Positions 1-63,356 of a stretch of 63,356 bases of DNA are shown here, one piece after another. Positions within the stretch are counted from its first letter, which is position 1; every line of letters begins with the position of its first letter. The translations under genes and the position numbers were made by a program. This DNA comes from Chloroflexota bacterium (GTDB taxonomy: Bacteria; Chloroflexota; Limnocylindria; Limnocylindrales; CSP1-4): the NCBI GenBank assembly GCA_021802585.1, contig JAJZRQ010000007.1:1-63356 (forward strand), given 5' to 3'. The notes below the pieces were generated by a model. That model searched no databases, was not told where the DNA came from, and saw only the letters and a program-made list of their open reading frames with translations.

Positions 1-1
1 C

Positions 2-67
2 CTCGCCCTCATCGATGCCGAACCCGAGGTCGAGGAGGTGGTGCCAGCGCTGCTCATGGCGAGCTGA
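2..67 (+). CDS. C-terminal end of an unidentified protein (partial)
   Basis: An open frame enters from the left edge and ends at a TGA at 65-67 after about 21 codons rich in Glu, Val and Ala. The piece is too short to name. Only the uninterrupted reading frame up to a stop supports it. The following 110 bases to the integrase remnant show nothing recognisable. Confidence 0.25.
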   Translation, partial: LALIDAEPEVEEVVPALLMAS

Positions 68-177
68 CCGATCAGACGCGAGGATGCGTTGCGCCTGCTG
101 TTACACCACGTGCTGGGACTTGACCCGGTTCCTCGGCCGGTTCGCTTGATTCTCGAGGCGCCCTCGACGCGTTCGCG

Positions 178-846
178 GTGAGCCTCGGCGCGGCGGTCGA
201 CCTGTTCATCGCTGCCAGGGCCGCCGAGAGCGCCTCGGAGCGGACGGTCGAGTGGTACCGAATGATCACCGGCCGGGCCGTTCGCCGATTCGGATCGGCC
301 CGGCCAGTCGATCGGATGACGGCAGCCGAGCTGCGGGCCTGGCTCCTCGAACTGCGCGAGACGCTGGCCCCGAAGTCGATCGCCGGCTACGTCCGCGGGC
401 TGAAGGCGTTCGGCAATAGGCGCAACTTGGAGGAGCTCGCTGCGGCTGCCGGTGTCCGGGCGCTCCGTCGACCGCGGGTGCCGAACACGCTCATCGCACC
501 GTTCAGCACCCGCGAATTCGAGCGCCTCCTGGCGCTCGCCGATCCGCGCGAGCGGGCGCTCACGCATACTCCTCCTCGCCACCGGGCTCCGGCTCGCCGA
601 GGTCGCCTCGCTGCACGTCGGCGACATCCGGCCGGACGGGACGATCCGGGTCCTGGGCAAGGGCTCGAAGGAGCGGATCGTCCCGCTCGGAACGACGGAC
701 CCGCCGGGCGCTCCTCCGCTACGTTGCCGGGCGCGATCCCGTCGGCCCGGCGGACCCACTGTTCGTCGGCCGGTACGGCACGCGGCCCAGCCGTCGCGGC
801 ATCCAGTACGCGATCGCTCGGCGCGGCATAGAGAGTGCCTACCAAT
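178..846 (+). pseudogene. Tyrosine recombinase (phage-type integrase) remnant, frameshifted and truncated
   Basis: The frame starting at 178 encodes a SAM-like core-binding domain (TVEWYRMITG, then LAPKSIAGYVRGLKAF). Near 568 homology moves to the next frame, with the catalytic-domain motif LLLATGLRLAEVASLHVGDI and LGKGSKERIVPL. Near 710 it moves again to the third frame (LLRYVAGRDPVGPADPLFVG). The first catalytic Arg region (TGLRLAEV) is present. The HxxR box and the nucleophilic Tyr are absent, because the homology stops before the convergent gene ending at 864. Two frameshifts and the missing C-terminus mean no active enzyme. It marks the left side of a lower-GC catabolic island. Sequencing error could explain one shift but not the truncation. 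Confidence 0.75.
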
Positions 847-863
847 CGCGGGCGGAACGGCAC

Positions 864-1742
864 CTATGGTCCGGGCAGCGTCCGCACGGTGGGCAGTCCG
901 AGCGACTGGTCAAGCAGCCATAGGGTGTCGATGAACGATGCGAAGTCGCGTGTCGGTGTGTATCCGATTGATGGTCCGCCCAACCCCGGATCGACCACGG
1001 TTGGCCGGCGGCCGATGTCGAGACCGTACCGTTCCACGAGCTCTTGGGCTGCGCCGCCGAAGATTCGGCCGCAAGCTGCCAGCGGGTCGACCTCCCAGTC
1101 GTCAACTTGGCCGGCCTCAAAGGCGTTTCTACGCACCGCATTGACGATGGTTCCCGAGGGCTCGTCGTTCGAAGGCCGTGCCAGATGGTCGATCGAGGCG
1201 ACTGCGGCGGCGACCACGTCGTCGCGATCTACGCCGCCGTAGAGCAGGCGGGTGCCATGTTCCAGGAACGTGGACGTCGGCGTGAAGTCTGCGGGCCTGA
1301 TCGCAAGGTAGCTGATCCGGTGATTCTGCCGGTAGTACTCGCACAGCTCTTCGCCGACGCGCTTGGTGAAGCCGTACTTCCCGTACGCCGAGTGCCATGC
1401 CAGGGAAGAGAGGAAGACGACTCGCTTCACGTTCCTGGCCACCGCGGCCTGAAACATCCAGAAGGTGCCGTCAACGTTGAGGCGCCAGTAATCGGCCTCT
1501 GACCGGCTCCTTTCGTGGATCCCGTGCCATGCGGGGAGATGGACGATCAAGTCGCAGCCAGCGGCCGCGTCCTCGAGCCCTCCCGCCCGCACATCGGCCG
1601 CTACGAAGCCGAGGGCAGATGAAGGCGCGTAATCCGCGGGTGCATGGAGATCAGAGAGGACGAGGTCATGTCCGTCCTCGACGAGCCGCGGGGCGAGTGC
1701 CGAGCCGAGGCGGCCGGCGGCGCCGGTGATCAGAATCCGCAT
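864..1742 (-). CDS. NAD(P)-dependent sugar epimerase/dehydrogenase (extended SDR)
   Basis: A 292-residue extended short-chain dehydrogenase. The N-terminus has the Rossmann motif GAAGRLGSALAPRL (GxxGxxG), followed by an acidic residue after beta-2 (SDLHAP). The catalytic YxxxK is seen as YGKYGFTK. The family includes uronate dehydrogenases and nucleotide-sugar epimerases, and the tail is too divergent to fix a substrate. It is last in the minus-strand operon below the isomerase, kinase and decayed SDR. A role in oxidising a pentose/hexose or a side-chain sugar released by the glycosidases across the divergent promoter is inferred. The start is ATG, and its stop faces the integrase remnant. 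Confidence 0.8.
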   Translation of the reverse strand: MRILITGAAGRLGSALAPRLVEDGHDLVLSDLHAPADYAPSSALGFVAADVRAGGLEDAAAGCDLIVHLPAWHGIHERSRSEADYWRLNVDGTFWMFQAAVARNVKRVVFLSSLAWHSAYGKYGFTKRVGEELCEYYRQNHRISYLAIRPADFTPTSTFLEHGTRLLYGGVDRDDVVAAAVASIDHLARPSNDEPSGTIVNAVRRNAFEAGQVDDWEVDPLAACGRIFGGAAQELVERYGLDIGRRPTVVDPGLGGPSIGYTPTRDFASFIDTLWLLDQSLGLPTVRTLPGP

Positions 1743-1850
1743 CGCTTTGCTTACTCCGTGGCCGCCGACCGTGAGCCGACGAGGGCGGTCGAGCCAGCGA
1801 GACCCTGGTACGCCTGAGGGCAGAGCGTAGGCAACAACGTCGCGGCGGCC

Positions 1851-2165
1851 TCAGACACAGCGAGCGGTGTACTCACCGTCGATCACCACAACACTGCCGG
1901 TGACTTGGTTCGCGGCGCCGGACGCAAGATAGGTGACCGCGGGCTGGATGTCGGTCGTGCTGGTGACGTCCGCACGCAGGAATACTCCTCCGGCTGCCTC
2001 GGCGACTGGAGGACTGGTCGTGTCATTCAGGTCGACGACAGCGACCTCGGCACCATCGGCCGCGAGCGCTCCACGATCGCTTTGCCGATGCCCTGGCCGC
2101 CGCCCGTGACAACGGCCACCCGACCAGCCAGCGGCCGCGGCTCGGGCCACCCGAGCTTGGACCGA
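1851..2165 (-). pseudogene. Short-chain dehydrogenase remnant (frameshift plus internal deletion)
   Basis: Reading leftward from about 2165, one frame gives the classical SDR cofactor motif AVVTGGGQGIGKAI. Near 2070 the homology shifts frame to LAADGAEVAVVDLND and a DV acidic motif. It then jumps straight to the typical SDR C-terminus (YLASGAANQVTGSVVVIDGE). The whole middle, including the Ser-Tyr-Lys catalytic residues, about 130 residues, is gone. It lies between the kinase and the epimerase in the same direction, so it was probably an operon member that has been lost. Confidence 0.7.
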
Positions 2166-2180
2166 AGGACGCGTCGCTCG

Positions 2181-3791
2181 TCACGACTCGGCCGTTTGTG
2201 CGGCGAACGGTGCTGCGGCATCCGCCCGAGGTGCCGGATGCGCCGCCCCGGGCTGCTCGGCCAGGTTGCTTGACGATCGCTCCCAGGCTGCCAACGCGTT
2301 GACGGTCGGGCGGGAGTCCCGGTACAGCCTGCGGAAGAGTGGATACAGACTGTCGTAGGCGGCCGCGAGGGTCGGCACTGGCCGAATGCGATCGGTCAGC
2401 GTTACCCAATCGCGATCGAGCGCGTCGAGCCCGTCGATGAGCCCGGCGGCGATGCCCGCAAGGAACGCGTCACCGTAGCTCGCGCCGATGGTCCGGGCCG
2501 GCAGCTCCTGGATGACGCCGGCGGCGCTCGATACGATCTCAAGCCAGAGCTTGCTCGTCGCGCCGCCGCCCACCGCGATGACGCGCTCGATCGGCGCCCC
2601 GCTCTCGCGCATCGTTTCGATGATCTGCCGGATCCCGAACGATGTTCCCTCGAGCAGCGCCCGGTAGAGGTCAGCCCGGTCGTTCGCCAGCGACAAGCCC
2701 GCAATGACCCCTCGAGCGTCAGGATCATGCAGCGGGGTCCGCTCACCGCTCAAGTAGGGAAGGAACAGCAACCCGTTCGCGCCCGGCGGGGCCATGGCCG
2801 CCTCATGGGCGAGTTCCGCATAGCCGCCGCCCCCGCTCGCCTCGAGGTCGCGGGCCAGGTTGTCCCGGAACCATGTGGTCGCGGAACCGGTCGTGGACAT
2901 TCCGGCGGCCATTGCACGCTGCCCCCTGAAGGCACCACCTGTCGCCCAGAGGTCGCGATGAGTCCGCAGCCCGTCAGTCACGAGAATCATGAACGCCGTG
3001 CTGCCGTACATGAGCATCAGGTCGCCAGGGCGAACGGCGCCGACGCTGACGGCCTCGGCGAGCGCATCCACGGTCCCGCCCGTCACCGGCGTGCCGGCCG
3101 GGATCCCTGTCTCACGCGCCGCGTCCGGCGTCACCACGCCGACGAGCTCGTCGCTCCACGCCAGCTCGGGTAGCCGCTCGATCGGAGCGATCGCATCTGC
3201 GAACCGGTCGTCCCACGCGAGGCGACCGAGGTCGATCAACGGGTTGAAATGCGATGCCGTGTGGCGGTCGATCACGTGACGCCCCGTGAGGCGGAGGACG
3301 AGGTAGGACGACGCTGTATGGAATCGTTCGGCGCGCCGCCAGATGGCCGGCTCGTGCTGGCGGAGCCAGAGCAGCTTTGGGCCGACGGCCTGGCTCGTCA
3401 GGCGCATCCCGCCGAGGGCGAACAGCGCCTCGGGGCTGAATCGCGACTCGAGCTCGACGATCTGCTCCGTCGCCCGGACGTCGACGCCGTACAGGATGCC
3501 CGCCCGGAGCGGTCGACCGGTCTCGTCGATCGGCAGAAGACACGGGCCGATGGCGCTCGCTGCGACCGCCGCGATCCGATCGCCAGCCCGTACGGCCGAG
3601 GCGAGCTCCCGCGCGATCGAGGCGAAGTCGGTCCACCACACGGCATCGGCGTCCTGCTCGGCCCAACCAGGACGTGGGACGGCCATCCGGTGTTCGCGCC
3701 GAGCATCGGCGACGACCTGGCCGTCCGGCCGGCACAGCACCCCCTTCGAGCTGTAGGTCCCGATGTCAATCCCGAGCAAGAGCTCGCCCAT
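2181..3791 (-). CDS. FGGY-family carbohydrate kinase (xylulo-/ribulokinase type)
   Basis: A 536-residue sugar kinase that transfers phosphate from ATP to a ketose, most likely a pentulose. The N-terminal nucleotide loop reads GIDIGTYSSKGVL. The catalytic Asp is Asp242 in VTGGTVDALAEAVS. The C-terminal FGGY signature region reads AVGGGATSKLWLEIVSSAAG. The ATG at 3791 is preferred because homology starts there; upstream sequence in the same frame is antisense of the isomerase gene. It follows the fucose/arabinose-type isomerase by 22 bases, so product-to-substrate coupling is likely. I infer D-ribulose as substrate if the isomerase uses D-arabinose. The final 35 residues look like a non-conserved tail. 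Confidence 0.85.
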   Translation of the reverse strand: MGELLLGIDIGTYSSKGVLCRPDGQVVADARREHRMAVPRPGWAEQDADAVWWTDFASIARELASAVRAGDRIAAVAASAIGPCLLPIDETGRPLRAGILYGVDVRATEQIVELESRFSPEALFALGGMRLTSQAVGPKLLWLRQHEPAIWRRAERFHTASSYLVLRLTGRHVIDRHTASHFNPLIDLGRLAWDDRFADAIAPIERLPELAWSDELVGVVTPDAARETGIPAGTPVTGGTVDALAEAVSVGAVRPGDLMLMYGSTAFMILVTDGLRTHRDLWATGGAFRGQRAMAAGMSTTGSATTWFRDNLARDLEASGGGGYAELAHEAAMAPPGANGLLFLPYLSGERTPLHDPDARGVIAGLSLANDRADLYRALLEGTSFGIRQIIETMRESGAPIERVIAVGGGATSKLWLEIVSSAAGVIQELPARTIGASYGDAFLAGIAAGLIDGLDALDRDWVTLTDRIRPVPTLAAAYDSLYPLFRRLYRDSRPTVNALAAWERSSSNLAEQPGAAHPAPRADAAAPFAAQTAES

Positions 3792-3813
3792 GCCCTGAAC
3801 CTGCCTTCGTTGA

Positions 3814-5256
3814 CTAGCCGAGAACCGGTCGAGATTCGTTCCGGACGCCAGCCGCGTCCAGGACGATCGGCGTGACGTCCAGGAGCCGGCAGACCGCGAT
3901 GAGGTCGTCTGTCCGGTCGCCGTACACCGCGTGGATGTGGTTCGCCGAGAACGTCGAGAGGAACGTCTCGGGCGTCGCATCGAAGCGCGCGAAAGCGTGC
4001 GGCCACTCCCAGGTCGTATCGCGCATGTACCGCTCGTTCTCCTCGTCGCCGTAGCGGACGAGCTCGCCGGGCAGGATAGCCATCCAGTACCGGCCGTCCT
4101 TGCGGGTGAGCCGGGCGAAGGTCGCCCGGCCCGGCGCGGCCAGATGCTGGACCGATGCCCCGCCGGCCGGAAAGTAGAAGACCTCGGGCCAGAAGTGGAC
4201 TGAGGGCATGTTGTCCTTCGGGTCGGTGCTCTTCGCCGCGAAGTACGTGGCGTGCTGGCCCGAGTTGCACAGGTCGAAGATGCCGGCCGTCGCGTTGTAA
4301 TGGCGGACGTCCGCAAAGAGGACCGGGGTGTTGGCGATTCCCTTGAGGAATTGCATCGTCAGGGCGCCGTCCGTGTCGGCCTCGGTCGCGCAGACGATCG
4401 GCTCCTTCGGGCCCTCCCAGTCGTAGGCGTCGTTCATGAACGCCTCGGCCAGATCCATCGTGGCGTAGTGGTTCGTCAGCTCCGGCTGGCCCTTGATGCC
4501 GCAGAACGAGAGGTCCCACTCGGCGGCCAGCTCGCGCACGGCGTGGTACGAGCGGACCTGACGCTCGAGGATCTCGGGCGTCAGGCGATCGCCGTCGTAG
4601 TGGACATTGCCCCACGACTCAAGCCACTCGCGCCCCGCCCGGACACGGGCGTCGTCGATGAGGGCTCCGCGCCGGACGATCTCCCACTGGTCGATATGCT
4701 CGACGTCGATGCCGAACTGGCGCTGCCAGCCGGCCGGGTCCACGGTCGCGGTGTACATCCCCATCGACCGCCCACCGATCAGGCCGTAGGTCTGTCCGCG
4801 AAGCCCGTTCACGACGCCCGCCGAGCGGACGAAGCGATCGACGGTCGCGTAGACGGCGGGATCCTCGATCTCGCCCCAGGCCCGTTCGAACGGGATCCCG
4901 AGCTGGTTGAGACTGCCGCCGGCAGCGAGCATCGCGACAAGGCCCGGATGCTGAGGATTGACGTTCGAGAACGCGAGGATCGGCTTGGGCACGAAGCCCG
5001 ACGCGATCGCGGAGAAGTGGGGGAACGCCCAGACCGCGTAATTGAAGATCGTGGCCTCGCAGCCGGCGGCTGCCAGCCGCTTCGCCTCGCTCGCCGCGAG
5101 GGCAGAGGTCCACACGGTCTCGCCGGTCACGACCTCGTGGCCGTTGAGCTCGAGGCGGGCCCGAAGGCGGTTCTCGAAGCCGCGGTTCAACTCGATGAGC
5201 TCGTCGTTCACGAAGTCGCGCCCGTCGGAGAACGTAAGAATCCCGACTCTCGTCAC
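3814..5256 (-). CDS. L-fucose/L-arabinose isomerase family protein (candidate D-arabinose isomerase)
   Basis: A 480-residue aldose-ketose isomerase. Metal-ligand candidates are Glu292 (CATEADTDGA) and Asp316 (LFADVRHY). They lie 24 residues apart, as do the Mn ligands Glu337 and Asp361 of E. coli FucI. A C-terminal HIH (440-442) in FSANHIHAVYGD could supply the His ligand. Known FucI-type enzymes accept both L-fucose and D-arabinose. With GH172 and DUF4185 enzymes nearby, D-arabinose to D-ribulose is the inferred reaction. The GTG start at 5256 overlaps the lacI stop by four bases. A GGAGG lies about nine bases upstream, suggesting translational coupling. L-fucose or another aldose cannot be excluded. 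Confidence 0.85.
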   Translation of the reverse strand: MTRVGILTFSDGRDFVNDELIELNRGFENRLRARLELNGHEVVTGETVWTSALAASEAKRLAAAGCEATIFNYAVWAFPHFSAIASGFVPKPILAFSNVNPQHPGLVAMLAAGGSLNQLGIPFERAWGEIEDPAVYATVDRFVRSAGVVNGLRGQTYGLIGGRSMGMYTATVDPAGWQRQFGIDVEHIDQWEIVRRGALIDDARVRAGREWLESWGNVHYDGDRLTPEILERQVRSYHAVRELAAEWDLSFCGIKGQPELTNHYATMDLAEAFMNDAYDWEGPKEPIVCATEADTDGALTMQFLKGIANTPVLFADVRHYNATAGIFDLCNSGQHATYFAAKSTDPKDNMPSVHFWPEVFYFPAGGASVQHLAAPGRATFARLTRKDGRYWMAILPGELVRYGDEENERYMRDTTWEWPHAFARFDATPETFLSTFSANHIHAVYGDRTDDLIAVCRLLDVTPIVLDAAGVRNESRPVLG

Positions 5257-6284
5257 GAGTGGAAACCTCCGGTAGCGGAGATCGGCGGAGCCGCGGTCGA
5301 GCCTCTCACGATGAGCGTTCCTGCCAACAGGACCTTCTCGACGGTTGCGGTTGGTTCATCGAGCCGGCGGACCAGGAGCTCGGCGGCCTGGGCGCCCATC
5401 TGGTAGGTCGGCTGCTGGACGACCGTGAGAGGTGGATCGAGCAACTCGGCCGTTGGCAGGTCGTCGAATCCGACCAGTGACATCTGATCGGGCATCCGGA
5501 CACCCCGCTCGCGAAGGGCCTTCACCACGCCGATCGTCGTGAGGTTGTTGACCGAGAAGATGGCCGTGGGGGGTTCCGCCAGATCCAGCAATGCGCGAGT
5601 GTGGACGAGCGCAGCAGCCTCGCGGAAGTTGCCCTCCCGGAAGAGTTCCGGCTCCAGGTCGAGGCGGTGGTCTCGGAACGCCCGCTCGTACCCGAGGTAG
5701 CGCTCGCGGGCTGTCCGGGCGTCGTGCGGCCCGCCGACCATGGCGATCCGCCGGTGGCCAAGCCGCACGAGGTGGGTCACGGCGCCGTACGCTGCCGTCT
5801 CGTTGTCGACGGCAACGCTGTCGGTCGGCAGACCCTCGATCCGCCGGTCGACCGCAACGATCGGAACGCCGATCGACTGGAGACGGCGCAGCGCCTCGAC
5901 ACTCTCGTTCGTGGTGGCCACGATCACGCCGGCGGCCCGTTCGGCGGCCATGGCGCTCAGGGTCGAGGCCTCACGCTCGGGGCTCTCGTCGGTGTTCGCC
6001 AGCACGAGCGAATAGCCATGGCGTTGGGCGACGTCCTCGGCTCCGCGGGCGACGGCAGTGAAGAACGGGTTGCCGATATCGCTGATCACAAGGCCGAAGA
6101 TGCGCGAGCTCCCGAAGCGCATGTTTCGCGCCAGGTTGTTCGGGTAGTAGTGCAGATCCTCAGCTGCCAGGAGCACCCGTTGGAGCAAGCCCGCGCTCAC
6201 CCGCTTCCTGTCGCCCGACAGGGCGCGCGAAACGGTGGCCACGGACACCCCGGCTCGCTCGGCGACGTCGGCCATCGTGGGCAT
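5253..6284 (-). CDS. LacI-family transcriptional regulator
   Basis: A DNA-binding repressor of 343 residues. An N-terminal helix-turn-helix (MADVAERAGVSVATVSRAL) is followed by a periplasmic-binding-protein-like effector domain (VDNETAAYGAVTHLVRLGHR, FDDLPTAELLDPPLT). The ATG at 6284 is chosen because it directly precedes the conserved HTH and has GGGAGG about ten bases upstream. A TTG at 6317 would add eleven residues. It is the first gene of the minus operon and faces the plus-strand glycan-degradation operon across a symmetrical intergenic region with LacI-like dyads. It probably represses both operons until a sugar effector binds. Confidence 0.9.
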   Translation of the reverse strand: MPTMADVAERAGVSVATVSRALSGDRKRVSAGLLQRVLLAAEDLHYYPNNLARNMRFGSSRIFGLVISDIGNPFFTAVARGAEDVAQRHGYSLVLANTDESPEREASTLSAMAAERAAGVIVATTNESVEALRRLQSIGVPIVAVDRRIEGLPTDSVAVDNETAAYGAVTHLVRLGHRRIAMVGGPHDARTARERYLGYERAFRDHRLDLEPELFREGNFREAAALVHTRALLDLAEPPTAIFSVNNLTTIGVVKALRERGVRMPDQMSLVGFDDLPTAELLDPPLTVVQQPTYQMGAQAAELLVRRLDEPTATVEKVLLAGTLIVRGSTAAPPISATGGFHS

Positions 6285-6318
6285 CGCGTAGTCTGCCTCC
6301 CATGGTTGCTGCTGCAAA

Positions 6319-6429
6319 CCATTACATGCTATCCGTCAAGCCCCCAACCTGCAACATGTTTCATGGTTCGCTCGAGGTTCCATGATATCGATTGCACCCT
6401 CGGGCCTCTTGACACCGCATGTGTAATGG
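6319..6429. promoter_or_regulatory. Symmetrical divergent promoter/operator region
   Basis: The intergenic region is a large imperfect inverted repeat centred near 6374. CCATTACA (6319-6326) mirrors TGTAATGG (6422-6429). CGTCAA (6334-6339) mirrors TTGACA (6409-6414). TGCAA (6350-6354) mirrors TTGCA (6392-6396). TCATGG (6361-6366) mirrors CCATGA (6380-6385). TGTAAT on each strand is a good -10 match (5 of 6). The two divergent operons therefore appear to have duplicate, head-to-head control regions, presumably for the LacI regulator. Confidence 0.65.
6350..6363. promoter_or_regulatory. Candidate LacI-family operator
   Basis: TGCAACATGTTTCA is a 14-base palindrome with one mismatched pair (TGCAACA / TGTTTCA), the size and symmetry typical of LacI-family sites. 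A weaker related site, TGCAAACCATTACA, lies at 6313-6326. Assignment to the adjacent regulator is inferred. Confidence 0.5.
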
Positions 6430-6444
6430 GTTTCACTCTCAAGC

Positions 6445-7629
6445 GTGCGACTGCCGACGAACCGAGGCACCGAGGGACGGTCCCACGAATTGGCTGAGAC
6501 ATGGGCGAGGCGCGCCACCCGACGCCAGCGCGCAGCGAAGGTGCTGCTGACTGGCTTCGTTGCAGCCATCGCCGGATGCAGCCCGCCGCAGGGAGGTCCG
6601 CTGACGAACGCTCGGAACGCGCCATTCCTCGTCGCCGGTATCTCGGGGATCGAGCGAATCTGCCAGTTGACTGGACCGGGCGCCTTCAACGAAACGTCCT
6701 CGGTCAAGGTCGCCGGCACGGATCTCGGCTCCATGTTTGAGGCGGACGGAAGAACCTGGTTCGCCTTCGGCGACACCTTTGGCGAGCGCGCCACCGACGC
6801 GTTTGGCGGGGGCGGAGGGATCTGGCGGTCGAACACGATGGCCTGGACCACGGACACCGACCCCTCGGACTGCCTTGCGCTCGATGGCTGGGTGACGGAC
6901 GACGTCGGCTGGGCGAAAGAGCTCGTGCCCGCAAGGCGTCGCGATGGCGACGAAATCACGGTGATCCCGACGTACGGGTTCGAAGCCGCTGGCGCGATGT
7001 ACCTGCATTTCATGTCGGTGAGGCACTGGGCCGATCCGGGTGAGTGGGAGACCAATTTCGCCGGACTCGCCAAGTCAACCGACGCAGGCCAGACCTGGGA
7101 AGCATTGCCCGGGGTGACGTGGCCCGGAACCGGGAGCTTCCAGCAGGTCAGCGTCGCGAAGGTCGACGGTGAGCTCTACATGTGGGGGATTCCGGCTGGT
7201 CGCCTCGGGGGCGTCCAGCTCATGAAGGTTGCCGAGAAGGAGGTCGAGCAACTCACGTCCTACCAGTACTTCGCCGGGCCGGCTGCGGACGGAGAGCCGA
7301 CCTGGTCGGCTGACGCTGGCGACGCGAAACAGGTGATTGATCGTCAGACAGGCGAGCTGTCGGTGATCTGGGACGCCGATCTCGGCCGGTGGCTGATGTC
7401 GACGATGGCCGACAACTCGGATGCGGTCCTCTACGAGGGGATCACGCCGTGGGGCCCGTGGAGCTCCGCGATTCCACTCTTCACGCAGGAGGAGCTGCCC
7501 GGCCTCTACGCGCCGTTCCTCAACGCCGCGTTCGTCGCCGACAAGGGCCGCACCATCTATTTCGGGATCTCGGTCTGGGGTCCCTACAACGTCTTCTGGT
7601 ATCGGGCCCGCCTCAGCGGGGGGAGCTGA
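6445..7629 (+). CDS. DUF4185 lipoprotein, candidate endo-D-arabinofuranase (GH183-like)
   Basis: A 394-residue predicted lipoprotein. Arg-rich residues 1-32 precede a hydrophobic stretch and a lipobox ending at Cys45 (VAAIAGC). The rest fits DUF4185, a beta-propeller-like fold, with the characteristic WFAFGDTFGE near the start and repeated W/Y-G blocks (TSYQYFAGPA, ITPWGPWSSA). DUF4185 includes endo-D-arabinofuranases that cut mycobacterial D-arabinan (family GH183); whether this member does is inferred from its GH172 neighbour. The start may be GTG 6445 or TTG 6490, the latter nearer a normal signal peptide. It is first in the plus operon, placed to cut polymer outside the cell before uptake. 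Confidence 0.75.
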   Translation: MRLPTNRGTEGRSHELAETWARRATRRQRAAKVLLTGFVAAIAGCSPPQGGPLTNARNAPFLVAGISGIERICQLTGPGAFNETSSVKVAGTDLGSMFEADGRTWFAFGDTFGERATDAFGGGGGIWRSNTMAWTTDTDPSDCLALDGWVTDDVGWAKELVPARRRDGDEITVIPTYGFEAAGAMYLHFMSVRHWADPGEWETNFAGLAKSTDAGQTWEALPGVTWPGTGSFQQVSVAKVDGELYMWGIPAGRLGGVQLMKVAEKEVEQLTSYQYFAGPAADGEPTWSADAGDAKQVIDRQTGELSVIWDADLGRWLMSTMADNSDAVLYEGITPWGPWSSAIPLFTQEELPGLYAPFLNAAFVADKGRTIYFGISVWGPYNVFWYRARLSGGS

Positions 7630-7682
7630 CGGCCGTTTCTTTCCGCAGCTGCGGAGCCGTTCAACGAAGGAGGAGGTCGTCA

Positions 7683-9059
7683 ATGGTTCGCCGATTCGGC
7701 CTGCGCTCGATCATTGCGGGTACGATGGTCGTCGCCCTATTCGCCTCGGCATGCAGCCCGAGCGCGACCCCATCGGGCGGCTCGAATGCCGCCACGGCGA
7801 CCCCCGCCGCTGGGGCGAGCGACGCGGCAATTGGCCCCAAGGTTGAGGTCGTGTTCTGGCAGCGCCAGTTCGAGGACTATCAGCAGGCCTGGTTCAAGAA
7901 GCAGGTCGCGGCATTCAACGCCGCCCACCCCGCGATCGAGGTGAAGTACACCGCCGTTCCCGGTGACGCGTGGGACGCCAAGCTCAAGGCCGCCCAGGCC
8001 GCGGGCAAGGTTCCGGACGTCCTGACGACCAACTACGGCGCGATCAAGCCCGGTGTCGTGAACGGCCAGTTCGCGAAGCTCGACGGCCTGATGAAGCCTG
8101 AGGCCTTCGCCGACATCGCCGACAATGTCAAGGACTTCGTCAGGACGAAGGACGGGTACTTCGGATATCCGATGCTCGTCGAGCCATCGACCGTTCTGTA
8201 TTACCGAAAGGATCTGTTCACCGCGGCTGGTCTCGATCCAGCCAAGCCGCCCAAGAACTGGGATGAGCTGATCGCTGACGCACGAGCTCTGACCAAGGGC
8301 GGGGTCTATGGCATGAATATCGCCCAAACCGCCCCGGATCTCGGCTGGTCCAGTTGGGGCCTGCAGTACAACGCCGCCGGGCACCTCCCGATCGCCGACG
8401 ACTGGTCGGCTCCGAGGGCGACAGATCCGGCCTACACGAAGCTGCTCCAACTCTACCAGACGCTCTACACCGAGAAGCTGATGCCGCAGGAGGCGACCTT
8501 TCCGTATGCGGACGCGTCGTTCTACGGCCAAGGCAAGGTAGCGATGAGCGCCGGAGGTTCGTGGGAGATCGGGCAGCTCAGCGCCGACTTCAAGGACACC
8601 CTCGCCAACACGGCAATCGCCGCCTTCCCCTCGGTTGATGGAGATGCGACGAAGCCGACGTCAACTCTCGGCGGCTGGACCCTGACCATCGACGCCAAGT
8701 CGAAGGTCCAGCAGCAGGCCGCCGACTTCGTGTCGTGGCTGCTCGCCGGCGACCCGGCGATCATGACGGACTTCTTCAAGGCCGCCGGATACTCCAAGTA
8801 CTCGCCCCGCGCTTCGGTGGCCGCGGCTCTCGCGGCCGACCCGGATGCGTCGCGCAATCCCTATCTTGCGATCGTGTCGAGGGATGTCCTGCCGTACGCC
8901 AAGGCCGAGCCCGCCTATCCGTGGGACGTCAGCATTGCCTTCGGGACTGCGATCGAAAAGGCCATGAAGGGTGGCGACATCGATGCGGCTCTCGCCGAGG
9001 CTGATAAGGCGATTGCCGATGTCATCACCAAGCAGAAGCTCGCGGGGACCGCACCCTAA
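7683..9059 (+). CDS. Sugar ABC transporter substrate-binding lipoprotein
   Basis: A 458-residue family-1 extracellular solute-binding protein (MalE/UgpB type). It has a signal peptide with lipobox ALFASAC, a Ser/Thr/Ala-rich linker, then VEVVFWQRQFEDYQQAWFKK and the family pattern NAAHPAIEVKYTAVPGD. C-terminal GGSWEIGQL and WLLAGDPAIMTDFF fit the fold. A strong GAAGGAGGAGG precedes the ATG. It would capture the oligosaccharides or pentose released by the locus glycosidases and hand them to the two downstream permeases. No ATPase is encoded here, so a shared MsmK/UgpC-type ATPase elsewhere is expected. Confidence 0.92.
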   Translation: MVRRFGLRSIIAGTMVVALFASACSPSATPSGGSNAATATPAAGASDAAIGPKVEVVFWQRQFEDYQQAWFKKQVAAFNAAHPAIEVKYTAVPGDAWDAKLKAAQAAGKVPDVLTTNYGAIKPGVVNGQFAKLDGLMKPEAFADIADNVKDFVRTKDGYFGYPMLVEPSTVLYYRKDLFTAAGLDPAKPPKNWDELIADARALTKGGVYGMNIAQTAPDLGWSSWGLQYNAAGHLPIADDWSAPRATDPAYTKLLQLYQTLYTEKLMPQEATFPYADASFYGQGKVAMSAGGSWEIGQLSADFKDTLANTAIAAFPSVDGDATKPTSTLGGWTLTIDAKSKVQQQAADFVSWLLAGDPAIMTDFFKAAGYSKYSPRASVAAALAADPDASRNPYLAIVSRDVLPYAKAEPAYPWDVSIAFGTAIEKAMKGGDIDAALAEADKAIADVITKQKLAGTAP

Positions 9060-9079
9060 GGCGCTGTTCTCCTCCTCTA

Positions 9080-9112
9080 CCGGTACCGGGGCCCCCAGGG
9101 CCTCGGTACCGG
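9080..9112 (+). other. Strong intercistronic stem-loop
   Basis: CCGGTACCGGGGCCC (9080-9094) pairs with the segment 9098-9112, giving about 15 base pairs with one G-U and a three-base loop. No T-run follows, so it is probably an mRNA-stabilising or attenuating hairpin that favours the binding-protein gene over the permeases rather than a full terminator. Confidence 0.75.
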
Positions 9113-9132
9113 CTTTCGCTCAGGAGGACGAC

Positions 9133-10098
9133 GTGTCAGGCATCCAAGGTGGCGCTGTTCAACCCGTCGCCCAAGTCGGCCTAGCCTCTCGCGCGACCGT
9201 CCGCCGCCGCCCGGGTTCGCTGTTGCGTGACAGCAGGACCGCCTACCTGATGATCGCGCCGATGGCGATCCTGCTGTCCATCTTCGTGATCTATCCCCTC
9301 GCCTATGCGCTCTATCTGAGCATGTTCGAGATCAGCTTCTATCGGGATCCGGTCTTCGTCGGGCCCCAGTTCTACGGATATGTCCTCGACAGCCCGCGGT
9401 TCTGGAACGCGATATCGATCGGCCTCCGGCTGGCCGTCATGGTCGTCCCGGTCATGCTTGTGATCGCATTCTTGATCGCGTCGCTCATCCGAACGCTCGG
9501 TCGGCGTCTGGCGGGATTCCTCAAGACGACGATCTACCTGCCAACGGTCGTGTCCGGCGTGGTTGCCTCGGTCGTCTTCACGTTGATGTACCGCCTGGAT
9601 GGCGGCTTGGTCAACGGGGCCCTCGGCGTTGTCGGGATCGGGCCGTTCGCCTACCTGTCCAGTCCAGACCTCGCCCTGCCCGCGATCGCCGTGCCGGCGA
9701 TCTGGCTCGGGATTGGCGTTTCGTCGCTGATCATGCTCGCCGGGATGCTCGACATCCCGGAGAGCTATTTCGAGGCCGCCGAGCTCGAGGGCGCAGGCTT
9801 CCTGGCTCAAACCCGCTACGTGACGATCCCGCTGCTCAGAAACATTCTGCTGTTCCTGTTCGTGACCGGGTTCATCCTCGCAATGCAGCAGGTGGACCTG
9901 CCGCTCGTGATGACCGGGGGCGGACCCGTCGACTCGACGATGACGCCGAACCTCTTCATCTTCACGCAGTTCAAGGACCCGACACCGTACGCGACCAGCT
10001 TCTCCCTGACGGCGGCGCTGATCCTGTTCTTCGTCCTCGGCTCGGTCAGCGCACTCATCTTCCGTCTCGTTCGGTCCGAAAAGGCGGTGGATGCGTGA
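9133..10098 (+). CDS. Sugar ABC transporter permease (MalF type)
   Basis: A 321-residue inner-membrane permease with about six hydrophobic segments, beginning AYLMIAPMAILLSIFVIYPL. The cytoplasmic EAA loop that contacts the ATPase reads YFEAAELEGAGFLAQTRYVT, matching EAAxxDGA-like loops. The GTG at 9133 is selected because CAGGAGGA lies about six bases upstream; the longer open frame overlaps the binding-protein gene. Its stop overlaps the next permease start (GTGA). It would import sugars captured by the preceding lipoprotein. Confidence 0.92.
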   Translation: MSGIQGGAVQPVAQVGLASRATVRRRPGSLLRDSRTAYLMIAPMAILLSIFVIYPLAYALYLSMFEISFYRDPVFVGPQFYGYVLDSPRFWNAISIGLRLAVMVVPVMLVIAFLIASLIRTLGRRLAGFLKTTIYLPTVVSGVVASVVFTLMYRLDGGLVNGALGVVGIGPFAYLSSPDLALPAIAVPAIWLGIGVSSLIMLAGMLDIPESYFEAAELEGAGFLAQTRYVTIPLLRNILLFLFVTGFILAMQQVDLPLVMTGGGPVDSTMTPNLFIFTQFKDPTPYATSFSLTAALILFFVLGSVSALIFRLVRSEKAVDA

Positions 10099-10916
10099 GG
10101 CGACCCTTAGCGACGCGGATTGTCCAAGGTGCGCTGGTCATCGTCGTCGTGGCATCAGCGCTCCTTCCTGTCGCTTGGATGGCGATCGCGGGTTTCAAGA
10201 GCAAGACGGAGGTGGTCGCGACGCCCTTCCAGTTCTTCCCGAAGGTCTGGGAACTGGACAACTATGCCCAGATCCTCGGCGATCCCGTCTTCGTCCGGGC
10301 GATGACGATCACGTTCGTGGGCGCCGTGATCTTCACGATCCTGAGCCTCCTCGTGAACTCGACTGCGGCGTATGCATTCGCGCGTCTCGAGTTCCGCTTC
10401 AAGCGGGCGCTCTGGGCGTTCTGTATCGTGCCGCTGTTCATCCCGGCGTTCGCGATCCTGGTGACCTCGTTCGTCGTCGTATCGAACCTCGGCATGCTCG
10501 ATTCTCTGGCTGTCCTGATCATCCCGGGCGTGGCGTCCGCTTACCAGATGTTCTTCATCCGCCAGTTCTATCTCGGGATCCCGGTGGCCCTCGAGGAAGC
10601 GGCGATGATCGACGGGGCCAGCCGCTGGACGATCTTCCGCCGCATCTTCCTGCCTCTGTCGCGGGCGCCGTTCGTGGTCGTCGGCGTCGCCTCGTTCCTC
10701 GCCTACTGGAACGCGTACGTCTGGCCGATCCTCACGATCCAGAACCCGGACCTCTTTCAGATCCAGCAGTACATCGGCACCTTCCGCCAGGAGCGTGGGA
10801 GCGAGTGGGGGCTGCTCATGGCGGGCAGCTTCCTCTCCGCCCTTCCGCTGATCGTCATCGTCCTGATCTTCCAGCGATACATCGTCAACGGCGTCCGCAT
10901 CTCGGGCCTGAAGTGA
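10095..10916 (+). CDS. Sugar ABC transporter permease (MalG type)
   Basis: A 273-residue second permease half of the carbohydrate importer. Membrane segments begin at IVQGALVIVVVASALLPVAW. The EAA motif is ALEEAAMIDGASRWTIFRRI, and the tail IVNGVRISGLK is typical of MalG-like proteins. The GTG start overlaps the MalF-type stop by four bases, so the pair is translationally coupled and probably heterodimeric. Confidence 0.93.
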   Translation: MRRPLATRIVQGALVIVVVASALLPVAWMAIAGFKSKTEVVATPFQFFPKVWELDNYAQILGDPVFVRAMTITFVGAVIFTILSLLVNSTAAYAFARLEFRFKRALWAFCIVPLFIPAFAILVTSFVVVSNLGMLDSLAVLIIPGVASAYQMFFIRQFYLGIPVALEEAAMIDGASRWTIFRRIFLPLSRAPFVVVGVASFLAYWNAYVWPILTIQNPDLFQIQQYIGTFRQERGSEWGLLMAGSFLSALPLIVIVLIFQRYIVNGVRISGLK

Positions 10917-10929
10917 GCCTTCCGGCTGC

Positions 10930-13020
10930 ATGACACTCCGGGTTTCGACGGCGTCCCTGACGCTCGAGGTCGACGAAGAGACGGGCGCGATCGCCACTCT
11001 GCACAACCGTCCAGCGGGTCTCGACTTGATCACGAGGCGGCGGCGGGAGCCACCATTCCGGTTGGGCCTGGCCGGGCACGAGGTCGTGACGACCGTGCTG
11101 GCCTGCAGAGCCGTCCTGCATGACGGCCGAATCTCGATCGAATGGGACACCGACCGCGCGGTCACCCTCGTTGCCGACATCGCAGCGGGCCGCGACGACA
11201 TCCGCATCCACGTGTCGGCCACCAACTCCGGGGGCGCAACGATCGACCGGATCGAGTACCCGATCCTCGACGGGGTCGGGCGCCTCGCCGGCCCCGGCCA
11301 CGACACTCTGATCCACCCTCATGCGACGGGCATGCTCTTTCACGATCCCCTCGACCTCATCGAGCCGGATCCTGACAACCGCCGCCGCCTCGCCTCGTCG
11401 CCGTATCCGGAGGGCTTCGCCGGCTCGACGATGCAGTTCATGGCGTACGCGGCCCGCCGTCGCGGAGGGTTCTACCTCGCCACCGAGGATCCGGCCACGA
11501 ACCTGAAGTGGTTCAACGTCTTTGCCTCCGGTGACGGCCTCGCACTCTCGATCGTCCACAAGGTGGGCTTGCCGACGGCCAGTGCTTCCTTCAGTCCGGA
11601 CTATCCGGTTGTCCTGGCCGCGCTCGCGGGTGGCTCCTGGACCGATGCGGCCGACCGGTATCGGACGTGGGTTCTCGATCAACCCTTCGGGGCGGCCGCG
11701 CCGAGAGCGTCCTGGTTGCGCCGCGCGGTCGGGATCTCGACGTTCGGGATCAATGCGCGCCACGATCGATCGGCTTGGCTCGACGAGATCCATCGAATCG
11801 CCGGGACGCCGGTGTTCCATGTCCTTGGCCCGAATTGGGCGCGGACCGGACAGGACTACCAGAGCCATCTTCCGAAAGGTCGGGGCGACTGGTTCCCGGC
11901 ATCCTTCAACGACGCCAACCTGGCGACGATCCGCCGCAATGGCGATCGGTGGGCGCCGTTCGAATTCGACCTTCTCTGCGGCCACGACCCGGCCCGACCT
12001 GAGCCCGTCCTCGAGTCGCGGATCGTCCACGACCCCGACGACGTCACGCCGACCGACGCCGGTCTCCTGGGCTTTCCCTTGATGTGCGCGGGAACGGACT
12101 ACTGGCACGACTTCCACGCAGAGCGCGACGCACGACTCATCGCAGACCACGATCCGGACGCCTTGTACTACGACATCTCCGTCAGCAATCTCCTCATGGA
12201 GTGTCTGGCGGCGAACCACCGCCATCTCCCGGGCGCCGGAGCGAACATCATCGAAAGCTTCCGGAGGATGTACCGCGATACTGCGACCGCCACTGCGGCC
12301 GCGAAGGGAGCGGAGGTTCCTTCCGGCACCGAAGTGATGACCGAGGTGTTCCGGGCGCAATTCGACTACTACCAGGCGCGAGCGGAGGCGGGCCCGTACG
12401 CGCCATTCGAGGCGGCCCCATTTCGCGACTGGGTTCTCGCTGGCCGGGCGGAGAAGATCCCGCTCTTCACCTACGTGTTTGGAAGCCGGTCGCCAGTGCG
12501 GATGGACGGTTGGTCGAAGCTATCCGCGGGAACCGGCGACCTCTTCTACTGGACGGCCGCCACGGTGCTCCTGAATGGTGGGCTGTTCGAGCTCAACTAC
12601 GAGTTCAGCCCGCTCGAGGATCTCTCCGGCAGGTCGGACGAAGCCGCGGAGCACTACTACCCGTTCGCCGAGCGCCATGACCCGATCGACCCAGCCAAGG
12701 CGTCATTCGTCCGGACTGTCGCTCGGACCCGGATCGGCCCAGCCAACCGGTTTCTTGCGGACGGCGAGATGCTCCCGGCACCGCCGATCGATGCACCGCC
12801 GATCACGCTCGATTGGCGCGCCTGGAACATGAGCATGAAGGACGTCCACTACGACACGCACGGCGAAATGACGGTCCCAAGCGCCCTTGCGACCGCGTGG
12901 CAAGTCGATGGACGGACCGCCTGGTTGGTTGCCAATATCGCGCCCTCGCGCCAGACGATCCGCGTCGACGGGCGCGCCGTCGACATCGGCGGCCGAGACA
13001 TCGTTCTGATCGAAGGCTGA
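10930..13020 (+). CDS. DUF6259-like putative glycoside hydrolase
   Basis: A 696-residue protein with no signal peptide. The N-terminal third is beta-rich (LTLEVDEETGAIATLHNRP), resembling the galactose-mutarotase-like sandwich in front of many TIM-barrel hydrolases. The middle contains acidic/aromatic blocks typical of barrel active sites (DPDALYYDISVSN, CAGTDYWHDFHAERD). The C-terminus (RTIRVDGRAVDI-like segment after VANIAPSRQ) looks like a beta domain. It fits the DUF6259 group as far as I can judge, and no reaction is assigned with confidence. It starts 14 bases after the permease stop and precedes the GH172 enzyme. It may hydrolyse imported oligosaccharides in the cytoplasm. Confidence 0.6.
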   Translation: MTLRVSTASLTLEVDEETGAIATLHNRPAGLDLITRRRREPPFRLGLAGHEVVTTVLACRAVLHDGRISIEWDTDRAVTLVADIAAGRDDIRIHVSATNSGGATIDRIEYPILDGVGRLAGPGHDTLIHPHATGMLFHDPLDLIEPDPDNRRRLASSPYPEGFAGSTMQFMAYAARRRGGFYLATEDPATNLKWFNVFASGDGLALSIVHKVGLPTASASFSPDYPVVLAALAGGSWTDAADRYRTWVLDQPFGAAAPRASWLRRAVGISTFGINARHDRSAWLDEIHRIAGTPVFHVLGPNWARTGQDYQSHLPKGRGDWFPASFNDANLATIRRNGDRWAPFEFDLLCGHDPARPEPVLESRIVHDPDDVTPTDAGLLGFPLMCAGTDYWHDFHAERDARLIADHDPDALYYDISVSNLLMECLAANHRHLPGAGANIIESFRRMYRDTATATAAAKGAEVPSGTEVMTEVFRAQFDYYQARAEAGPYAPFEAAPFRDWVLAGRAEKIPLFTYVFGSRSPVRMDGWSKLSAGTGDLFYWTAATVLLNGGLFELNYEFSPLEDLSGRSDEAAEHYYPFAERHDPIDPAKASFVRTVARTRIGPANRFLADGEMLPAPPIDAPPITLDWRAWNMSMKDVHYDTHGEMTVPSALATAWQVDGRTAWLVANIAPSRQTIRVDGRAVDIGGRDIVLIEG

Positions 13021-13064
13021 CGGCGGAAACCCGGCGGCACCCGGACTGAACCACACCCAGGAAG

Positions 13065-14138
13065 GTGGCGATCACGTTGGAGAGCGTTGAGTTCCTCGTT
13101 GGAAGCCCGATGTCCGGGTTGCCGCTGGTGCGCGACGCGACTTCGCGCCGAGTGTCGAGTTGGGATCGCACCGGCGGCAACGACGACCGCCTCCACATCC
13201 GGCCGGGAGAGCAGGCCATCCTCCTGGAGACCGAGCGACCGGGCTGCATCCGCCACATCTGGGTGACGATCGCCTGCGACGAGCCCGACTTCCTCCGCAA
13301 GATCGTCCTCCAGGCGTGGTGGGACGGCGAGGCCTCGCCGAGCGTCCATGTTCCGATCGGGGACTTCTTCGGGATCGGGCATGGCCAGACCCGGAACTTC
13401 GTCTCCCTCCCACTGCAGATGAGCCCCGAGGACGGTAAAGGCTTCAACTGCTGGTTCCCGATGCCGTTCGCCCGGTCGGCCCGGATCACCGCGACGAGCG
13501 AGTGCGCCGAGCACGAGGTCCTCTTCTACTACTACATCGACTACGAGGAGGTCGACGGAGTCCCGAGCGACATCGCCTACTTCCACGCCCAGTGGCGCCG
13601 CCAGAACCCGACCGACGGGATCCCGGAGAGCGGCCTGACGAATGAGGAGTACGAGTTCGGCGGGCACAACAAGACGGGCGACGGCAACTACGTGCTCCTT
13701 GAGGCCACCGGCCGCGGCCACTACGTGGGCTGCAACCTCAACATCCACAACCTCCGGGCTACGGACCAGTGGAACTGGTACGGCGAGGGCGACGACATGA
13801 TCTTCGTCGACGACGAGCCGTTCCCACCGAGCCTGCACGGCACGGGAACCGAGGACTACTTCAACACCGCGTGGTGCCCCACGCAGGGGTACTCGGCGCC
13901 GTATCACGGGATCACCATGCCGGGTGGCCCGAATTGGTCCGGCAAGATCTCGCTCTATCGGTTCCACATCGAGGACCCGGTCCGCTTCCGGCGGTCGATC
14001 CGGGCGACAATCGAGCACGGCCACGCCAACCACCGGAGCGACGACGTGTCGAGCACTGCCTACTGGTACCAGCAGGAGCCGCACGCCCCGTTCGACCTTC
14101 TGCCCGTGGCCGACCGGCTGCCGCGCGCCGACGGCTGA
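13065..14138 (+). CDS. GH172 (DUF2961) glycoside hydrolase, candidate exo-alpha-D-arabinofuranosidase
   Basis: A 357-residue enzyme with the DUF2961 hallmarks: SSWDRTGGNDD (31-41), CIRHIWVTI, WWDGEASPSVHVPIGDFFG, GFNCWFPMPF, FYYYIDYEEVDG and HGTGTEDYFNTAW with Glu263. Known GH172 members are exo-acting alpha-D-arabinofuranosidases and alpha-D-fructofuranosidase/difructose-anhydride enzymes. Which one applies here is inferred from the DUF4185 partner and the fucose/arabinose isomerase. It lacks a signal peptide, so it probably acts on imported oligosaccharides. The GTG start has a close CAGGAAG. The length is near the family norm for compact members. Confidence 0.85.
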   Translation: MAITLESVEFLVGSPMSGLPLVRDATSRRVSSWDRTGGNDDRLHIRPGEQAILLETERPGCIRHIWVTIACDEPDFLRKIVLQAWWDGEASPSVHVPIGDFFGIGHGQTRNFVSLPLQMSPEDGKGFNCWFPMPFARSARITATSECAEHEVLFYYYIDYEEVDGVPSDIAYFHAQWRRQNPTDGIPESGLTNEEYEFGGHNKTGDGNYVLLEATGRGHYVGCNLNIHNLRATDQWNWYGEGDDMIFVDDEPFPPSLHGTGTEDYFNTAWCPTQGYSAPYHGITMPGGPNWSGKISLYRFHIEDPVRFRRSIRATIEHGHANHRSDDVSSTAYWYQQEPHAPFDLLPVADRLPRADG

Positions 14139-14141
14139 GCG

Positions 14142-14346
14142 GTGGCGTCGTCCTGGACGGACCAGCGGAGCCGGTCCTTCGACGCGAGCCACGCCGCGGT
14201 TGCATTCCCGCTGGGCGGGATCGGGACCGGCAACGTCTCGATCGGCGCGCGGGCGACGTGCGCGACTGGGAGATCTTCAACCGCCCAGCAGAGGGCAATC
14301 TGATGCCAACACGTTCTTCGCGATCCGCGCGGCCTGGCCGGCCTGA
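14142..14346 (+). pseudogene. GH116 (DUF608) N-terminal remnant, frameshifted and truncated
   Basis: Immediately after the GH172 stop, a GTG at 14142 opens a frame with FDASHAAVAFPLGGIGTGNV, the N-terminal signature of GH116/DUF608 beta-glycosidases. Homology then moves to a second frame (VRDWEIFNRPAEGN) and a third (NTFFAIRA) before ending. Full GH116 proteins are about 800 residues, so more than 90 percent is missing. The break coincides with the end of the catabolic island. Confidence 0.75.
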
Positions 14347-14417
14347 CCCGGCTTCCGCAGCTGGATCTCACGCGAGTATCTATGGGTGGTGACCCCGGCG
14401 GGTGGGTCGGGTGAGGC

Positions 14418-14669
14418 TCAGGCGCTGACTGCGTCGGTTGGCGCGAGCGCGACGTAGCGGGGCGGCTCGGCGATGTCCGCGGCCTTGAAGATCGCCGCCT
14501 GGCGCGGGGTGAGCTCGGTCCGCTGGAGAACGTCCCCGGCGGGGCCTGCGAAGCGCACGAGGTGGCGCTTCTCGAGCTCGAGCCGGAGGTTCCGCCAGGT
14601 GTCGCCAGCCGCCTGCTCGGCGATGCGGACCAGGCGCAGGGCGAGCCAGCGCCAGACCAAGACCACCAT
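14418..14669 (-). mobile_element. Transposase C-terminal remnant (IS1634/IS4-like)
   Basis: The 83 residues beginning MVVLVWRWLALRLVRIAEQ continue with TWRNLRLELEKRHLVRF, then QRTELTPRQAAIF and EPPRYVAL. This is the usual tail of IS1634-type DDE transposases. No terminal inverted repeat and no upstream catalytic part is present. It sits at the right border of the low-GC island beside three other truncated genes, consistent with insertion-sequence-driven deletion. Confidence 0.6.
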
Positions 14670-14693
14670 GAATGACCCCGAAGGAGGACAGCG

Positions 14694-15251
14694 ATGAAGA
14701 TCCTTGTCGCCTACGCGACCCGACATGGCGCGACCCGGGGGATCGCCGAGCGGATCGCCCGGACGCTCGAACGACCTGGGCTCGAGGTCACGCTGCGGCC
14801 GGTCAACCAGGCGGGTGCGGTCGGCGAGCACGACGCCTTCGTCATCGGCGGCGCGGCCTACATGTTCCATTGGTTGAACGAGGCCACGAGCTTCGTGCGG
14901 CGGCATCGCTCCATCCTCGCGAGCCGTCCGGTCTGGCTGTTCAGCAGCGGCCCGCTGGGCACCGAACGGGTGGACGCGGAGGGGCAGGACGCGCTCGAGG
15001 CGGCGGAACCGCGCGAGTTCGCCGAGCTCGCGGCCGAGATCCTGCCGCGTGGCCAGCGGGTCTTCTTCGGAGCCTACGACCCGAACGCCAAGCCGATCGG
15101 CGTCATGGAGCGACTCACCCGGATGATGCCGGCGGCACGGGAGGCACTCCCCGCCGGCGACTTCCGTGACTGGCCGGAGATCGAGGCGTGGGCCGATGGG
15201 ATCGCCCGCGAGCTGCAGCGGGTTGCTGTCGGCGCGGACGCACGCGCCTGA
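14694..15251 (+). CDS. Flavodoxin-domain protein (HemG-like)
   Basis: A 185-residue protein with an N-terminal FMN phosphate loop ILVAYATRHGATRGIAERIA, the pattern of flavodoxin-like menaquinone-dependent protoporphyrinogen dehydrogenases. It also has VIGGAAYMFHW and LFSSGPLG flavin-contact regions. AAGGAGGACAGCG precedes the ATG. It stands alone between two gene remnants. An electron-transfer or heme-oxidation role is possible, and the substrate is not shown. Confidence 0.8.
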   Translation: MKILVAYATRHGATRGIAERIARTLERPGLEVTLRPVNQAGAVGEHDAFVIGGAAYMFHWLNEATSFVRRHRSILASRPVWLFSSGPLGTERVDAEGQDALEAAEPREFAELAAEILPRGQRVFFGAYDPNAKPIGVMERLTRMMPAAREALPAGDFRDWPEIEAWADGIARELQRVAVGADARA

Positions 15252-15293
15252 CTCCGACGCCCCGTCCCGAGGCCCGCTGCGGTCCCACGTGTT

Positions 15294-15590
15294 GCCGGCC
15301 GGCCCGCCGCCGAGGATGAGGAGGTCGTAGGCCGACCGGGCGGCGCGGAGCTGGAGCCCGAGCTTCTCGGCGAGCTCGGCGTTCGACGGCTCGAGGAGGT
15401 GGGTTCCGTCGCCGAAGACGATCGTGGGGATCGTCCGCCCGCCCCCCCTGGACTCCTCGACGAAGCGCCGGCCCGCCTCGTCGCGATCGATGGCGACCCA
15501 CGAGAACGGGATCCGCTGCTCGGTCAGGAACGCCTTCGAGGGGCGGTAGTCCGGGCACCACGGCGCGCCGTAGACGGTGATGCGATCCAT
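15294..15590 (-). pseudogene. Glutaredoxin-thioredoxin reductase fusion, truncated
   Basis: The first 88 residues form a glutaredoxin/NrdH-like domain (ITVYGAPWCPDYRPSKAFL, TIPTIVFGDGTHLLEPS). A CxxY active site replaces CxxC. A linker then runs into YDLLILGGGPAG, the FAD-binding start of a thioredoxin-reductase-like oxidoreductase. Homology ends at that motif around 15294. The frame stays open by chance to 14418 through antisense of the flavodoxin and the transposase tail. The original protein was probably about 400-550 residues. Confidence 0.65.
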
Positions 15591-15650
15591 CGCCCCCTCC
15601 GAGGCTGGGGCCGACGGGACCGGGTGGTGCCGGATCCGGGGTCGAGCCGC

Positions 15651-16358
15651 TCAGGATGGACCCTTCGGCGAGAAGTAGTCGGGCGCGGGAGCCTCGAACG
15701 CCTGGTCGTCGATCGACCAGGCGAGGTGGACGGTCACCCCGACGACTCCGGGGACCATCTCGACCATCCGCTCGACCATCGCGACCGTCGCCCGGCGCTC
15801 GACCTCGCCGCGGATCGTCGCGACGCCGTCCGCCACCTCGACGGTGACCTTCGAGAGGTCGACCCAGAGCGCCCGGTGGAGCACCTCGCCGCGGATCGCC
15901 TCGGCGAGCTCTTCGTCGGTGCGGACGAACGTCCGCACGATGTCCGCGCGGGTGACGATCCCCACGAGGCGGCCGTCCGCGATCACCGGCAGGCGGTTCA
16001 CCTTCCGCCCGATCATGAGGGCGGCGGCCGCATGGACGGACTGCCCGGCGTCGATCGTGATCGCCGGCGCGGTCATCGCGTCGCCGGCCGTCCGCGCCTC
16101 GGCCTTCGCGAGGAGCCTCCGCGTTTCCGCGGAGTCCCCGAAGATCCGGGCGAGCGGCCGGCGCGGGAGCGCCTCGGGGTCCTGCTCCTTGACGAGCAGG
16201 TCGGCCTCGGAGACGACGCCGAGGACGCGGCCGGCGTCGTCGACGACGGGCAGCCCGCTGATGCGGCGCTCCACGAGGAGGCGGGCGACCTCCTTGAGCG
16301 GCGTCTCCGGCCGCACTGCCAGCACGGACCGGGTCATGATGTCCCCGACGGTCTCCAT
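15651..16358 (-). CDS. CBS-pair and BON domain protein
   Basis: A 235-residue cytoplasmic protein. Two CBS motifs come first (METVGDIMTRSVLAVRPETP; GDAMTAPAITIDAGQSV with VNRLPVIADGRLVGIVTRAD). A C-terminal BON domain follows (VTVEVADGVATIRGEVERR, MVPGVVGVTVHLAW). CBS pairs bind adenine nucleotides or CoA-like ligands, and BON often binds membranes or surfaces. The ATG at 16358 has GGGAGGGGA upstream. A TACGAT -10-like hexamer lies at 16466-16471 on this strand. A close paralogue is at 36752-37465. Confidence 0.9.
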   Translation of the reverse strand: METVGDIMTRSVLAVRPETPLKEVARLLVERRISGLPVVDDAGRVLGVVSEADLLVKEQDPEALPRRPLARIFGDSAETRRLLAKAEARTAGDAMTAPAITIDAGQSVHAAAALMIGRKVNRLPVIADGRLVGIVTRADIVRTFVRTDEELAEAIRGEVLHRALWVDLSKVTVEVADGVATIRGEVERRATVAMVERMVEMVPGVVGVTVHLAWSIDDQAFEAPAPDYFSPKGPS

Positions 16359-16520
16359 CGCCGTCCCCTCCCTGTGCTCGTCCCGTCTGGCGCGGCGACG
16401 CCGCCGCGGGCCGCCCTCGAGCGTCCGGGCTCGCGCGCCTGTCGGCACCTCCTCCGGCCGCCCTGATCGTAGCGGCAGCAGGCGGCCCGTGACAGGGCCG
16501 AAATTCGGAGGATGACGGGC

Positions 16521-16620
16521 TGCCCGGCGCCCGGGGTCCCCTACCCGGCGCCCGGGGTCCCCTGCCCGGCGCCCGGGGTCCCCTGCCCGGCGCCCGGGGT
16601 CCCCTGCCCGGCGCCTGCGG
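16521..16620. repeat. 21-base tandem repeat in the rbsK 3' end
   Basis: Four full 21-base units (16521, 16542, 16563, 16584) and a partial fifth encode a repeated GAGQGTP heptapeptide in RbsK. In the unit at 16542 one base differs, turning the Gln codon CAG into TAG, which is the rbsK stop (16541-16543). The first unit is therefore untranslated. Confidence 0.95.
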
Positions 16621-17521
16621 CGTCGAGCTCGGCCGCAGTCGGCATCCCGCCGCGGGCGCCAGGGCGGGTCGTCGAGAGGCCCGCCGCCGCGACGGCGCGG
16701 CGGACGGCGACCGGGAGCAGGCGCCCGGCCGCGAGCGCCGCGGCGAGGGCGCCGTTGAACGTGTCGCCCGCGCCGGTCGTGTCGACCGGCCGGACCGGGG
16801 CGGGCGGGACCGCATCGGGGGGCGCGTCCCGGGCGACGAGGAGGGCGCCGCGCGCCCCGAGGGTCACGACGACGCTCCCGACGCCGGGGTGGGCCGCGAG
16901 GAGGCGGCGGGCCGCCGCTCCCGCGTCGCCCGGACCGGCGAGGACGGCGAGCTCGGCCTCGTTCGGCGTGACGACCGACGCCGCGTCGAGGACGGCCGGG
17001 TCGAGGCCGTCGGCCGGGGCCGGGTTGAGGATCGTCGCGGCCCCGGCGGCCCGCGCCGCGGCGAGGGCCGCGGCGACTGCCGCGGACGGGATCTCGCGAC
17101 AGGCGAGGATGACGTCGCCCGGCCCGACCGCGAGCGCGGCGAGCGCGGACACGGCCGCCGCCGGGGTGACGGCGCCATTTGCCCCGGGGGCGACGGCGAT
17201 GAGGTTCTCCGCGCGCTCGTCGACGACGACGAGGGCGACGCCGGTCGGGCGGTCGACCGTGGCGAGGTGCCGCGTGTCGATCCCCTCCGCGTCGAGGGCC
17301 GCCCGCGCCGCGTCGCCGAAGTCGTCCCGCCCGACGGCGCCGACGAACGCGACCGCGGCGCCGAGGCGGGCCGCCGCGACGGCCTGGTTGCCGCCCTTCC
17401 CGCCGTGGTGCCGGGCGACGTCGCCGCCGGTGACGGTCTCGCCGGGCCCCGGAAGGCGCGGCGCCACGACGACGAGGTCGACGTTCACCGACCCGACGAC
17501 GACGACGCGCCCGCTGCCCAT
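16541..17521 (-). CDS. rbsK: Ribokinase (PfkB family)
   Basis: A 326-residue kinase phosphorylating D-ribose (or a related pentose) at O5. It has an N-terminal VVGSVNVDLVVVAPRLPGPG and GGKGGNQAVAAARLGAAVAF. The catalytic PfkB signature is DTTGAGDTFNGALAAAL, with Asp as base and the GAGD anion hole. GAGGAGGT lies eight bases before the ATG. The last 25 residues are GAGQGTP repeats not found in the family. It is divergent from the LiaF-like gene, and a TACGCT -10-like element lies at 17556-17561. No ribose transporter adjoins it. Confidence 0.92.
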   Translation of the reverse strand: MGSGRVVVVGSVNVDLVVVAPRLPGPGETVTGGDVARHHGGKGGNQAVAAARLGAAVAFVGAVGRDDFGDAARAALDAEGIDTRHLATVDRPTGVALVVVDERAENLIAVAPGANGAVTPAAAVSALAALAVGPGDVILACREIPSAAVAAALAAARAAGAATILNPAPADGLDPAVLDAASVVTPNEAELAVLAGPGDAGAAARRLLAAHPGVGSVVVTLGARGALLVARDAPPDAVPPAPVRPVDTTGAGDTFNGALAAALAAGRLLPVAVRRAVAAAGLSTTRPGARGGMPTAAELDAAGAGQGTPGAGQGTPGAGQGTPGAG

Positions 17522-17638
17522 CCCGACCTCCTCGGAGCCGTCCGCCAAGCGGACCAGCGTAGCGCGCGGACACAGGCCCGGCGGGCCCGGCGCGCCGGCG
17601 TAGGATGGGTGGCGGCTCCACCCGCCCGGGAGGTCACG

Positions 17639-18172
17639 ATGCTCCGGTTCCTCGCGAAGCTCTGCGGAATCCTCGTCGCGGCATCGATCGCCGCCAGCAT
17701 CGCCAGCGCCGTCGCCGCCCTCAACCTCAAGAGGCAGGCGCCACCGCGGCCGGATGACGCCGCGGACGAGATCGACCTCGTCGCGGTCATGGACGGCGCG
17801 GAGTACGCGAACCGCGCGCCCGCGTTCCGGGGCGGGCGGGTCATCTGCTGGTACGCGGGCGCCGGCGTCGACCTCCGCGAGGCGACGCTCGACCCGGGCG
17901 GCGCCGACCTCGAGGTGCGGACGGTGTTCGGCGGGACCCGGATCGTCGTCGCCCCCGGCGTCCCGGTCGACGTCAGCGGGCCGGCGATCTTCGGCGGCAT
18001 CTCCGACATGACGGCCGCCCCCGAGGCGCCCGCCGGCGCTCCCGCGCTCCGGATCACCGGCTTCACCGTCTTCGGCGGCCTCCAGATCATCGCCGCCGAG
18101 CGCGGCGAGGAGCTTGCGGCGTGGGCCACGGCGCCGGGACCCTTCCCCGGGCCCGAGGCGGCGCCCGCCTGA
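17639..18172 (+). CDS. Membrane-anchored LiaF-like C-terminal domain protein
   Basis: A 177-residue protein with one N-terminal transmembrane helix (LCGILVAASIAASIASAVAAL). A beta-helical domain contains repeated VFGG/IFGG turns (VRTVFGGTRIVV, AIFGGISDM, TVFGGLQII), the pattern of LiaF/DUF2154-type cell-wall-stress proteins. TAGGAT at 17601-17606 is a likely -10, and GGGAGG precedes the ATG. The function is inferred only. Confidence 0.75.
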   Translation: MLRFLAKLCGILVAASIAASIASAVAALNLKRQAPPRPDDAADEIDLVAVMDGAEYANRAPAFRGGRVICWYAGAGVDLREATLDPGGADLEVRTVFGGTRIVVAPGVPVDVSGPAIFGGISDMTAAPEAPAGAPALRITGFTVFGGLQIIAAERGEELAAWATAPGPFPGPEAAPA

Positions 18173-18219
18173 CACCGCCCGCCCCGGGCCCGAGGCGGCG
18201 CCCGCCTGACGCCGCCCGC
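18145..18219. repeat. Tandem duplication of the LiaF-like gene 3' end
   Basis: About 37 bases around the stop codon (18145-18181) recur immediately downstream (18182-18219) with one or two changes. The second copy is non-coding, so the gene end has been duplicated in place. Confidence 0.85.
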
Positions 18220-18261
18220 CTGACGCCCGGCCGCGCGGCGGCATCCCGGCCCGCGGCGCGG

Positions 18262-18267
18262 TAGAGT
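18262..18267 (+). promoter_or_regulatory. -10 element for the DUF3090 gene, leaderless start
   Basis: TAGAGT ends six bases before the ATG at 18274, so transcription should begin at or next to the start codon. No Shine-Dalgarno sequence is present. Four other genes in the window have identical spacing. Confidence 0.65.
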
Positions 18268-18273
18268 CGCGCC

Positions 18274-18879
18274 ATGGCGCGTCGCATCTTCGACCTCGGG
18301 CGACCCGACCGCTTCGTCGCCGGCACCGTCGGCGAGCCGGGCAGCCGGACGTTCTTTCTCCAGGCCCGCCGGGGCGGGACTCTCGTCTCCGTCGTCCTCG
18401 AGAAGGTCCAGGTCCAGGTCCTCGCCGAGCGGATGGCCCTCCTCCTCGGCGAGGTGGCCCGGCGCGGCATCCGCGTTCCGGAGGCCCTCGCGCCGGGCGA
18501 CGAGGACAGCGCCCCGCTCGAGGAGCCGCTCGTCGAGGCCTTCCGCGTCGGGACGATGACTCTCGCCTGGGACGGCGCGAGCGACGAGATCCTCGTCGAG
18601 GCCCGGGCCCAGGTCGAGGAGGACGAGGAGGACGAGGAGGAGGACGCGACCGCCGACGAGGAGGACGAGGAGGAGGACGAGGAGGAGGACGAGATCCCCG
18701 ACGACGACCCGGAGGGCCCCGACCTCGTGCGGGTCCGCCTCACGCCGGTCCGGGCCCGGGCGTTCGCGGAGCGCGCCCTCCGCACGGTCGCGGCCGGGCG
18801 CCCCCCGTGCCCGCTCTGCGGGCAGCCCCTCGACCCGCGCGGCCACCTCTGCCCGCGCCGCAACGGGTACGTGCACTGA
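18274..18879 (+). CDS. DUF3090 family protein
   Basis: A 201-residue protein of the DUF3090 family: RIFDLGRPDRFVAGTVGEPG at the start and FFLQARRGGTLVSVVLEK. A C-terminal zinc-ribbon-like CPLCGQPLDPRGHLC precedes the end. Residues about 112-145 are an almost purely Asp/Glu tract from GAGGACGAG-type codon repeats. In Actinomycetota this family sits beside SCO1664-type proteins, as here. The biochemical role is unknown. Confidence 0.9.
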   Translation: MARRIFDLGRPDRFVAGTVGEPGSRTFFLQARRGGTLVSVVLEKVQVQVLAERMALLLGEVARRGIRVPEALAPGDEDSAPLEEPLVEAFRVGTMTLAWDGASDEILVEARAQVEEDEEDEEEDATADEEDEEEDEEEDEIPDDDPEGPDLVRVRLTPVRARAFAERALRTVAAGRPPCPLCGQPLDPRGHLCPRRNGYVH

Positions 18880-19628
18880 CCTCCGACCTCCCGCCCGCGA
18901 TCGCGCTTCCCCCGCAGCTCGCGATCCCGTTCCTCGGCACCGGCGAGCTGGAGATCGTCGGCCGCCTCGTCGAGGCCTCGAACGTCACCCTCTTCGTCGC
19001 CGTCCACGGCGACGTCCCGGGCGGCGGGCCGACCGTCGCGGCCGCCGTCTACAAGCCGATCCGCGGCGAGCGGCCGCTGTGGGACTTCCCGGACGGGACG
19101 CTCGCCCACCGCGAGGTGGCCGCCTTCCTCCTCTCACAGGCGAGCGGCTGGGACGTCGTCCCGCCGACCGTCTTCCGCGACGGGCCCGCCGGCCCAGGCA
19201 TGGTCCAGCTGTGGGTCGAGGTTCGCGACGACGCCGACGTCGTCGAGCTCATCCGGGCCGCCGACCCGCGCCTCCGCCGGGTCGCCCTCTTCGACGCCGT
19301 CGTCAACAATGCGGACCGCAAGGCCGGCCACCTCCTCGTCCGCGCCGACGGGCTCGTCCAGGGCGTCGACCACGGCGTCACGTTCAGCGTGGACCCCAAG
19401 CTCCGGACGGTCCTCTGGGGCTGGCGTGGGACGCGGCTCACGGAGCGCGAGGCCGGATCGCTCACGCTCCTCCAGCGGGCCCTGCCGGGGCTCCGCGGCG
19501 CCCTCGAGGCGCACCTCGCCGCCGACGAGATCGCCGCCACGACTGGCCGCGTCGAGGGCCTCCTCCGCGGCGGCCGGTTCCCCGAGCCGCTCCCCGACTG
19601 GCCGGCCGTCCCCTGGCCCTGGTCCTGA
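18807..19628 (+). CDS. SCO1664 family protein (PI3/4-kinase-like fold)
   Basis: The conserved part begins near 18876 (LGTGELEIVGRLVEASNVTL). It has kinase-like blocks VAAAVYKPIRGERPLWDFPD (ATP-site Lys), LFDAVVNNADRKAGHLLV (HxxxxN-type catalytic Asn-Asp) and VDHGVTFSVDPKLR (DHG in place of DFG). It overlaps DUF3090. The start is uncertain: GTG 18807 gives 273 residues, and CTG 18876, overlapping the TGA, gives 250. Pairing with DUF3090 suggests one process. The substrate is unknown. Confidence 0.85.
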   Translation: MPALRAAPRPARPPLPAPQRVRALTSDLPPAIALPPQLAIPFLGTGELEIVGRLVEASNVTLFVAVHGDVPGGGPTVAAAVYKPIRGERPLWDFPDGTLAHREVAAFLLSQASGWDVVPPTVFRDGPAGPGMVQLWVEVRDDADVVELIRAADPRLRRVALFDAVVNNADRKAGHLLVRADGLVQGVDHGVTFSVDPKLRTVLWGWRGTRLTEREAGSLTLLQRALPGLRGALEAHLAADEIAATTGRVEGLLRGGRFPEPLPDWPAVPWPWS

Positions 19629-19632
19629 GCCG

Positions 19633-19708
19633 CGCCGCGATCACCCCGCGCCCGGCGGCTCCGCGCCGCGCGCCGCGATCACCCCCCGCGCGGCGGCACC
19701 GTGCCGAC
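19633..19708. repeat. Imperfect 38-base tandem duplication at the menG 3' end
   Basis: The segment starting CGCCGCGATCACCCC at 19633 recurs at 19671. The second copy contains the menG stop codon and final codons, and the first is non-coding between the two convergent genes. Confidence 0.6.
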
Positions 19709-20440
19709 GTGGATCGTCACGATGCCGCCCGACATCCCGGTCCAGCGGACCCCGACGAGGCCGGCCTCCCGCATGACCTCCGCGATCCGCTCGGGCGGCG
19801 GGTAGCTCTGGACGCTCCGCACGAGGTACGTGTACGCGGCGCCCTGCCCGGCGACCGTCCCGAGGATGGGCACGACCCGGTCGAACCACCAGCGCATGAC
19901 CCGCGCCAGCCGGCTCCGGGGCCGGGCGATCTCCAGGCAGACGACCTTCCCGCCCGGCCGGACGACCCGCGCCATCTCGGCGAAGCCCCGCGCGTAGTCG
20001 GGCAGGTTGCGCATCCCGAAGGCGATCGTCGCCGCGTCGAAGGCGCCGTCCTCGGCCGGGAGGGCCAGTGCGTCACCGACCACGAACGTAAGGCCCGCCT
20101 GACCGTCGAACCTGCGCCGGGCGACCTCGATCATCCCCGGGCTGATGTCGACCCCGAGGACCGACCCGCCGGGAGCGGCGGCGCGGAGGAGGTCGGCGGC
20201 GACCTTCCCGGTCCCCGACGCGACGTCGATCGCCCGCCCGCCCGGCCGGAGGCCCGCGCCCGCGACCGCGCGCCGCCGCCAGCGCGGCTCCTGGAACGCG
20301 CTGATGACGAGGTTCATGGGGTCATAGACACCGCTGATCCGGTCGAACATCGAGGCGACCTCGGGGGTCGCGGCCGCGTTGCCACGGTCGGTCGCGCGGC
20401 CCGACGGGGCGTCGGCGCGCGGATCGCGCGGGGTCGTCAT
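19679..20440 (-). CDS. menG: Demethylmenaquinone methyltransferase
   Basis: A 253-residue SAM-dependent methyltransferase performing the last menaquinone step. Family signatures are MFDRISGVYDPMNLVIS, SAM-binding IDVASGTGKVAADLL, GVDISPGMIEVARRR and FGMRNLPDYARGFAEMARVV. It is the last gene of the men operon, overlapping the preceding stop by four bases (ATGA). UbiE-type activity on ubiquinone precursors is unlikely, as only menaquinone genes are present. Confidence 0.93.
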   Translation of the reverse strand: MTTPRDPRADAPSGRATDRGNAAATPEVASMFDRISGVYDPMNLVISAFQEPRWRRRAVAGAGLRPGGRAIDVASGTGKVAADLLRAAAPGGSVLGVDISPGMIEVARRRFDGQAGLTFVVGDALALPAEDGAFDAATIAFGMRNLPDYARGFAEMARVVRPGGKVVCLEIARPRSRLARVMRWWFDRVVPILGTVAGQGAAYTYLVRSVQSYPPPERIAEVMREAGLVGVRWTGMSGGIVTIHVGTVPPRGG

Positions 20441-22692
20441 GCGGGGTCCTCCTCGGCGTCCGAGCGTCCGGCGAGGCCGGCGGCGGCGAGGGCGTCGCGG
20501 ACGGCGGCGGCGACCGGGCCCGGCTCGGTGATCGGGGCGGTGTGGCGGAGACCCGGGAGGTCCCGCCGCACGGCGGCCGGGATCCGGGCGGCGAGCGCGT
20601 CGGCGATCGGGCGGTAGAACGGCTCCGACGCCGTCCCGGCGAGGATCGCGACGGGGCACGCGATCATGGCGAGCCGCGCCGGGTCGAGGCCCTCCATCGC
20701 CGCGTCGGCGACGGCGCCGCCGCCCTCGTCGGCGAGGAACGCGCGCGAGCGCTCGGGCAGCGCCTCCCAGGCCCGGGGGCCCGCCACGCCGCCCAGGAAC
20801 GCCCGGGCAGCGGCCGCGGGACCGCCGGCGGCGGCCGCCCGCGCGGTCGCCCGGGCGACGCGCGCGAACGCGACGCGCGTGCGCTCGTCGGCGAGGGGGC
20901 CGTACGGCGGCTCGTAGGCGACGACGCCCGCGACCCGGTCCGGCAGGCGCGCCGCCGCCTCGAGGGCGACGACGCCGCCGAAGCTGTGGCCGACGAGGAT
21001 CGCCCGTCGGGCGCCCTCCGCGTCGAGGAGCGCCGCGAGGTCGGCGACGTGCGCGTCGACGGCCACGGGCCGCGGAGGGACGAGGCGGCGCTCCCCGCTC
21101 CCCCGCCGGTCGGGAGCGAGGACGCGGAGGTCGCCGGAGCCCCCGAGCGCGCGAGCGAGCGGGGCGAGCTGGCGCCCCGTCGAGAGGGTCGCGTGGAGGA
21201 GGACGACGAGCGGGGTGAGCATCTCGCGGAGCTCGGCCCGGCGGAGCTTCCCGGAGGCCGTCCGGGGCAGGGCGTCGACGCGGCGGACGGCGGCGGGCAC
21301 CTTGTACGGCGCGAGGCGCTCCCGGCACCAGGCGCGGAGCGCGCCGTCGCCGGGGTCGGGCGCACCGGGCCGGAGGACGACCGCGGCGACCGGCACGGCG
21401 CCCCACGCCGGGTCCGGGCGGGCGACGACGCCGGCCGCGGCGACCGCCGGATGGGCCTCGAGCACCGCCTCGACCTCGGGGGGCGAGACGTTCTCGCCGC
21501 CCGAGATCACGATGTCGTCGCGCCGCCCGACGACAGTGAGCCGGCCGTCGGCGTCGAGGCGCCCGAGGTCGCCGGTCCGGAGCCAGCCGTCCGGGGAGCG
21601 CGCGGCTGCCGTCGCCTCCGGTTGGCCGAGGTATCCGGAGAACGCGGCCGGCGTCCGGACCTCGATCGCCCCCACCCCGTCGGATCCCGGGGCCGCGATC
21701 CGGACGGCGACCCCCGGCAGCGGCCGGCCGGCCGACCCCGGGTGGGCGGCGGCCTCGTCCGCGGTGAGCGCCGTGACCCCCGAGCCGGCCTCGCTCAGGC
21801 CGTACGTGGGGACGACCGGCCAGCCGGCGGCGGCCGCGCGCGCGACGAGGTCGGCGGGGATCGGCGCGCCGCCGAGGAGGATCGCCCGGACGGTCGCCGG
21901 CGGGGGCGCGTCGCCGGCCGCCTCGAGGAGGCGGGCGAGCTGGGCCGGCACGAGCGAGACGTGGCTCGGAGCGGCCGCACCAGCGCCAAGCGCGCCGAGG
22001 ACGGCGTCGGGATCGGGCGCTGCGAGGACCGTGAGAGGGAGGCCGGCCCCGAGGGCCCGCCAGGCGACCCCCAGCCCGGCGACGTGGGCGAGCCCGAGGC
22101 AGAGGAGCCAGCCCGTCGCCGGCGGGAGCGCGGCGGTCCACGCGGCGGCGCTCGCGGCGAGCGCGGCATGGGAGAGGAGGGCCGCCTTCGGCCGGCCGGT
22201 CGTCCCCGACGTGAGGACGGCGACCGCGGGCGCGCCGGCATCCAGCACCACGCCCCGCGGCGATGCTCCCGCGGCGCGCCCGGCGAGCGTCGCCGGCACG
22301 ATCGCGCGCACGTCGCGGCCGCCCGCCGCGCCCCGCGTGCCGGCGGCCCCGGCGGCGAGACCCGGGTCGTGGAGGAGGAGCGCCGGCGTCGTCGCGGCGA
22401 GGGCGGCCCCGACCTCGCGGGCCGTGAGGCGCGTCCCGAGCGGCACGGCGACCGCCCCGGCGCGGAGGATCCCGGCGAGGAGCCCGATCGCCTCCGCGGA
22501 GGGGCCGGCGAGGAGGGCGACGCGGTCCCCCGGCGCCACCCCCTCCGCCTGGAGCGCCGCGGCGACGGCGTCCACGGCACGGTCGAGCCCGGCGAACGCG
22601 AGGTCGCCCGCCGCGTCGCGGATCGCGAGGGCCGCCGGCCGGGCCGCCGCGTGCCGCCGGATCGCGAGGGGGAGCGTCGGCGCGGCGCTCAC
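20437..22692 (-). CDS. menE: O-succinylbenzoate-CoA ligase fused to an alpha/beta-hydrolase
   Basis: A 751-residue two-domain protein. Residues 1-490 are an acyl-adenylating ligase: VLTSGTTGRPKAALLSH, YGLSEAG, GWLRTGDLGRLD, and the C-terminal catalytic Lys in LPRTASGKLRRAELRE. The frame continues through Met491 without a stop into an alpha/beta-hydrolase: LVVLLHATLS, nucleophile GHSFGG, and a C-terminal His in LPGLRHTAP. MenE makes OSB-CoA. MenH is encoded separately, so the extra domain may be the missing DHNA-CoA thioesterase (inference). The GTG start overlaps the menC stop (GTGA). An internal ATG at 21222 could also allow the hydrolase to be made alone. Confidence 0.88.
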   Translation of the reverse strand: MSAAPTLPLAIRRHAAARPAALAIRDAAGDLAFAGLDRAVDAVAAALQAEGVAPGDRVALLAGPSAEAIGLLAGILRAGAVAVPLGTRLTAREVGAALAATTPALLLHDPGLAAGAAGTRGAAGGRDVRAIVPATLAGRAAGASPRGVVLDAGAPAVAVLTSGTTGRPKAALLSHAALAASAAAWTAALPPATGWLLCLGLAHVAGLGVAWRALGAGLPLTVLAAPDPDAVLGALGAGAAAPSHVSLVPAQLARLLEAAGDAPPPATVRAILLGGAPIPADLVARAAAAGWPVVPTYGLSEAGSGVTALTADEAAAHPGSAGRPLPGVAVRIAAPGSDGVGAIEVRTPAAFSGYLGQPEATAAARSPDGWLRTGDLGRLDADGRLTVVGRRDDIVISGGENVSPPEVEAVLEAHPAVAAAGVVARPDPAWGAVPVAAVVLRPGAPDPGDGALRAWCRERLAPYKVPAAVRRVDALPRTASGKLRRAELREMLTPLVVLLHATLSTGRQLAPLARALGGSGDLRVLAPDRRGSGERRLVPPRPVAVDAHVADLAALLDAEGARRAILVGHSFGGVVALEAAARLPDRVAGVVAYEPPYGPLADERTRVAFARVARATARAAAAGGPAAAARAFLGGVAGPRAWEALPERSRAFLADEGGGAVADAAMEGLDPARLAMIACPVAILAGTASEPFYRPIADALAARIPAAVRRDLPGLRHTAPITEPGPVAAAVRDALAAAGLAGRSDAEEDPA

Positions 22693-23834
22693 CCGGCGGC
22701 CTCGACCGCCTCGACGGCGAAGCGGCGGAGGGCGCGGTCGTCGAGCCGGACGCCGAGCCCCCCGCTCCCCTCCCCGCCCGGCACGGAGAGCGTGCCGTCC
22801 TCGACGAGGAGGGCGGCCTGGAGGAGGTCGTGCTCGAGGAGCCCGGCGGTCGCGAGGCCGTGGGCGCGTCCGGGAGGCAGCGGGGCGGCGCAGGCCCGGG
22901 CCGCCGCGATCCCGATTCCCGTCTCGAACAGCGTCGAGAGGACGACCGGCACGCCCCGGGCGGCGGCGGCCGCGGCGATCTCCGCCACCGCGACCGGTCC
23001 GCCGACGCGGGCCGGCTTCACGACGAGGACGTCGGCCGCCCCGGCGGCGAGGATCCCCCGCGCCGCGCCCGGCGAGCGCACGGCCTCGTCGGCGGCGACC
23101 GGCACGCCGACCCGCGAGCGGAGGTCGACCGCGCCGGCGAGGTCGTCGGGCGCGAGCGGCTGCTCGACGTGCTCGATGTCGTACGGCTCGATCGCCTCCA
23201 GCCGCTCCTCGGCGGTCGGGAGGTCCCACGCGCCATTCACGTCGATCCGCAGCCGGACGTCGGCGCCGGCGGCCCGGCGGATAGCGCGCACCCGGGCGAC
23301 GAGGTCGGCCGTCTCGCGCTCCGCGCCGGCCTTGAGCTTCAGCGTCGTGAACCCGGCCTCGAGGGCCTGGAGGGCCGCCTCGGCGCCCTCCCGGGGGGCC
23401 GCGAACCCGATCGTGCCGTTCACCGCGACCGCCGTGCCGTCGGGAGCGAGGGCGAGGTCGAGGCGGGCCGCGTCGAGGGCGGCGAGGAACGCCCGGCCCG
23501 GCCCGCCGAGGAGCTCGAGCTCGCCGGCGTCGGGGAGGTCGCCGTCGCGGGCCCGGCCGGCGGCCTCGCGGATCGCGCGGGCGAGGATCGTCTCCTCGAC
23601 CTCGGTCGCATCGGGCTCGAGGACCGCCTCCCCGACGCCGGTCCGGCCGTCCCTCGCCGCGAGGAGGACGATCCACGCCTCGCGGTGGAGCCACATCCCC
23701 GTCGCGGTCGCGAACGGGCGCCGGAACGGCACCCGGACCCGGAGCGCGGAGAGGCCGGCCACGGGGACCGCCTCGAGGAGCTGGAGGAGGGCCGCCGCGC
23801 CGCCGGGATGGACCGGACGCCCGGGCGCGCTCAC
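22689..23834 (-). CDS. menC: O-succinylbenzoate synthase
   Basis: A 381-residue enolase-superfamily enzyme dehydrating SHCHC to OSB. The barrel residues are visible: catalytic Lys in TTLKLKAG, metal ligands in RIDVNGAWD, EQPL and DEAV, and second Lys in LVVKPARVGG. The N-terminal capping domain has VPFRRPFATATG. GTG start, with 4-base overlaps to menA before and menE after. Some family members are N-succinylamino-acid racemases, but the operon makes OSB synthase the clear choice. Confidence 0.93.
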   Translation of the reverse strand: MSAPGRPVHPGGAAALLQLLEAVPVAGLSALRVRVPFRRPFATATGMWLHREAWIVLLAARDGRTGVGEAVLEPDATEVEETILARAIREAAGRARDGDLPDAGELELLGGPGRAFLAALDAARLDLALAPDGTAVAVNGTIGFAAPREGAEAALQALEAGFTTLKLKAGAERETADLVARVRAIRRAAGADVRLRIDVNGAWDLPTAEERLEAIEPYDIEHVEQPLAPDDLAGAVDLRSRVGVPVAADEAVRSPGAARGILAAGAADVLVVKPARVGGPVAVAEIAAAAAARGVPVVLSTLFETGIGIAAARACAAPLPPGRAHGLATAGLLEHDLLQAALLVEDGTLSVPGGEGSGGLGVRLDDRALRRFAVEAVEAAG

Positions 23835-24775
23835 GCCGCTCCCCCGAGGGCGAGCCCGGCCCCGAACAGGAGGCCGAACAGGAGGGCGAGACGGGCGGTC
23901 CCCTTGAGCACGGGGTTCAGCTCCCGCGGATCGTCAAAGCGCCGCGCCCGGCCGAGGAGCGAGAGGGCGACCGGGACGGCGAGGAGCGGCAGCCCGGGGA
24001 GGAGCGCCGCGGGGCCGCGCCCGGCCGCGAGGCCCCCGATGACGAGCCCGACCGGGACGAGGAACGCGGCGACGAGGAGGAAGGCGTACTCAGCCACGGT
24101 CCCCTCCCGCCCGAGGATGACGGCGAGCGTGCGCTTGCCGGCCGCGGCGTCGGTCGGGATGTCGCGGAGGTTGTTCACGACGAGGATCGCCGTGACGAGC
24201 GCGCCGGCGGGGATCGCCGCGACGACGAAGAGCGGGTCGAGCCGGAGCGCCTGGAGGTACGCCGTCCCGACGACGGCGACGAGCCCGAAGAACACGAAGA
24301 CGAAGACCTCGCCGAGGGCCCGGTAGCCGTACGGGAGCGGCCCGCCGGTGTAGGCCAGGGCGGCGACGATCGCGAGCGCCCCGAGGGCGAGGAGCGCCGG
24401 CCCGCCGACGGCGACGAGCCAGAGCCCGACGATCCCGGCGAGCCCGATGACGACGACGATCGCCGCCTCGAGCTGGCGCTCGGTGACGAGCCCCGCGGCG
24501 GCGACCCGCGTCGGCCCGGCGCGGTCCGGCGTGTCCGCCCCGCGACGGTGGTCGGAGAGGTCGTTCGCGAGGTTCGCGAGGACCTGGAGGAGGAGCGCGA
24601 CGACGAGGGCCCCCACCGCAGTGTCCGCCCGGAACCGCGTCCCCGCGCCGAGGGCGGCGCCGAGGCCGACGACGACGCCCGACGTCGCCGCGGGGAGCGT
24701 GTTCGGGCGGATCGCGAGGAGCCAGGTCCGGAGCGCGGACGGACGGCCGCCGGCCGGCGCGGGGGCGTCGCTCAC
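23831..24775 (-). CDS. menA: 1,4-dihydroxy-2-naphthoate polyprenyltransferase
   Basis: A 314-residue integral membrane prenyltransferase with eight to nine hydrophobic segments. It has the two Asp-rich Mg-diphosphate motifs: [20 protein letters not shown] and [19 protein letters not shown]. It attaches a polyprenyl chain to DHNA with decarboxylation at the cytoplasmic membrane. GTG start overlapping the menB stop. Confidence 0.95.
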
Positions 24776-25608
24776 GGGCGGCGCGGGTACTTCGCGTAGT
24801 CGGGGCGCCGCTTCTCAAGGAACGCCCGCGAGCCCTCGTGCGCCTCGTCGGTCGTGTAGAAGAGGCCGGTCGCGTTGCCGGCGAACTCCTGGAGCCCGGC
24901 GAGGCCGTCGGTCGCGACGAGGAACGCGGACTTCAGGAAGCGGATCGCGGTCGGGCTCATCTCCAGGATCTCGGTCGCCCACTGGACGCCCTCGGCCTCG
25001 AGGTCGGCAAGCGGCACGACCTTGTTCACGAGGCCCATGGCGAGCGCCTCGTCGGCCGAATAGCGGCGGCAGAGGAACCAGATCTCCTTCGCCTTCTTGT
25101 CGCCGACGAGGCGGGCGAGGAGCCCGATCCCGAAGCCGGCGTCGAACGAGCCGACGCGCGGCCCGACCTGCCCGAACACCGCGTTCTCGCTCGCGATCGA
25201 GAGGTCGCAGACGACGTGGAGGACGTGGCCGCCGCCGATCGCGAAGCCGTTCACGAGGGCGATGACCGGGATCGGGAGCGAGCGGATCTGGCGCTGCAGG
25301 TCGAGGACGTTGAGGCGGGCGATCCCGTCGTCGCCGGCGTAGCCCCCGGCGTGGCTCTTGTAGCGCTGGTCGCCGCCGGAGCAGAACGCCGCGTCCCCCG
25401 CGCCGGTGAGGAGGACGCACCCGATGCCCGCGTCGTCGCGGATCCGGGCGAACGCGTCGATGAGCTCTGCGACGGTCTGCGGCCGGAACGCGTTGCGAAC
25501 GTCGGGCCGGTCGATCGTCACCTTCGCGATCCCGGTCCCCGAGTGCTCGCAGCGGATGTCGCGGTACCGGTGGACGGGCGTCCAGGAGATCGCGGCGGGG
25601 GTGGTCAT
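24772..25608 (-). CDS. menB: 1,4-dihydroxy-2-naphthoyl-CoA synthase
   Basis: A 278-residue crotonase-fold enzyme cyclising OSB-CoA to DHNA-CoA. Typical MenB blocks are [61 protein letters not shown] (active-site loop with the catalytic Asp) and [20 protein letters not shown]. The start overlaps the menH stop in an ATGA. Confidence 0.96.
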
Positions 25609-26471
25609 GGGGCGGCCTCCGTGAGGAACTCGAGGACGAGGGCGTGGAAGCGGTCCGGCCGCTCGAGGTGCGGGGCGTGGCCCGCGCCCTCGACGACGGC
25701 GAGACGGGCGTGCGGGACGCCCGCGGCGACCTCCTCGCCGCGGGTGCGGGCCGGGTCGCGCGAGCCGACGATCACGAGGGTCGGCGCCGCGACCGAGGCG
25801 AGACGGTCGTGGAGCGGCTCCATCGCCCCCTGGCCCCCCTGGACGAGCGAGGCGGCGAGCCCGAGGGGGGTGTTCGAGCGGCGGATCGCCCGGACCCGCG
25901 CGTGGACGGGCGGGGGCAGCGCGGCCTCGCCGGCGAGGACGGGTTCGCCCTCCCAGCGAGTCGCGAACGCCTCGATCCCCTCGGCGACGACGATGCGGGC
26001 GCGCTCCACGTCGGCCGCGGCGCGGTCCGCCCGCTCCCGGGGGTCGGCGATCCCCGCCGACGGCGCCTCGAGGACGAGGCGCCGGACGGACTCCGGGTGG
26101 GCGACCGCCAGGCGGAGGGCGATCCGGGCGCCCATCGAGTAGCCGACGACGTCGACCCTGTCGGCGACGAGGCGCCGGACGATCGTCGCGAGGTCGTCGG
26201 CCGCGCTCTCGACCGATGCCCGAGGCCGCGCGTCGCCGCCGGGTGGTGTCTGGCCGTCGCCGCGCGCCGCCTCCGGGCGGTGCCAGCCGGTCCCGCCGTG
26301 GCCGGGGAGGTCGGGGACGATCGCCCGGAAGCGCCCGCCGATCCCCGCGAGCCCCGCCCACGCGAGGCCGCTCCCGCTGAACCCGTGGAGGAAGAGGACC
26401 GGGGACCCGCGCCCGGCGACCCGGACCGTCCACGGCATCCCCGCGACCTGGAGGCGGATCCGCTCGCTCAT
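25605..26471 (-). CDS. menH: SHCHC synthase-like alpha/beta-hydrolase
   Basis: A 288-residue alpha/beta-hydrolase. It has the oxyanion motif [19 protein letters not shown], the nucleophile elbow [13 protein letters not shown] and the catalytic His in [14 protein letters not shown]. It sits between menD and menB with 4-base overlaps on both sides, so pyruvate elimination from SEPHCHC to give SHCHC is the expected role. An insertion rich in Gly/Asp/Pro follows DLPGHGG. Confidence 0.88.
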
Positions 26472-28231
26472 GCGAGATCCGCCCCCGCCGTGCCGCGGAG
26501 CGCCGCCACCACCGCGGCGGCGGCGGCGCGGTGGAGCTCGATGTTCCGCGCGCGGCCGGTCCGGAGCTCGAGGACCCGGACGCCCGGCGCCCCGAGCGAT
26601 GTCCCGAGCGCCGCCCGGAGACCCCGCGGCCCGATGATCCGGTGCTCCGCGCCGAGCGCCTCGGCGAGCGGCCCGAGGTCGATCCCGTGGGGCGTCCCGA
26701 AGAGCTCCTCGAAGTGCTCCGGGAGCCCGCCGCCGGGGACGGCCGCCGCGGCCTGCGGCAGGAACGAGAAGATGCCGCCGCCGTCGTTGTGGACGACGAC
26801 GATCGTCGCCGCGAGGCCGTGGAGGCGGGCCGCGACGAGGCCCGAGAGGTCGTGGAGGAAGGCGAGGTCGCCGACGACGAGCGCCACCGGCGCGCCCGTG
26901 GCGGCCGCCCCGAGCGCCGACGACACGACGCCGTCGATCCCGTTCGCCCCCCGGTTCGCGAGCGCCCGGATCGCCCGGGGGCCGGACGGGAGCCAGGCGT
27001 CGAGGTCGCGGACGGGCATGGAGCTGCTCGCCCAGAGGATGCCGTCGTCGGGCAGGAGGTCGCCGAGCGCGGCGATCGGCGCGCCCTCGAACGCCTCGCC
27101 GGATGCCTCGATCTCCGCCAGCCAGGCGCGGAGCGCCCGGTCGGCCGCCGCGTCGGCGGCGAGCCAGGCATCGAGCCAGGCCGTCGGGCGGGCCGCGAGC
27201 CCGGCCTCGATCCGCGCGGCGACCGCGTCGGCCGTCGCGGCCGCGTCGGCATGGACGAACGTCGTCGGGACGATCGCCGGCTCGCGCCAGCCGCCGTCGC
27301 CGTCGATGACGACCTGGGCCGGCCGGTGCTCCTCGAGGAGCGCGAGGAGGGGCTTCGTCGTCGCCGGCGCGCCGACGCGGAGGACGAGGTCGGGGAGGTG
27401 CGCGTCGCGCCACGGGCCCGGCCGAAGGAGGTGGTCGCCTCGCGCGACGACCCGCGAGCGATCATGGGGGCCGCACCGGACCTGGGACAGCGGGTCGGCG
27501 ACGATCGGCCAGTTGAGGGCGGCGGCGAGGCGGGCCGCGGCCGCGGGAAGCGCCGGGTCGTCCTGTGGCCCGGCGACGAGGAGCCCGCGCTCCACGCCGG
27601 CGAGGTGTGCCGCGAGGCGGTCCGCCGCGTCGTCGGCGAGCCGCGGCACGCCCGCCTCGACCCGGACGACCGGCTCCTCGCCGAGCGGCCCGAGCGGCCC
27701 ATCGGGGACGAGCGGCTCGCGGAACGGGACGTCGAGGTGGACCGGCCCCGCCGGACCGGCGGCGGCGACGGCGAGGGCCCGCGCGGCGACGGACGACGCG
27801 TGGCGCCGCACGACGTCCGATCCGTCGAGGAGCGGCAGCTCGGCGAACCACTTCGCGTGGCCGCCGAACAGCCGGACCTGGTCGATCGCCTGGGGGGCGC
27901 CGCGGTCCCGGAGCTCCGCCGGCCGGTCGGCGGTGAGGAGGACGAGCGGCACCCGGCCGAGCGACGCCTCCACGACGGCCGGGAGGAGGTTCGCGGCGGC
28001 CGTCCCCGATGTCGTGAGGACGGCGACCGGGCGGCGCGAGGCCTTCGCCAGCCCCAGGGCGAAGAAGCCAGCGCTCCGCTCGTCGAGGAGGACCCGGACC
28101 CGGATCCCGGGATGGGCGCGGAGGGCGAGGGCGAGCGGCCCCGAGCGCGAACCCGGGCAGACGACGGCGTCCCGGAGGCCGCCGTCGACGAGCGCGTCGA
28201 CGAAGCCACGGAGCGCGGCGCGATCGGTCAT
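26468..28231 (-). CDS. menD: SEPHCHC synthase
   Basis: A 587-residue thiamine-diphosphate enzyme condensing isochorismate with 2-oxoglutarate. The N-terminal [19 protein letters not shown] carries the substrate-binding SRS, with [18 protein letters not shown] holding the TPP-activating Glu. [16 protein letters not shown] and [18 protein letters not shown] are family motifs. The C-terminal TPP motif runs [13 protein letters not shown]...[15 protein letters not shown]. Overlaps by four bases with menF and menH. Confidence 0.96.
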
Positions 28232-29700
28232 CGAGCGCCGTCCTCGAGGCGGCCGAGCGCCGAGGCGACCGGCCGGAGCTTCATCCGCGACTCCTCCCAC
28301 TCGCGGGCCGGGTCGGAGTCGGCGACGATCCCGCACCCGGCGAAGAGGGTCGCCTCGCGCCCGGCGACGAGGCCGCAGCGGAGGGCGACCATGAGCTCGC
28401 CGTCGCCGTCCGCCCCGAGCCAGCCGACCGGCCCGGCGTACCAGCCCCGGTCGAAGCCCTCGTGCTCGGCGATGAGGTCGAGCGCCGCCCCCCGCGGCTC
28501 GCCGCCGACGGCCGGCGTCGGGTGGAGCCGCTCGGCGAGGGCCAGGAGGCCGCTCTCGTCGCGGAGCGTGCCCTCGATCGGCGTCACGAGGTGCTGGACG
28601 TCGCGGAGGGCGAGGATCCCCGGCGCGGGGGCGATGTCGAGGCGCTCCGCGACGGGCCGCAGGACGTCGCGGAGCATGTCCACGACGACGGCATGCTCCT
28701 CCCGCTCCTTCTCGTCGGCGAGGAGCGCGGCGGCGAGCGCGGCATCCGCGGCGGCGTCCCTCCCGCGGGGCGCCGAGCCGGCGATCGCGACGGTGCGGAA
28801 CGCCCGCCCCTCCGTCCGGGCGAGGCGCTCGGGCGTCGCCCCGAGGAACGTGACCCCGCCGCGGACGAAGGCGAACGTCGTGCTCTCGGGGGCGCCGGCG
28901 GCGAGGCGCCGGAGGGCGTTCGCCGGGTCGAGCTCGAGCGGCGAGCGGAGCGCGACGCTCCGGGCCAGCACGACCTTGTCGAGGCGCCCCCGCCCGACGG
29001 CCCCGGCGTAGAGGCCGACGAGGCGGTCCCACGAGGGGCGGTCGGGTCGCTCCCCGACGATCCCGAGGGGGGCGCCGGCGGGCCGCGCGACGAGGGCCCC
29101 GGGGGCCGGCGCGAGCTCGCGGGCGCGGCGGGCGAGGTCGTCCCACCGCCGCGCGAGCGCCCGCGTCGCGCCGCGGCCGGGCTCGGCGAGCGCCGCGGTG
29201 AGGAACGCGCCGTCGGGCGTCCGGGCGAGGGCGAGCGCCGGCAGGACGAGGGACGCGGCCCCGAACGCCCCCCAGGGGCCGTCCGCGGGTGGCCGCCGGC
29301 CGGTGAACCCGAGGCCGCCGAGGAGGACGGGCCCGGCGCCCCGCGGGAGCCCGTCGGGCCCTCCCGCGGCGGGCTCCCCGCCGCTCGTCGCCCGCGCGAG
29401 CGCGGCGCGCCACCCGTCAGCGGCCGTCGCGAACCGGCCCGGCCCCCCCGGGCCGACCTCCCAGGCCCGCCCGATCCCGACGAGGGCGAAGCCGTCCGCC
29501 GGCTGGAGCCAGAGGGCCGCCTCGAGGTCGGCCTCGCGGGCCGCCTCGAAGAGCGCGATCGCGTCGAGGGCGTCGGCGGCGACCGTCGCGAGGCGGAGCC
29601 CGCCGGGAGCGGGCTCTCCGGCGGGCTCCCGCGCGCCGTCGAGCGCGACGATGAGGTCGGGCGCGCCGAGCCCCGTGGGCGGGCGGTCGGCGACGGTCAT
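28228..29700 (-). CDS. menF: Isochorismate synthase
   Basis: A 490-residue chorismate-utilising enzyme converting chorismate to isochorismate. The C-terminal half carries KVVLARSVALRSPLELDP, FLGATPERLART, AIAGSAPRG, LLADEKEREEHAVVVDML (catalytic and Mg Glu), HLVTPIEGTL, HPTPAVGGEPR and AGCGIVADSDPAREWEES. The N-terminal half is divergent and Ala/Gly-rich. It is the first biosynthetic gene after tetR, overlapping it by four bases. Confidence 0.94.
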   Translation of the reverse strand: MTVADRPPTGLGAPDLIVALDGAREPAGEPAPGGLRLATVAADALDAIALFEAAREADLEAALWLQPADGFALVGIGRAWEVGPGGPGRFATAADGWRAALARATSGGEPAAGGPDGLPRGAGPVLLGGLGFTGRRPPADGPWGAFGAASLVLPALALARTPDGAFLTAALAEPGRGATRALARRWDDLARRARELAPAPGALVARPAGAPLGIVGERPDRPSWDRLVGLYAGAVGRGRLDKVVLARSVALRSPLELDPANALRRLAAGAPESTTFAFVRGGVTFLGATPERLARTEGRAFRTVAIAGSAPRGRDAAADAALAAALLADEKEREEHAVVVDMLRDVLRPVAERLDIAPAPGILALRDVQHLVTPIEGTLRDESGLLALAERLHPTPAVGGEPRGAALDLIAEHEGFDRGWYAGPVGWLGADGDGELMVALRCGLVAGREATLFAGCGIVADSDPAREWEESRMKLRPVASALGRLEDGAR

Positions 29701-30350
29701 CGCGCTCCCGCCGGGGACCCCGGGAGCGACGCGATCCGGGCCTCGCTCACGCCGACGCTCCGGAGGAGGAGCGCGCGGAGCGTCGGGTACGCCTCCTCGA
29801 GGTGCCCGGGGTCGTCGGCGAGGAGCCATCGGGCGACGACCTCGTTGAGGGCGCCGAACCAGGCGACGCCGGTGACGGCCGTGTCGACCGGGGGGATCGA
29901 CCCGGCGGTGATCGCCTCGTCGAGGTATCCCGCGATCATCCGGGCGAAGCGGTCGTGGAGCGCGTTCGTCTCGGCGTTGAAGGCCCGGCCCGCGCCGAGC
30001 GCGTCGACGAACAGGAGCCGGGCCATCGTCCGGTGCCCGGCGAACGTGGCGAGCACGGCGCGGAGGGCCGCGTCGGCCTTCGCGATCGGGTCGTCCTCCG
30101 CGGCGACGGCCCGGTCGACCTTCGCCGCGAGGCGGTCCGCGGTCGTGCGCATGAGCTCGCGGAAGATCGCCTCCTTCGTCGCGAAGTGGAAGTAGACGCC
30201 CCCCTTCGACGTCTCGGCCGCGGCGGCGATGTCGTCCACCGCCGTCTCGCGGTAGCCGCGCCGGGCGAACGTGTGGAACGCGGCATCGAGGATCTGCTCG
30301 CGCCGCGTCCGGCTCTTCTCGGCCTGGGCCGTCGACCGTCGCTCCGTCAT
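29697..30350 (-). CDS. TetR-family regulator, first gene of the men operon
   Basis: A 217-residue regulator. The N-terminal HTH reads RREQILDAAFHTFARRGYRE, then TSKGGVYFHFATKEAIFREL, a close match to the TetR signature. The ligand domain is Ala-rich. A perfect 14-base palindrome lies 67 bases upstream of the start, so autoregulation and control of the whole men operon are likely. The start is ATG and its stop overlaps menF. The effector is unknown; the HTH resembles FadR/acyl-CoA-type TetR proteins. Confidence 0.9.
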   Translation of the reverse strand: MTERRSTAQAEKSRTRREQILDAAFHTFARRGYRETAVDDIAAAAETSKGGVYFHFATKEAIFRELMRTTADRLAAKVDRAVAAEDDPIAKADAALRAVLATFAGHRTMARLLFVDALGAGRAFNAETNALHDRFARMIAGYLDEAITAGSIPPVDTAVTGVAWFGALNEVVARWLLADDPGHLEEAYPTLRALLLRSVGVSEARIASLPGSPAGAR

Positions 30351-30416
30351 CGCTCGTCCCGCCTCGGGCCGGCTCCGGGCTCGTCTGTCGAGCCTCCGCG
30401 CCGGACCACCTCACAA

Positions 30417-30430
30417 ACCGACCGGTCGGT
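30417..30430. promoter_or_regulatory. TetR-family operator upstream of the men operon
   Basis: ACCGACCGGTCGGT is a perfect 14-base palindrome, extended by a further CGGTT on the right. This is the classic half-site arrangement of many TetR-family operators. It lies in the 91-base gap that must hold the promoter for tetR-menFDHBACEG. Confidence 0.75.
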
Positions 30431-30441
30431 CGGTTCGCCCA

Positions 30442-31788
30442 TCATACGCGGTCGGCGTGCCGGGCCCGCGTCGCGGCCGGTTCGGGATGGGCCCGCGCCG
30501 GCATCTCGAGGACGAACCGCGCCCCGCCGCCCGGGCCGTCGCCGACGGTGAGCGTGCCGGCGTGGAGCTCGACGAGGCGCCGGGCGATCGCCAGGCCGAG
30601 GCCGCTCCCCGCGTCGGCGCGCGAGCGCGACGCGGGCATCCGGGCGAACGGCTCGAAGACCTTCTCCCGCATCGCCGGCGGGACCCCCGGGCCTTCGTCG
30701 AGGACCTCGATCCGCGCCCGGTCGCGGGGGGCCCGAGCCGCGGCGACCGTCACGGTGCCGCCCGGCGGGGAGTGTCGGAACGCGTTGTCGAGGAGGATGA
30801 GGAGGACCTGGAGGAGACGGTCCTCGTCACCGAGAACGGCGACCGCCGGCTCGGCCGGGCCGGGGCCGGCGAGACGCAGCCCGCGCTCGTCGGCGAGCGG
30901 CGTGGCCCGCCGCACGGCGGTCCGGGCGAGCCCGACGAGGTCGAGGGGAGCCGTCTCGACCGCGAGCGTCCCGCGCTCCGAAGCGGCGAGGGCGAGGAGG
31001 TCCTCGACGAGCCGGCCGAGGCGGTCGGCCTCGCCGACGATGTCGTCGACGAGGGGCCGGCCCGGCGCGGCCACGAGCTCCTCGCGCTGGAGGATCTCGG
31101 CCGACGAGCGGATGAGGGCCGCGGGGGTCCGGATCTCGTGGGAGGCGTCGGCGACGAACCGCCGCTCCGTGTCGAACGCCGCCCGGATCGGGACGAGGGC
31201 GCGCCCGGTGATCCACAGGGTGGCGAGCCCGGCGCCGGCGAGGCCCAGGAGCCCGACGAGGACGATCCCGAGGACGAGCCCCTGGGCCTGGCGGTCCCGG
31301 AGCGTGAGGACGATCCCCGTCTGGAGCCAGCCCGTCGTCGCCCGGTCTTCGGCGACCGGCAGGGTGAGGAGCCGGACCCGCGTCCCGCCGAGGTCGACCG
31401 TCCGCAGGTCGCGGCCCGCCGTCCGCGCGGCGACGACGGCCGCGACGTCGGGCAGGCTCGCGAGCGCGATCCCGGAGGGGTTCGCCACGAGCGACCCCGA
31501 CGCGTCGAGGACGAGGAAGAACGTGTCCGCCGCCTGCGGCTCGCGGATCTCGGCCGCCTCGCCGCCGTCCGACGGGGTCTCGCCGCCGAGACGCCCGAGG
31601 TACGCCGTCGCGGCCGCCTGGAGGGCGCGGTCGACCTCCTGGTCGAGGATCGAGGTCCCGATGAGGGCGGTCGCGGCGCCGAGGGCGAGGACGAGGGCGC
31701 CGACGACGACGAGCGTGCCGAGGGCGAGGCGGCGGCGCGTCCGGGCGAGGAGGGAGGCCCCCGGGGCGGCGCCGCCCGGTGCCGTCAC
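30442..31788 (-). CDS. Sensor histidine kinase (OmpR-partner type)
   Basis: A 448-residue membrane kinase. One transmembrane helix lies near 20-42 (LALGTLVVVGALVLALGAA), followed by an extracytoplasmic region of about 120 residues with FFLVLDASGSLVANPSG, and a second helix (GIVLVGLLGLAGAGLATLWI). The phosphoacceptor H-box is RRFVADASHEIRTPAALIRS, the N-box LLDNAFRHSPPGG and the G-box SGLGLAIARRLVELH. The GTG start overlaps the response-regulator stop. It lies divergent from the ApbE/ferric-reductase-like module, its likely target. Confidence 0.93.
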   Translation of the reverse strand: MTAPGGAAPGASLLARTRRRLALGTLVVVGALVLALGAATALIGTSILDQEVDRALQAAATAYLGRLGGETPSDGGEAAEIREPQAADTFFLVLDASGSLVANPSGIALASLPDVAAVVAARTAGRDLRTVDLGGTRVRLLTLPVAEDRATTGWLQTGIVLTLRDRQAQGLVLGIVLVGLLGLAGAGLATLWITGRALVPIRAAFDTERRFVADASHEIRTPAALIRSSAEILQREELVAAPGRPLVDDIVGEADRLGRLVEDLLALAASERGTLAVETAPLDLVGLARTAVRRATPLADERGLRLAGPGPAEPAVAVLGDEDRLLQVLLILLDNAFRHSPPGGTVTVAAARAPRDRARIEVLDEGPGVPPAMREKVFEPFARMPASRSRADAGSGLGLAIARRLVELHAGTLTVGDGPGGGARFVLEMPARAHPEPAATRARHADRV

Positions 31789-32465
31789 GGCGGGCCGACC
31801 CGGAGCGCGTACCCGACGCCCCGGACGGTGCGCACGATCCCCTCCCGCCCGAGCTCGGCGAGCTTGCGCCGGACGTAGCTGACGTAGAGGTCGACGACGT
31901 TCGTGTAGACGTCCGGCTCGGCGCCCCAGACCGCGTCGAGGACCTGCTGGCGGGTCACGACCCGGCCCTCGTGCCGGATGAGGTACGCGAGGAGGGCGAA
32001 CTCGCGGGCCGAGAGGTCCACGGACCGCGCCCCGACGCGGGCGACGTGGCGCTCCTGGTCGAGCTCGAGGTCGCCGGCCGCGAGGGTGCCGGGGGCGGCG
32101 GCGACCGGCCGCCGACCGAGGGCCCGGATGCGGGCGAGGAGCTCGGAGAACGCGAACGGCTTGCCGAGGTAGTCGTCGGCGCCGGCGTCGAGGCCGGCCA
32201 CCCGCTCGTCCACGCCGCCGAGGGCGGTGAGCATGAGCGCCGGCGTCGCGACGCCCCGCGACCGGAGGATCCGGAGGAGCTCGAGGCCCTCGAGGTCGGG
32301 GAGCATCCGATCGAGGACGAGGACGTCGTAGGGCTCGGTGCCGGCCGCGAGCGCGAGCGCGCTCACGCCGTCGGGCGCGAGATCGACCGCGTGGTGCTCC
32401 GCCGCGAGGACACGGCGCACCAGCTCCGCCATCCGGGGCTCGTCTTCGACCACGAGGATCCGCAT
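31785..32465 (-). CDS. OmpR/PhoB-family response regulator
   Basis: A 226-residue regulator. The receiver domain has acidic VEDEP, phospho-acceptor Asp52 (VLVLDRMLPDLEG), Thr in MLTALGG and Lys in YLGKPF. The winged-helix DNA-binding domain has LSAREFALLAYLIRHEGRVV and YVSYVRRKL, with VRTVRGVGYAL at the end. It is paired with the following kinase. Confidence 0.95.
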   Translation of the reverse strand: MRILVVEDEPRMAELVRRVLAAEHHAVDLAPDGVSALALAAGTEPYDVLVLDRMLPDLEGLELLRILRSRGVATPALMLTALGGVDERVAGLDAGADDYLGKPFAFSELLARIRALGRRPVAAAPGTLAAGDLELDQERHVARVGARSVDLSAREFALLAYLIRHEGRVVTRQQVLDAVWGAEPDVYTNVVDLYVSYVRRKLAELGREGIVRTVRGVGYALRVGPP

Positions 32466-32621
32466 GCGACCATCCTCGGGGCGAGCGCCGGGCGCCGTCA
32501 ACGGCCGGAGGGCGTTCCTGTGAGAACGCACATCTGGGGCACATCCGCGCTCCGGGGCGGGGCCGCGACACTGCCGCTGTCGAACCCTCCGCGGGCGATC
32601 GCCCGCCGCACCGGAGCCTCC

Positions 32622-32951
32622 ATGGAACTCCAGCCGACCCGGCGCCCGGCTCCCCGGGCCAGCCGCCCCGGCCTCCTCGCCGCGGCCCTCGCGGCCGCCG
32701 GCACGCTCGTCGCCGCGATTGCCGTCGCGGGCCTCCCGGCTTCGCCGGCCGCCAGCGCGATCGCCCTGGGCGCCACCGCCGACCCGGCGCCGGCCGGACG
32801 GATCGTCGTCGACACCGTCTACGTCGTGACGCCCGAGCGTGCGGCGGTCCCTGCGGCCGTATCCGTCCCGCTCGCGGGCCCGGCCCTCGCGGCCGCCGGC
32901 GCGGAGGTCGAGCGCGACGGCGGCGCCGAGACCGCGACGGGAGACGACTGA
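32622..32951 (+). CDS. Small Ala-rich membrane/secreted protein, unknown function
   Basis: 109 residues. A cationic N-terminus and one hydrophobic segment (LLAAALAAAGTLVAAIAVAG) are followed by a short polar domain containing VVDTVYVVTPER. It starts the module divergent from the two-component system. A related sequence style (VTRYVTLAPG) occurs in the next protein. No known domain is recognised. A cell-surface partner of the redox module is a guess. Confidence 0.6.
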   Translation: MELQPTRRPAPRASRPGLLAAALAAAGTLVAAIAVAGLPASPAASAIALGATADPAPAGRIVVDTVYVVTPERAAVPAAVSVPLAGPALAAAGAEVERDGGAETATGDD

Positions 32952-32952
32952 G

Positions 32953-33546
32953 ATGGCCCTCCGCGACGACCGCCGCGCCCGCCGGCCGGCCGGACCCGCC
33001 CGCGCCACCCCGCCAGCGAACCCGCTCGCGACGTGGAGCGAGCCGACGGGGCCCGGCCGCCCCGGGACGACGACGAGGGCCGCGGCCCTCGCCCGCGGCG
33101 GGATGCCGGCCGCGGTCCCGGGCGTCCGCCGGAGTGGGCCGCCCCCGACCGGGCGCCCCGCAGCGCCGGTTCGCGCGGGCACGCCCGGCTCCTCCGCCCC
33201 GCGGCGGCGGCCCGACCCCCGCCCGATGCGGCTCGCGATCGGCGCGAGCGGCGCCGCGACGCTCTCCGCGCTCGTCGCGCTCATCGCCGGGACCGCGGTG
33301 CCGGCGACGGCAGCCGCCCCGCCCGCCGCGCCGACCGGCGCCGGGGCGGGGGCCGCCGCATCGGCCCGCCACGTCACCCGGTACGTGACCCTCGCCCCCG
33401 GCCAGGCCCCGCCCGCCGGCGCCGCCGCGACGTCGCGGCCGGCCGTGCCGGCCGCGACCCCCAGACCGACGGTCGCCGTGCCGGTCGCGCCGCCCCAGCC
33501 GCGCCCGCAGCCGGTCGTCGTCTCGAGCCAGTCCGGCGCCCCGTAG
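32953..33546 (+). CDS. Pro/Ala-rich single-pass protein, unknown function
   Basis: 197 residues. A disordered Pro/Arg/Thr-rich N-terminal half (about 90 residues) precedes one transmembrane helix (AIGASGAATLSALVALIAGT) and a Pro-rich extracytoplasmic tail with HVTRYVTLAPGQAPPAG. The gene starts one base after the previous stop and ends directly against the apbE GTG. It has no FMN-binding domain. An accessory role in the downstream redox module is inferred from position only. Confidence 0.6.
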   Translation: MALRDDRRARRPAGPARATPPANPLATWSEPTGPGRPGTTTRAAALARGGMPAAVPGVRRSGPPPTGRPAAPVRAGTPGSSAPRRRPDPRPMRLAIGASGAATLSALVALIAGTAVPATAAAPPAAPTGAGAGAAASARHVTRYVTLAPGQAPPAGAAATSRPAVPAATPRPTVAVPVAPPQPRPQPVVVSSQSGAP

Positions 33547-34581
33547 GTGGCCGCCGGCACCCGGGCGGCGGCCGCCGCTCCCCCGGCCGCTCGCGCCGAC
33601 TCCGCCCCGCTCGTCCGCTCGAGCCACCGCGGCCGCGCGATGGGGGGCCGGCTCGGGATCCACCTGGCCCTCGACGCCGCGGAGGGCCTGCCCCGCCGGG
33701 CGCGCCACGACGCCGTGCTCGTCGAGCGCCGGGTCGTGGCCTGGGCGCGCATCCTCACGCGCCACGACCCGGCGTCGGCGCTCATGCGCCTCAACGTCGA
33801 CCCGCGCGACCCGGCCCCGGTCGGACCGACGCTCGCCGCCGTCCTCGCGTGGGCCGCGGACGCCGAGGCGATGACCGGGGGGATCGTCGACGTCACGCGG
33901 CTCGAGGAACGGCTCGCGGTCGAGACGACCGCGACGGGCGGGCACGCCGCGCCGGGCGGGCACGCAGATCCCGTGGCGGCCGGGGCGGGGCCGGCGGGAG
34001 CAGACCCGCGCGGCTGGCGCATCGCCGACGGCACGCGCCGGCGGGCACTCGTGAGCCGCACGGACGGCGTCCGCTTCGACCTCGACGGCGTGGCCAAGGG
34101 ATGGCTCGCCGACCGCGCCCTCCGGCTCCTCCGCCGGTACCCGGGCGCCGTCGTCGACGCCGACGGCGATGTCGCGGTCCGGGTGGCGCCGGGCGACCGC
34201 TGGGAGGTGGGGGTGGCCGACCCGCGGGCCGAGGGAGCCCTCCTCGCCGTCCTCGTCCTCGACGACGGGCCCGGGTCGCCGGGGCGCGGTCGACGCCGCT
34301 GGGGTGTCGCGACGTCGGGGACGACCGTCCACCGCTTCGGGCGGGGCGCCCATCACCTCATCGACCCGCGGACCGGGCGGCCGGCGGCGACGGATGTCGT
34401 CCAGGCCACGGTCCTCGCGTCCGGGGCGGCCGTCGCCGAGGCATTCGCGAAGACCGCCGTCATCCTCGGCTCGGCGGCCGGCCTCGACTTCCTCGATCGC
34501 GCCGGCGTCGCCGGCGCGATCCTCCTCCTCGAGGACGACCGCGTCCTCGCCCTCCCCCGGACCATGGAGTTCCTCGGATGA
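33547..34581 (+). CDS. apbE: FAD:protein FMN transferase (ApbE family)
   Basis: A 344-residue flavin transferase that attaches FMN through phosphoester bonds to Thr/Ser of target flavoproteins. Motifs are DPASALMRLN, DAEAMTGGIVDVT, FDLDGVAKGWLADRAL (Mg/FAD site), VVDADGDVAVR, GVATSGTTVHRF and HHLIDPRTGRPA. The GTG start directly abuts the previous stop. It overlaps the next gene by four bases. No target with an FMN_bind domain is encoded beside it, which is unusual. Confidence 0.88.
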   Translation: MAAGTRAAAAAPPAARADSAPLVRSSHRGRAMGGRLGIHLALDAAEGLPRRARHDAVLVERRVVAWARILTRHDPASALMRLNVDPRDPAPVGPTLAAVLAWAADAEAMTGGIVDVTRLEERLAVETTATGGHAAPGGHADPVAAGAGPAGADPRGWRIADGTRRRALVSRTDGVRFDLDGVAKGWLADRALRLLRRYPGAVVDADGDVAVRVAPGDRWEVGVADPRAEGALLAVLVLDDGPGSPGRGRRRWGVATSGTTVHRFGRGAHHLIDPRTGRPAATDVVQATVLASGAAVAEAFAKTAVILGSAAGLDFLDRAGVAGAILLLEDDRVLALPRTMEFLG

Positions 34582-35312
34582 CCTATCGGGGCCTCGACCC
34601 CCGCACCCGCCTCGTGCGCTGGGGCCTCTTCGGCATCGTCGTCGCCGCCGTCCTCGCGGTGACGCTCCCGGCGGCCGCCGGCGCGCTCCTCCGCGTCGCC
34701 CAGGTCGCCCCGGACCGGCTCCCCTGGGTCGGGACGCGGCTCCTCGGGTTCCTTTCGTACTTCGCGATCGCCGGGTCGGTCGTCTACGGCCTCCTCCTCT
34801 CCACGAAGGTCCTCGACGCGATCGCCCACCGGCCGGTGAGCTTCGCCCTCCACCAGGACCTCTCGGCGATCGGGCTCGGGCTCGCCGGCGTCCACGTCGC
34901 CCTCCTCGGCCTCGACGGGAAGGTCCCCTTCACGCTCGCCGAGATGGTCGTCCCGTTCGCCGCCCCGTACCGGCCCCTGTGGGTCGGCGTCGGCCAGCTC
35001 ACCCTCTACGTCCTGGCGATCGTCTACGCCAGCTTCCACGTCCGCCGGCAGATCGGCCAGCGGGCCTGGCGGACGCTCCACTACGTGACGTTCCTCGCCT
35101 TCGCCGGGTCGACGGCCCACGGCGTCCTCACCGGCTCCGACAGCGGCACCGCGTGGGCCTGGTGGAGCTACGTCGTCGCCACCGCCCTCGTCCTCGCGCT
35201 CACGGCGTACCGCGTCGTCCAGGCCCTGGAGGCCCGCCGCGGGGCGCCGGTCCCGCCGCTCCCCGCTCGGGCCCCGCGCGGCCCGCTCGACCTCCGCACG
35301 CCCGGGCGCTGA
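34578..35312 (+). CDS. Ferric-reductase-like transmembrane protein (YedZ/MsrQ-like)
   Basis: A 244-residue integral membrane protein with about six helices. It has heme-ligand candidates HQDLSAIGLGLAGVHVALL and LHYVTFLAFAGSTAHG, His pairs separated by 12-13 residues in two helices, as in FRD/cytochrome b561-like families. It lacks the NAD/FAD domain of full ferric reductases. Coupled by overlap to apbE, it probably passes quinol electrons to an FMN protein outside the membrane. Confidence 0.82.
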   Translation: MTYRGLDPRTRLVRWGLFGIVVAAVLAVTLPAAAGALLRVAQVAPDRLPWVGTRLLGFLSYFAIAGSVVYGLLLSTKVLDAIAHRPVSFALHQDLSAIGLGLAGVHVALLGLDGKVPFTLAEMVVPFAAPYRPLWVGVGQLTLYVLAIVYASFHVRRQIGQRAWRTLHYVTFLAFAGSTAHGVLTGSDSGTAWAWWSYVVATALVLALTAYRVVQALEARRGAPVPPLPARAPRGPLDLRTPGR

Positions 35313-35449
35313 CGAGGCGCCCGCCGGCAGCCGGCGGCGGCTACCCGCTCCGCAGCTCCCCGGGGGTCCGGGCACGACCGTCGGGAGGCATTCGTCCCAC
35401 CCGAACGCGAGCGCCCCGCCGGACGAGGCGGCGGTCATCGCCTCACATC

Positions 35450-36550
35450 CTAGCCTCCCGGCGGAGTCGGGAATGACCCGCACGCGTCGAGGAGTGCCGG
35501 CGGGAGGAGCGCGCGGTACGTCTCCCGCGTCACGAGCGTCCCCGGCACGAGCGTCTCCGCCGGGAGGGCGACCCCGCGGACGGCCGCGTTCCACAGGAGG
35601 GCCGCGGCGTTCGCGCCGACCTCGCCGTCCGCGACGAGGAGGCTCGCCCGGAATCCGGTCGGCGCGCCGGCCGCCCAGGCCCGGCAGGCGAGGTCCGCCC
35701 CGATCCCGACGCCGATCGCGTCGTCCGGCCCGACGTTCGCCGCGGCGAGCGCCCCGAGTGCTCCCGCGACGCCGGCGTCGTCGCAGCCGACCGCGACCCA
35801 GCGAGCCAGCTGGGGGTTCCCGGCGACGACCGGCAGGGCGGCGTCGCGCGCCGACGCGACCTGGCCGGAGTACGGGACCGCGAGGATGTTCGACGGGAGG
35901 ACCCCGGCGGCGACGAGGCGTGCCTGCGCCGCGCCGGTCCGCGCCGCGCAGGCCGCGACCCCCGGGACCGCGAGCGCGAGGACGCCGACGCGCCGGGCCT
36001 CCCAGCCGCTCGTCGCGAGGAGCCGGGCCGCGGCATCCCCGGCGGCCGCGCCGAGGCGCCCGTCGTCGAACCCGACGAACGGGACCGGCGCCCCGCCGCC
36101 GGCGTCGATCCGGGCGCCGGTCGCGACGAGGGCGACCCCGGCCTCGGTGGCGAGGCGGGCGACGGCCGGCCCGACGGCCGCGTCGGGCGCGTCGACGGCG
36201 ATCCCCCGGGCCCCGGCGGCGATCGCCTCGCCGACGAGGAGGACCGTCCGCCGCGGATCGTGACCGGCGTCGAGGATCCGGGCGGTGCCGCCGAGGGCCG
36301 CCGCTCGATCGACGAAGCCGGCGGCCGTCTCGCCTGCGCCGGGGTCGTCCGCCGACGCCTGGATCGCGACGAGGAGCGGCGCGCCGGGAGGAGCCGACAC
36401 CCCCGGGCCGGACGCCGGCGATCCCCCCTCAGGCGATCCCGTGGCGGCCGTGGGGCCTGGCGACGGGGCGCCGCCGCAGGCGGCCAGGACGATGGCGAGG
36501 GCGGCGCCGAGGGAGGCGGGGCCGAGCCGGACGCGGGCGCGTGTCGTCAC
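35450..36550 (-). CDS. Orphan sugar-type substrate-binding lipoprotein (Peripla_BP_4)
   Basis: A 366-residue predicted lipoprotein with lipobox LAIVLAACGG, then a Pro/Ser linker and a periplasmic-binding fold. Recognisable blocks are LLVGEAIAAGARGIAVDAPD, VGFDDGRLGAAAGDAAARLL, VAVGCDDAGVAGALGAL and ETLVPGTLVTRETY near the end. It looks like the ribose/galactofuranose-binding class, yet no permease or ATPase adjoins it. The GTG start at 36550 lies six bases downstream of a TACGAT -10, indicating a leaderless transcript. Confidence 0.82.
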   Translation of the reverse strand: MTTRARVRLGPASLGAALAIVLAACGGAPSPGPTAATGSPEGGSPASGPGVSAPPGAPLLVAIQASADDPGAGETAAGFVDRAAALGGTARILDAGHDPRRTVLLVGEAIAAGARGIAVDAPDAAVGPAVARLATEAGVALVATGARIDAGGGAPVPFVGFDDGRLGAAAGDAAARLLATSGWEARRVGVLALAVPGVAACAARTGAAQARLVAAGVLPSNILAVPYSGQVASARDAALPVVAGNPQLARWVAVGCDDAGVAGALGALAAANVGPDDAIGVGIGADLACRAWAAGAPTGFRASLLVADGEVGANAAALLWNAAVRGVALPAETLVPGTLVTRETYRALLPPALLDACGSFPTPPGG

Positions 36551-36556
36551 GGGATG

Positions 36557-36562
36557 ATCGTA
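36557..36562 (-). promoter_or_regulatory. -10 element of the orphan binding-protein gene, leaderless start
   Basis: On the minus strand TACGAT is followed by CATCCC and then the GTG start at 36550, the same six-base spacing as at 18262, 51576, 60443 and 63187. Confidence 0.65.
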
Positions 36563-36751
36563 CGGCGGGCCCGCGTGCCGGCGGGCCGGTGGGCCGGTGG
36601 CGGCCGGCCACCGTGCGGGCCGGTGGGCCCGTGACCGGGGGCCGCTTCTCCCCTTCCGCCCGTGTGCCGCATCTGCGACGATCGCGGCGAGGCACCCGCG
36701 TCGCGTCCCGGGGCCCGTGCCGAGCCGGACGCGCCGCTCGAGGGAATGAGC

Positions 36752-37465
36752 ATGAAGGTCGCGGACGTCATGACCCGCAGCGTCGTTGCCGTGGGCCCCG
36801 GGACGCCGCTCAAGGACGTGGCGGCGCTCATGGTCGACCGCGGGATCAGCGGGGTCCCGGTCGCCGACGCCGCGGGCGCCGTCCTCGGCGTCGTCTCCGA
36901 GGCCGACTTCCTCATCAAGGAGCGCGGCGCGGGGGCGGCCCGGCCGCGGCTCCTCGCCCGCCTCCTCGGCGGCGGCCGCCGGACGAAGGCGGAGATCGCG
37001 AAGATCGAGGCGACGACCGCCGGCGAGGCGATGACGAGCCCCGCGATCACGATCGACGCGGACGAGACCCTCCAGGCCGCGGCGGAGCGGATGACTGACC
37101 GCCGCGTCAACCGGCTGCCGGTCGTCGACGACGGGCGGCTCGTCGGGATCGTCACCCGCGCCGACGTCGTCCGGGCCTTCGTCCGCCCCGACGCGGAGCT
37201 CGCGCGCCTGGTCCGCGAGGAGGTCCTCGCGAAGGCCGCCTTCGGGCTCGAGCCGGAGGCGTTCGCCGTCGCGGTCCGGGCCGGGGTCGTGGAGCTCACG
37301 GGGTGGGTCGAGCGCCGCTCGCTCGCCGACACGATCCTCGCCGAGATCCGCGACCTCGGGGGCGTCGTCGGCGTCGATCCGCACCTCTCCTGGGAGATCG
37401 ACGACGTCGAGGGGCCCGCGCCGGGCTCCGACCCCGACGTCCTCATGACCCTCCGGCCGCACTGA
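36752..37465 (+). CDS. CBS-pair and BON domain protein (paralogue)
   Basis: A 237-residue paralogue of 15651-16358 with the same order: CBS1 (MKVADVMTRSVVAVGPGTP), CBS2 (GEAMTSPAITIDADETL, VNRLPVVDDGRLVGIVTRAD) and BON (FAVAVRAGVVELTGWVERR). ATG 36752 is chosen because GAGGG lies seven bases upstream; ATG 36746 adds two residues. It likely binds a nucleotide and acts as a sensor module. Its partner is unknown. Confidence 0.9.
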   Translation: MKVADVMTRSVVAVGPGTPLKDVAALMVDRGISGVPVADAAGAVLGVVSEADFLIKERGAGAARPRLLARLLGGGRRTKAEIAKIEATTAGEAMTSPAITIDADETLQAAAERMTDRRVNRLPVVDDGRLVGIVTRADVVRAFVRPDAELARLVREEVLAKAAFGLEPEAFAVAVRAGVVELTGWVERRSLADTILAEIRDLGGVVGVDPHLSWEIDDVEGPAPGSDPDVLMTLRPH

Positions 37466-37535
37466 CCGCGGGCCCGCCGGACGGCGCGAGCGAGCACCGG
37501 CGCGGGACCCCGGGGGACCCGGACCGCGGCCCCGC

Positions 37536-39176
37536 CTACGGCGTGACGGGCGTGGGCTCGGGCGCGGGCGGGGTGGCGGGCGCGGGCGTCGCCTCGGCCG
37601 GCGGCGACGCAGCGGTCGGGGCGGGAGTCGCCTCGCCGCCGGGCCCCGGCGTGGCCGACGGCGCCGGCGGGGCCGTCGACTCCGGCGTCGGCTTCGGCGT
37701 CGGCTTCGGCGTCGGCGCCGGGAGGCACGAGGAGACGCCACTCCCCGACGCCGACGAGGCGACGGGCTTCGGCGCGAGGTACTTCGCCGCGGGCGGCGTC
37801 CCTGGGGCCGGGAAGAGCGCTTCGGCGAGCCCGCGGATCGCCGGGAAGTTCCCGACGAGGATGTAGCCCCGGGCGTCGTAGCCCGACCGGATGTAGCTCG
37901 CCCCGATGACGACCGCGCGATACGTGCTCGACCGGTCGACGGTCCGGGCGTACTCCACGAGCGTCGCCACGAGGCTCCGCGGGATGTTCGTCTCGACCGT
38001 CTGGCCCATCGCCGCGAGGAAGCCCAGGGGGTCGGCGAGGAAGCCGCCGCTCACGACCCGGTCGCGGATCCCCGAGAGGACCTCCTGCTGGCGGGCCTGG
38101 CGGGTGAAGTCCGATTCGCCCGCGGCCTTTCGCACGCGGGCGTACGCGAGTGCCTGGTTCCCGTTCAGCCTGTGGCGCCCGGCGGTGATCGCGAACCCGT
38201 TCGTGAAGCCGTACTCGTGGTACGTCGGGTCGCAGAACGCGCGGGCGACGTTCACCTCGATGCCGCCGAGGGCGTTGACGACCGCCACGAAGCCCCCCAG
38301 GTTCACCTGCGCGTAGTAGTCGATCCGGAGGCCCGTCATCTCGGAGATCGCGGCGAGGAGGACGTCATGGCCGTCGCCGCTCGAGCCCGGGAACTCGGCC
38401 GGGTTCCGGCGGGCGTACGAGAGGAGCGAGTTGACCTTGCCGGAGAACGTCCTGCCGCCAGGGAGCGGGACGTCGACGAGGTCGCGGGGGAAGGAGAGGA
38501 GCGAGACCGTGCCGCCGACCGGATCGAGCGAGGCGACGATCATCGTGTCGGTGAGGAACGTCCGCCGGCCGACGCCCGCGTCGACGCCGATGAGGAGGAC
38601 GTTGATCCGGCCCACGGCCGGGGTCGCGGTCGGCGCGGCGGTCGCGACGGGCGACGCGGCGGGGAGGCCGGCACCCTGCGACGGGGATGGCGTCTCGCTC
38701 GGGATCCAGGCGCCGGACCCGGGCCCGCCGACGAAGACTGCATCGGCGCTCTCTCGCGCGGCCTGGGTGACGTACCCCGCGTAGGCCTGCGGGGCCGCGA
38801 CGAGGAGGACGAGGGCCGCCACCGGCACGGCGTCCCGGAGCCGGAGGCGCGGCAGCCGGGGGTCGGTGAGGGCGGACCCGAGAGCGACGAGGCGCCAGGC
38901 GAGGAGCGCCCCCTGGAGGACGATGAGCGCCAGGAGGACCCTGTCGTCGAGGACGAAGCCGAGGAGCCGGTCGGCGGACGTCGCGGCGACGAGGCCGGCG
39001 GCCATCGCGGCGACGAGGACGAGGGGAAGGCCGAAGAGCGCCGCGAGGCGGGGCCGCCCGGCGACGAGGTGGCCGAGCCCCGGCACGATCGCCGTGAGGA
39101 GCGCCGGCAGGTAGCGGCCACGGGCGATGTGCGGGCGATCCGGCCCGCTGGAGGCCGTCGACGGTGTGCCGATCAC
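37536..39176 (-). CDS. LytR-CpsA-Psr (LCP) family protein with membrane domain
   Basis: 546 residues. An N-terminal region carries several hydrophobic helices (LPALLTAIVPGLGHLVAG, then LVLVAAMAAGLVAATS). An LCP catalytic domain follows: NVLLIGVDAG, FLTDTMIVASLDP, LLSFPRDLVDVPLP, NSLLSYARRN, IDYYAQVNLGGFVAVVNALG, ALAYARVRKAAGESDFTRQARQQ. The C-terminus is a Pro/Thr tail. LCP enzymes transfer polyisoprenyl-linked glycopolymers to peptidoglycan or protein outside the membrane. The GTG start is eight bases from TAGGCT on the same strand, suggesting a very short leader. Confidence 0.92.
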   Translation of the reverse strand: MIGTPSTASSGPDRPHIARGRYLPALLTAIVPGLGHLVAGRPRLAALFGLPLVLVAAMAAGLVAATSADRLLGFVLDDRVLLALIVLQGALLAWRLVALGSALTDPRLPRLRLRDAVPVAALVLLVAAPQAYAGYVTQAARESADAVFVGGPGSGAWIPSETPSPSQGAGLPAASPVATAAPTATPAVGRINVLLIGVDAGVGRRTFLTDTMIVASLDPVGGTVSLLSFPRDLVDVPLPGGRTFSGKVNSLLSYARRNPAEFPGSSGDGHDVLLAAISEMTGLRIDYYAQVNLGGFVAVVNALGGIEVNVARAFCDPTYHEYGFTNGFAITAGRHRLNGNQALAYARVRKAAGESDFTRQARQQEVLSGIRDRVVSGGFLADPLGFLAAMGQTVETNIPRSLVATLVEYARTVDRSSTYRAVVIGASYIRSGYDARGYILVGNFPAIRGLAEALFPAPGTPPAAKYLAPKPVASSASGSGVSSCLPAPTPKPTPKPTPESTAPPAPSATPGPGGEATPAPTAASPPAEATPAPATPPAPEPTPVTP

Positions 39177-39275
39177 GGGGCGAGAGCCTAGCAGAAGCCC
39201 GCCGATCCGCCCACGGCGCTGTCCCGCCGGCGCCCCTCCCCCGCCGGCCGACGACCAGGTGGCGCAGACCGGCGT

Positions 39276-39315
39276 TTGACACGCGGGGCCGCGGCGTGGA
39301 TGCTTGACGCGTCAA
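39276..39315 (+). promoter_or_regulatory. Candidate promoter with palindromic operator
   Basis: TTGACA (39276-39281) is followed 17 bases later by a weak -10 GATGCT (39299-39304). The perfect 12-base palindrome TTGACGCGTCAA (39304-39315) would overlap the transcription start. It lies in the roughly 300-base gap before the small zinc-ribbon gene, which otherwise shows nothing. Confidence 0.4.
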
Positions 39316-39474
39316 CGACGCAGCCGCGCAGGGTCCGAGCACCCAACGCCACGCTCCCCGCGCGCGCGCCGCCTCATCGGTCGCCCCGGCACCACGGACG
39401 CCGGCCGCGCGATCGCACACGGATCGAGGCGCGCCCGCACCGCGGGCCCGCCCAGGAAAGGCTTCCACCACACG

Positions 39475-39684
39475 ATGATGTCCAGGAACTCCCCGGCGCG
39501 GCGGCTCTTCGCGCCCCTCGCGGTGGCCGCGCGCTCCGCCGACGCCCGCCGGCTGCGCCGCCGCCACCACGCCGACGCGCGGCTCTACTGCGGCACGAAC
39601 GGCTGTCCCACCACCCTCCGGCTCGACGCCCGCACCGGCGTCGCCACCTGCCCGATCTGCGGGTTCCGCCGCCGGCTCTCCTGA
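39475..39684 (+). CDS. Small zinc-ribbon protein
   Basis: 69 residues. A basic N-terminal half (ADARRLRRRHHADARLYCG) precedes a four-Cys ribbon: C-G-T-N-G-C spaced from C-P-I-C-G, as in rubredoxin-like or RNA-polymerase-ribbon small proteins. The start is one of two adjacent ATG codons at 39475/39478, with AGGAAAGG about 15 bases upstream. Nucleic-acid binding is plausible from charge and metal site but not shown. Confidence 0.55.
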   Translation: MMSRNSPARRLFAPLAVAARSADARRLRRRHHADARLYCGTNGCPTTLRLDARTGVATCPICGFRRRLS

Positions 39685-39882
39685 CCCGGCGCCCGCGCAG
39701 GGAACCCGGCGTCGCCGCCGGGCGTGACACCGCCGCGCCGCGGCCGCCACGGCGCCCGGTGGATGGACCGTGGATAACCCGGCGCCGAACGGCGAATCTC
39801 GTGGACGGCGCCCCTTGCCCTCGGGCACCCGAACGGCGATCATCCCCTCAGCCCGAAGGGGCCGTGATGAACGGACCGTGGT

Positions 39883-40134
39883 GCCGCCGCAAGGCGGCCG
39901 GGTTCCACCGCAAGGGGAGCCGGGCCCTCCGTCAGGGGGGCCGCCCTTCCGCAAGGGAGGCGTCGCGATCCGCCGGTCGCACCGGGGCCGAAAGGCGCCG
40001 GACCCGCTCGCGAGAGCGGGAGGTGTTCCGCAAGGAGCGCCACAGCTGCCCGCAAGGGTGGCGAGTCCCTCGCAAGGGGGGCGCAGCGATCGGATCGGCG
40101 GTCCCTTCGGGCGCTTTCGTGCCCTGCGCCAGGG
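39883..40134 (+). repeat. Cluster of short hairpins, most with GCAA/GNRA tetraloops
   Basis: Within the 533-base gene-free stretch 39685-40217 there are about eight small stem-loops. They are GCCGCC-GCAA-GGCGGC at 39883-39898, GUCA-loop stem 39923-39942, GCAA 39945-39960, CCCGCTC-GCGA-GAGCGGG at 40003-40020, GCAA 40023-40040, GCAA 40045-40062, GCAA 40067-40080 and CCCTG-CGC-CAGGG at 40122-40134. The loop is conserved while the stems differ, which points to selection for structure or to a small REP-like element family. Open frames on both strands here look like by-products. Confidence 0.6.
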
Positions 40135-40217
40135 GGCTCGCGCCGTCCCGGTTGTAGACTCGGCGGCGACGCCCTCGCGCCGCGCCCGGCGCGCCCGTTC
40201 CCGCCGTCGAGGAGCCC

Positions 40218-41063
40218 GTGTCCGACGCGCCCCCGCCCGCCGAGACCGCGATCCGCCTCGCCGGCCTGCGCTTCGCCTTCCCCGTCGACGGACGGAGGGT
40301 CGAGGTGCTCGGCGGCGTCGACCTCGCCGTCGAGCGCCGCTCGGTCGTCGCGCTCGTCGGGCCGAACGGATGCGGCAAGAGCACGCTCCTCCGCGTCGTC
40401 GCCGGGCTGCTCCGCGCCGCCGGCACCGTGGAGGTCGAGGGCCGCCGGGTCGCCGGCCCCGACCCGCGGGTCGGGCTCGTCTTCCAGGAGCCGCGGCTCC
40501 TCCCGTGGCGGACCGCCCTCGCCAACGTCGCGTTCCCGCTCGAGGTCGCCGGGCGGGGCCGCACCGAGCGGGAGGACCGGGCGCGCGAGCTCCTCGGGCT
40601 CGTCGGCCTCCGCGAGTGGGCCGGGGCGCGGCCGGCCGAGCTGTCGGGCGGGATGCGCCAGCGCCTCGCGATCGCGCGGGCCCTCGCCCTCGAGCCGTCG
40701 GTGCTCCTCCTCGACGAGCCGTTCAGCGCCCTCGACGCGCTCACGCGGGAGCGCTTCAACGTCGAGATCCTCCGCCTCTGGGAACGGATCGGCAGCACGA
40801 TCGTCCTCGTCACCCACAGCATCCCCGAGGCGATCTTCCTCGCCGACCGGGTGATCGTCCTGTCGCCGCGGCCGGCGACCGTGGCCGCCGACGTCCTCGT
40901 CGACCTGCCGCGGCCCCGTCGCCTCGCCGACCTCGACGCGGCCGTCGTGACGCGGACGGCGGCCGCGATCCGGGCCCACCTCGCGGGCGCGACCGACGAC
41001 GCCTATGCGGTCGCCGCCGGTGAGGTCGGGCGTCACGAGGCGCTCGAGGAGGCGCCGCGGTGA
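40218..41063 (+). CDS. ABC transporter ATP-binding protein (nitrate/sulfonate/thiamine-precursor type)
   Basis: A 281-residue ATPase with Walker A GPNGCGKST, Q-loop LVFQEPRLLPWR, signature LSGGMRQR, Walker B VLLLDEPFSALDALT and switch His VTHSIPEAI. The LPWR Q-loop is typical of SsuB/TauB/ThiZ-like ATPases. GTG start with GAGGAG upstream. Its stop overlaps the permease start. It powers the riboflavin-type importer completed by 41060 and 42136. Confidence 0.92.
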   Translation: MSDAPPPAETAIRLAGLRFAFPVDGRRVEVLGGVDLAVERRSVVALVGPNGCGKSTLLRVVAGLLRAAGTVEVEGRRVAGPDPRVGLVFQEPRLLPWRTALANVAFPLEVAGRGRTEREDRARELLGLVGLREWAGARPAELSGGMRQRLAIARALALEPSVLLLDEPFSALDALTRERFNVEILRLWERIGSTIVLVTHSIPEAIFLADRVIVLSPRPATVAADVLVDLPRPRRLADLDAAVVTRTAAAIRAHLAGATDDAYAVAAGEVGRHEALEEAPR

Positions 41064-41815
41064 CCGTGCTCCGGGGGCGGGTCCTGCCCCCGCTCATCGC
41101 GTTCGTCGGCTTCCTCGCGACGTGGCAGGCGATCGTCTGGATCGGCGGCTACCCGACGTTCATCCTGCCCGGCCCGCTCGTGGTCGCCGAGCGCTTCGTC
41201 CAGGCGTGGGCCGACGGGACGTTCTGGCCGCACCTCACGACGACGCTCGCCGAGATCGCCGTGGGGTTCACGGCGGGAGCGGCGGCGGCCCTCCCGACGG
41301 GGTATGTCCTCGCCCGCTCGCGGCTGGCGGACCGGGTCGTCTCCCCGTACCTCGTGGCCGCCCAGGCGGTGCCGATCCTCGCCCTCGCCCCGCTCATCGC
41401 CCTCTGGTTCGGGACCGGCCTCCTCGCCCGGGCGATCATCGTCGCCCTCGTCGTCTTCTTTCCGGTCGCGATCAGCGCGATGGTCGCCGTCCGCGGGATC
41501 GACCGCCGCCTCCTCGAGATGGCGCGGAGCTACCGGGTGACCCGCCGCCAGCGGATCTCCATGGTCGAGATCCCGGCGGCCCTTCCCGGGATCATCGGTG
41601 GCCTCCGGATCGGCATCACCCTCGCGGTCGTCGGGGCGATCGTCGCCGAGTGGACGGGGGGCGAGCACGGGCTCGGCGTCCTCATCAACCTGGCCCGGGG
41701 CAGCCTCTTCGACATCCCGCTCCTGTTCGCGACGCTCGTCCTCATCGCGATCGTCGGGATCGTCCTCTACGGGAGCGTCCTCCTCGTCGAGCGCTGGGTC
41801 GTCGCCCGCTCCTGA
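41060..41815 (+). CDS. ribX: ABC transporter permease, riboflavin-transporter type
   Basis: A 251-residue permease of the SsuC/TauC/ThiX family: PPLIAFVGFLATWQAIVWIG, PTFILPGPLVVAERF, LAEIAVGFTAGAAAALPTGY, AAQAVPILALAPLIALWFG and an EAA-like LLEMARSYRVTRRQRISMVEIPAALPGI. Six or so helices. GTG start overlapping the ATPase stop. The RibX assignment rests on the FMN riboswitch placed between this gene and its binding protein; by sequence alone it could serve another planar substrate. Confidence 0.85.
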   Translation: MTVLRGRVLPPLIAFVGFLATWQAIVWIGGYPTFILPGPLVVAERFVQAWADGTFWPHLTTTLAEIAVGFTAGAAAALPTGYVLARSRLADRVVSPYLVAAQAVPILALAPLIALWFGTGLLARAIIVALVVFFPVAISAMVAVRGIDRRLLEMARSYRVTRRQRISMVEIPAALPGIIGGLRIGITLAVVGAIVAEWTGGEHGLGVLINLARGSLFDIPLLFATLVLIAIVGIVLYGSVLLVERWVVARS

Positions 41816-41899
41816 TCCCCCTCCCCGCGGGCGCCACGCCGCGCAGGCACGCGCGACACCCCGCGGCGCGCCTCGCGGGCGTCACCGGGGACCCGGTGC

Positions 41900-41905
41900 T
41901 ACGAT
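41900..41905 (+). promoter_or_regulatory. -10 element immediately upstream of the FMN riboswitch
   Basis: TACGAT lies just before the first P1 bases of the riboswitch (41907). It is the same hexamer found at the leaderless starts. It implies that ribY has its own promoter and that the aptamer begins at the 5' end of that RNA. Confidence 0.55.
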
Positions 41906-41906
41906 C

Positions 41907-42070
41907 GCGGCGCCTTCGGGGCAGGGTGCAATCCCCGACCGGTGGTAGCGCCCCCAGGGGCGAGCCCACGAGCGCACGTCGCCCGCGCGACGGCGCAGAC
42001 CCGAGCGCGATCGCCCGCGATCGCGACAGCGGGGCCGACGGTCACAGTCCGGATGGAAGAAGGCCGCCGC
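41907..42070 (+). promoter_or_regulatory. FMN riboswitch (RFN element)
   Basis: The FMN aptamer is nearly canonical. The 5' P1 strand GCGGCGCCTTC runs into CGGGGCAGGGTGCAATCCCC and GACCGGTGGT. Then come GAGCCCACGAGCG, a variable stem, GGGGCCGACGGTCACAGTC, and CGGATGGAAGAAGG leading into the 3' P1 strand GCCGC. FMN binding normally shuts off flavin synthesis or import genes. The expression platform is probably translational: a 6-bp stem TGTCGC/GCGACA (42097-42122) precedes the GGGAGG and GTG of ribY, and there is no T-run. It sits between permease and binding-protein genes rather than before the operon. Confidence 0.93.
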
Positions 42071-42135
42071 GCGTCCCCGGACGTGCGAGCGTGTCGTGTC
42101 GCCCCGGAGCCGAGCTGCGACAACGGGAGGCACGC

Positions 42136-43251
42136 GTGACCACTTCGACGACCCCCTGGCCCGCCGCGCGGCGGCGCCCCCGCCACGGCCGGCTGGGCCT
42201 GCTCCTCGGCGCGATCGCAATCCTCGGCGCCGCGTGCGGCGGGGGCGCGTCCCCGACGCCGGTTCCGACCGCATCACCCGGCGGCACGCCGGCCTCGCCG
42301 ACTCCGTCCGCCTCGCCCGCCCCCACTCCCGCGGCCGTCCGGCTCACGATCGGGCTCGGCTACATCCCAAGCGTCCAGTTCGCGCCGTTCTACCTCGCCG
42401 ACCAGGCCGGCTACTACCGCGACGCCGGCCTCGAGGTGAGCTTCGAGAACAAGATCGACCCCGAGCTCGTCACGCTCGTCGGGCAGGGCGCGATCGACGT
42501 CGGGATGGCCGACGGGACGAGCGTCATCCCGGCGGTGAGCCAGGGGATCCCCGTCCGCTACGTGTTCAGCGTCTACGCGACGTTCCCGAGCATCGTCTTC
42601 GCCAAGGCCTCGTCGGGGATCTCCGGGCCCGCCGACCTGCGGGGGAAGAAGATCGGGATCCCGGGCAAGTACGGGTCGTCCTGGATCCAGCTCCAGGCGC
42701 TCCTCGCCGGGGTCGGGATGACGACGAACGACGTCGACGTCGTGACGTTCCCGGACTACGGCCAGCTCGCCGCGCTCGAGAAGGGCGTCGTGGACGCCGC
42801 GACGGGCTTCGTGAACAACGAGCCGGTCCAGCTGGAGCTCGCGGGGACGCCCGTCGTCGTCCTCGCCCTCCCGGCCGACGCCCAGCTCCCCGGGAACGGC
42901 CTCATCGTCGGGCAGGCCGCCCTCGACGGCCCGAAGGCCGACGCGATCCGCTCCTTCGTCGCGGCGACGCGCCGGGCGATGGAGGAGATCACCGCCGACC
43001 CGCAGAAGGGCCTCGACGCGGCGATCGCCCGGATCCCCGAGCTGGCGGGCGACCGCCCGATGCAGCTCGCGGTGCTCCAGGCCACGATCGCGACGTGGCA
43101 GAGCGCGTACACGCGAGCCCACGGGACGGGCGCCGTCGACCCGGCCGAGTGGGAGCGCTCGATCGCGTTCATGAGCGGACTCCCCGACTCGCCCGTGGCG
43201 AAGCCCGTCAGTGCCGCCGACTGCATCGACGCGACGTTCGCGGCCCCGTAG
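42136..43251 (+). CDS. ribY: Riboflavin-type ABC transporter substrate-binding lipoprotein (NMT1/THI5-like)
   Basis: 371 residues. It has lipobox AIAILGAACGG, then a Pro/Ser/Thr linker, and an NMT1/THI5-like fold: IGLGYIPSVQFAPFYLADQA, GYYRDAGLEVSFENK, GAIDVGMADGTSVIPAVSQG, DLRGKKIGIPGKYGSSWIQL, TGFVNNEPVQLEL. The family binds thiamine precursors, sulfonates or riboflavin. The upstream FMN riboswitch selects riboflavin (or a flavin), as reported for RibXY systems in Chloroflexus relatives. GTG start with GGGAGG. Confidence 0.88.
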   Translation: MTTSTTPWPAARRRPRHGRLGLLLGAIAILGAACGGGASPTPVPTASPGGTPASPTPSASPAPTPAAVRLTIGLGYIPSVQFAPFYLADQAGYYRDAGLEVSFENKIDPELVTLVGQGAIDVGMADGTSVIPAVSQGIPVRYVFSVYATFPSIVFAKASSGISGPADLRGKKIGIPGKYGSSWIQLQALLAGVGMTTNDVDVVTFPDYGQLAALEKGVVDAATGFVNNEPVQLELAGTPVVVLALPADAQLPGNGLIVGQAALDGPKADAIRSFVAATRRAMEEITADPQKGLDAAIARIPELAGDRPMQLAVLQATIATWQSAYTRAHGTGAVDPAEWERSIAFMSGLPDSPVAKPVSAADCIDATFAAP

Positions 43252-43380
43252 GACGCCGGGTCCGAGCGGCCCGACGGGCGGTTGGCGCTCCGCGAGCTGC
43301 CAGCGGGAGGGCGCCCGGGAATCGCGAGGCCGACGCGGGCGCCCGGGGGCGTCCGCGCCGGCCGTGGGAGCGGGGCGCGG

Positions 43381-43944
43381 CTAGGCGGACGCGGCGCCGA
43401 CCGGCTCCGCGGCGGCGACGGGAGCGACCTCGTCGGCCGCCACCTCGAGCTCGATCGCGACGTCGTCGGAGACGAGCCACCCGCCCGCCTCGAGCCCGAC
43501 GTTCCACGTCAGGCCCCAGTCGGAGCGCCGGATCTTCGTCGTGGCCTCGAAGCCGGCGTGGCGGCGCCCGTCCATCCCCTTGACGATCCCGAGGGCCTCG
43601 GTGTCGAGGACGACCGGGCGGGTCACGCCGCGGACCGTGAGGTCACCGGTGATCGCCCAGCGGTCGCCGCGGCGCTCGATCGAGGTGCTCCGGAAGGCGA
43701 GCGTCGGGTACGTCTCGGCGTCGAGGAAGTCGGCCGAGCGGAGGTGGTTGTCGCGCGGCTCCATCCCCGTCGCGACGGTCGCGGCGGGGATCGTCACCTC
43801 GACCGAGGACCGCGCCGGGTCGGCCTCGTCGTAGGCGATCGTGCCGCCGACGCTGGTGAAGATGCCGCGCACCTTCGTGATCATCATGTGCTTGGCGGTG
43901 AAGCTCACGACCGTGTGGGCCGGATCGAGCTGCCATGTGCTCAT
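43381..43944 (-). CDS. YceI family protein
   Basis: A 187-residue lipocalin-like isoprenoid-binding protein: TWQLDPAHTVVSFTAKHMMI, TKVRGIFTSVGGTI, LRSADFLDAETYPTLAFRST, GDLTVRGVTRPVVLD and WGLTWNVGLEAGG. It lacks a signal peptide, so it is cytoplasmic, unlike E. coli YceI. It is transcribed divergently from a MarR regulator across overlapping dyads and is probably repressed by it. Confidence 0.93.
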   Translation of the reverse strand: MSTWQLDPAHTVVSFTAKHMMITKVRGIFTSVGGTIAYDEADPARSSVEVTIPAATVATGMEPRDNHLRSADFLDAETYPTLAFRSTSIERRGDRWAITGDLTVRGVTRPVVLDTEALGIVKGMDGRRHAGFEATTKIRRSDWGLTWNVGLEAGGWLVSDDVAIELEVAADEVAPVAAAEPVGAASA

Positions 43945-44009
43945 CGGGGGTCCCTGCTCCTGTGCGTGTCGCGGAGTCCTGCGCCGCCACAGCGGCCGGC
44001 TCTCGGTAG

Positions 44010-44050
44010 TTGACGGTGCAACTATATCGCGCCATAGTTGCACGTGCAAC
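44010..44050. promoter_or_regulatory. Overlapping divergent promoters with MarR-type operators
   Basis: GTGCAACTAT (44016-44025) and ATAGTTGCAC (44034-44043) form perfect 10-base arms with an 8-base spacer. GTTGCACGTGCAAC (44037-44050) is a second perfect 14-base palindrome sharing a half-site. On the minus strand TTGCAC-17-TATAGT (44049-44021) is a strong promoter for yceI. On the plus strand TTGACG-17-CATAGT (44010-44038) serves the regulator. Both are covered by the operators. Confidence 0.75.
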
Positions 44051-44110
44051 AACCCCTTCGCGCGGGCGCTATCATCCGGATCGGCGAACCCCGCACGGAC
44101 CTGGAGACCG

Positions 44111-44677
44111 ATGACCGAGACCACGACGCGTCCCCGCGACGAGGCGCGGCCGGCCGCGGCCGCGACCCACGTGGCCGCGCCTCGCCCGGACGATCCGCGC
44201 CTGCGCGCATGGGTCGCCTTCCTGCGGGCCCACGCGGCGGTGAGCCGCCGCCTCGAGGCCGAGCTCGCTGCGGAGCGCGGGCTGTCCCTCGCCGAGTACG
44301 ACGCGCTCGTCCAGCTCGCGGTCGCCGACGACCGGCGGCTCCGGATGAGCGAGCTCGCCGACCGGGTCGTCCTCTCGCGGAGCGGCATCTCCCGGCTCGT
44401 CGACCGGCTCGTCGCCGACGGGCTCGTCACCCGCCGTGCCTGCCCGAACGACGCGCGGGGCTCGTGGGCGGAGCTGACCCCGGCCGGCATCGACCGCCTC
44501 CGCGATGCCGCCCCCGTCCACCTCCGGGGCGTGGAGGCCCACTTCCTCGCCCACATCGCCGAGGGGGACCGCGACGCCCTGGCGCGCTCCCTGGAGGCCG
44601 TCCTCGCCGGCCTCGCGGCGGCCGCCGACGAGCTGCCGCCGGCGTGCACCACGGTCGCCGAGGCCCTCGAGCCCTGA
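44111..44677 (+). CDS. MarR-family transcriptional regulator
   Basis: 188 residues. An N-terminal Ala/Pro-rich arm precedes a winged helix: AERGLSLAEYDALVQLAVAD, RMSELADRVVLSRSGISRLV, DRLVADGLVTRRACPNDARG (wing with the conserved DxRG) and AELTPAGIDRL. It is divergent from yceI with shared operator dyads, so mutual control and autoregulation are likely. The ligand may be a phenolic or isoprenoid compound; this is inference. Confidence 0.92.
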   Translation: MTETTTRPRDEARPAAAATHVAAPRPDDPRLRAWVAFLRAHAAVSRRLEAELAAERGLSLAEYDALVQLAVADDRRLRMSELADRVVLSRSGISRLVDRLVADGLVTRRACPNDARGSWAELTPAGIDRLRDAAPVHLRGVEAHFLAHIAEGDRDALARSLEAVLAGLAAAADELPPACTTVAEALEP

Positions 44678-45435
44678 CCCGACCCGCGGGCACCCTCCGG
44701 ACCGGGACGAGCGGGTTCGCCTATCCGGCCTGGGCGCCCGCGTTCTACCCGCCGGGCACGCGCCCCGCGGACCTCCTCTCGGCCTACGGCGCCCGCCTCT
44801 CCGCGGTCGAGCTCAGCGCGACGTTCTACCGCCACCCGACCGCCGCCCAGGTCGCCGCGTGGGCGGGGCGCGTCCCGCCATCGTTCCGGTTCGCCGTCAA
44901 GCTGCTCCGCAGCGGCTCCCTCCGCGCGTTCGCGACGGATCCGGCAGGCACCGTCCCCTGGCTCGCGGCGCCGCTCGCCGCGTTTGGCGACCGGCTCGGC
45001 GTCGCGCTCTTCCGGATCCCCGGCGACCGGCCCCGCGACGACGCCCGCCTGACCGGCCTCCTCGCCGCGTGGCCGCCGGGGGTCCCGCTCGCCGTCGAGG
45101 CCCAGGATCCCTCGTGGCAGGTCGACGAGACGCACGCGCGGCTCCGCGGGGCCGGCGCTGTCCTCGTCGTCACCGAGACGGACGAGGCGCCGGAGCCGCC
45201 GCTCACGCTCACCGGCCCGTTCGTCTACCTCCGCCTCCGGCGGACGCTCTACGGGACGGCCGACCTCGACGCCTGGGCGGCCCGCCTCGAGCCGTTCCTC
45301 GCAGACGGCCGTGACGCGTTCGTCTTCTTCAGGCACGATGAGCGCGGCACGAGCGCGCGGCACGCGCTGGACCTCGCCGCGCGGCTGCCGCAGTTCGCCC
45401 CGGCGGAGGCGCACGGGCGGGGAGGCGCGCGATGA
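44644..45435 (+). CDS. DUF72 family protein
   Basis: A 263-residue TIM-barrel-like DUF72 protein: RTGTSGFAYPAWAPAFYPPG, LSAVELSATFYRHPTAAQVA, FRFAVKLLRSG, VPLAVEAQDPSW, YLRLRRTLYG and AFVFFRHDERGTSARHAL. The start is uncertain: GTG 44644 overlaps marR by 34 bases, and CTG 44674, overlapping its TGA, would match the homology start better. The function is unknown. It overlaps the next gene by four bases. Confidence 0.85.
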   Translation: MHHGRRGPRALTRPAGTLRTGTSGFAYPAWAPAFYPPGTRPADLLSAYGARLSAVELSATFYRHPTAAQVAAWAGRVPPSFRFAVKLLRSGSLRAFATDPAGTVPWLAAPLAAFGDRLGVALFRIPGDRPRDDARLTGLLAAWPPGVPLAVEAQDPSWQVDETHARLRGAGAVLVVTETDEAPEPPLTLTGPFVYLRLRRTLYGTADLDAWAARLEPFLADGRDAFVFFRHDERGTSARHALDLAARLPQFAPAEAHGRGGAR

Positions 45436-46454
45436 CGGAGCGAGTCCGGATCGGGCTCGTCGGGGCCGGCGGGATCGCCCGGGCGCGGCACGTCCCGGGG
45501 TTCCGGGCACTCCCCGGCGTCGAGCTCGCGGGCGTCGTGAACCGGAGCCCGGCGTCCACCGAGCGGGCCGCAGCCGAGCTCGGGATCCCCCGACGGTATC
45601 CGTCGTGGGAGGCGCTCGTCGCGGACCCCGCGATCGACGCCGTCGTCGTCGCGGCATGGCCGTACCTCCACGCCCCGGTCGCGATCGCGGCGCTCGGGGC
45701 CGGCAAGCACGTCCTCGTGGAGGGCCGGATGGCGATGGACGCCGGCGAGGCCCGGGCGATGCTCGCCGCATCCGCCGCCCGCCCCGACCGCGTCGCGATG
45801 CTCGTGCCGGCACCGTTCGGCTTCGCCGACGCGACGATCCGGCGGCTGCTCGCCGAGGGGATGCTCGGTGAGTTGCGGGTCGGGCGGGCCGCCTGGGCCG
45901 GGGGCATCGCCCCGACCGGGCGGGACCAGTGGCGGCGGGAGCGCCGCCACTCCGGCAACAACGTCATGACCCTCGGGATCCTCTACGAGACCGTCGCCCG
46001 CTGGCTCGGGCATGCGACGGCCGTGGGCGCCTCGCTCCGGACCTTCGCGACGACGCAGCCCGGCCCCGACGGGGAGCCCGTCGTGGCGGACATCCCGGAC
46101 GTCGCCGTCGTCGTCGCCTCGTTCCCCGGTGACGTCGTCGTCACGTTCGAGGTCGCCGGCTACGGGCGGCCCGACCCGGTGAACGGGGCGACGCTCGTCG
46201 GCACCGGCGGCGTCCTGCGGGCCGACTTCGCCGGCTCGCGCCTCGAATTCGCCGCGGCCGGGGCACCGGGGTTCGCCGAGGTGGAGGTCCCGGCGGGCGA
46301 GCGCTGGAGCTGGCGGGTCGAGGCCGAGTTCGTCGGCGCGATCCGGGGCGAGGAGCCGGTCCGCCTCACCGACTTCGCCACGGGCGTCCGGTACATGGCC
46401 TTCACCGACGCGGTCCACGAGGCGGCCCGGACGGGCTGCCAGGTCGCCCTCTGA
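45432..46454 (+). CDS. Gfo/Idh/MocA family oxidoreductase
   Basis: 340 residues. An N-terminal NAD(P)-binding fold IGLVGAGGIARARHVPGF is followed by DAVVVAAWPYLHAPVAIAAL and GKHVLVEGRMAMDAGEARAM, in which the usual EKP motif has become EGR, so the catalytic Lys is replaced. The C-terminal beta-sheet domain has GTGGVLRADFAGSRLEF. Loss of the EKP Lys makes an ordinary sugar dehydrogenase less certain. ATG overlaps the DUF72 stop. Confidence 0.85.
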   Translation: MTERVRIGLVGAGGIARARHVPGFRALPGVELAGVVNRSPASTERAAAELGIPRRYPSWEALVADPAIDAVVVAAWPYLHAPVAIAALGAGKHVLVEGRMAMDAGEARAMLAASAARPDRVAMLVPAPFGFADATIRRLLAEGMLGELRVGRAAWAGGIAPTGRDQWRRERRHSGNNVMTLGILYETVARWLGHATAVGASLRTFATTQPGPDGEPVVADIPDVAVVVASFPGDVVVTFEVAGYGRPDPVNGATLVGTGGVLRADFAGSRLEFAAAGAPGFAEVEVPAGERWSWRVEAEFVGAIRGEEPVRLTDFATGVRYMAFTDAVHEAARTGCQVAL

Positions 46455-46466
46455 GCGGGCGCGGCG

Positions 46467-47786
46467 ATGAGCACCCTCCCCCCGCAGCGTCGCGGCCGCG
46501 TGCCGCGCGGGCCGGGCCCAGCGGTCGCCGTCGCGGCCGCGGTCGTCGCCCTCGGCGCGGCCGCCTGCGGCATCGGACCCTCGCCGGCCGGGGAGACGCC
46601 GCCCGCCCTGACGCCGACGCCGGCGAGGACGCAGGCCGGCCTCCCCTCCCCCGCCCCGCCGACCCCGGCCCCCGCGTCGCCGTCCGTCCCGCCGGCCCCG
46701 GCCGTCCCCCTCGGCTCGATCGGGCTCGACGTCGTCGTCGAGGGCCTCGACGCTCCGCTCTGGGCGAGCGGCGCCGGCGACGGGAGCGGCCGCCTGTTCG
46801 TCCTGGAGCAGGCGGGGCGGATCCGCGCCGTGCGCGACGGCGCGCTCGTCCCCGAGCCGTACATCGACCTCGGCGGGGAGATCGCCTCGGGCGGGGAGCG
46901 CGGGCTCCTCGGCCTCGCCTTCTCGCCCACGTTCGCCCGGGACGGGCTCCTCTACGTCGACTACACGGACCGCGACGGGAACACCGTCGTCAGCGAGCTC
47001 CGCGCGCCCGACCCGGCGGCCGACCGGGCCGACCCCGCGAGCGAGCGCGTCGTGCTCCGGATCGACCAGCCGTACCCGAACCACAACGGCGGGGCCCTCG
47101 CGTTCGGGCCGGACGGGCTCCTCTGGATCGCGACCGGCGACGGCGGCTCCGCCGGTGACCCACAGGGCAACGGCCAGCGCCTCGACACCCTCCTCGGGAA
47201 GCTCCTCCGGATCGACCCGCGGCCCGCCGACGGCAGGCCGTACCGCATCCCCGCCGACAACCCGTTCGTGGGGCGGGCGGGCGCTCGTGCCGAGATCTGG
47301 GCGTCCGGCCTTCGCAACCCCTGGCGGTTCTCATTCGACCGGGCGACCGGCGACCTCTGGATCGGCGACGTCGGCCAGGGCACGATGGAGGAGGTCGACC
47401 GCTGGCCGGCCGGCTCGCCGGCGGGCCCGGACTTCGGATGGAACCGGATGGAGGGGACGCTCTGCTTCTCCCCGGCGACGGGCTGCGCGACGGCGGGCCT
47501 CGTCCTCCCCGTCGCCGTGTACCGTCACGACGAGGGCTGTGCCGTCACCGGCGGGTACGTCTACCGCGGGACCGCCCTCCCCGGGCTCGCCGGGACGTAC
47601 CTCTACGCCGACTACTGCTCGGGGACGATCTGGGGCCTCGACGCGGCGGCCGCGACCCCGGCCCCGCGCGTCCTGCGGCCGGCCGACCTCCGGATCGCGT
47701 CGTTCGGCGAGGGGGACGACGGCGAGCTCTACATCGTCGACCTCGCGGGGGGCCGCGTCCTGCGGGTCGTCGCGCCCGCCACCTGA
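46467..47786 (+). CDS. PQQ-dependent sugar dehydrogenase-like lipoprotein
   Basis: 439 residues. It has a lipobox (LGAAACG), a long Pro/Thr/Ala linker to about residue 85, then the six-bladed propeller of soluble glucose/sorbosone dehydrogenases (Yli1/HHIP family): GRLFVLEQAGRIRAVRDG, GERGLLGLAFSP, YPNHNGGALAFGPDGLLWIA, TGDGGSAGDPQGN, ASGLRNPWRFSFD, DVGQGTMEEVD and VTGGYVYRG. It probably oxidises an aldose outside the membrane using PQQ. Substrate unknown. It follows the Gfo/Idh gene by 12 bases. Confidence 0.9.
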   Translation: MSTLPPQRRGRVPRGPGPAVAVAAAVVALGAAACGIGPSPAGETPPALTPTPARTQAGLPSPAPPTPAPASPSVPPAPAVPLGSIGLDVVVEGLDAPLWASGAGDGSGRLFVLEQAGRIRAVRDGALVPEPYIDLGGEIASGGERGLLGLAFSPTFARDGLLYVDYTDRDGNTVVSELRAPDPAADRADPASERVVLRIDQPYPNHNGGALAFGPDGLLWIATGDGGSAGDPQGNGQRLDTLLGKLLRIDPRPADGRPYRIPADNPFVGRAGARAEIWASGLRNPWRFSFDRATGDLWIGDVGQGTMEEVDRWPAGSPAGPDFGWNRMEGTLCFSPATGCATAGLVLPVAVYRHDEGCAVTGGYVYRGTALPGLAGTYLYADYCSGTIWGLDAAAATPAPRVLRPADLRIASFGEGDDGELYIVDLAGGRVLRVVAPAT

Positions 47787-47861
47787 GGGCGGCGCGGGGC
47801 CCGTCGCGCGGCGCGGGGGCCCCGCCGAGGCGTGTCCCCGGGCGCGGGAGCCGGCCGCCGG

Positions 47862-48623
47862 CTACCCGATGAGGTAGACGACGCTGACGGACACGGAGAT
47901 CTCCGACGTGCCGGGAAGGATCGGGGTCGCGACGTCGGCGGCGCGGGCGCCTTCGTAGGCGACGGGCCACGGCGCCGGCGACGACTGCTCGCTGATCGAC
48001 GCGACGCCGACGATCGTCACGCCGGCCGCCCGGGCGAGAGCGTCGGCCTTCGCCCGGGCCTGGTCCATCGCCTGGGTCCGGGCCTGGGCCTCGGCCACGG
48101 TCGGGTCGTCGACGCGGAACGTGACGCCGTCGAGCGTCGAGCCGCCGCCCGCGAGGGCTCCGTCGACTGCGTCGGCGAGGCGCTCGAGGTCGCGGACCGT
48201 GGCGACGACGCCGTTCCGCATCTCGTATCCCGTGATCTTCGGCGCGGCGCCCGGCGTCGAGCTGTCGTAGATCGGCGACAGGGAGAGGGTCGTCGTCCGG
48301 ATGTCCTTCTCCGCCACGCCGGCCGAGCGGAGGGCGGCGACGACGCCGGCCATCGCGACGGCGGCGGCGTCGCGGGCGTCGCGGACCTTCGCCCGCTGGA
48401 CCACGACGCCGACGTGGAGGTCGGCGATGTCCGGGGCGAGCGTGACGGTGCCGGTGCCGGCGACGCTGATCGTCCGATCGGGCTCGGTCGGATCCTGCGC
48501 CCGCGCGGCGCGCGGGGCGAGCGCCGGCCCGAGGACGACCGCGAGGGCGAGGCCGGCGACCAAGCCGGCGGCGAGCCAGCCGGGGCGTGACCCGGCGGCG
48601 ATGATGGTGCGGGGGGCGGTCAT
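47862..48623 (-). CDS. SIMPL domain (DUF541) exported protein
   Basis: 253 residues with a signal peptide (AGLVAGLALAVVLGPALAP). A SIMPL domain follows: RTISVAGTGTVTLAPDIADL, GVVVQRAKVRDARDAAAVAM, LSLSPIYD, ITGYEMRNGVVATVRDLERL and FRVDDPTVAEAQAR. Exported SIMPL proteins are poorly understood envelope proteins. GGGAGCC lies upstream of the ATG. Confidence 0.9.
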   Translation of the reverse strand: MTAPRTIIAAGSRPGWLAAGLVAGLALAVVLGPALAPRAARAQDPTEPDRTISVAGTGTVTLAPDIADLHVGVVVQRAKVRDARDAAAVAMAGVVAALRSAGVAEKDIRTTTLSLSPIYDSSTPGAAPKITGYEMRNGVVATVRDLERLADAVDGALAGGGSTLDGVTFRVDDPTVAEAQARTQAMDQARAKADALARAAGVTIVGVASISEQSSPAPWPVAYEGARAADVATPILPGTSEISVSVSVVYLIG

Positions 48624-48772
48624 GGGGGAGGCTCCCTCGTGGCTCTCGTCTCATCGGCGGCCCGCGGGCGACGGCCCCGCGGCCGCGACCCGGGCGGGCC
48701 GGGCCGACCTGCCCCCGAAGACGTCGCCCGCCGGGCGCGAGTTCCCGCGCGGACCCGGCCGGGCGCGACGGC

Positions 48773-51454
48773 CTACAGGTCGAGCGGGTCGCGCTTCTCC
48801 GGGTCGATCCCGAGGGCCGCGATCGCGTCGGCGAGCGCGGAGGCCGGCAGCGTGCCGGCGGCGCGGAGCCCGGTGAGGGCCGCAAGGGCGACGTGCGGCG
48901 CGTCGATCTCGAAGAGCGACCGCAGCGCCTCGCGCGTGTCGCTCCGACCGAACCCCTCCGTCCCGAGCGCCACGTAGCCGGCGGGCAGCCAGCGGCCGAG
49001 GAGGTCGGGCAGCGCCTTCAGCCAGTCCGAGACGAGGACGACCGGGCCGCCGTCCGGCCCGAGGACCTCCGCGACGTACGGGACCCGCGGCGCCGCGGCC
49101 GGGTGGAGCCGGTTCCAGCGCTCCACCTCGAGGGCGTCCCGCCGGAGGAGCTGCCAGGAGGTCGCGCTGTAGACCTCGGCCGCCACGCCGAACCGCTCGG
49201 CGAGGAGGCCCCGGGCCGCGATCGCCTGCTGGAGGATCGCCCCCGACCCGACGAGGCGGACGCGGCCCTTCTCGCCGCCCTCGACCGCCGGAGCGGGGAG
49301 GAGGCGGTAGAGGCCGCGGACGATCCCCTCGTCGACGCCCGCGGGCTTCGGCGGCTGCACGTAGTTCTCGTTGTAGATCGTCACGTAGTAGAGGAGGTCG
49401 TCGCCGCGGCCGTGCATCCGCTCGATCCCGTCGCGGACGATCGCGGCGAGCTCGTAGGCGAAGGCCGGGTCGTAGGCCCGGAGCGACGGGATCGTCGAGG
49501 CGAGGAGGTGGCTGTGGCCGTCCTCGTGCTGGAGCCCCTCCCCGTTCAGCGACGTGCGGCCGGCGGTCGCGCCCATCATGAAGCCGCGGCCGCGGGCGTC
49601 GCCGAAGGCCCAGGCCTGGTCGCCCGTCCGCTGGAACCCGAACATCGAGTAGAAGATGTAGAAGGGGATCATCGGCTCGCCGTGCGTCGCGTACGACGTC
49701 GCGGCCGCCTGGAACGAGGCCATCGAGCCGGCCTCCGTGATCCCCTCCTCGAGGACCTGGCCGTCCACCGCCTCGCGGTACGAGAGAACGAGGTCGGAGT
49801 CGACGGGCTCGTAGCGCTGGCCTCCGCTCGCGTAGATCCCGACCTCCTTGAAGAGGGGGTCCATGCCGAAGGTCCGGGCCTCGTCCGGGATGATCGGCAC
49901 GATCCGCCGCCCGAACCCCGGGTCGCGCATGAGGTTCCGGAGGAGCTTCGCGAACACCATCGTCGTGCTCACCGCGGCCGTCGAGCCGGCGGCGAACTCC
50001 GCGTCCACCTCGGGGACGGGCGCGGGGAGCGGCCGGGCCCGGACCGCGCGCCGCGGGAGCGGGCCGCCGAGCGCCCGCCGCCGCTCGAGCATGTACTCGA
50101 CTTCGCGCGACTTCGGGCCGGGGTGGTAGTACGGCGCCTCCGCGAGCTCGTCGTCGGGGATCGGCAGCTCGAGGCGGTCGCGGAAGATCCGCAGCTCGGC
50201 CTCGGACAGCTTCTTCGCCTGGTGGGTGATGTTCCGGCCCTCGACGAGGGGGCCGAGGGTCCAGCCCTTGATCGTCTTCGCCAGGATGACCGTCGGGGCC
50301 CCGCGGAACTCGGTCGCCGCCCGGTACGCGGCGTAGAGCTTGCGGTAGTCGTGGCCGCCCCGGCGGAGCCGCGTCAGGTCGTCGTTCGAGAGGTGCTCGA
50401 CGAGCTTCCGGAGGCGGGGGTCGGGCCCGAAGAAGTGCTCCCGGATGTACGAGCCCCCGGCGACGGAGTACTTCTGGAACTCGCCGTCGACAGTGTCGTT
50501 CATCTTGTTGACGAGCACGCCGTCGACGTCGCGGGCGAGGAGGTCGTCCCACTCGCGGCCCCAGATGACCTTGATGACGTTCCAGCCGGCCCCCCGGAAG
50601 ATCCCCTCGAGCTCCTGGATGATCTTGCCGTTCCCGCGGACCGGCCCGTCGAGGCGCTGGAGGTTGCAGTTCACGACGAAGGTCAGGTTGTCGAGCCGCT
50701 CGCGACCCGCGACCCAGAGCGCGCCGAGCGCCTCCGGCTCGTCCATCTCGCCGTCCCCGAGGAAGGCCCACACCCGCGAGCCCGCCGTGTCGGCGATCCC
50801 GCGGTGCTCGAGGTAGCGGTTGAAGCGCGCCTGGTAGATCGCCGAGATCGGCCCGATCCCCATGCTGACGGTCGGGAACTCCCAGAAGTCGGGCATGAGC
50901 CGCGGGTGCGGGTACGAGCTGAGCCCCCGGCCGGGCCCCACCTCGCGCCGGAAGTGGTCGAGCTGGTCCTCGCCGAGGCGCCCCTCGAGGAAGGCGCGGG
51001 CGTACATCCCCGGGGCGGCGTGGCCCTGGTAGAAGACCTGGTCGCCCGCCCCGCCGTCCTTGCCCTGGAAGAACCAGTTGAAGCCGACCTCGTAGAGGCT
51101 CGCCGAGCTGGCGTACGTCGAGAGGTGCCCGCCGATGCCGGGGAACCGGTTGTTCGCCCGGAGGACCATCGCGACGGCGTTCCAGCGGACGAGGCGGCGG
51201 ATCCGCCGCTCGAGGTCCTCGTCTCCGGGGAACTCCGGCTCCTGCTCCGGGCTGATCGTGTTGATGTACCGGGTCTGGGTGAGCGGAGGGAGCCCGACGT
51301 GGCGCTGGCGGGCGCGCTTCAGGAGCTTGTAGGCGACGAAGCGGGCCCGCTCCGGGCCTTCCTGGTCGAGCAGCTGGTCGAACGATTCGATCCAGTCCCG
51401 CGTCTCGGACGGGTCGACGTCGGGGAGCTGCTGCTTGAACTCGTCGCTGTACAT
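48773..51454 (-). CDS. aceE: Pyruvate dehydrogenase E1 component (homodimeric)
   Basis: 893 residues, the length of AceE. It oxidatively decarboxylates pyruvate with thiamine diphosphate and acetylates the E2 lipoyl group. Motifs are TRYINTISPEQEPEFPGDE, NNRFPGIGGHLSTYASSASL, VFYQGHAAPGMYARAFLEGR, the TPP motif GDGEMDEPEALGALWVAGRE...VVNCN, and GLQHEDGHSHLLASTIP near the C-terminal half. The ATG at 51454 begins homology (MYSDEFKQQLPDVDPSETRD). E2 and E3 are not in the window. A TACGCT -10-like element lies at 51531-51536 on this strand. Confidence 0.96.
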   Translation of the reverse strand: MYSDEFKQQLPDVDPSETRDWIESFDQLLDQEGPERARFVAYKLLKRARQRHVGLPPLTQTRYINTISPEQEPEFPGDEDLERRIRRLVRWNAVAMVLRANNRFPGIGGHLSTYASSASLYEVGFNWFFQGKDGGAGDQVFYQGHAAPGMYARAFLEGRLGEDQLDHFRREVGPGRGLSSYPHPRLMPDFWEFPTVSMGIGPISAIYQARFNRYLEHRGIADTAGSRVWAFLGDGEMDEPEALGALWVAGRERLDNLTFVVNCNLQRLDGPVRGNGKIIQELEGIFRGAGWNVIKVIWGREWDDLLARDVDGVLVNKMNDTVDGEFQKYSVAGGSYIREHFFGPDPRLRKLVEHLSNDDLTRLRRGGHDYRKLYAAYRAATEFRGAPTVILAKTIKGWTLGPLVEGRNITHQAKKLSEAELRIFRDRLELPIPDDELAEAPYYHPGPKSREVEYMLERRRALGGPLPRRAVRARPLPAPVPEVDAEFAAGSTAAVSTTMVFAKLLRNLMRDPGFGRRIVPIIPDEARTFGMDPLFKEVGIYASGGQRYEPVDSDLVLSYREAVDGQVLEEGITEAGSMASFQAAATSYATHGEPMIPFYIFYSMFGFQRTGDQAWAFGDARGRGFMMGATAGRTSLNGEGLQHEDGHSHLLASTIPSLRAYDPAFAYELAAIVRDGIERMHGRGDDLLYYVTIYNENYVQPPKPAGVDEGIVRGLYRLLPAPAVEGGEKGRVRLVGSGAILQQAIAARGLLAERFGVAAEVYSATSWQLLRRDALEVERWNRLHPAAAPRVPYVAEVLGPDGGPVVLVSDWLKALPDLLGRWLPAGYVALGTEGFGRSDTREALRSLFEIDAPHVALAALTGLRAAGTLPASALADAIAALGIDPEKRDPLDL

Positions 51455-51575
51455 CGCGGATGGGCTCCTGCGCGGGAACGCCGGGTCGGGCGCGGCGTCG
51501 GCCCGGCGCGCACGCCGGGGGACCGGGCGGAGCGTAATCCATTGCGCGAGCGAACGCGCCGGCGGGCGCATGGGG

Positions 51576-51581
51576 TAGAGT
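51576..51581 (+). promoter_or_regulatory. -10 element of the nicotinamidase gene, leaderless start
   Basis: TAGAGT is followed by six bases and the ATG at 51588. No ribosome-binding site is present between them. Confidence 0.65.
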
Positions 51582-51587
51582 CGAGCA

Positions 51588-52217
51588 ATGCAGGAGGAGT
51601 ACGGACCCGCCACGGCGCTCCTCGTCGTCGACGTCCAGAACGACTTCGCCGACCCCGCGGGCGGGCTCGCCGTCGGCGGCGGGGAGGAGATCCTCCCGGT
51701 CCTCGACGAGGAGATCGCGGCTGCGCGCGCCGCCGGCGCGTTCGTCGCGTACACGCAGGACTGGCACCCGCCGGCCACGCCCCACTTCGCGAAGGACGGC
51801 GGCGCGTGGCCGGTCCACTGCGTCGGCGGGACGTGGGGGGCCGAGCTCCACCCCGGCCTCGTGGCCGGCGCCGGGCCGGCGGTCCGCAAGGGAACGAACG
51901 GCGAGGACGGCTACTCCGGCTTCACGATGCGCGACCCGGTCAGCGGCGCGACCGTCCCGACGGAGCTCGCCGGGCTCCTGCGGAGCCGCGGGATCCAGCG
52001 GATCGTCGTCGGCGGCCTCGCGACGGACTACTGCGTCCGGTCCACCGTCCTCGACGCGATCGCGCTCGGCTACGAGACCCATGTCCTCGTCGAGGGCGTG
52101 CGGGCCGTGGACCTCGCGCCCGGCGACGGTGAGCGCGCCCTCGCCGAGATGGAGCGCGCCGGGGCCCGCCTCGTCCGGCGCCCCGCGGGCGCGGCGGCGG
52201 CCGACGGGCCACCGTGA
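51588..52217 (+). CDS. pncA: Nicotinamidase / isochorismatase family
   Basis: A 209-residue cysteine hydrolase converting nicotinamide to nicotinate. It has catalytic Asp15 (LLVVDVQNDFADP), metal-site YTQDWHPPATPHFAKDGG, catalytic Lys in AVRKGTNGEDGYSGF and nucleophile Cys in GGLATDYCVRSTVLDAI. The start codon lies six bases from a -10 hexamer. It overlaps the SRPBCC gene by four bases. No other NAD salvage gene adjoins it. Confidence 0.92.
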   Translation: MQEEYGPATALLVVDVQNDFADPAGGLAVGGGEEILPVLDEEIAAARAAGAFVAYTQDWHPPATPHFAKDGGAWPVHCVGGTWGAELHPGLVAGAGPAVRKGTNGEDGYSGFTMRDPVSGATVPTELAGLLRSRGIQRIVVGGLATDYCVRSTVLDAIALGYETHVLVEGVRAVDLAPGDGERALAEMERAGARLVRRPAGAAAADGPP

Positions 52218-52792
52218 TGGGCCTCCGGACCCTCCTCGCCCTCGCCCTCGGCGGGGTCGGGGCGACGTTCCTCGCCGACCGCTGGCTCGGCGGCCTCGTG
52301 GCCCGCGGCGAGGGGCCGGACCCCGTGATGAAGATGGCGATCACGATCGACGCCCCGATCGACGAGGTGTGGGACGCCGTCGCGGACATCGAGCGCCAGC
52401 CGCTCTGGATGGAGGAGATGAAGGCCGTCCGGCTCCGCTCGCCGGGCCCGGTCGGCGTCGGCACGCGCGCCGAGGCGGACGTCCGGGTCTTCCTCGTCGG
52501 GATCGTTGACGCGGTCGAGGTGGACGCCTACGACCCGCCGACGCGCTTCGGCATCCGCCACGTCGGCACGTACGCCGGCGAGGGCCGGATCACCCTCGAG
52601 GCGATCGACGCGCGGCGGACCCTCGTCCTCTGGGACGAGCGCCTCGTCCCGCCCGTCTTCCCGCACCTCGGCCAGCTCTTCCAGAAGCCGATCCTCGGGG
52701 CGATCTTCCAGGCCGACCTCGAGCGCCTCCGCGAGATCGTCGAGTCGCGGCACGCCGAGGCCCACGCCGGCAGCGGCACGGACGCCGGCTGA
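52214..52792 (+). CDS. SRPBCC (START-like) family protein
   Basis: 192 residues. An N-terminal hydrophobic segment (TLLALALGGVGATFLADRWL) precedes a START-like cavity domain: MAITIDAPIDEVWDAVADIE, QPLWMEEMKAVRLRSPGPVG, GEGRITLEAIDARRTLVLWD. It binds a hydrophobic ligand of unknown nature. The start is GTG 52214 or ATG 52217, coupled to pncA. C-terminal EADLERLREIVESRHAE is helical. Confidence 0.85.
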   Translation: MMGLRTLLALALGGVGATFLADRWLGGLVARGEGPDPVMKMAITIDAPIDEVWDAVADIERQPLWMEEMKAVRLRSPGPVGVGTRAEADVRVFLVGIVDAVEVDAYDPPTRFGIRHVGTYAGEGRITLEAIDARRTLVLWDERLVPPVFPHLGQLFQKPILGAIFQADLERLREIVESRHAEAHAGSGTDAG

Positions 52793-52812
52793 CGCCGACC
52801 CCGGACCGGCTG

Positions 52813-53700
52813 GTGCGCGTCCACCTCGTCGACGCGACGTACGAGCTGTTCCGGGCGTACCACGCCCCCCGCCCGCCCGTCCGGGGCCGCGACGGGATGG
52901 CCCTCACCGCAGTCGCCGGCCTCGCGGGCACGCTCCTCGCACTCCTCCGCGACGAGGGCGCGACCCACGTCGGGTGCGCCCACGACCGGGTCATCCGCTC
53001 GTTCCGCAACGACCTCTGGCCGGGCTACAAGACGGAGGCCGGCGTCCCCGCCGACCTCCTCGCCCAGTTCCCCGTCGCCGAGGAGGCGATCGAGGCTCTC
53101 GGGATCCCGCTCTGGCCGATGGCCGAGCTCGAGGCCGACGACGCGCTCGCGACCGCGGCGGCCCGCTTCGACGCCGATCCGGCGGTCGACCAGGTCCTCG
53201 TCTGCACGCCGGACAAGGACCTCGCCCAGGTCGTCCGCGGCCGGCGCGTCGTCCTCCGCGATCGCCGCCGGGCCCTCGACTACGACGAGGAGGGGGTGCA
53301 CACGAAGTGGGGCGTGGCGCCGTCCGCCGTCCCCGACCGGCTCGCCCTCGTCGGCGACGCGGCCGACGGGTACCCGGGGATCCCCGGCTTCGGCGCGGTC
53401 GGCGCGGCCGCGCTCCTCGCCGCGTTCGGCTCCCTCGAGGGGATCCGCGACGCCGACCCGGCCACCTGGCCGCCGGGGATCCGCGGTGCGGCCCGCCTCG
53501 CGGCGACGCTCCGGGAGCGCTGGGCCGACGCGCTCCTCTTCCGCGACCTCGCCACGCTCCGGCTCGACGCGCCCGTCCCCGAGCGGAGCGCCGCGGAGCT
53601 CCGCTGGCGCGGGGCGGACCGCGCCACCTGGACGGCGTTCTGCGACCGCTGGGGGCTGCCGGGCCTGCTGCTGCGGCCCCATCGCTGGCACGCCGCCTAG
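52813..53700 (+). CDS. Stand-alone 5'-3' exonuclease (flap endonuclease-like)
   Basis: 295 residues equivalent to the N-terminal nuclease domain of DNA polymerase I. Acidic metal sites are visible in VHLVDATYELFRAYHA, AELEADDALATAAARFD and VCTPDKDLAQVV, and an H3TH DNA-binding segment in LALVGDAADGYPGIPGFGAV. FRNDLWPGYKTEAG is the conserved Lys/Arg region. It likely removes RNA primers or flaps. GTG start. Confidence 0.88.
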   Translation: MRVHLVDATYELFRAYHAPRPPVRGRDGMALTAVAGLAGTLLALLRDEGATHVGCAHDRVIRSFRNDLWPGYKTEAGVPADLLAQFPVAEEAIEALGIPLWPMAELEADDALATAAARFDADPAVDQVLVCTPDKDLAQVVRGRRVVLRDRRRALDYDEEGVHTKWGVAPSAVPDRLALVGDAADGYPGIPGFGAVGAAALLAAFGSLEGIRDADPATWPPGIRGAARLAATLRERWADALLFRDLATLRLDAPVPERSAAELRWRGADRATWTAFCDRWGLPGLLLRPHRWHAA

Positions 53701-53743
53701 CACGCGGCGCGTCCGGCACGCCGCGTGGCCGGCGGCGATCCTC

Positions 53744-54550
53744 CTACGTCGGCTCGCGCAGCAGCTCGAGCAGGCGCGCGTGGTGGACGGGCGGGGCGGC
53801 GAGGATGCCCATCCCCTTCTCTGGCGCCGTCAGGTCGAACCAGAGGCCGCCCGCCATGTTCGTCACCGTTGCCCCGGCCCGCTCGGCGATGAGGCCGGCC
53901 GCGGCGATGTCCCACGTCGAGAGGCCCACGGTCTGGCTGTAGGCATCGAAGCGGCCGTTGGCCACGTAGGCGAGAGTGAGGGCCGCCGAGCCCATCTGGC
54001 GGGGGATCCGGATCGCCCGCCGCACGCGCCGCGTCCGGAGGGCCGGTGCCCGCCCGCCCACGGCGAGACCCATGACCAGGTCCACGAGACGTTCCTTCCG
54101 GGAGACGACCACCGGGCGCCCGTCCAGGGTCGCGGGCCCGTCGGCGGTGGCGGCGAACGTCTCCAGGCGCAGCGGGTCGTGGACCACGCCGACGACGGGG
54201 TGGCCGTCGACCACCAGGGCGAGGGAAACGCAGAAGAACGGGATCCCGTTGGCGTAGTTGACGGTCCCGTCGATGGGGTCGCAGACCCACGTGCGGTGGG
54301 CAGCCGCCGCGTCCCGCCCCGATTCCTCGCCGTAGAAGGCATCACCCGGGAAGCGCTCGGCGAGAGCGGCCCGGATGAGCGCCTCGGACGCGTGGTCGAC
54401 CTCGGTCACGATGTCGCGGACACCCTTGTACTCGACAGCGCCGGCGTCGTCGCGGCGCTCCACCAGGAGCACGCCGGCGCGGGCCGCGATCTCCATCGCC
54501 GCGGCCAGCTCCGCGGCCCAGGCGCTTCCCGACCGCGCGCTCCCGGTCAC
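53744..54550 (-). CDS. Inositol monophosphatase family protein
   Basis: A 268-residue Mg-dependent phosphatase with FYGEESGRD (metal Glu), the signature WVCDPIDGTVNYANGIPFF and the C-terminal LSTWDIAAAGLIAERAGATV with the third Asp. Substrates in the family include inositol phosphate, histidinol phosphate and PAP. None is indicated by context. GTG start overlapping the preceding stop by four bases. Confidence 0.92.
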   Translation of the reverse strand: MTGSARSGSAWAAELAAAMEIAARAGVLLVERRDDAGAVEYKGVRDIVTEVDHASEALIRAALAERFPGDAFYGEESGRDAAAAHRTWVCDPIDGTVNYANGIPFFCVSLALVVDGHPVVGVVHDPLRLETFAATADGPATLDGRPVVVSRKERLVDLVMGLAVGGRAPALRTRRVRRAIRIPRQMGSAALTLAYVANGRFDAYSQTVGLSTWDIAAAGLIAERAGATVTNMAGGLWFDLTAPEKGMGILAAPPVHHARLLELLREPT

Positions 54551-55029
54551 CGCGAGCAGTCCACGGCGAGCGAGCGCCCCGTGGGGCCGAGCCCGGTGAC
54601 GCGCTGCTCGAAGACGAGGCCGTCACCGGCCGGGACCTCGGGCGTCCGGACGTACGTCTCCACCGGGGGGTTGCCCGGGTAGGTCGGGTCCCACACGCGA
54701 CAGCTGGCACGACCGGTCCGCGAGCCGAGGTTCTCCACGGCGACGGTGATCACCAGCCCGTCGCCGTCGGGAACGGCCTCGCGGAGCGTCGCCCGGAAGG
54801 GGCCGACGCCGCCGACGAAGACGGTCAGGGCCACGCCCAGCGCGACCACGGCCAGCGCGATCCCCAGGAAGACGGTCCCGTGGGCCTGTGACGCGGCCGG
54901 CTGCCGGAGGCCGGCTGGATTGCACGTCCCGCAGAGCGCGTCGGTGAGGGGGACAGGGGCGCCGCACCGGACGCAGCCGTGCATCGGTTCCGGCACAGCG
55001 GAGCGTTCGGGGCCGGGGGTCGTCGTCAC
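54547..55029 (-). CDS. Zinc-ribbon single-pass membrane protein
   Basis: 160 residues. An N-terminal four-Cys ribbon (CVRCGAPVPLTDALCGTC) precedes one transmembrane helix (VFLGIALAVVALGVALTVFV) and an extracytoplasmic beta-domain of about 80 residues (VITVAVENLGSRTGRASCRV), similar to FxLYD-like domains. The role is unknown. GTG start. Confidence 0.75.
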   Translation of the reverse strand: MTTTPGPERSAVPEPMHGCVRCGAPVPLTDALCGTCNPAGLRQPAASQAHGTVFLGIALAVVALGVALTVFVGGVGPFRATLREAVPDGDGLVITVAVENLGSRTGRASCRVWDPTYPGNPPVETYVRTPEVPAGDGLVFEQRVTGLGPTGRSLAVDCSR

Positions 55030-55109
55030 GGCCCCGATCTTCGCACGGGCGGCGCCCGAGCGCCCGGAAGCATGTCGGCGCCGGGCGGCGTCTCGGCGCC
55101 GCGCGCAGC

Positions 55110-55979
55110 TCAGCCTCGCTCCGCCGCCGCCACCAGGAGATCCACGTCCGCCGTCGTGTTCGCCCCGACCACGGCCCCGTCGGCGCCGGCCGACACCCAT
55201 TCGGCGGCCGCTGCGGCCGGGTCCCCCACCCAGGGGCTGCCGGCGAGCGAGGCGCTCCGGGGCACGTCGAAGGCAACGAGGACGCGCTGCGCCGAGCGGT
55301 TCTTCCCCGCCGCCGCCAGCGCATCGAGGTAGGCCGGCAGGCGCTCCGCCAGCATCGCGGCCGGCGTCGTCCAGCCGTCGCCGACGCGGGCGGCCAGCTC
55401 GACCCCGGGGCGCGACTCCGCGCCGATGGTGATCGGAGGTGGAGGTACGGGGACCGGGAAGGCGTGGGCGTCGAGCAGCGGGTAGAACGGGCTCGGTCTC
55501 GTCGCCGGGCCGCCGAGCCAGAGGGCGCGCAGGACTGCGACCGCCTCCTCGAGCCGGGCGACCCGCTCGGGCACGTCGGGGAACGGGATCCCGTAGGCCC
55601 GGTGCTCGGCCGGGTGGCCGCCGATCCCGAGGCCGAGGATCAGCCGGCCGCCGGTGGCCTCCTGGAGCGTCGCGGCCATCCTGGCCAGCACCGCCGGGTG
55701 GCGGTTCATCACGTTGGCCACGAAGGTCATCAGCCCGAGCCGGGTGGTGGCGCCGCCAATCGCAGCCAGCGTCGTCCAGGCCTCGAGGACCGGGTCGTTC
55801 CGTGCGCCGCGGCTGACGAAGTGGTCCCAGGTTGCGACGCCCGCATAGCCCGCGGCCTCGAGGCGCAGGGCCTGCTCGCGCCACCAGGCGAACGGAACCC
55901 CGATCGAGCGCAGGTTGACGACGACCGGGAACGGCCCGGGCGACTCCTGCGTCGCCTCGCCGCCGGGCGTCCCCGCCAC
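55110..55979 (-). CDS. LLM-class (probably F420-dependent) oxidoreductase
   Basis: A 289-residue luciferase-like TIM barrel: GYAGVATWDHFVSRGARNDP, TTRLGLMTFVANVMNRHPAV, LARMAATLQEATGGRLILGL, GIGGHPAEHRAYGIPFPDVP, and RVARLEEAVAVLRALWLGG. The presence of cofC/cofD makes F420 the likely cofactor; FMN remains possible. GTG start. It follows a decayed phosphorylase gene on the same strand. Confidence 0.88.
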   Translation of the reverse strand: MAGTPGGEATQESPGPFPVVVNLRSIGVPFAWWREQALRLEAAGYAGVATWDHFVSRGARNDPVLEAWTTLAAIGGATTRLGLMTFVANVMNRHPAVLARMAATLQEATGGRLILGLGIGGHPAEHRAYGIPFPDVPERVARLEEAVAVLRALWLGGPATRPSPFYPLLDAHAFPVPVPPPPITIGAESRPGVELAARVGDGWTTPAAMLAERLPAYLDALAAAGKNRSAQRVLVAFDVPRSASLAGSPWVGDPAAAAAEWVSAGADGAVVGANTTADVDLLVAAAERG

Positions 55980-55984
55980 GGCGC

Positions 55985-56284
55985 TCAGAGGCCGGCCGTG
56001 ACGGCGGACGAGATCGCCGCCGCGAGGGCGGCCTGCAGCGTCGTCGCCGTCCGGCGCTCCAGCTCGTCGAGGGGAAGGTACGACTGCTCGGAGGTCACGC
56101 CCTCGCCCAGGACATCGCTGACCGTCAGGATCGTGGCCGCCCGGACGTCGACCCCGGTGGCCGCCGCCGGCGCGCCGATGCCGGTGGCCTGGACGCTGAT
56201 CGCCGTGGCCCGGTTCGGGTCGCCCGGCAGGAGGACGATCGGCGCGTAGTCCTCGGGCTCGGCGCGGAGATGGAGCTGCGGCAT
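55985..56284 (-). pseudogene. Purine-nucleoside/uridine phosphorylase remnant with internal deletion
   Basis: The 99-residue frame joins the N-terminal phosphate-binding motif (DYAPIVLLPGDPNRATAISV, then QATGIGAPAAA) directly to the C-terminal region (VRAATILTVSDVLGEG, ELERRTATTLQAAL). About 150 residues with the nucleoside site are missing, yet the frame is kept. Full enzymes have about 240-280 residues. It neighbours a ribose/xylose-type ABC transporter, which may once have been a nucleoside uptake and cleavage set. Confidence 0.7.
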
Positions 56285-56403
56285 CGGCGGGATCCTCGGG
56301 TGGGTGGGCGAGGCGAGTGTATCCGTCCAGCTTGGCAGGACGCCCGCCGCGGGCGGCAGACCTGGACGGGCGGCAGGCCTCGCAGGGGACTTGCGACGGG
56401 CCG

Positions 56404-56415
56404 TAAACCGGTTCA
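56404..56415. promoter_or_regulatory. Candidate LacI-type operator upstream of the sugar ABC transporter
   Basis: TAAACCGGTTCA is a near-perfect palindrome with the central CG typical of LacI-family operators. It lies just upstream of TTGACG (56424-56429) and about 110 bases before the binding-protein start. The cognate regulator is not in the adjacent genes. Confidence 0.45.
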
Positions 56416-56527
56416 CTGTGCACTTGACGGGGGACGCGCCGTTGGCGCAATGATCCCGCATCCACGCCGCATGTCGGGGAGGACTGGCCGTGCGCGGCCG
56501 GACCCACGACCAAGGAGGAGAAGGCTT

Positions 56528-57625
56528 GTGAAGCATCGAGTCGTGTTCGCCGGCCTCGCCGCCCTCGCGATTGTCGTGAGCGCATGCGGCGGCAGCAGTG
56601 GCGGCGGCAAGGTGGCGCTGCTCCTGCCGGAGAAGCAGACCGCCCGTTACGAGGCGGCAGACCGCCCGTTCTTCGAGGCGAAGCTCAAGGAGCTCTGCCC
56701 CGACCAGTTCAAGGAGTACATCTACAACAACGCGGCCGAGGACGCCACGGCCCAGCAGCAGCAGGCCGAGGCGGCGATCACCGCCGGCGCCAAGGTCCTC
56801 GTCCTCGACCCGGTCGACGGCGAGGCGGCCGGCAAGATCGTCACCGACGCCGCGGCAAAGGGCGTGAAGGTCATCAGCTACGACCGCCTGCTCAAGGGTG
56901 GAAGCAAGCCCGACTACTACATCTCGTTCGACAACGAGGCCGTCGGCAGGCTCCAGGGCCAGGCGCTGCTCGACAAGCTGACCGCCGACGGCAAGACGAT
57001 GGCCAAGGTCATCTGGATCAACGGCTCGCCCAAGGACAACAACGCGCTCCTCTTCGCCAAGGGTGCCCACAGCGTCCTCGACGGCAAGGTCGAGATCCTC
57101 AAGGAAGACGCCATGGCCAACTGGAAGCAGGAAGAGGCCCAGCAGATCATGGAAGCCGCCATCGCCGAGTTCGGCAAGGATGGCTTCGACGCGGTCTACG
57201 TCGCCAACGACGGCGGGGCGGCAGGCGTCTACGCGGCCATGGTCGCGAACGGCGTCGATCCCAAGACCAAGCCGATCACCGGCCAGGATGCCCAGGTCGA
57301 CGCGATCCAGCGGATCCTCACCGGCGACCAGTACATGACTGTCTACAAGGCGATCCAGCCGGAGGCCGAGTTGGCCGCCCAGCTCGCCTGCAAGCTCGTC
57401 AAGGGCGAGAAGATCACCGACACGACGGTGGCGGTCAACAACGGGACGATCGACGTCCCGTCGCTCCTCCTGACGCCGGTCGCCGTCACCGTCGACGGCG
57501 CGGTCGCCGGGACCAAGTCGGTCAAGGACACGGTCGTGGCCGACAGCTTCTACGGCGCCGACACGGTCGCGAAGATCTGCACCCCCGACTTCGCGGCGGC
57601 CTGCACCAAGGCGGGGATCCAGTAG
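56528..57625 (+). CDS. Sugar ABC transporter substrate-binding lipoprotein (XylF/RbsB type)
   Basis: 365 residues with lipobox IVVSACGG and a Peripla_BP_4 fold: KVALLLPEKQTARYEAADRP, QQQQAEAAITAGAKVLVLDP, AKGVKVISYDRLLKG, YYISFDNEAVGRLQGQALLD, VIWINGSPKDNNALLFAKGA, VYVANDGGAAGVYAAMVANG and PITGQDAQVDAIQRILTGDQ. These closely follow the D-xylose-binding group. GTG start with AAGGAGGAGAAGG. Ligand inferred as an aldopentose or related sugar. Confidence 0.92.
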   Translation: MKHRVVFAGLAALAIVVSACGGSSGGGKVALLLPEKQTARYEAADRPFFEAKLKELCPDQFKEYIYNNAAEDATAQQQQAEAAITAGAKVLVLDPVDGEAAGKIVTDAAAKGVKVISYDRLLKGGSKPDYYISFDNEAVGRLQGQALLDKLTADGKTMAKVIWINGSPKDNNALLFAKGAHSVLDGKVEILKEDAMANWKQEEAQQIMEAAIAEFGKDGFDAVYVANDGGAAGVYAAMVANGVDPKTKPITGQDAQVDAIQRILTGDQYMTVYKAIQPEAELAAQLACKLVKGEKITDTTVAVNNGTIDVPSLLLTPVAVTVDGAVAGTKSVKDTVVADSFYGADTVAKICTPDFAAACTKAGIQ

Positions 57626-57653
57626 GCAACTCGCCTGTCTGATCGCGTAGCAG

Positions 57654-57685
57654 CGACGGCGGGGAGCGGCAGCTCCCCGCCGTCG
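57654..57685 (+). other. Strong intercistronic stem-loop after the binding-protein gene
   Basis: CGACGGCGGGGAGC (57654-57667) pairs perfectly with 57672-57685 around a GGCA loop, 14 base pairs. No T-run follows. It probably sets differential expression of the binding protein over the ATPase and permease. Confidence 0.85.
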
Positions 57686-57704
57686 GCGTATTCGGGAGGA
57701 GAGG

Positions 57705-58568
57705 ATGGCCGTCTCAACCCGCGTCCCCCTGCTGGAGCTGAGTGGGGTCAGCAAACGGTTCGGCGCCGTCCAGGCCCTGACGGAGGTCCGCTTCGACGTC
57801 TTCGCCGGCGAGGTCGTCGCGCTCGTCGGCGACAACGGGGCCGGGAAGTCGACCCTCATCAAGGTCATCTCGGGCATCCATCCGGCGGACGCCGGGCAGT
57901 TCCGGTTCGAGGGCCGGGACGTCGCCATCCATGGGCCCCAGGACTCCGCCTCTCTCGGGATCGCCACGGTCTACCAGGATCTCGCCCTCTGCGACAACCT
58001 CGACGTGGTCGCCAACCTCTACCTCGGGCGCGAGGTGGGCGGCCGCGGACCGCTGGGTCGCATGAACGAGACTTCGATGGAGCAACGGTCGATCGACGTC
58101 CTGCGCCGTCTCTCGGTGAAGATCCCGAGCGTCCGCACGCCGGTCGAGTCCCTGTCCGGCGGGCAGCGCCAGTCCGTCGCGGTCGCCCGGTCGGTCCTCT
58201 GGAAGAACAAGGTCGTGCTCCTCGACGAGCCCACGGCCGCCCTCGGCGTCGCCCAGACCCACGAGGTCCTCGAGCTCGTGAAGCGGCTCCGCGACGAGGG
58301 CCACGGGGTCGTGCTCATCAGCCACAACCTCGTCGACGTCTTCGAGGTCGCCGACCGGATCACCGTGCTCCGGCTCGGGCGCTACGTCGGGACGTACAGC
58401 GCGGCGACCGTCGGCCGCGAACAGCTGGTCGCTCTCATGACCGGCGCCGTGCCCGGGGAGGCCGCCAACGGAGAGATGCCGGCTGGCGCGCTTCCGCCGG
58501 CTCCGCCGGCCTGGCGCGCGGACTCGACCGGGCCCAGCGCCGGGATCCCCGGGGAGGTGGGGCGATGA
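57705..58568 (+). CDS. Sugar ABC transporter ATP-binding protein (single-domain, FrcA/XylG-like)
   Basis: 287 residues with Walker A GDNGAGKST, Q-loop TVYQDLALCDNLDV, signature LSGGQRQSVAVARSV, Walker B VVLLDEPTAALGVAQ and HNLVDVFEVADRI. Only one ATPase domain is present instead of the tandem pair in RbsA/XylG, so it must homodimerise. The C-terminus is an Ala/Pro-rich tail. It overlaps the permease by four bases. Confidence 0.93.
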   Translation: MAVSTRVPLLELSGVSKRFGAVQALTEVRFDVFAGEVVALVGDNGAGKSTLIKVISGIHPADAGQFRFEGRDVAIHGPQDSASLGIATVYQDLALCDNLDVVANLYLGREVGGRGPLGRMNETSMEQRSIDVLRRLSVKIPSVRTPVESLSGGQRQSVAVARSVLWKNKVVLLDEPTAALGVAQTHEVLELVKRLRDEGHGVVLISHNLVDVFEVADRITVLRLGRYVGTYSAATVGREQLVALMTGAVPGEAANGEMPAGALPPAPPAWRADSTGPSAGIPGEVGR

Positions 58569-59779
58569 GCACCCTGGCTAACGACCCTCGCCTCATCGCC
58601 GGCGAAGCGAGCTTCCGCGGGATCGTCGCGACCTACCGTCGCCGGATCAGCTCCGGCGACGTGGGGCAGCTGCCGGTCATCATCGGCCTGGTCGTCATCT
58701 GGAGCGTCTTCGGCATCGCGTCCGGGGGCACGTTCTTCACCCCTGTCAACCTCGTGAATCTCTCGCTGCAGATGGCGGCCGTGGGGACGATCGCCGTCGG
58801 CGTCGTCTTCGTCCTGCTCCTCGGTGAGATCGACCTGACGGTCGGGGTCATGTCCGGCCTGGCCGCCGGGATCATGGCCGTCCTCAACGTCCAGGCGGGG
58901 CTCCCCGGCCCTCTGGCGGTGCTCGGCGGCCTCGTCGCCGGGCTTCTCGTCGGCGCGTTCCACGGCATGTGGATCACCCGCTTCCGCATCCCGTCGTTCG
59001 TCGTCACCCTGGCCGGCCTCATCGCCTGGCAGGGCGTCCTGCTCTTCGTCCTGGGCTCCCGCGGCACCATCAACCTGCGGGACCCCTTCATCACGGGCCT
59101 CGCCGGGACCTTCTTCACGGGCATCTGGGCATGGGTGATCGGCGCGGGGTTCGTCGTCTACGTGGGCGGGACGGCCTACATGCAGCGCCGCAACCGCGTC
59201 GCTGCCGGCCTGTCGGGTGGTCCCACGCTCCTCGTGTGGGCCCGAACCGCCATCAGCGCCGCCGTCGTGGCCTTGGCCATCGTGGTCCTGAGCCAGGACC
59301 GGGGCCTGCCGCTCTCGCTCGTCCTGCTGGTCGGCCTCGTCGTGGTCATGGACTTCGTGGCCCGGCGCACGCGCTTCGGCCGGATGGTCTTCGCCGTCGG
59401 CGGGAACGCCGAGGCGGCTCGCCGGGCGGGCATCCCGGTCGATCGCGTCCGGGTCGCCGTGTTCATCATGGCCTCGACCTTCGCCGCGTGGGGTGGCATC
59501 CTCGCCGCCTCCCGCCTCCTCGCGGTGACGCAGTCCTCGGGCTCCGGCGACGTGCTCCTCAACGCGATCGCGTCGGCGGTCATCGGCGGCACGAGCCTCT
59601 TCGGTGGTCGCGGCACCGCGTGGGCCGCCCTCCTCGGCATCCTCGTGATCCAGTCGATCTCGAACGGGATGGACCTGCTCAGCTTCGAACCCGCGATCAA
59701 GCTCACCATCACCGGCGCCGTCCTCCTCACCGCCGTGACGATCGACGCCCTGGCCAGGAGGGGACGCGAACAGCACTGA
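58565..59779 (+). CDS. Sugar ABC transporter permease (XylH type)
   Basis: A 404-residue membrane permease with about ten hydrophobic segments: LPVIIGLVVIWSVFGIASGG, LQMAAVGTIAVGVVFVLLLG, EIDLTVGVMSGLAAGIMAVL, and the family block FAVGGNAEAARRAGIPVDRV with GGTSLFGGRGTAWAALLGIL. It is long, as in XylH rather than RbsC. ATG overlaps the ATPase stop. Confidence 0.94.
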   Translation: MSTLANDPRLIAGEASFRGIVATYRRRISSGDVGQLPVIIGLVVIWSVFGIASGGTFFTPVNLVNLSLQMAAVGTIAVGVVFVLLLGEIDLTVGVMSGLAAGIMAVLNVQAGLPGPLAVLGGLVAGLLVGAFHGMWITRFRIPSFVVTLAGLIAWQGVLLFVLGSRGTINLRDPFITGLAGTFFTGIWAWVIGAGFVVYVGGTAYMQRRNRVAAGLSGGPTLLVWARTAISAAVVALAIVVLSQDRGLPLSLVLLVGLVVVMDFVARRTRFGRMVFAVGGNAEAARRAGIPVDRVRVAVFIMASTFAAWGGILAASRLLAVTQSSGSGDVLLNAIASAVIGGTSLFGGRGTAWAALLGILVIQSISNGMDLLSFEPAIKLTITGAVLLTAVTIDALARRGREQH

Positions 59780-59828
59780 ACCCCGGCCGTCGTCCCGCCC
59801 GACCGCACGCCTGGCAGGGGGACGAGCC

Positions 59829-60374
59829 CTACCGGCTTGCCTGGTGCTCCGCCAGCGCGGCCACCAGCGCAGCGCAGAAGGCGGGGATGTCCTCCACGAC
59901 GCGGCCCCACACGAGGTTCCCGTCCTGGAGCGCCGGCTCGTCGACCCAGGTCGCCCCGGCGTTCACGAGATCATCCCGGATTCCGAGCGAGCCCGTGGCC
60001 CGGCTCCCATCGACGATCCGCGCGGAGATCGCCACGAGGCCGCCGTGGCAGATGATCCCGATCGGCTTCCGCGCTCCGTGCATCGCCGCGACGAAGTCCG
60101 TCACCGCCCGGTGGCGGCGGAGCTTGTCCGGCATCCAGCCGCCGGGGATCACGAGCGCGTCGTACTGGTCGGGGTCCAGGCCGCCGACCTCGACCTCCAC
60201 CGGCACGGCGAGGCCGTTCTTCCCGTGGACCGTCCCCGGCGCGAGGCCGGCCGAGGTCACCCGGGCCCCCGCCTCGCGCAGCCGCATCACGGTGACCCAG
60301 TACTCCAGGTCCTCCACGCCGTCGCCGGCGAGGACGACCACGTGCATCCCGTCGAGCTCCATCGGGGCCTCCAT
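59829..60374 (-). CDS. DJ-1/PfpI family protein
   Basis: 181 residues of the class-I glutamine-amidotransferase-like fold: HVVVLAGDGVEDLEYWVTVM, YDALVIPGGWMPDKLRRHRA, nucleophile Cys in IGIICHGGLVAIS and TWVDEPALQDGNLVWGR. The family includes peptidases, glyoxalases and protein-repair enzymes. Which applies is unclear. ATG 60374 or 60362 are both possible starts. Confidence 0.88.
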   Translation of the reverse strand: MEAPMELDGMHVVVLAGDGVEDLEYWVTVMRLREAGARVTSAGLAPGTVHGKNGLAVPVEVEVGGLDPDQYDALVIPGGWMPDKLRRHRAVTDFVAAMHGARKPIGIICHGGLVAISARIVDGSRATGSLGIRDDLVNAGATWVDEPALQDGNLVWGRVVEDIPAFCAALVAALAEHQASR

Positions 60375-60442
60375 CCGCCCCGGCGGTCGGGCCGGGGTCG
60401 CCGCCCGAGGATACGCCGCTCCCGCCCCGGCGGCGCGTGCCG

Positions 60443-60448
60443 TACGAT
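60443..60448 (+). promoter_or_regulatory. -10 element of the F420 PPOX gene, leaderless start
   Basis: TACGAT followed by six bases and ATG 60455. This spacing supports ATG 60455 rather than the upstream GTG 60437. Confidence 0.65.
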
Positions 60449-60454
60449 CGCGGC

Positions 60455-60892
60455 ATGCCGCACGACGCTCGTCTCTCCGCCGACGTCCGCGCCTTCCTGG
60501 CCGGGCCCGGCCGCTTTGCCACGCTGGCCACGATCGACCCCGACGGGGCACCCCGGCAGGCCGTGGTCTGGTACCGCCTCGATCCCGACGGGCGGATCAC
60601 CGTGAACAGCGCGGACGGCAGGCGCTGGCCGGCGAACCTGCGCCGCGACCCGCGCTGCTCGCTTGCGGTCCCCGACGGGGCTGATGGCTACGCCTTCGTC
60701 GCCCTGACCGGCCGCGTGGCCGAGGTCGTCGACGACCAGGCGGTCGCGCAGGCCGACATCGCCGCGCTCGCCCGTCACTACCACGCGGACGACCTGGCCA
60801 AGGCCGAACGGGTCATCGGCCGCTTCCGCACGCAGCATCGCGTCTCATTCCGGGTCGAGATCGTCGCCGTCCACGACCACCTCGAGGACTGA
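60455..60892 (+). CDS. PPOX-class F420-dependent oxidoreductase
   Basis: A 145-residue split-barrel flavin/deazaflavin protein: RFATLATIDPDGAPRQAVVW, GRITVNSADGRRWPANLRRD, VALTGRVAEVVDD and RTQHRVSFRVEIVAVHDH. It is the first of an F420-centred run (60455 to the window end). The start is ATG 60455, six bases after the -10 hexamer. F420 reduces or is reduced here; the substrate is unknown. Confidence 0.9.
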   Translation: MPHDARLSADVRAFLAGPGRFATLATIDPDGAPRQAVVWYRLDPDGRITVNSADGRRWPANLRRDPRCSLAVPDGADGYAFVALTGRVAEVVDDQAVAQADIAALARHYHADDLAKAERVIGRFRTQHRVSFRVEIVAVHDHLED

Positions 60893-60897
60893 CTGCC

Positions 60898-61266
60898 GTG
60901 AACCGCGTCGCCCGCGCCGGCAACGCCCTCGGCGGGCGGCTCATGGCCCTGACCGGCTGGGTCGGCGAGCTTGGGACGATCGGGGCGCGGACCGGGCAGC
61001 GCCGCCGCGCCCCGATTGGGTACGTTGCGCGCCCCGACGGGTCGCTGCTCGTCGGCTCGGAGCGCGGCAACCGCGGCTGGGCGGCGAACCTGCGGGCGAA
61101 CCCCGCGGCCACGTTCACCGTGAAGGGCGTCGAGCGACGCTACCGGGCCCGCCTCGTCGGCCTCGACGAGCGCACGGCGGCGATCGCCGCGCTGCGCGCC
61201 AGGTTCGGACGCTGGGCCGCCCGCACCAACTGGGGCGACCTCTTCGTGCTCGAGCCGGAGGCGTAG
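60898..61266 (+). CDS. Deazaflavin (F420)-dependent nitroreductase family protein (Ddn-like)
   Basis: 122 residues of the split-barrel DUF385/Ddn family: LTTIG-like ELGTIGARTGQRRRAPIGYV, LLVGSERGNRGWAANLRANP and ARLVGLDERTAAIAALRARF. Known members are F420H2-dependent quinone reductases or nitroreductases. GTG start five bases after the previous stop. It is two bases from the next gene, so the three F420 genes are cotranscribed. Confidence 0.86.
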   Translation: MNRVARAGNALGGRLMALTGWVGELGTIGARTGQRRRAPIGYVARPDGSLLVGSERGNRGWAANLRANPAATFTVKGVERRYRARLVGLDERTAAIAALRARFGRWAARTNWGDLFVLEPEA

Positions 61267-61268
61267 GC

Positions 61269-62204
61269 GTGCCGGACGTCCGCTTCGGCGCCCAGCTCTG
61301 GAGCCAGGCGAGCCCGTGGGACGGGTTCCTCGCGGCCGCGGTCGCGGCGGAGGACGCCGCCTGGGACGCGGTCTGGACGTGGGATCACCTCCACGCGATC
61401 TTCGGGCCGTGGGAGCAGCCGATCTTCGAGGGCTGGCTGGCAATGACGGCGGTGGCCGCGCGGACGTCGCGGGTCCGGGTCGGGCTCATGGTCGGCGCGA
61501 ACACGCTCCGGAACCCCGGCCACACGGCGAAGCTCGCGGCGACGCTCGACCACGTGAGCGGCGGGCGGGCCGTGCTCGGCATCGGCGGGGCCTGGTTCGC
61601 CCGCGAGCACGAGGCGTTCGGGATCGACTTCGGGGCGAGCGTCGGCGAGCGGCTCGACCGCCTCGACGAGGCGGTCGAGCTCATGCGCCGCCTCCTCGAC
61701 GGCGAGCGGTTCGACCACGCCGGCCGTTTCTATCGCTTCACCGACGCGCTCATCGCGCCGCCGCCGGTCCAGGCGCACCTCCCGATCCTCGTCGGGGGGA
61801 GCGGGCCGCGGAAGACGCTGCGGACGGTCGCCCGCCTCGCCGACGCCTGGAACACGAACGGGACACCCGACGAGGTCGCGGCGCGCGACGCGATCCTCCG
61901 CGACCACTGCGCGGCCGTCGGGCGCGACCCGGCCGCGATCGAGCGGACGGTGAGCTTCCCCGTGGTCATCCGTGACGACCCGGCGGCGGCGGAGCGGGCG
62001 TTCGGGGCCATCTGCGCCCGCAACGGGACGCCCGACGCGGGGAAGGTGCCGACGCTCCTCGGCCCGCCGGAGCTCATCGCCGCGGCGATCCGCCCGTACG
62101 CCGACCTCGGCTTCCGGACGGTGATCGTCCGTCTTCCCGCCCCGTACGACGCGGAGACGATCGCCCGGATCGGCGAGGTCCGGGCCGCGCTCGCGGACCG
62201 GTAG
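61269..62204 (+). CDS. LLM-class F420-dependent oxidoreductase
   Basis: A 311-residue luciferase-like TIM barrel: AQLWSQASPWDGFLAAAVAA, WDAVWTWDHLHAIFGPWEQP, TSRVRVGLMVGANTLRNPGH, ATLDHVSGGRAVLGIGGAWF, LPILVGGSGPRKTLRTVARL. Directly upstream of cofD, so F420 use is strongly suggested. GTG start. Confidence 0.92.
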   Translation: MPDVRFGAQLWSQASPWDGFLAAAVAAEDAAWDAVWTWDHLHAIFGPWEQPIFEGWLAMTAVAARTSRVRVGLMVGANTLRNPGHTAKLAATLDHVSGGRAVLGIGGAWFAREHEAFGIDFGASVGERLDRLDEAVELMRRLLDGERFDHAGRFYRFTDALIAPPPVQAHLPILVGGSGPRKTLRTVARLADAWNTNGTPDEVAARDAILRDHCAAVGRDPAAIERTVSFPVVIRDDPAAAERAFGAICARNGTPDAGKVPTLLGPPELIAAAIRPYADLGFRTVIVRLPAPYDAETIARIGEVRAALADR

Positions 62205-62211
62205 CGACGGG

Positions 62212-63162
62212 ATGCCGCGCGTCGTCGCGCTCGCGGGCGGGGTCGGCGGCTCGAAGCTCGCCCATGGCCTCGCCGCCGTCCTGGCGCCCGCCGCGCTCAC
62301 CGTCGTCGTCAACACCGCCGACGACGCGGAGTTCCACGGCCTCCTCGTCTGCCCCGACCACGACACCGTCTGCTACACCCTCGCCGGGCTCGCCGACCGG
62401 GAGCAGGGCTGGGGCCTCGCCGGCGAGACGTGGTCGGCCGCCGCCATGCTCGCCCGTCTCGGCGAGCCGTCCTGGTTCCGCCTCGGCGACCGCGACCTCG
62501 CCGTCCATGTCCACCGGACGCGCCTCCTCCGCGAGGGCGCCCGCCCGACGGAGGTCGCGCTCGGGATCCAGCGGGCGCTGGGGGTCGCGACCCCGATCCT
62601 GCCGATGGCCGACGAGCCCGTCCGGACGCGCGTCCGGACGCCCGCCGGCTGGCTCGACTTCCAGGACTACTTCGTGCGCCTCCAGCAGGCCCCCGACGTC
62701 CTCGAGGTCGCCTTCGCCGGCGTCGAGGCGGCCCGGCCCACGCCCGAGGTCGCGGCGGCGTTCGCGGCGGCCGAGGCGATCGTCGTCTGCCCCTCGAACC
62801 CGTTCGTGTCGATCGGGCCGATCCTCGCCGTCCCGGGGATCCGCGACCTCGTCGCGGCCGCCCGGGCGCGGGGCGTGCGCGTCGCCGCGGTCTCGCCGCT
62901 CGTCGGCGGCCGCGCGCTCAAGGGGCCGGCGGACCGGATGGCCGTCTCTCTAGGAGAGGAGGCGAGCGCGATCGGGATCGCCCGCCACTACGCGGGGCTC
63001 ATCGACGCCCTCCTCGTCGACGACGCCGACGCCGCCCTCGCCCCCGCGATCGCGGCGCTGGGGATCGAGCCGGTCGTGGGCCCGATCGTCATGGGCGACG
63101 ACGCGTCCCGGGCGGCGCTGGCCGCCGCAGCGGTCGCGGCGGCCTCGGCCGCGGCGTCCTGA
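62212..63162 (+). CDS. cofD: 2-phospho-L-lactate (or phosphoenolpyruvyl) transferase
   Basis: A 316-residue enzyme joining the activated phospho-C3 acid to the deazaflavin Fo. It has an N-terminal VVALAGGVGGSKLAHGLAAV, TVVVNTADDAEFHGLLVCPD, DTVCYTLAGLADREQGWGLA, WFRLGDRDLAVHVHRTRLLR and IVVCPSNPFVSIGPILAVPG. All are CofD/FbiA family blocks. ATG eight bases after the LLM stop. Confidence 0.96.
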   Translation: MPRVVALAGGVGGSKLAHGLAAVLAPAALTVVVNTADDAEFHGLLVCPDHDTVCYTLAGLADREQGWGLAGETWSAAAMLARLGEPSWFRLGDRDLAVHVHRTRLLREGARPTEVALGIQRALGVATPILPMADEPVRTRVRTPAGWLDFQDYFVRLQQAPDVLEVAFAGVEAARPTPEVAAAFAAAEAIVVCPSNPFVSIGPILAVPGIRDLVAAARARGVRVAAVSPLVGGRALKGPADRMAVSLGEEASAIGIARHYAGLIDALLVDDADAALAPAIAALGIEPVVGPIVMGDDASRAALAAAAVAAASAAAS

Positions 63163-63186
63163 GCGTCGCGCTCCCGGCGGCTCGTC

Positions 63187-63192
63187 TACGAT
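63187..63192 (+). promoter_or_regulatory. -10 element of cofC, leaderless start
   Basis: TACGAT, then six bases, then the GTG at 63199. cofC can therefore be transcribed separately from cofD, which ends 36 bases upstream. Confidence 0.6.
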
Positions 63193-63198
63193 CGCGTC

Positions 63199-63356
63199 GT
63201 GCCGCGCCCCACGCCACCCCTCGACCGGGTCGCCGCCCTCGTGCCCGTGCGGGGCCTCGAGGGCGCGAAGGCGCGCCTCGGCGAGGTGCTCGACGCCGAG
63301 GAGCGGCGATCGCTCGTCGAGCGGCTCCTCCGGCGGACCGTCGCGGCGGCGCTGGC
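63199..63356 (+). CDS. cofC: 2-phospho-L-lactate guanylyltransferase, N-terminal part
   Basis: The first 52 codons before the window edge read VAALVPVRGLEGAKARLGEV followed by LDAEERRSLVERLLRRTV. This is the start of the CofC/FbiD nucleotidyltransferase (VPVKxxxxAKxRL). It activates 2-phospholactate or PEP with GTP for CofD. Partial at the edge. Confidence 0.9.
   Translation, partial: MPRPTPPLDRVAALVPVRGLEGAKARLGEVLDAEERRSLVERLLRRTVAAAL

Follow-up and report, generated by a model that had tools for sequence, protein, structure and literature searches.

FMN riboswitches (RFN elements, RF00050) stand before riboflavin synthesis and transport genes. One of the transport systems found in this way is RibXY, whose prediction rested on FMN riboswitches of Chloroflexi (PMC3766115). 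It comprises a permease (COG0600-like) and an NMT1-type binding protein (COG0715-like), joined in some species by an ATPase named ribZ (PMC3766115; PMC4418817). C. aurantiacus RibXY complements a riboflavin auxotroph of E. coli, binding of flavins is reported for RibY, and the criterion for recognizing RibXY was an identity of 38% or more to C. aurantiacus RibY across 80% of its length (PMC4418817). In the published ribXY operons, the riboswitch precedes the operon. In some Deinococci, by contrast, ribY is monocistronic and has its own FMN riboswitch, and the permease belongs to another transcription unit (PMC4418817). Thus, FMN control of the binding protein alone is already known. The same protein family also serves ThiXYZ/THI5-like transport of thiamine precursors.

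The locus described here lies in a 63,356-nucleotide stretch of DNA from a Chloroflexota bacterium (GCA_021802585.1, contig JAJZRQ010000007.1; the window). It contains the following elements of an importer of the RibXY type:

40218..41063 (+): ATPase gene (the component named ribZ in some Chloroflexi), 281 aa (PF00005, 3.1e-31)
41060..41815 (+): ribX-type permease gene, 251 aa (PF00528, 4.1e-24)
41897..41905 (+): putative extended -10 promoter TGC-TACGAT (TGCTACGAT) of the riboswitch-ribY transcript, from sequence and conservation
41912..42064 (+): FMN riboswitch aptamer (RF00050; 58.0 bits, E 1.9e-11)
42136..43251 (+): ribY, NMT1/THI5-type substrate-binding lipoprotein, 371 aa (PF09084, 3.7e-40, 138.6 bits)

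The ATPase gene overlaps the start of the permease gene at its end. As in the Chloroflexi systems, a permease and an NMT1-type binding protein occur together (PF00528 and PF09084) with an ATPase, the operon carries an FMN riboswitch, and relatives within the Chloroflexota share the system. However, the riboswitch follows the ATPase and permease genes and precedes ribY only. The likeness to the Deinococci is that the binding protein alone is placed under FMN control, but here the three genes are still adjacent. From thiamine-precursor transporters, the locus differs by its FMN element and by the lack of a TPP riboswitch. Compared with the general run of FMN riboswitches, the element is unusual in lying inside an operon, equipped with a promoter of its own, and in governing the gene of one subunit. 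What is new is that a promoter-riboswitch module lies within an operon that is otherwise intact, and that this state is fixed in a genus whose relatives carry the riboswitch at the operon head. It is probable that the FMN riboswitch and its extended -10 act as one module within this RibXY-type operon and control RibY alone, at the level of translation. Such a locus would provide a clean natural case of a multi-subunit ABC importer regulated via its binding protein only. Closely related genera regulate the whole operon, so that the effect of riboswitch placement is directly comparable.

An Infernal scan of 8 kb with all Rfam families, including the FMN model search suggested in an initial annotation of this DNA, returned an RF00050 match at 41912-42064(+), between the permease and NMT1-family binding-protein genes, where that annotation had placed the aptamer. 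The match spans model positions 5-134 of 138. All modelled pairs and consensus helices are kept, with zero non-standard pairs flagged, and the earlier description of the aptamer as near-canonical is fair for an element that scores below the gathering level. The Rfam gathering score is 66.2 bits, a curation threshold and not a structural feature, and because the window aptamer falls under it, a default Rfam scan of the window lists nothing. At the equivalent site in genus mates, FMN elements score 55-69 bits; that of G030 (69.1 bits) is above the cut-off, and those of G031 and G032 are below it. Judged from its sequence, the window element is a genuine FMN riboswitch.

About 60 fetched loci were compared for gene order. 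The FMN element heads the operon, before the ATPase gene, in 33 other loci, versus five in which it precedes ribY, four of them from one genus. In this genus, all four readable species (that of the window, G030, G031, and G032) have the order ATPase-permease-[FMN]-ribY, with the element at homologous positions directly before ribY. The initial annotation had called the placement uncommon, and these counts bear it out. In G034, which belongs to another genus, FMN-ribY stands by itself, separated by unrelated genes from the ATPase and permease genes several kilobases upstream; the module can therefore serve ribY alone. The element is widespread at the operon head, and its internal position is therefore most likely the derived one. 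A tree of the three proteins gives the genus clade 100% support and does not resolve the deep branches, so one relocation and two relocations are indistinguishable. Some genera have genomes with an orthologous ATPase-permease-ribY operon in which no FMN riboswitch was found, even under lax filters (G004, G005, G027, G057, G058, G085-G089, G091, G094, G099-G101, G103, and G104).

A whole-genome search found two FMN elements. The second (G000:C98:15033-15201, 80.6 bits) is followed by ribD, a fused ribE-ribBA (riboflavin synthase/DHBP synthase/GTP cyclohydrolase II), and ribH. Thus, the organism makes riboflavin and presumably imports it as well. The same search found no FMN element upstream of the ATPase gene, where another copy controlling the whole operon had been named as the observation that would speak against a switch on ribY only. 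Control of ribY alone, as first proposed from the sequence, is supported by the position of the element, by this genome-wide absence, by the gene order in three other species, and by G034. The ATPase and permease genes would then lie outside flavin control. Descent of the internal element from the copy before ribD was also considered; the aptamer tree does not group the two, although that tree carries no support values.

The riboswitch was also said to have its own TACGAT promoter just upstream. This TACGAT (41900-41905) lies inside the extended -10, and the assignment holds in that form, with a counterpart in nearly the whole subtype of FMN elements to which the window copy belongs. In 35 of 37 elements of this CAGGG subtype (CA-type), TGNTANNNT starts 18-22 nt before TTCGGGG of the aptamer core; in 500 shuffles, the count at fixed distance had a mean of 0.08 and a maximum of 2. 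The elements with the extended -10 include ones at operon heads, before ribD, and inside the operon. Promoter and riboswitch form one module because the extended -10 is kept at a fixed distance in 35 of these 37 elements. Among genus mates, the spacer between the permease gene and the promoter has diverged, and the promoter and aptamer are retained. The pair behaves as one portable module. A -35 hexamer was also sought for the riboswitch promoter; no full sigma-70 match was present, and the extended -10 reading was adopted instead.

Upstream of the ATPase gene, at the place where relatives have their FMN riboswitch, lies a second candidate RNA element:

39815..39843 (+): promoter-like TTGCCC-N17-GATCAT just before the structured RNA, putative (TTGC and GATCAT invariant in A1)
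39849..40114 (+): candidate new structured RNA, about 266 nt (fold z, covariance model, compensatory pairs)
40155..40160 (+): candidate -10 TAGACT for the ATPase-permease genes (GTAGACTC invariant in genus mates)

The window RNA is predicted to fold into a 15-bp closing stem and two multi-branch domains of four and five tetraloop hairpins, nearly all of the nine with GNRA loops. As RNA, 39848-40157 is far more stable than its shuffles (z -5.8). The element occurs in five genomes of the genus, always directly upstream of the ATPase gene, and the other four copies (L081:5167-5437(-), L082:5207-5478(-), L083:2740-3009(+), and L157:2060-2328(+)), which bring the length range to about 266-272 nt, fold alike independently. 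A covariance model made from these four, with the window left out, retrieves the window copy at 110.9 bits. In the model-fitted alignment of five, 98.3% of cells are paired, and slid versions reach at most 50%; pairs with both sides changed number 18 in the alignment versus 4.2 in shuffles. Identity among the four closer genomes is 89-93% for the RNA, 82-92% for the ATPase gene, and 53-56% for DNA farther upstream (83% in the closest pair). The possibility that the hairpin array is a coding sequence, a CRISPR, or a repeat array is rejected by the closing stem and the compensatory changes.

None of 4227 Rfam models matches 39849-40114 at gathering, and up to an E value of 1, Rfam gives only the FMN element and an unrelated weak match inside the ATPase gene. 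No convincing copy was found in other genera, either within the class or in a 301-genome sample of the phylum, and no relevant account of such an RNA came up in a literature search. Apparently, the region encodes a new RNA without an Rfam match.

This RNA may place the ATPase-permease half of the importer under control of its own, so that two transporter halves would answer to two RNA regulators. In its favor, each of the five genomes with the RNA has it immediately before the ATPase gene, it adjoins the relatives' FMN riboswitch site, and it is strongly conserved. However, the -10-like TAGACT between the RNA and the gene is conserved in a spacer that has otherwise diverged (about 30% identity to the window around GTAGACTC), which points to a separate start for the ATPase gene and to the RNA as a possibly independent transcript. 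The RNA is, moreover, equally linked to a small gene for a zinc-ribbon-like protein. Regulation of the ATPase-permease half by the RNA is put forward as doubtful. A wider formulation can be offered as a tentative possibility: the importer is split between two RNA regulators, with the FMN module moved from the operon head to ribY alone and a new class of multi-branched RNA, either a cis-regulator or a free non-coding RNA, upstream of the ATPase-permease genes in one genus. The neighboring structured RNA is an unclassified RNA open to tests of transcription and function.

The zinc-ribbon-like gene (39478-39684 (+), 69 aa, no Pfam match) accompanies the structured RNA in genus mates; the rib loci fetched from other genera lack it. 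Just upstream of the promoter-like sequence of the RNA, at about 39770-39810 of the window, there are several GTGGATAA/GTGGAC repeats that resemble DnaA boxes. They are partly conserved in genus mates, with a matching stretch in L081, L082, and L157.

Returning to the FMN module before ribY, the region between the aptamer and the start codon carries features that bear on how the switch would act:

42072..42090 (+): predicted hairpin between P1 and the Shine-Dalgarno (SD) region (GCGCGUC-CCCG-GACGUGC region); genus mates have different hairpins
42096..42133 (+): predicted SD-sequestering hairpin, GUGUC.CCC (42096-42104) with GGG.A.GGCAC (42125-42133) (ViennaRNA, prediction only)
42101..42106 (+): GCCCCG, putative partner of the SD region or alternatively of the aptamer 5' strand CUUCGGGGC (motif count and duplex test)
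42125..42130 (+): Shine-Dalgarno sequence GGGAGG of ribY, assigned from sequence, 5 nt before GTG 42136

Of 50 FMN elements, 36 have a GCCCCG no more than 100 nt past the aptamer, against 8.4 on average and 20 at most in shuffles. These 36 are almost all of the CAGGG subtype, and the motif usually stands shortly before the Shine-Dalgarno site. In ViennaRNA folds of the sequence downstream of the aptamer, an SD-masking hairpin is predicted for the window and, in analogous form, for G034. No intrinsic terminator (stem plus T-run) was found in 39600-43400, including between the aptamer and ribY. From GCCCCG, the SD hairpin, and this lack of a terminator, translational OFF control of ribY would be the best reading. 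The antisequestor pairing of GCCCCG with CUUCGGGGC is supported for the subtype, at family level: in a duplex test, the mean z was -1.07 for CA-type elements versus +0.23 for TT-type elements, but the window taken by itself pairs no better than GC-rich shuffles do (z +0.5). The predicted folds mask the SD both with and without a free P1 3' strand, so they do not demonstrate the switching step.

The proposed sequence of events is as follows. The promoter-riboswitch module would have been placed, or fixed, inside the operon directly before ribY. Transcription would start about 7 nt after TGCTACGAT and give a short leader of aptamer, hairpin, and ribosome-binding site. With little FMN present, the CUUCGGGGC part of the aptamer 5' strand would pair with GCCCCG of the platform, leaving the SD open for RibY to be made. 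When FMN is plentiful, the aptamer would close, the GCCCCG region would pair over GGGAGG, and RibY translation would stop. The ATPase and permease genes would start at their own upstream promoter and escape FMN control, and any read-through transcript from that promoter would still keep ribY behind the switch. Uptake would thus be throttled through the binding protein alone, and the ribD operon is served by a separate copy of the switch.

Transcription-terminating FMN riboswitches are well known, and the switch could act on ribY alone by termination instead, either through Rho or at a hairpin that lacks a U-run. In the window, as in genus mates, P1 is followed by a strong hairpin. However, the absence of an intrinsic terminator, the short spacing between aptamer and SD, and the conserved GCCCCG before the SD argue for control of translation, and termination is regarded as rather unlikely.

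Less of a case can be made for the internal element being a relic or minor modulator in a single ATPase-permease-ribY unit read from the upstream promoter, with a small flavin effect on uptake. The genes are codirectional, the permease-ribY gap is only about 320 bp with no terminator in it, and the aptamer score is under the Rfam cut-off. Yet every aptamer pair is kept, and four species have retained the element, its promoter, and its position despite the diverged spacer. This makes a relic improbable, and a functional module acting on RibY translation is the preferred reading.

For the substrate, membership in the NMT1 family alone does not give the answer, because the solved structures closest to the window RibY are THI5 and an HMP-precursor binding protein. 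The proposal that this NMT1-like system takes up riboflavin gains support from the FMN link of the same operon across many genera and from the published RibXY data (PMC4418817), and riboflavin is probably the cargo. Another cargo, such as a thiamine precursor as in NMT1/ThiY relatives, might be argued from those structures and from published family homologues that carry TPP or other riboswitches (PMC4418817), but it is highly unlikely given the FMN-linked operons in many genera of the family, the lack of a TPP riboswitch match in the Rfam scan of the window, and riboflavin transport by C. aurantiacus RibXY (PMC4418817). The other NMT1-type binding protein of the genome was considered as a possible partner of the same ATPase and permease. 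It has ATPase and permease genes of its own, so sharing of the transporter core does not explain a switch on ribY only.

A second subtype of FMN element, marked by TTCGGGGTTGGG or TTCGGGGTCGGG, is found at operon heads (L084, L089, L091, L092, L094, L095, L098, L100, L107, L130, L132, and L136). These elements lack the extended -10 immediately ahead of the aptamer, most of them also lack GCCCCG in the platform, and their expression platform, as read from the motifs, differs from that of the CAGGG subtype.
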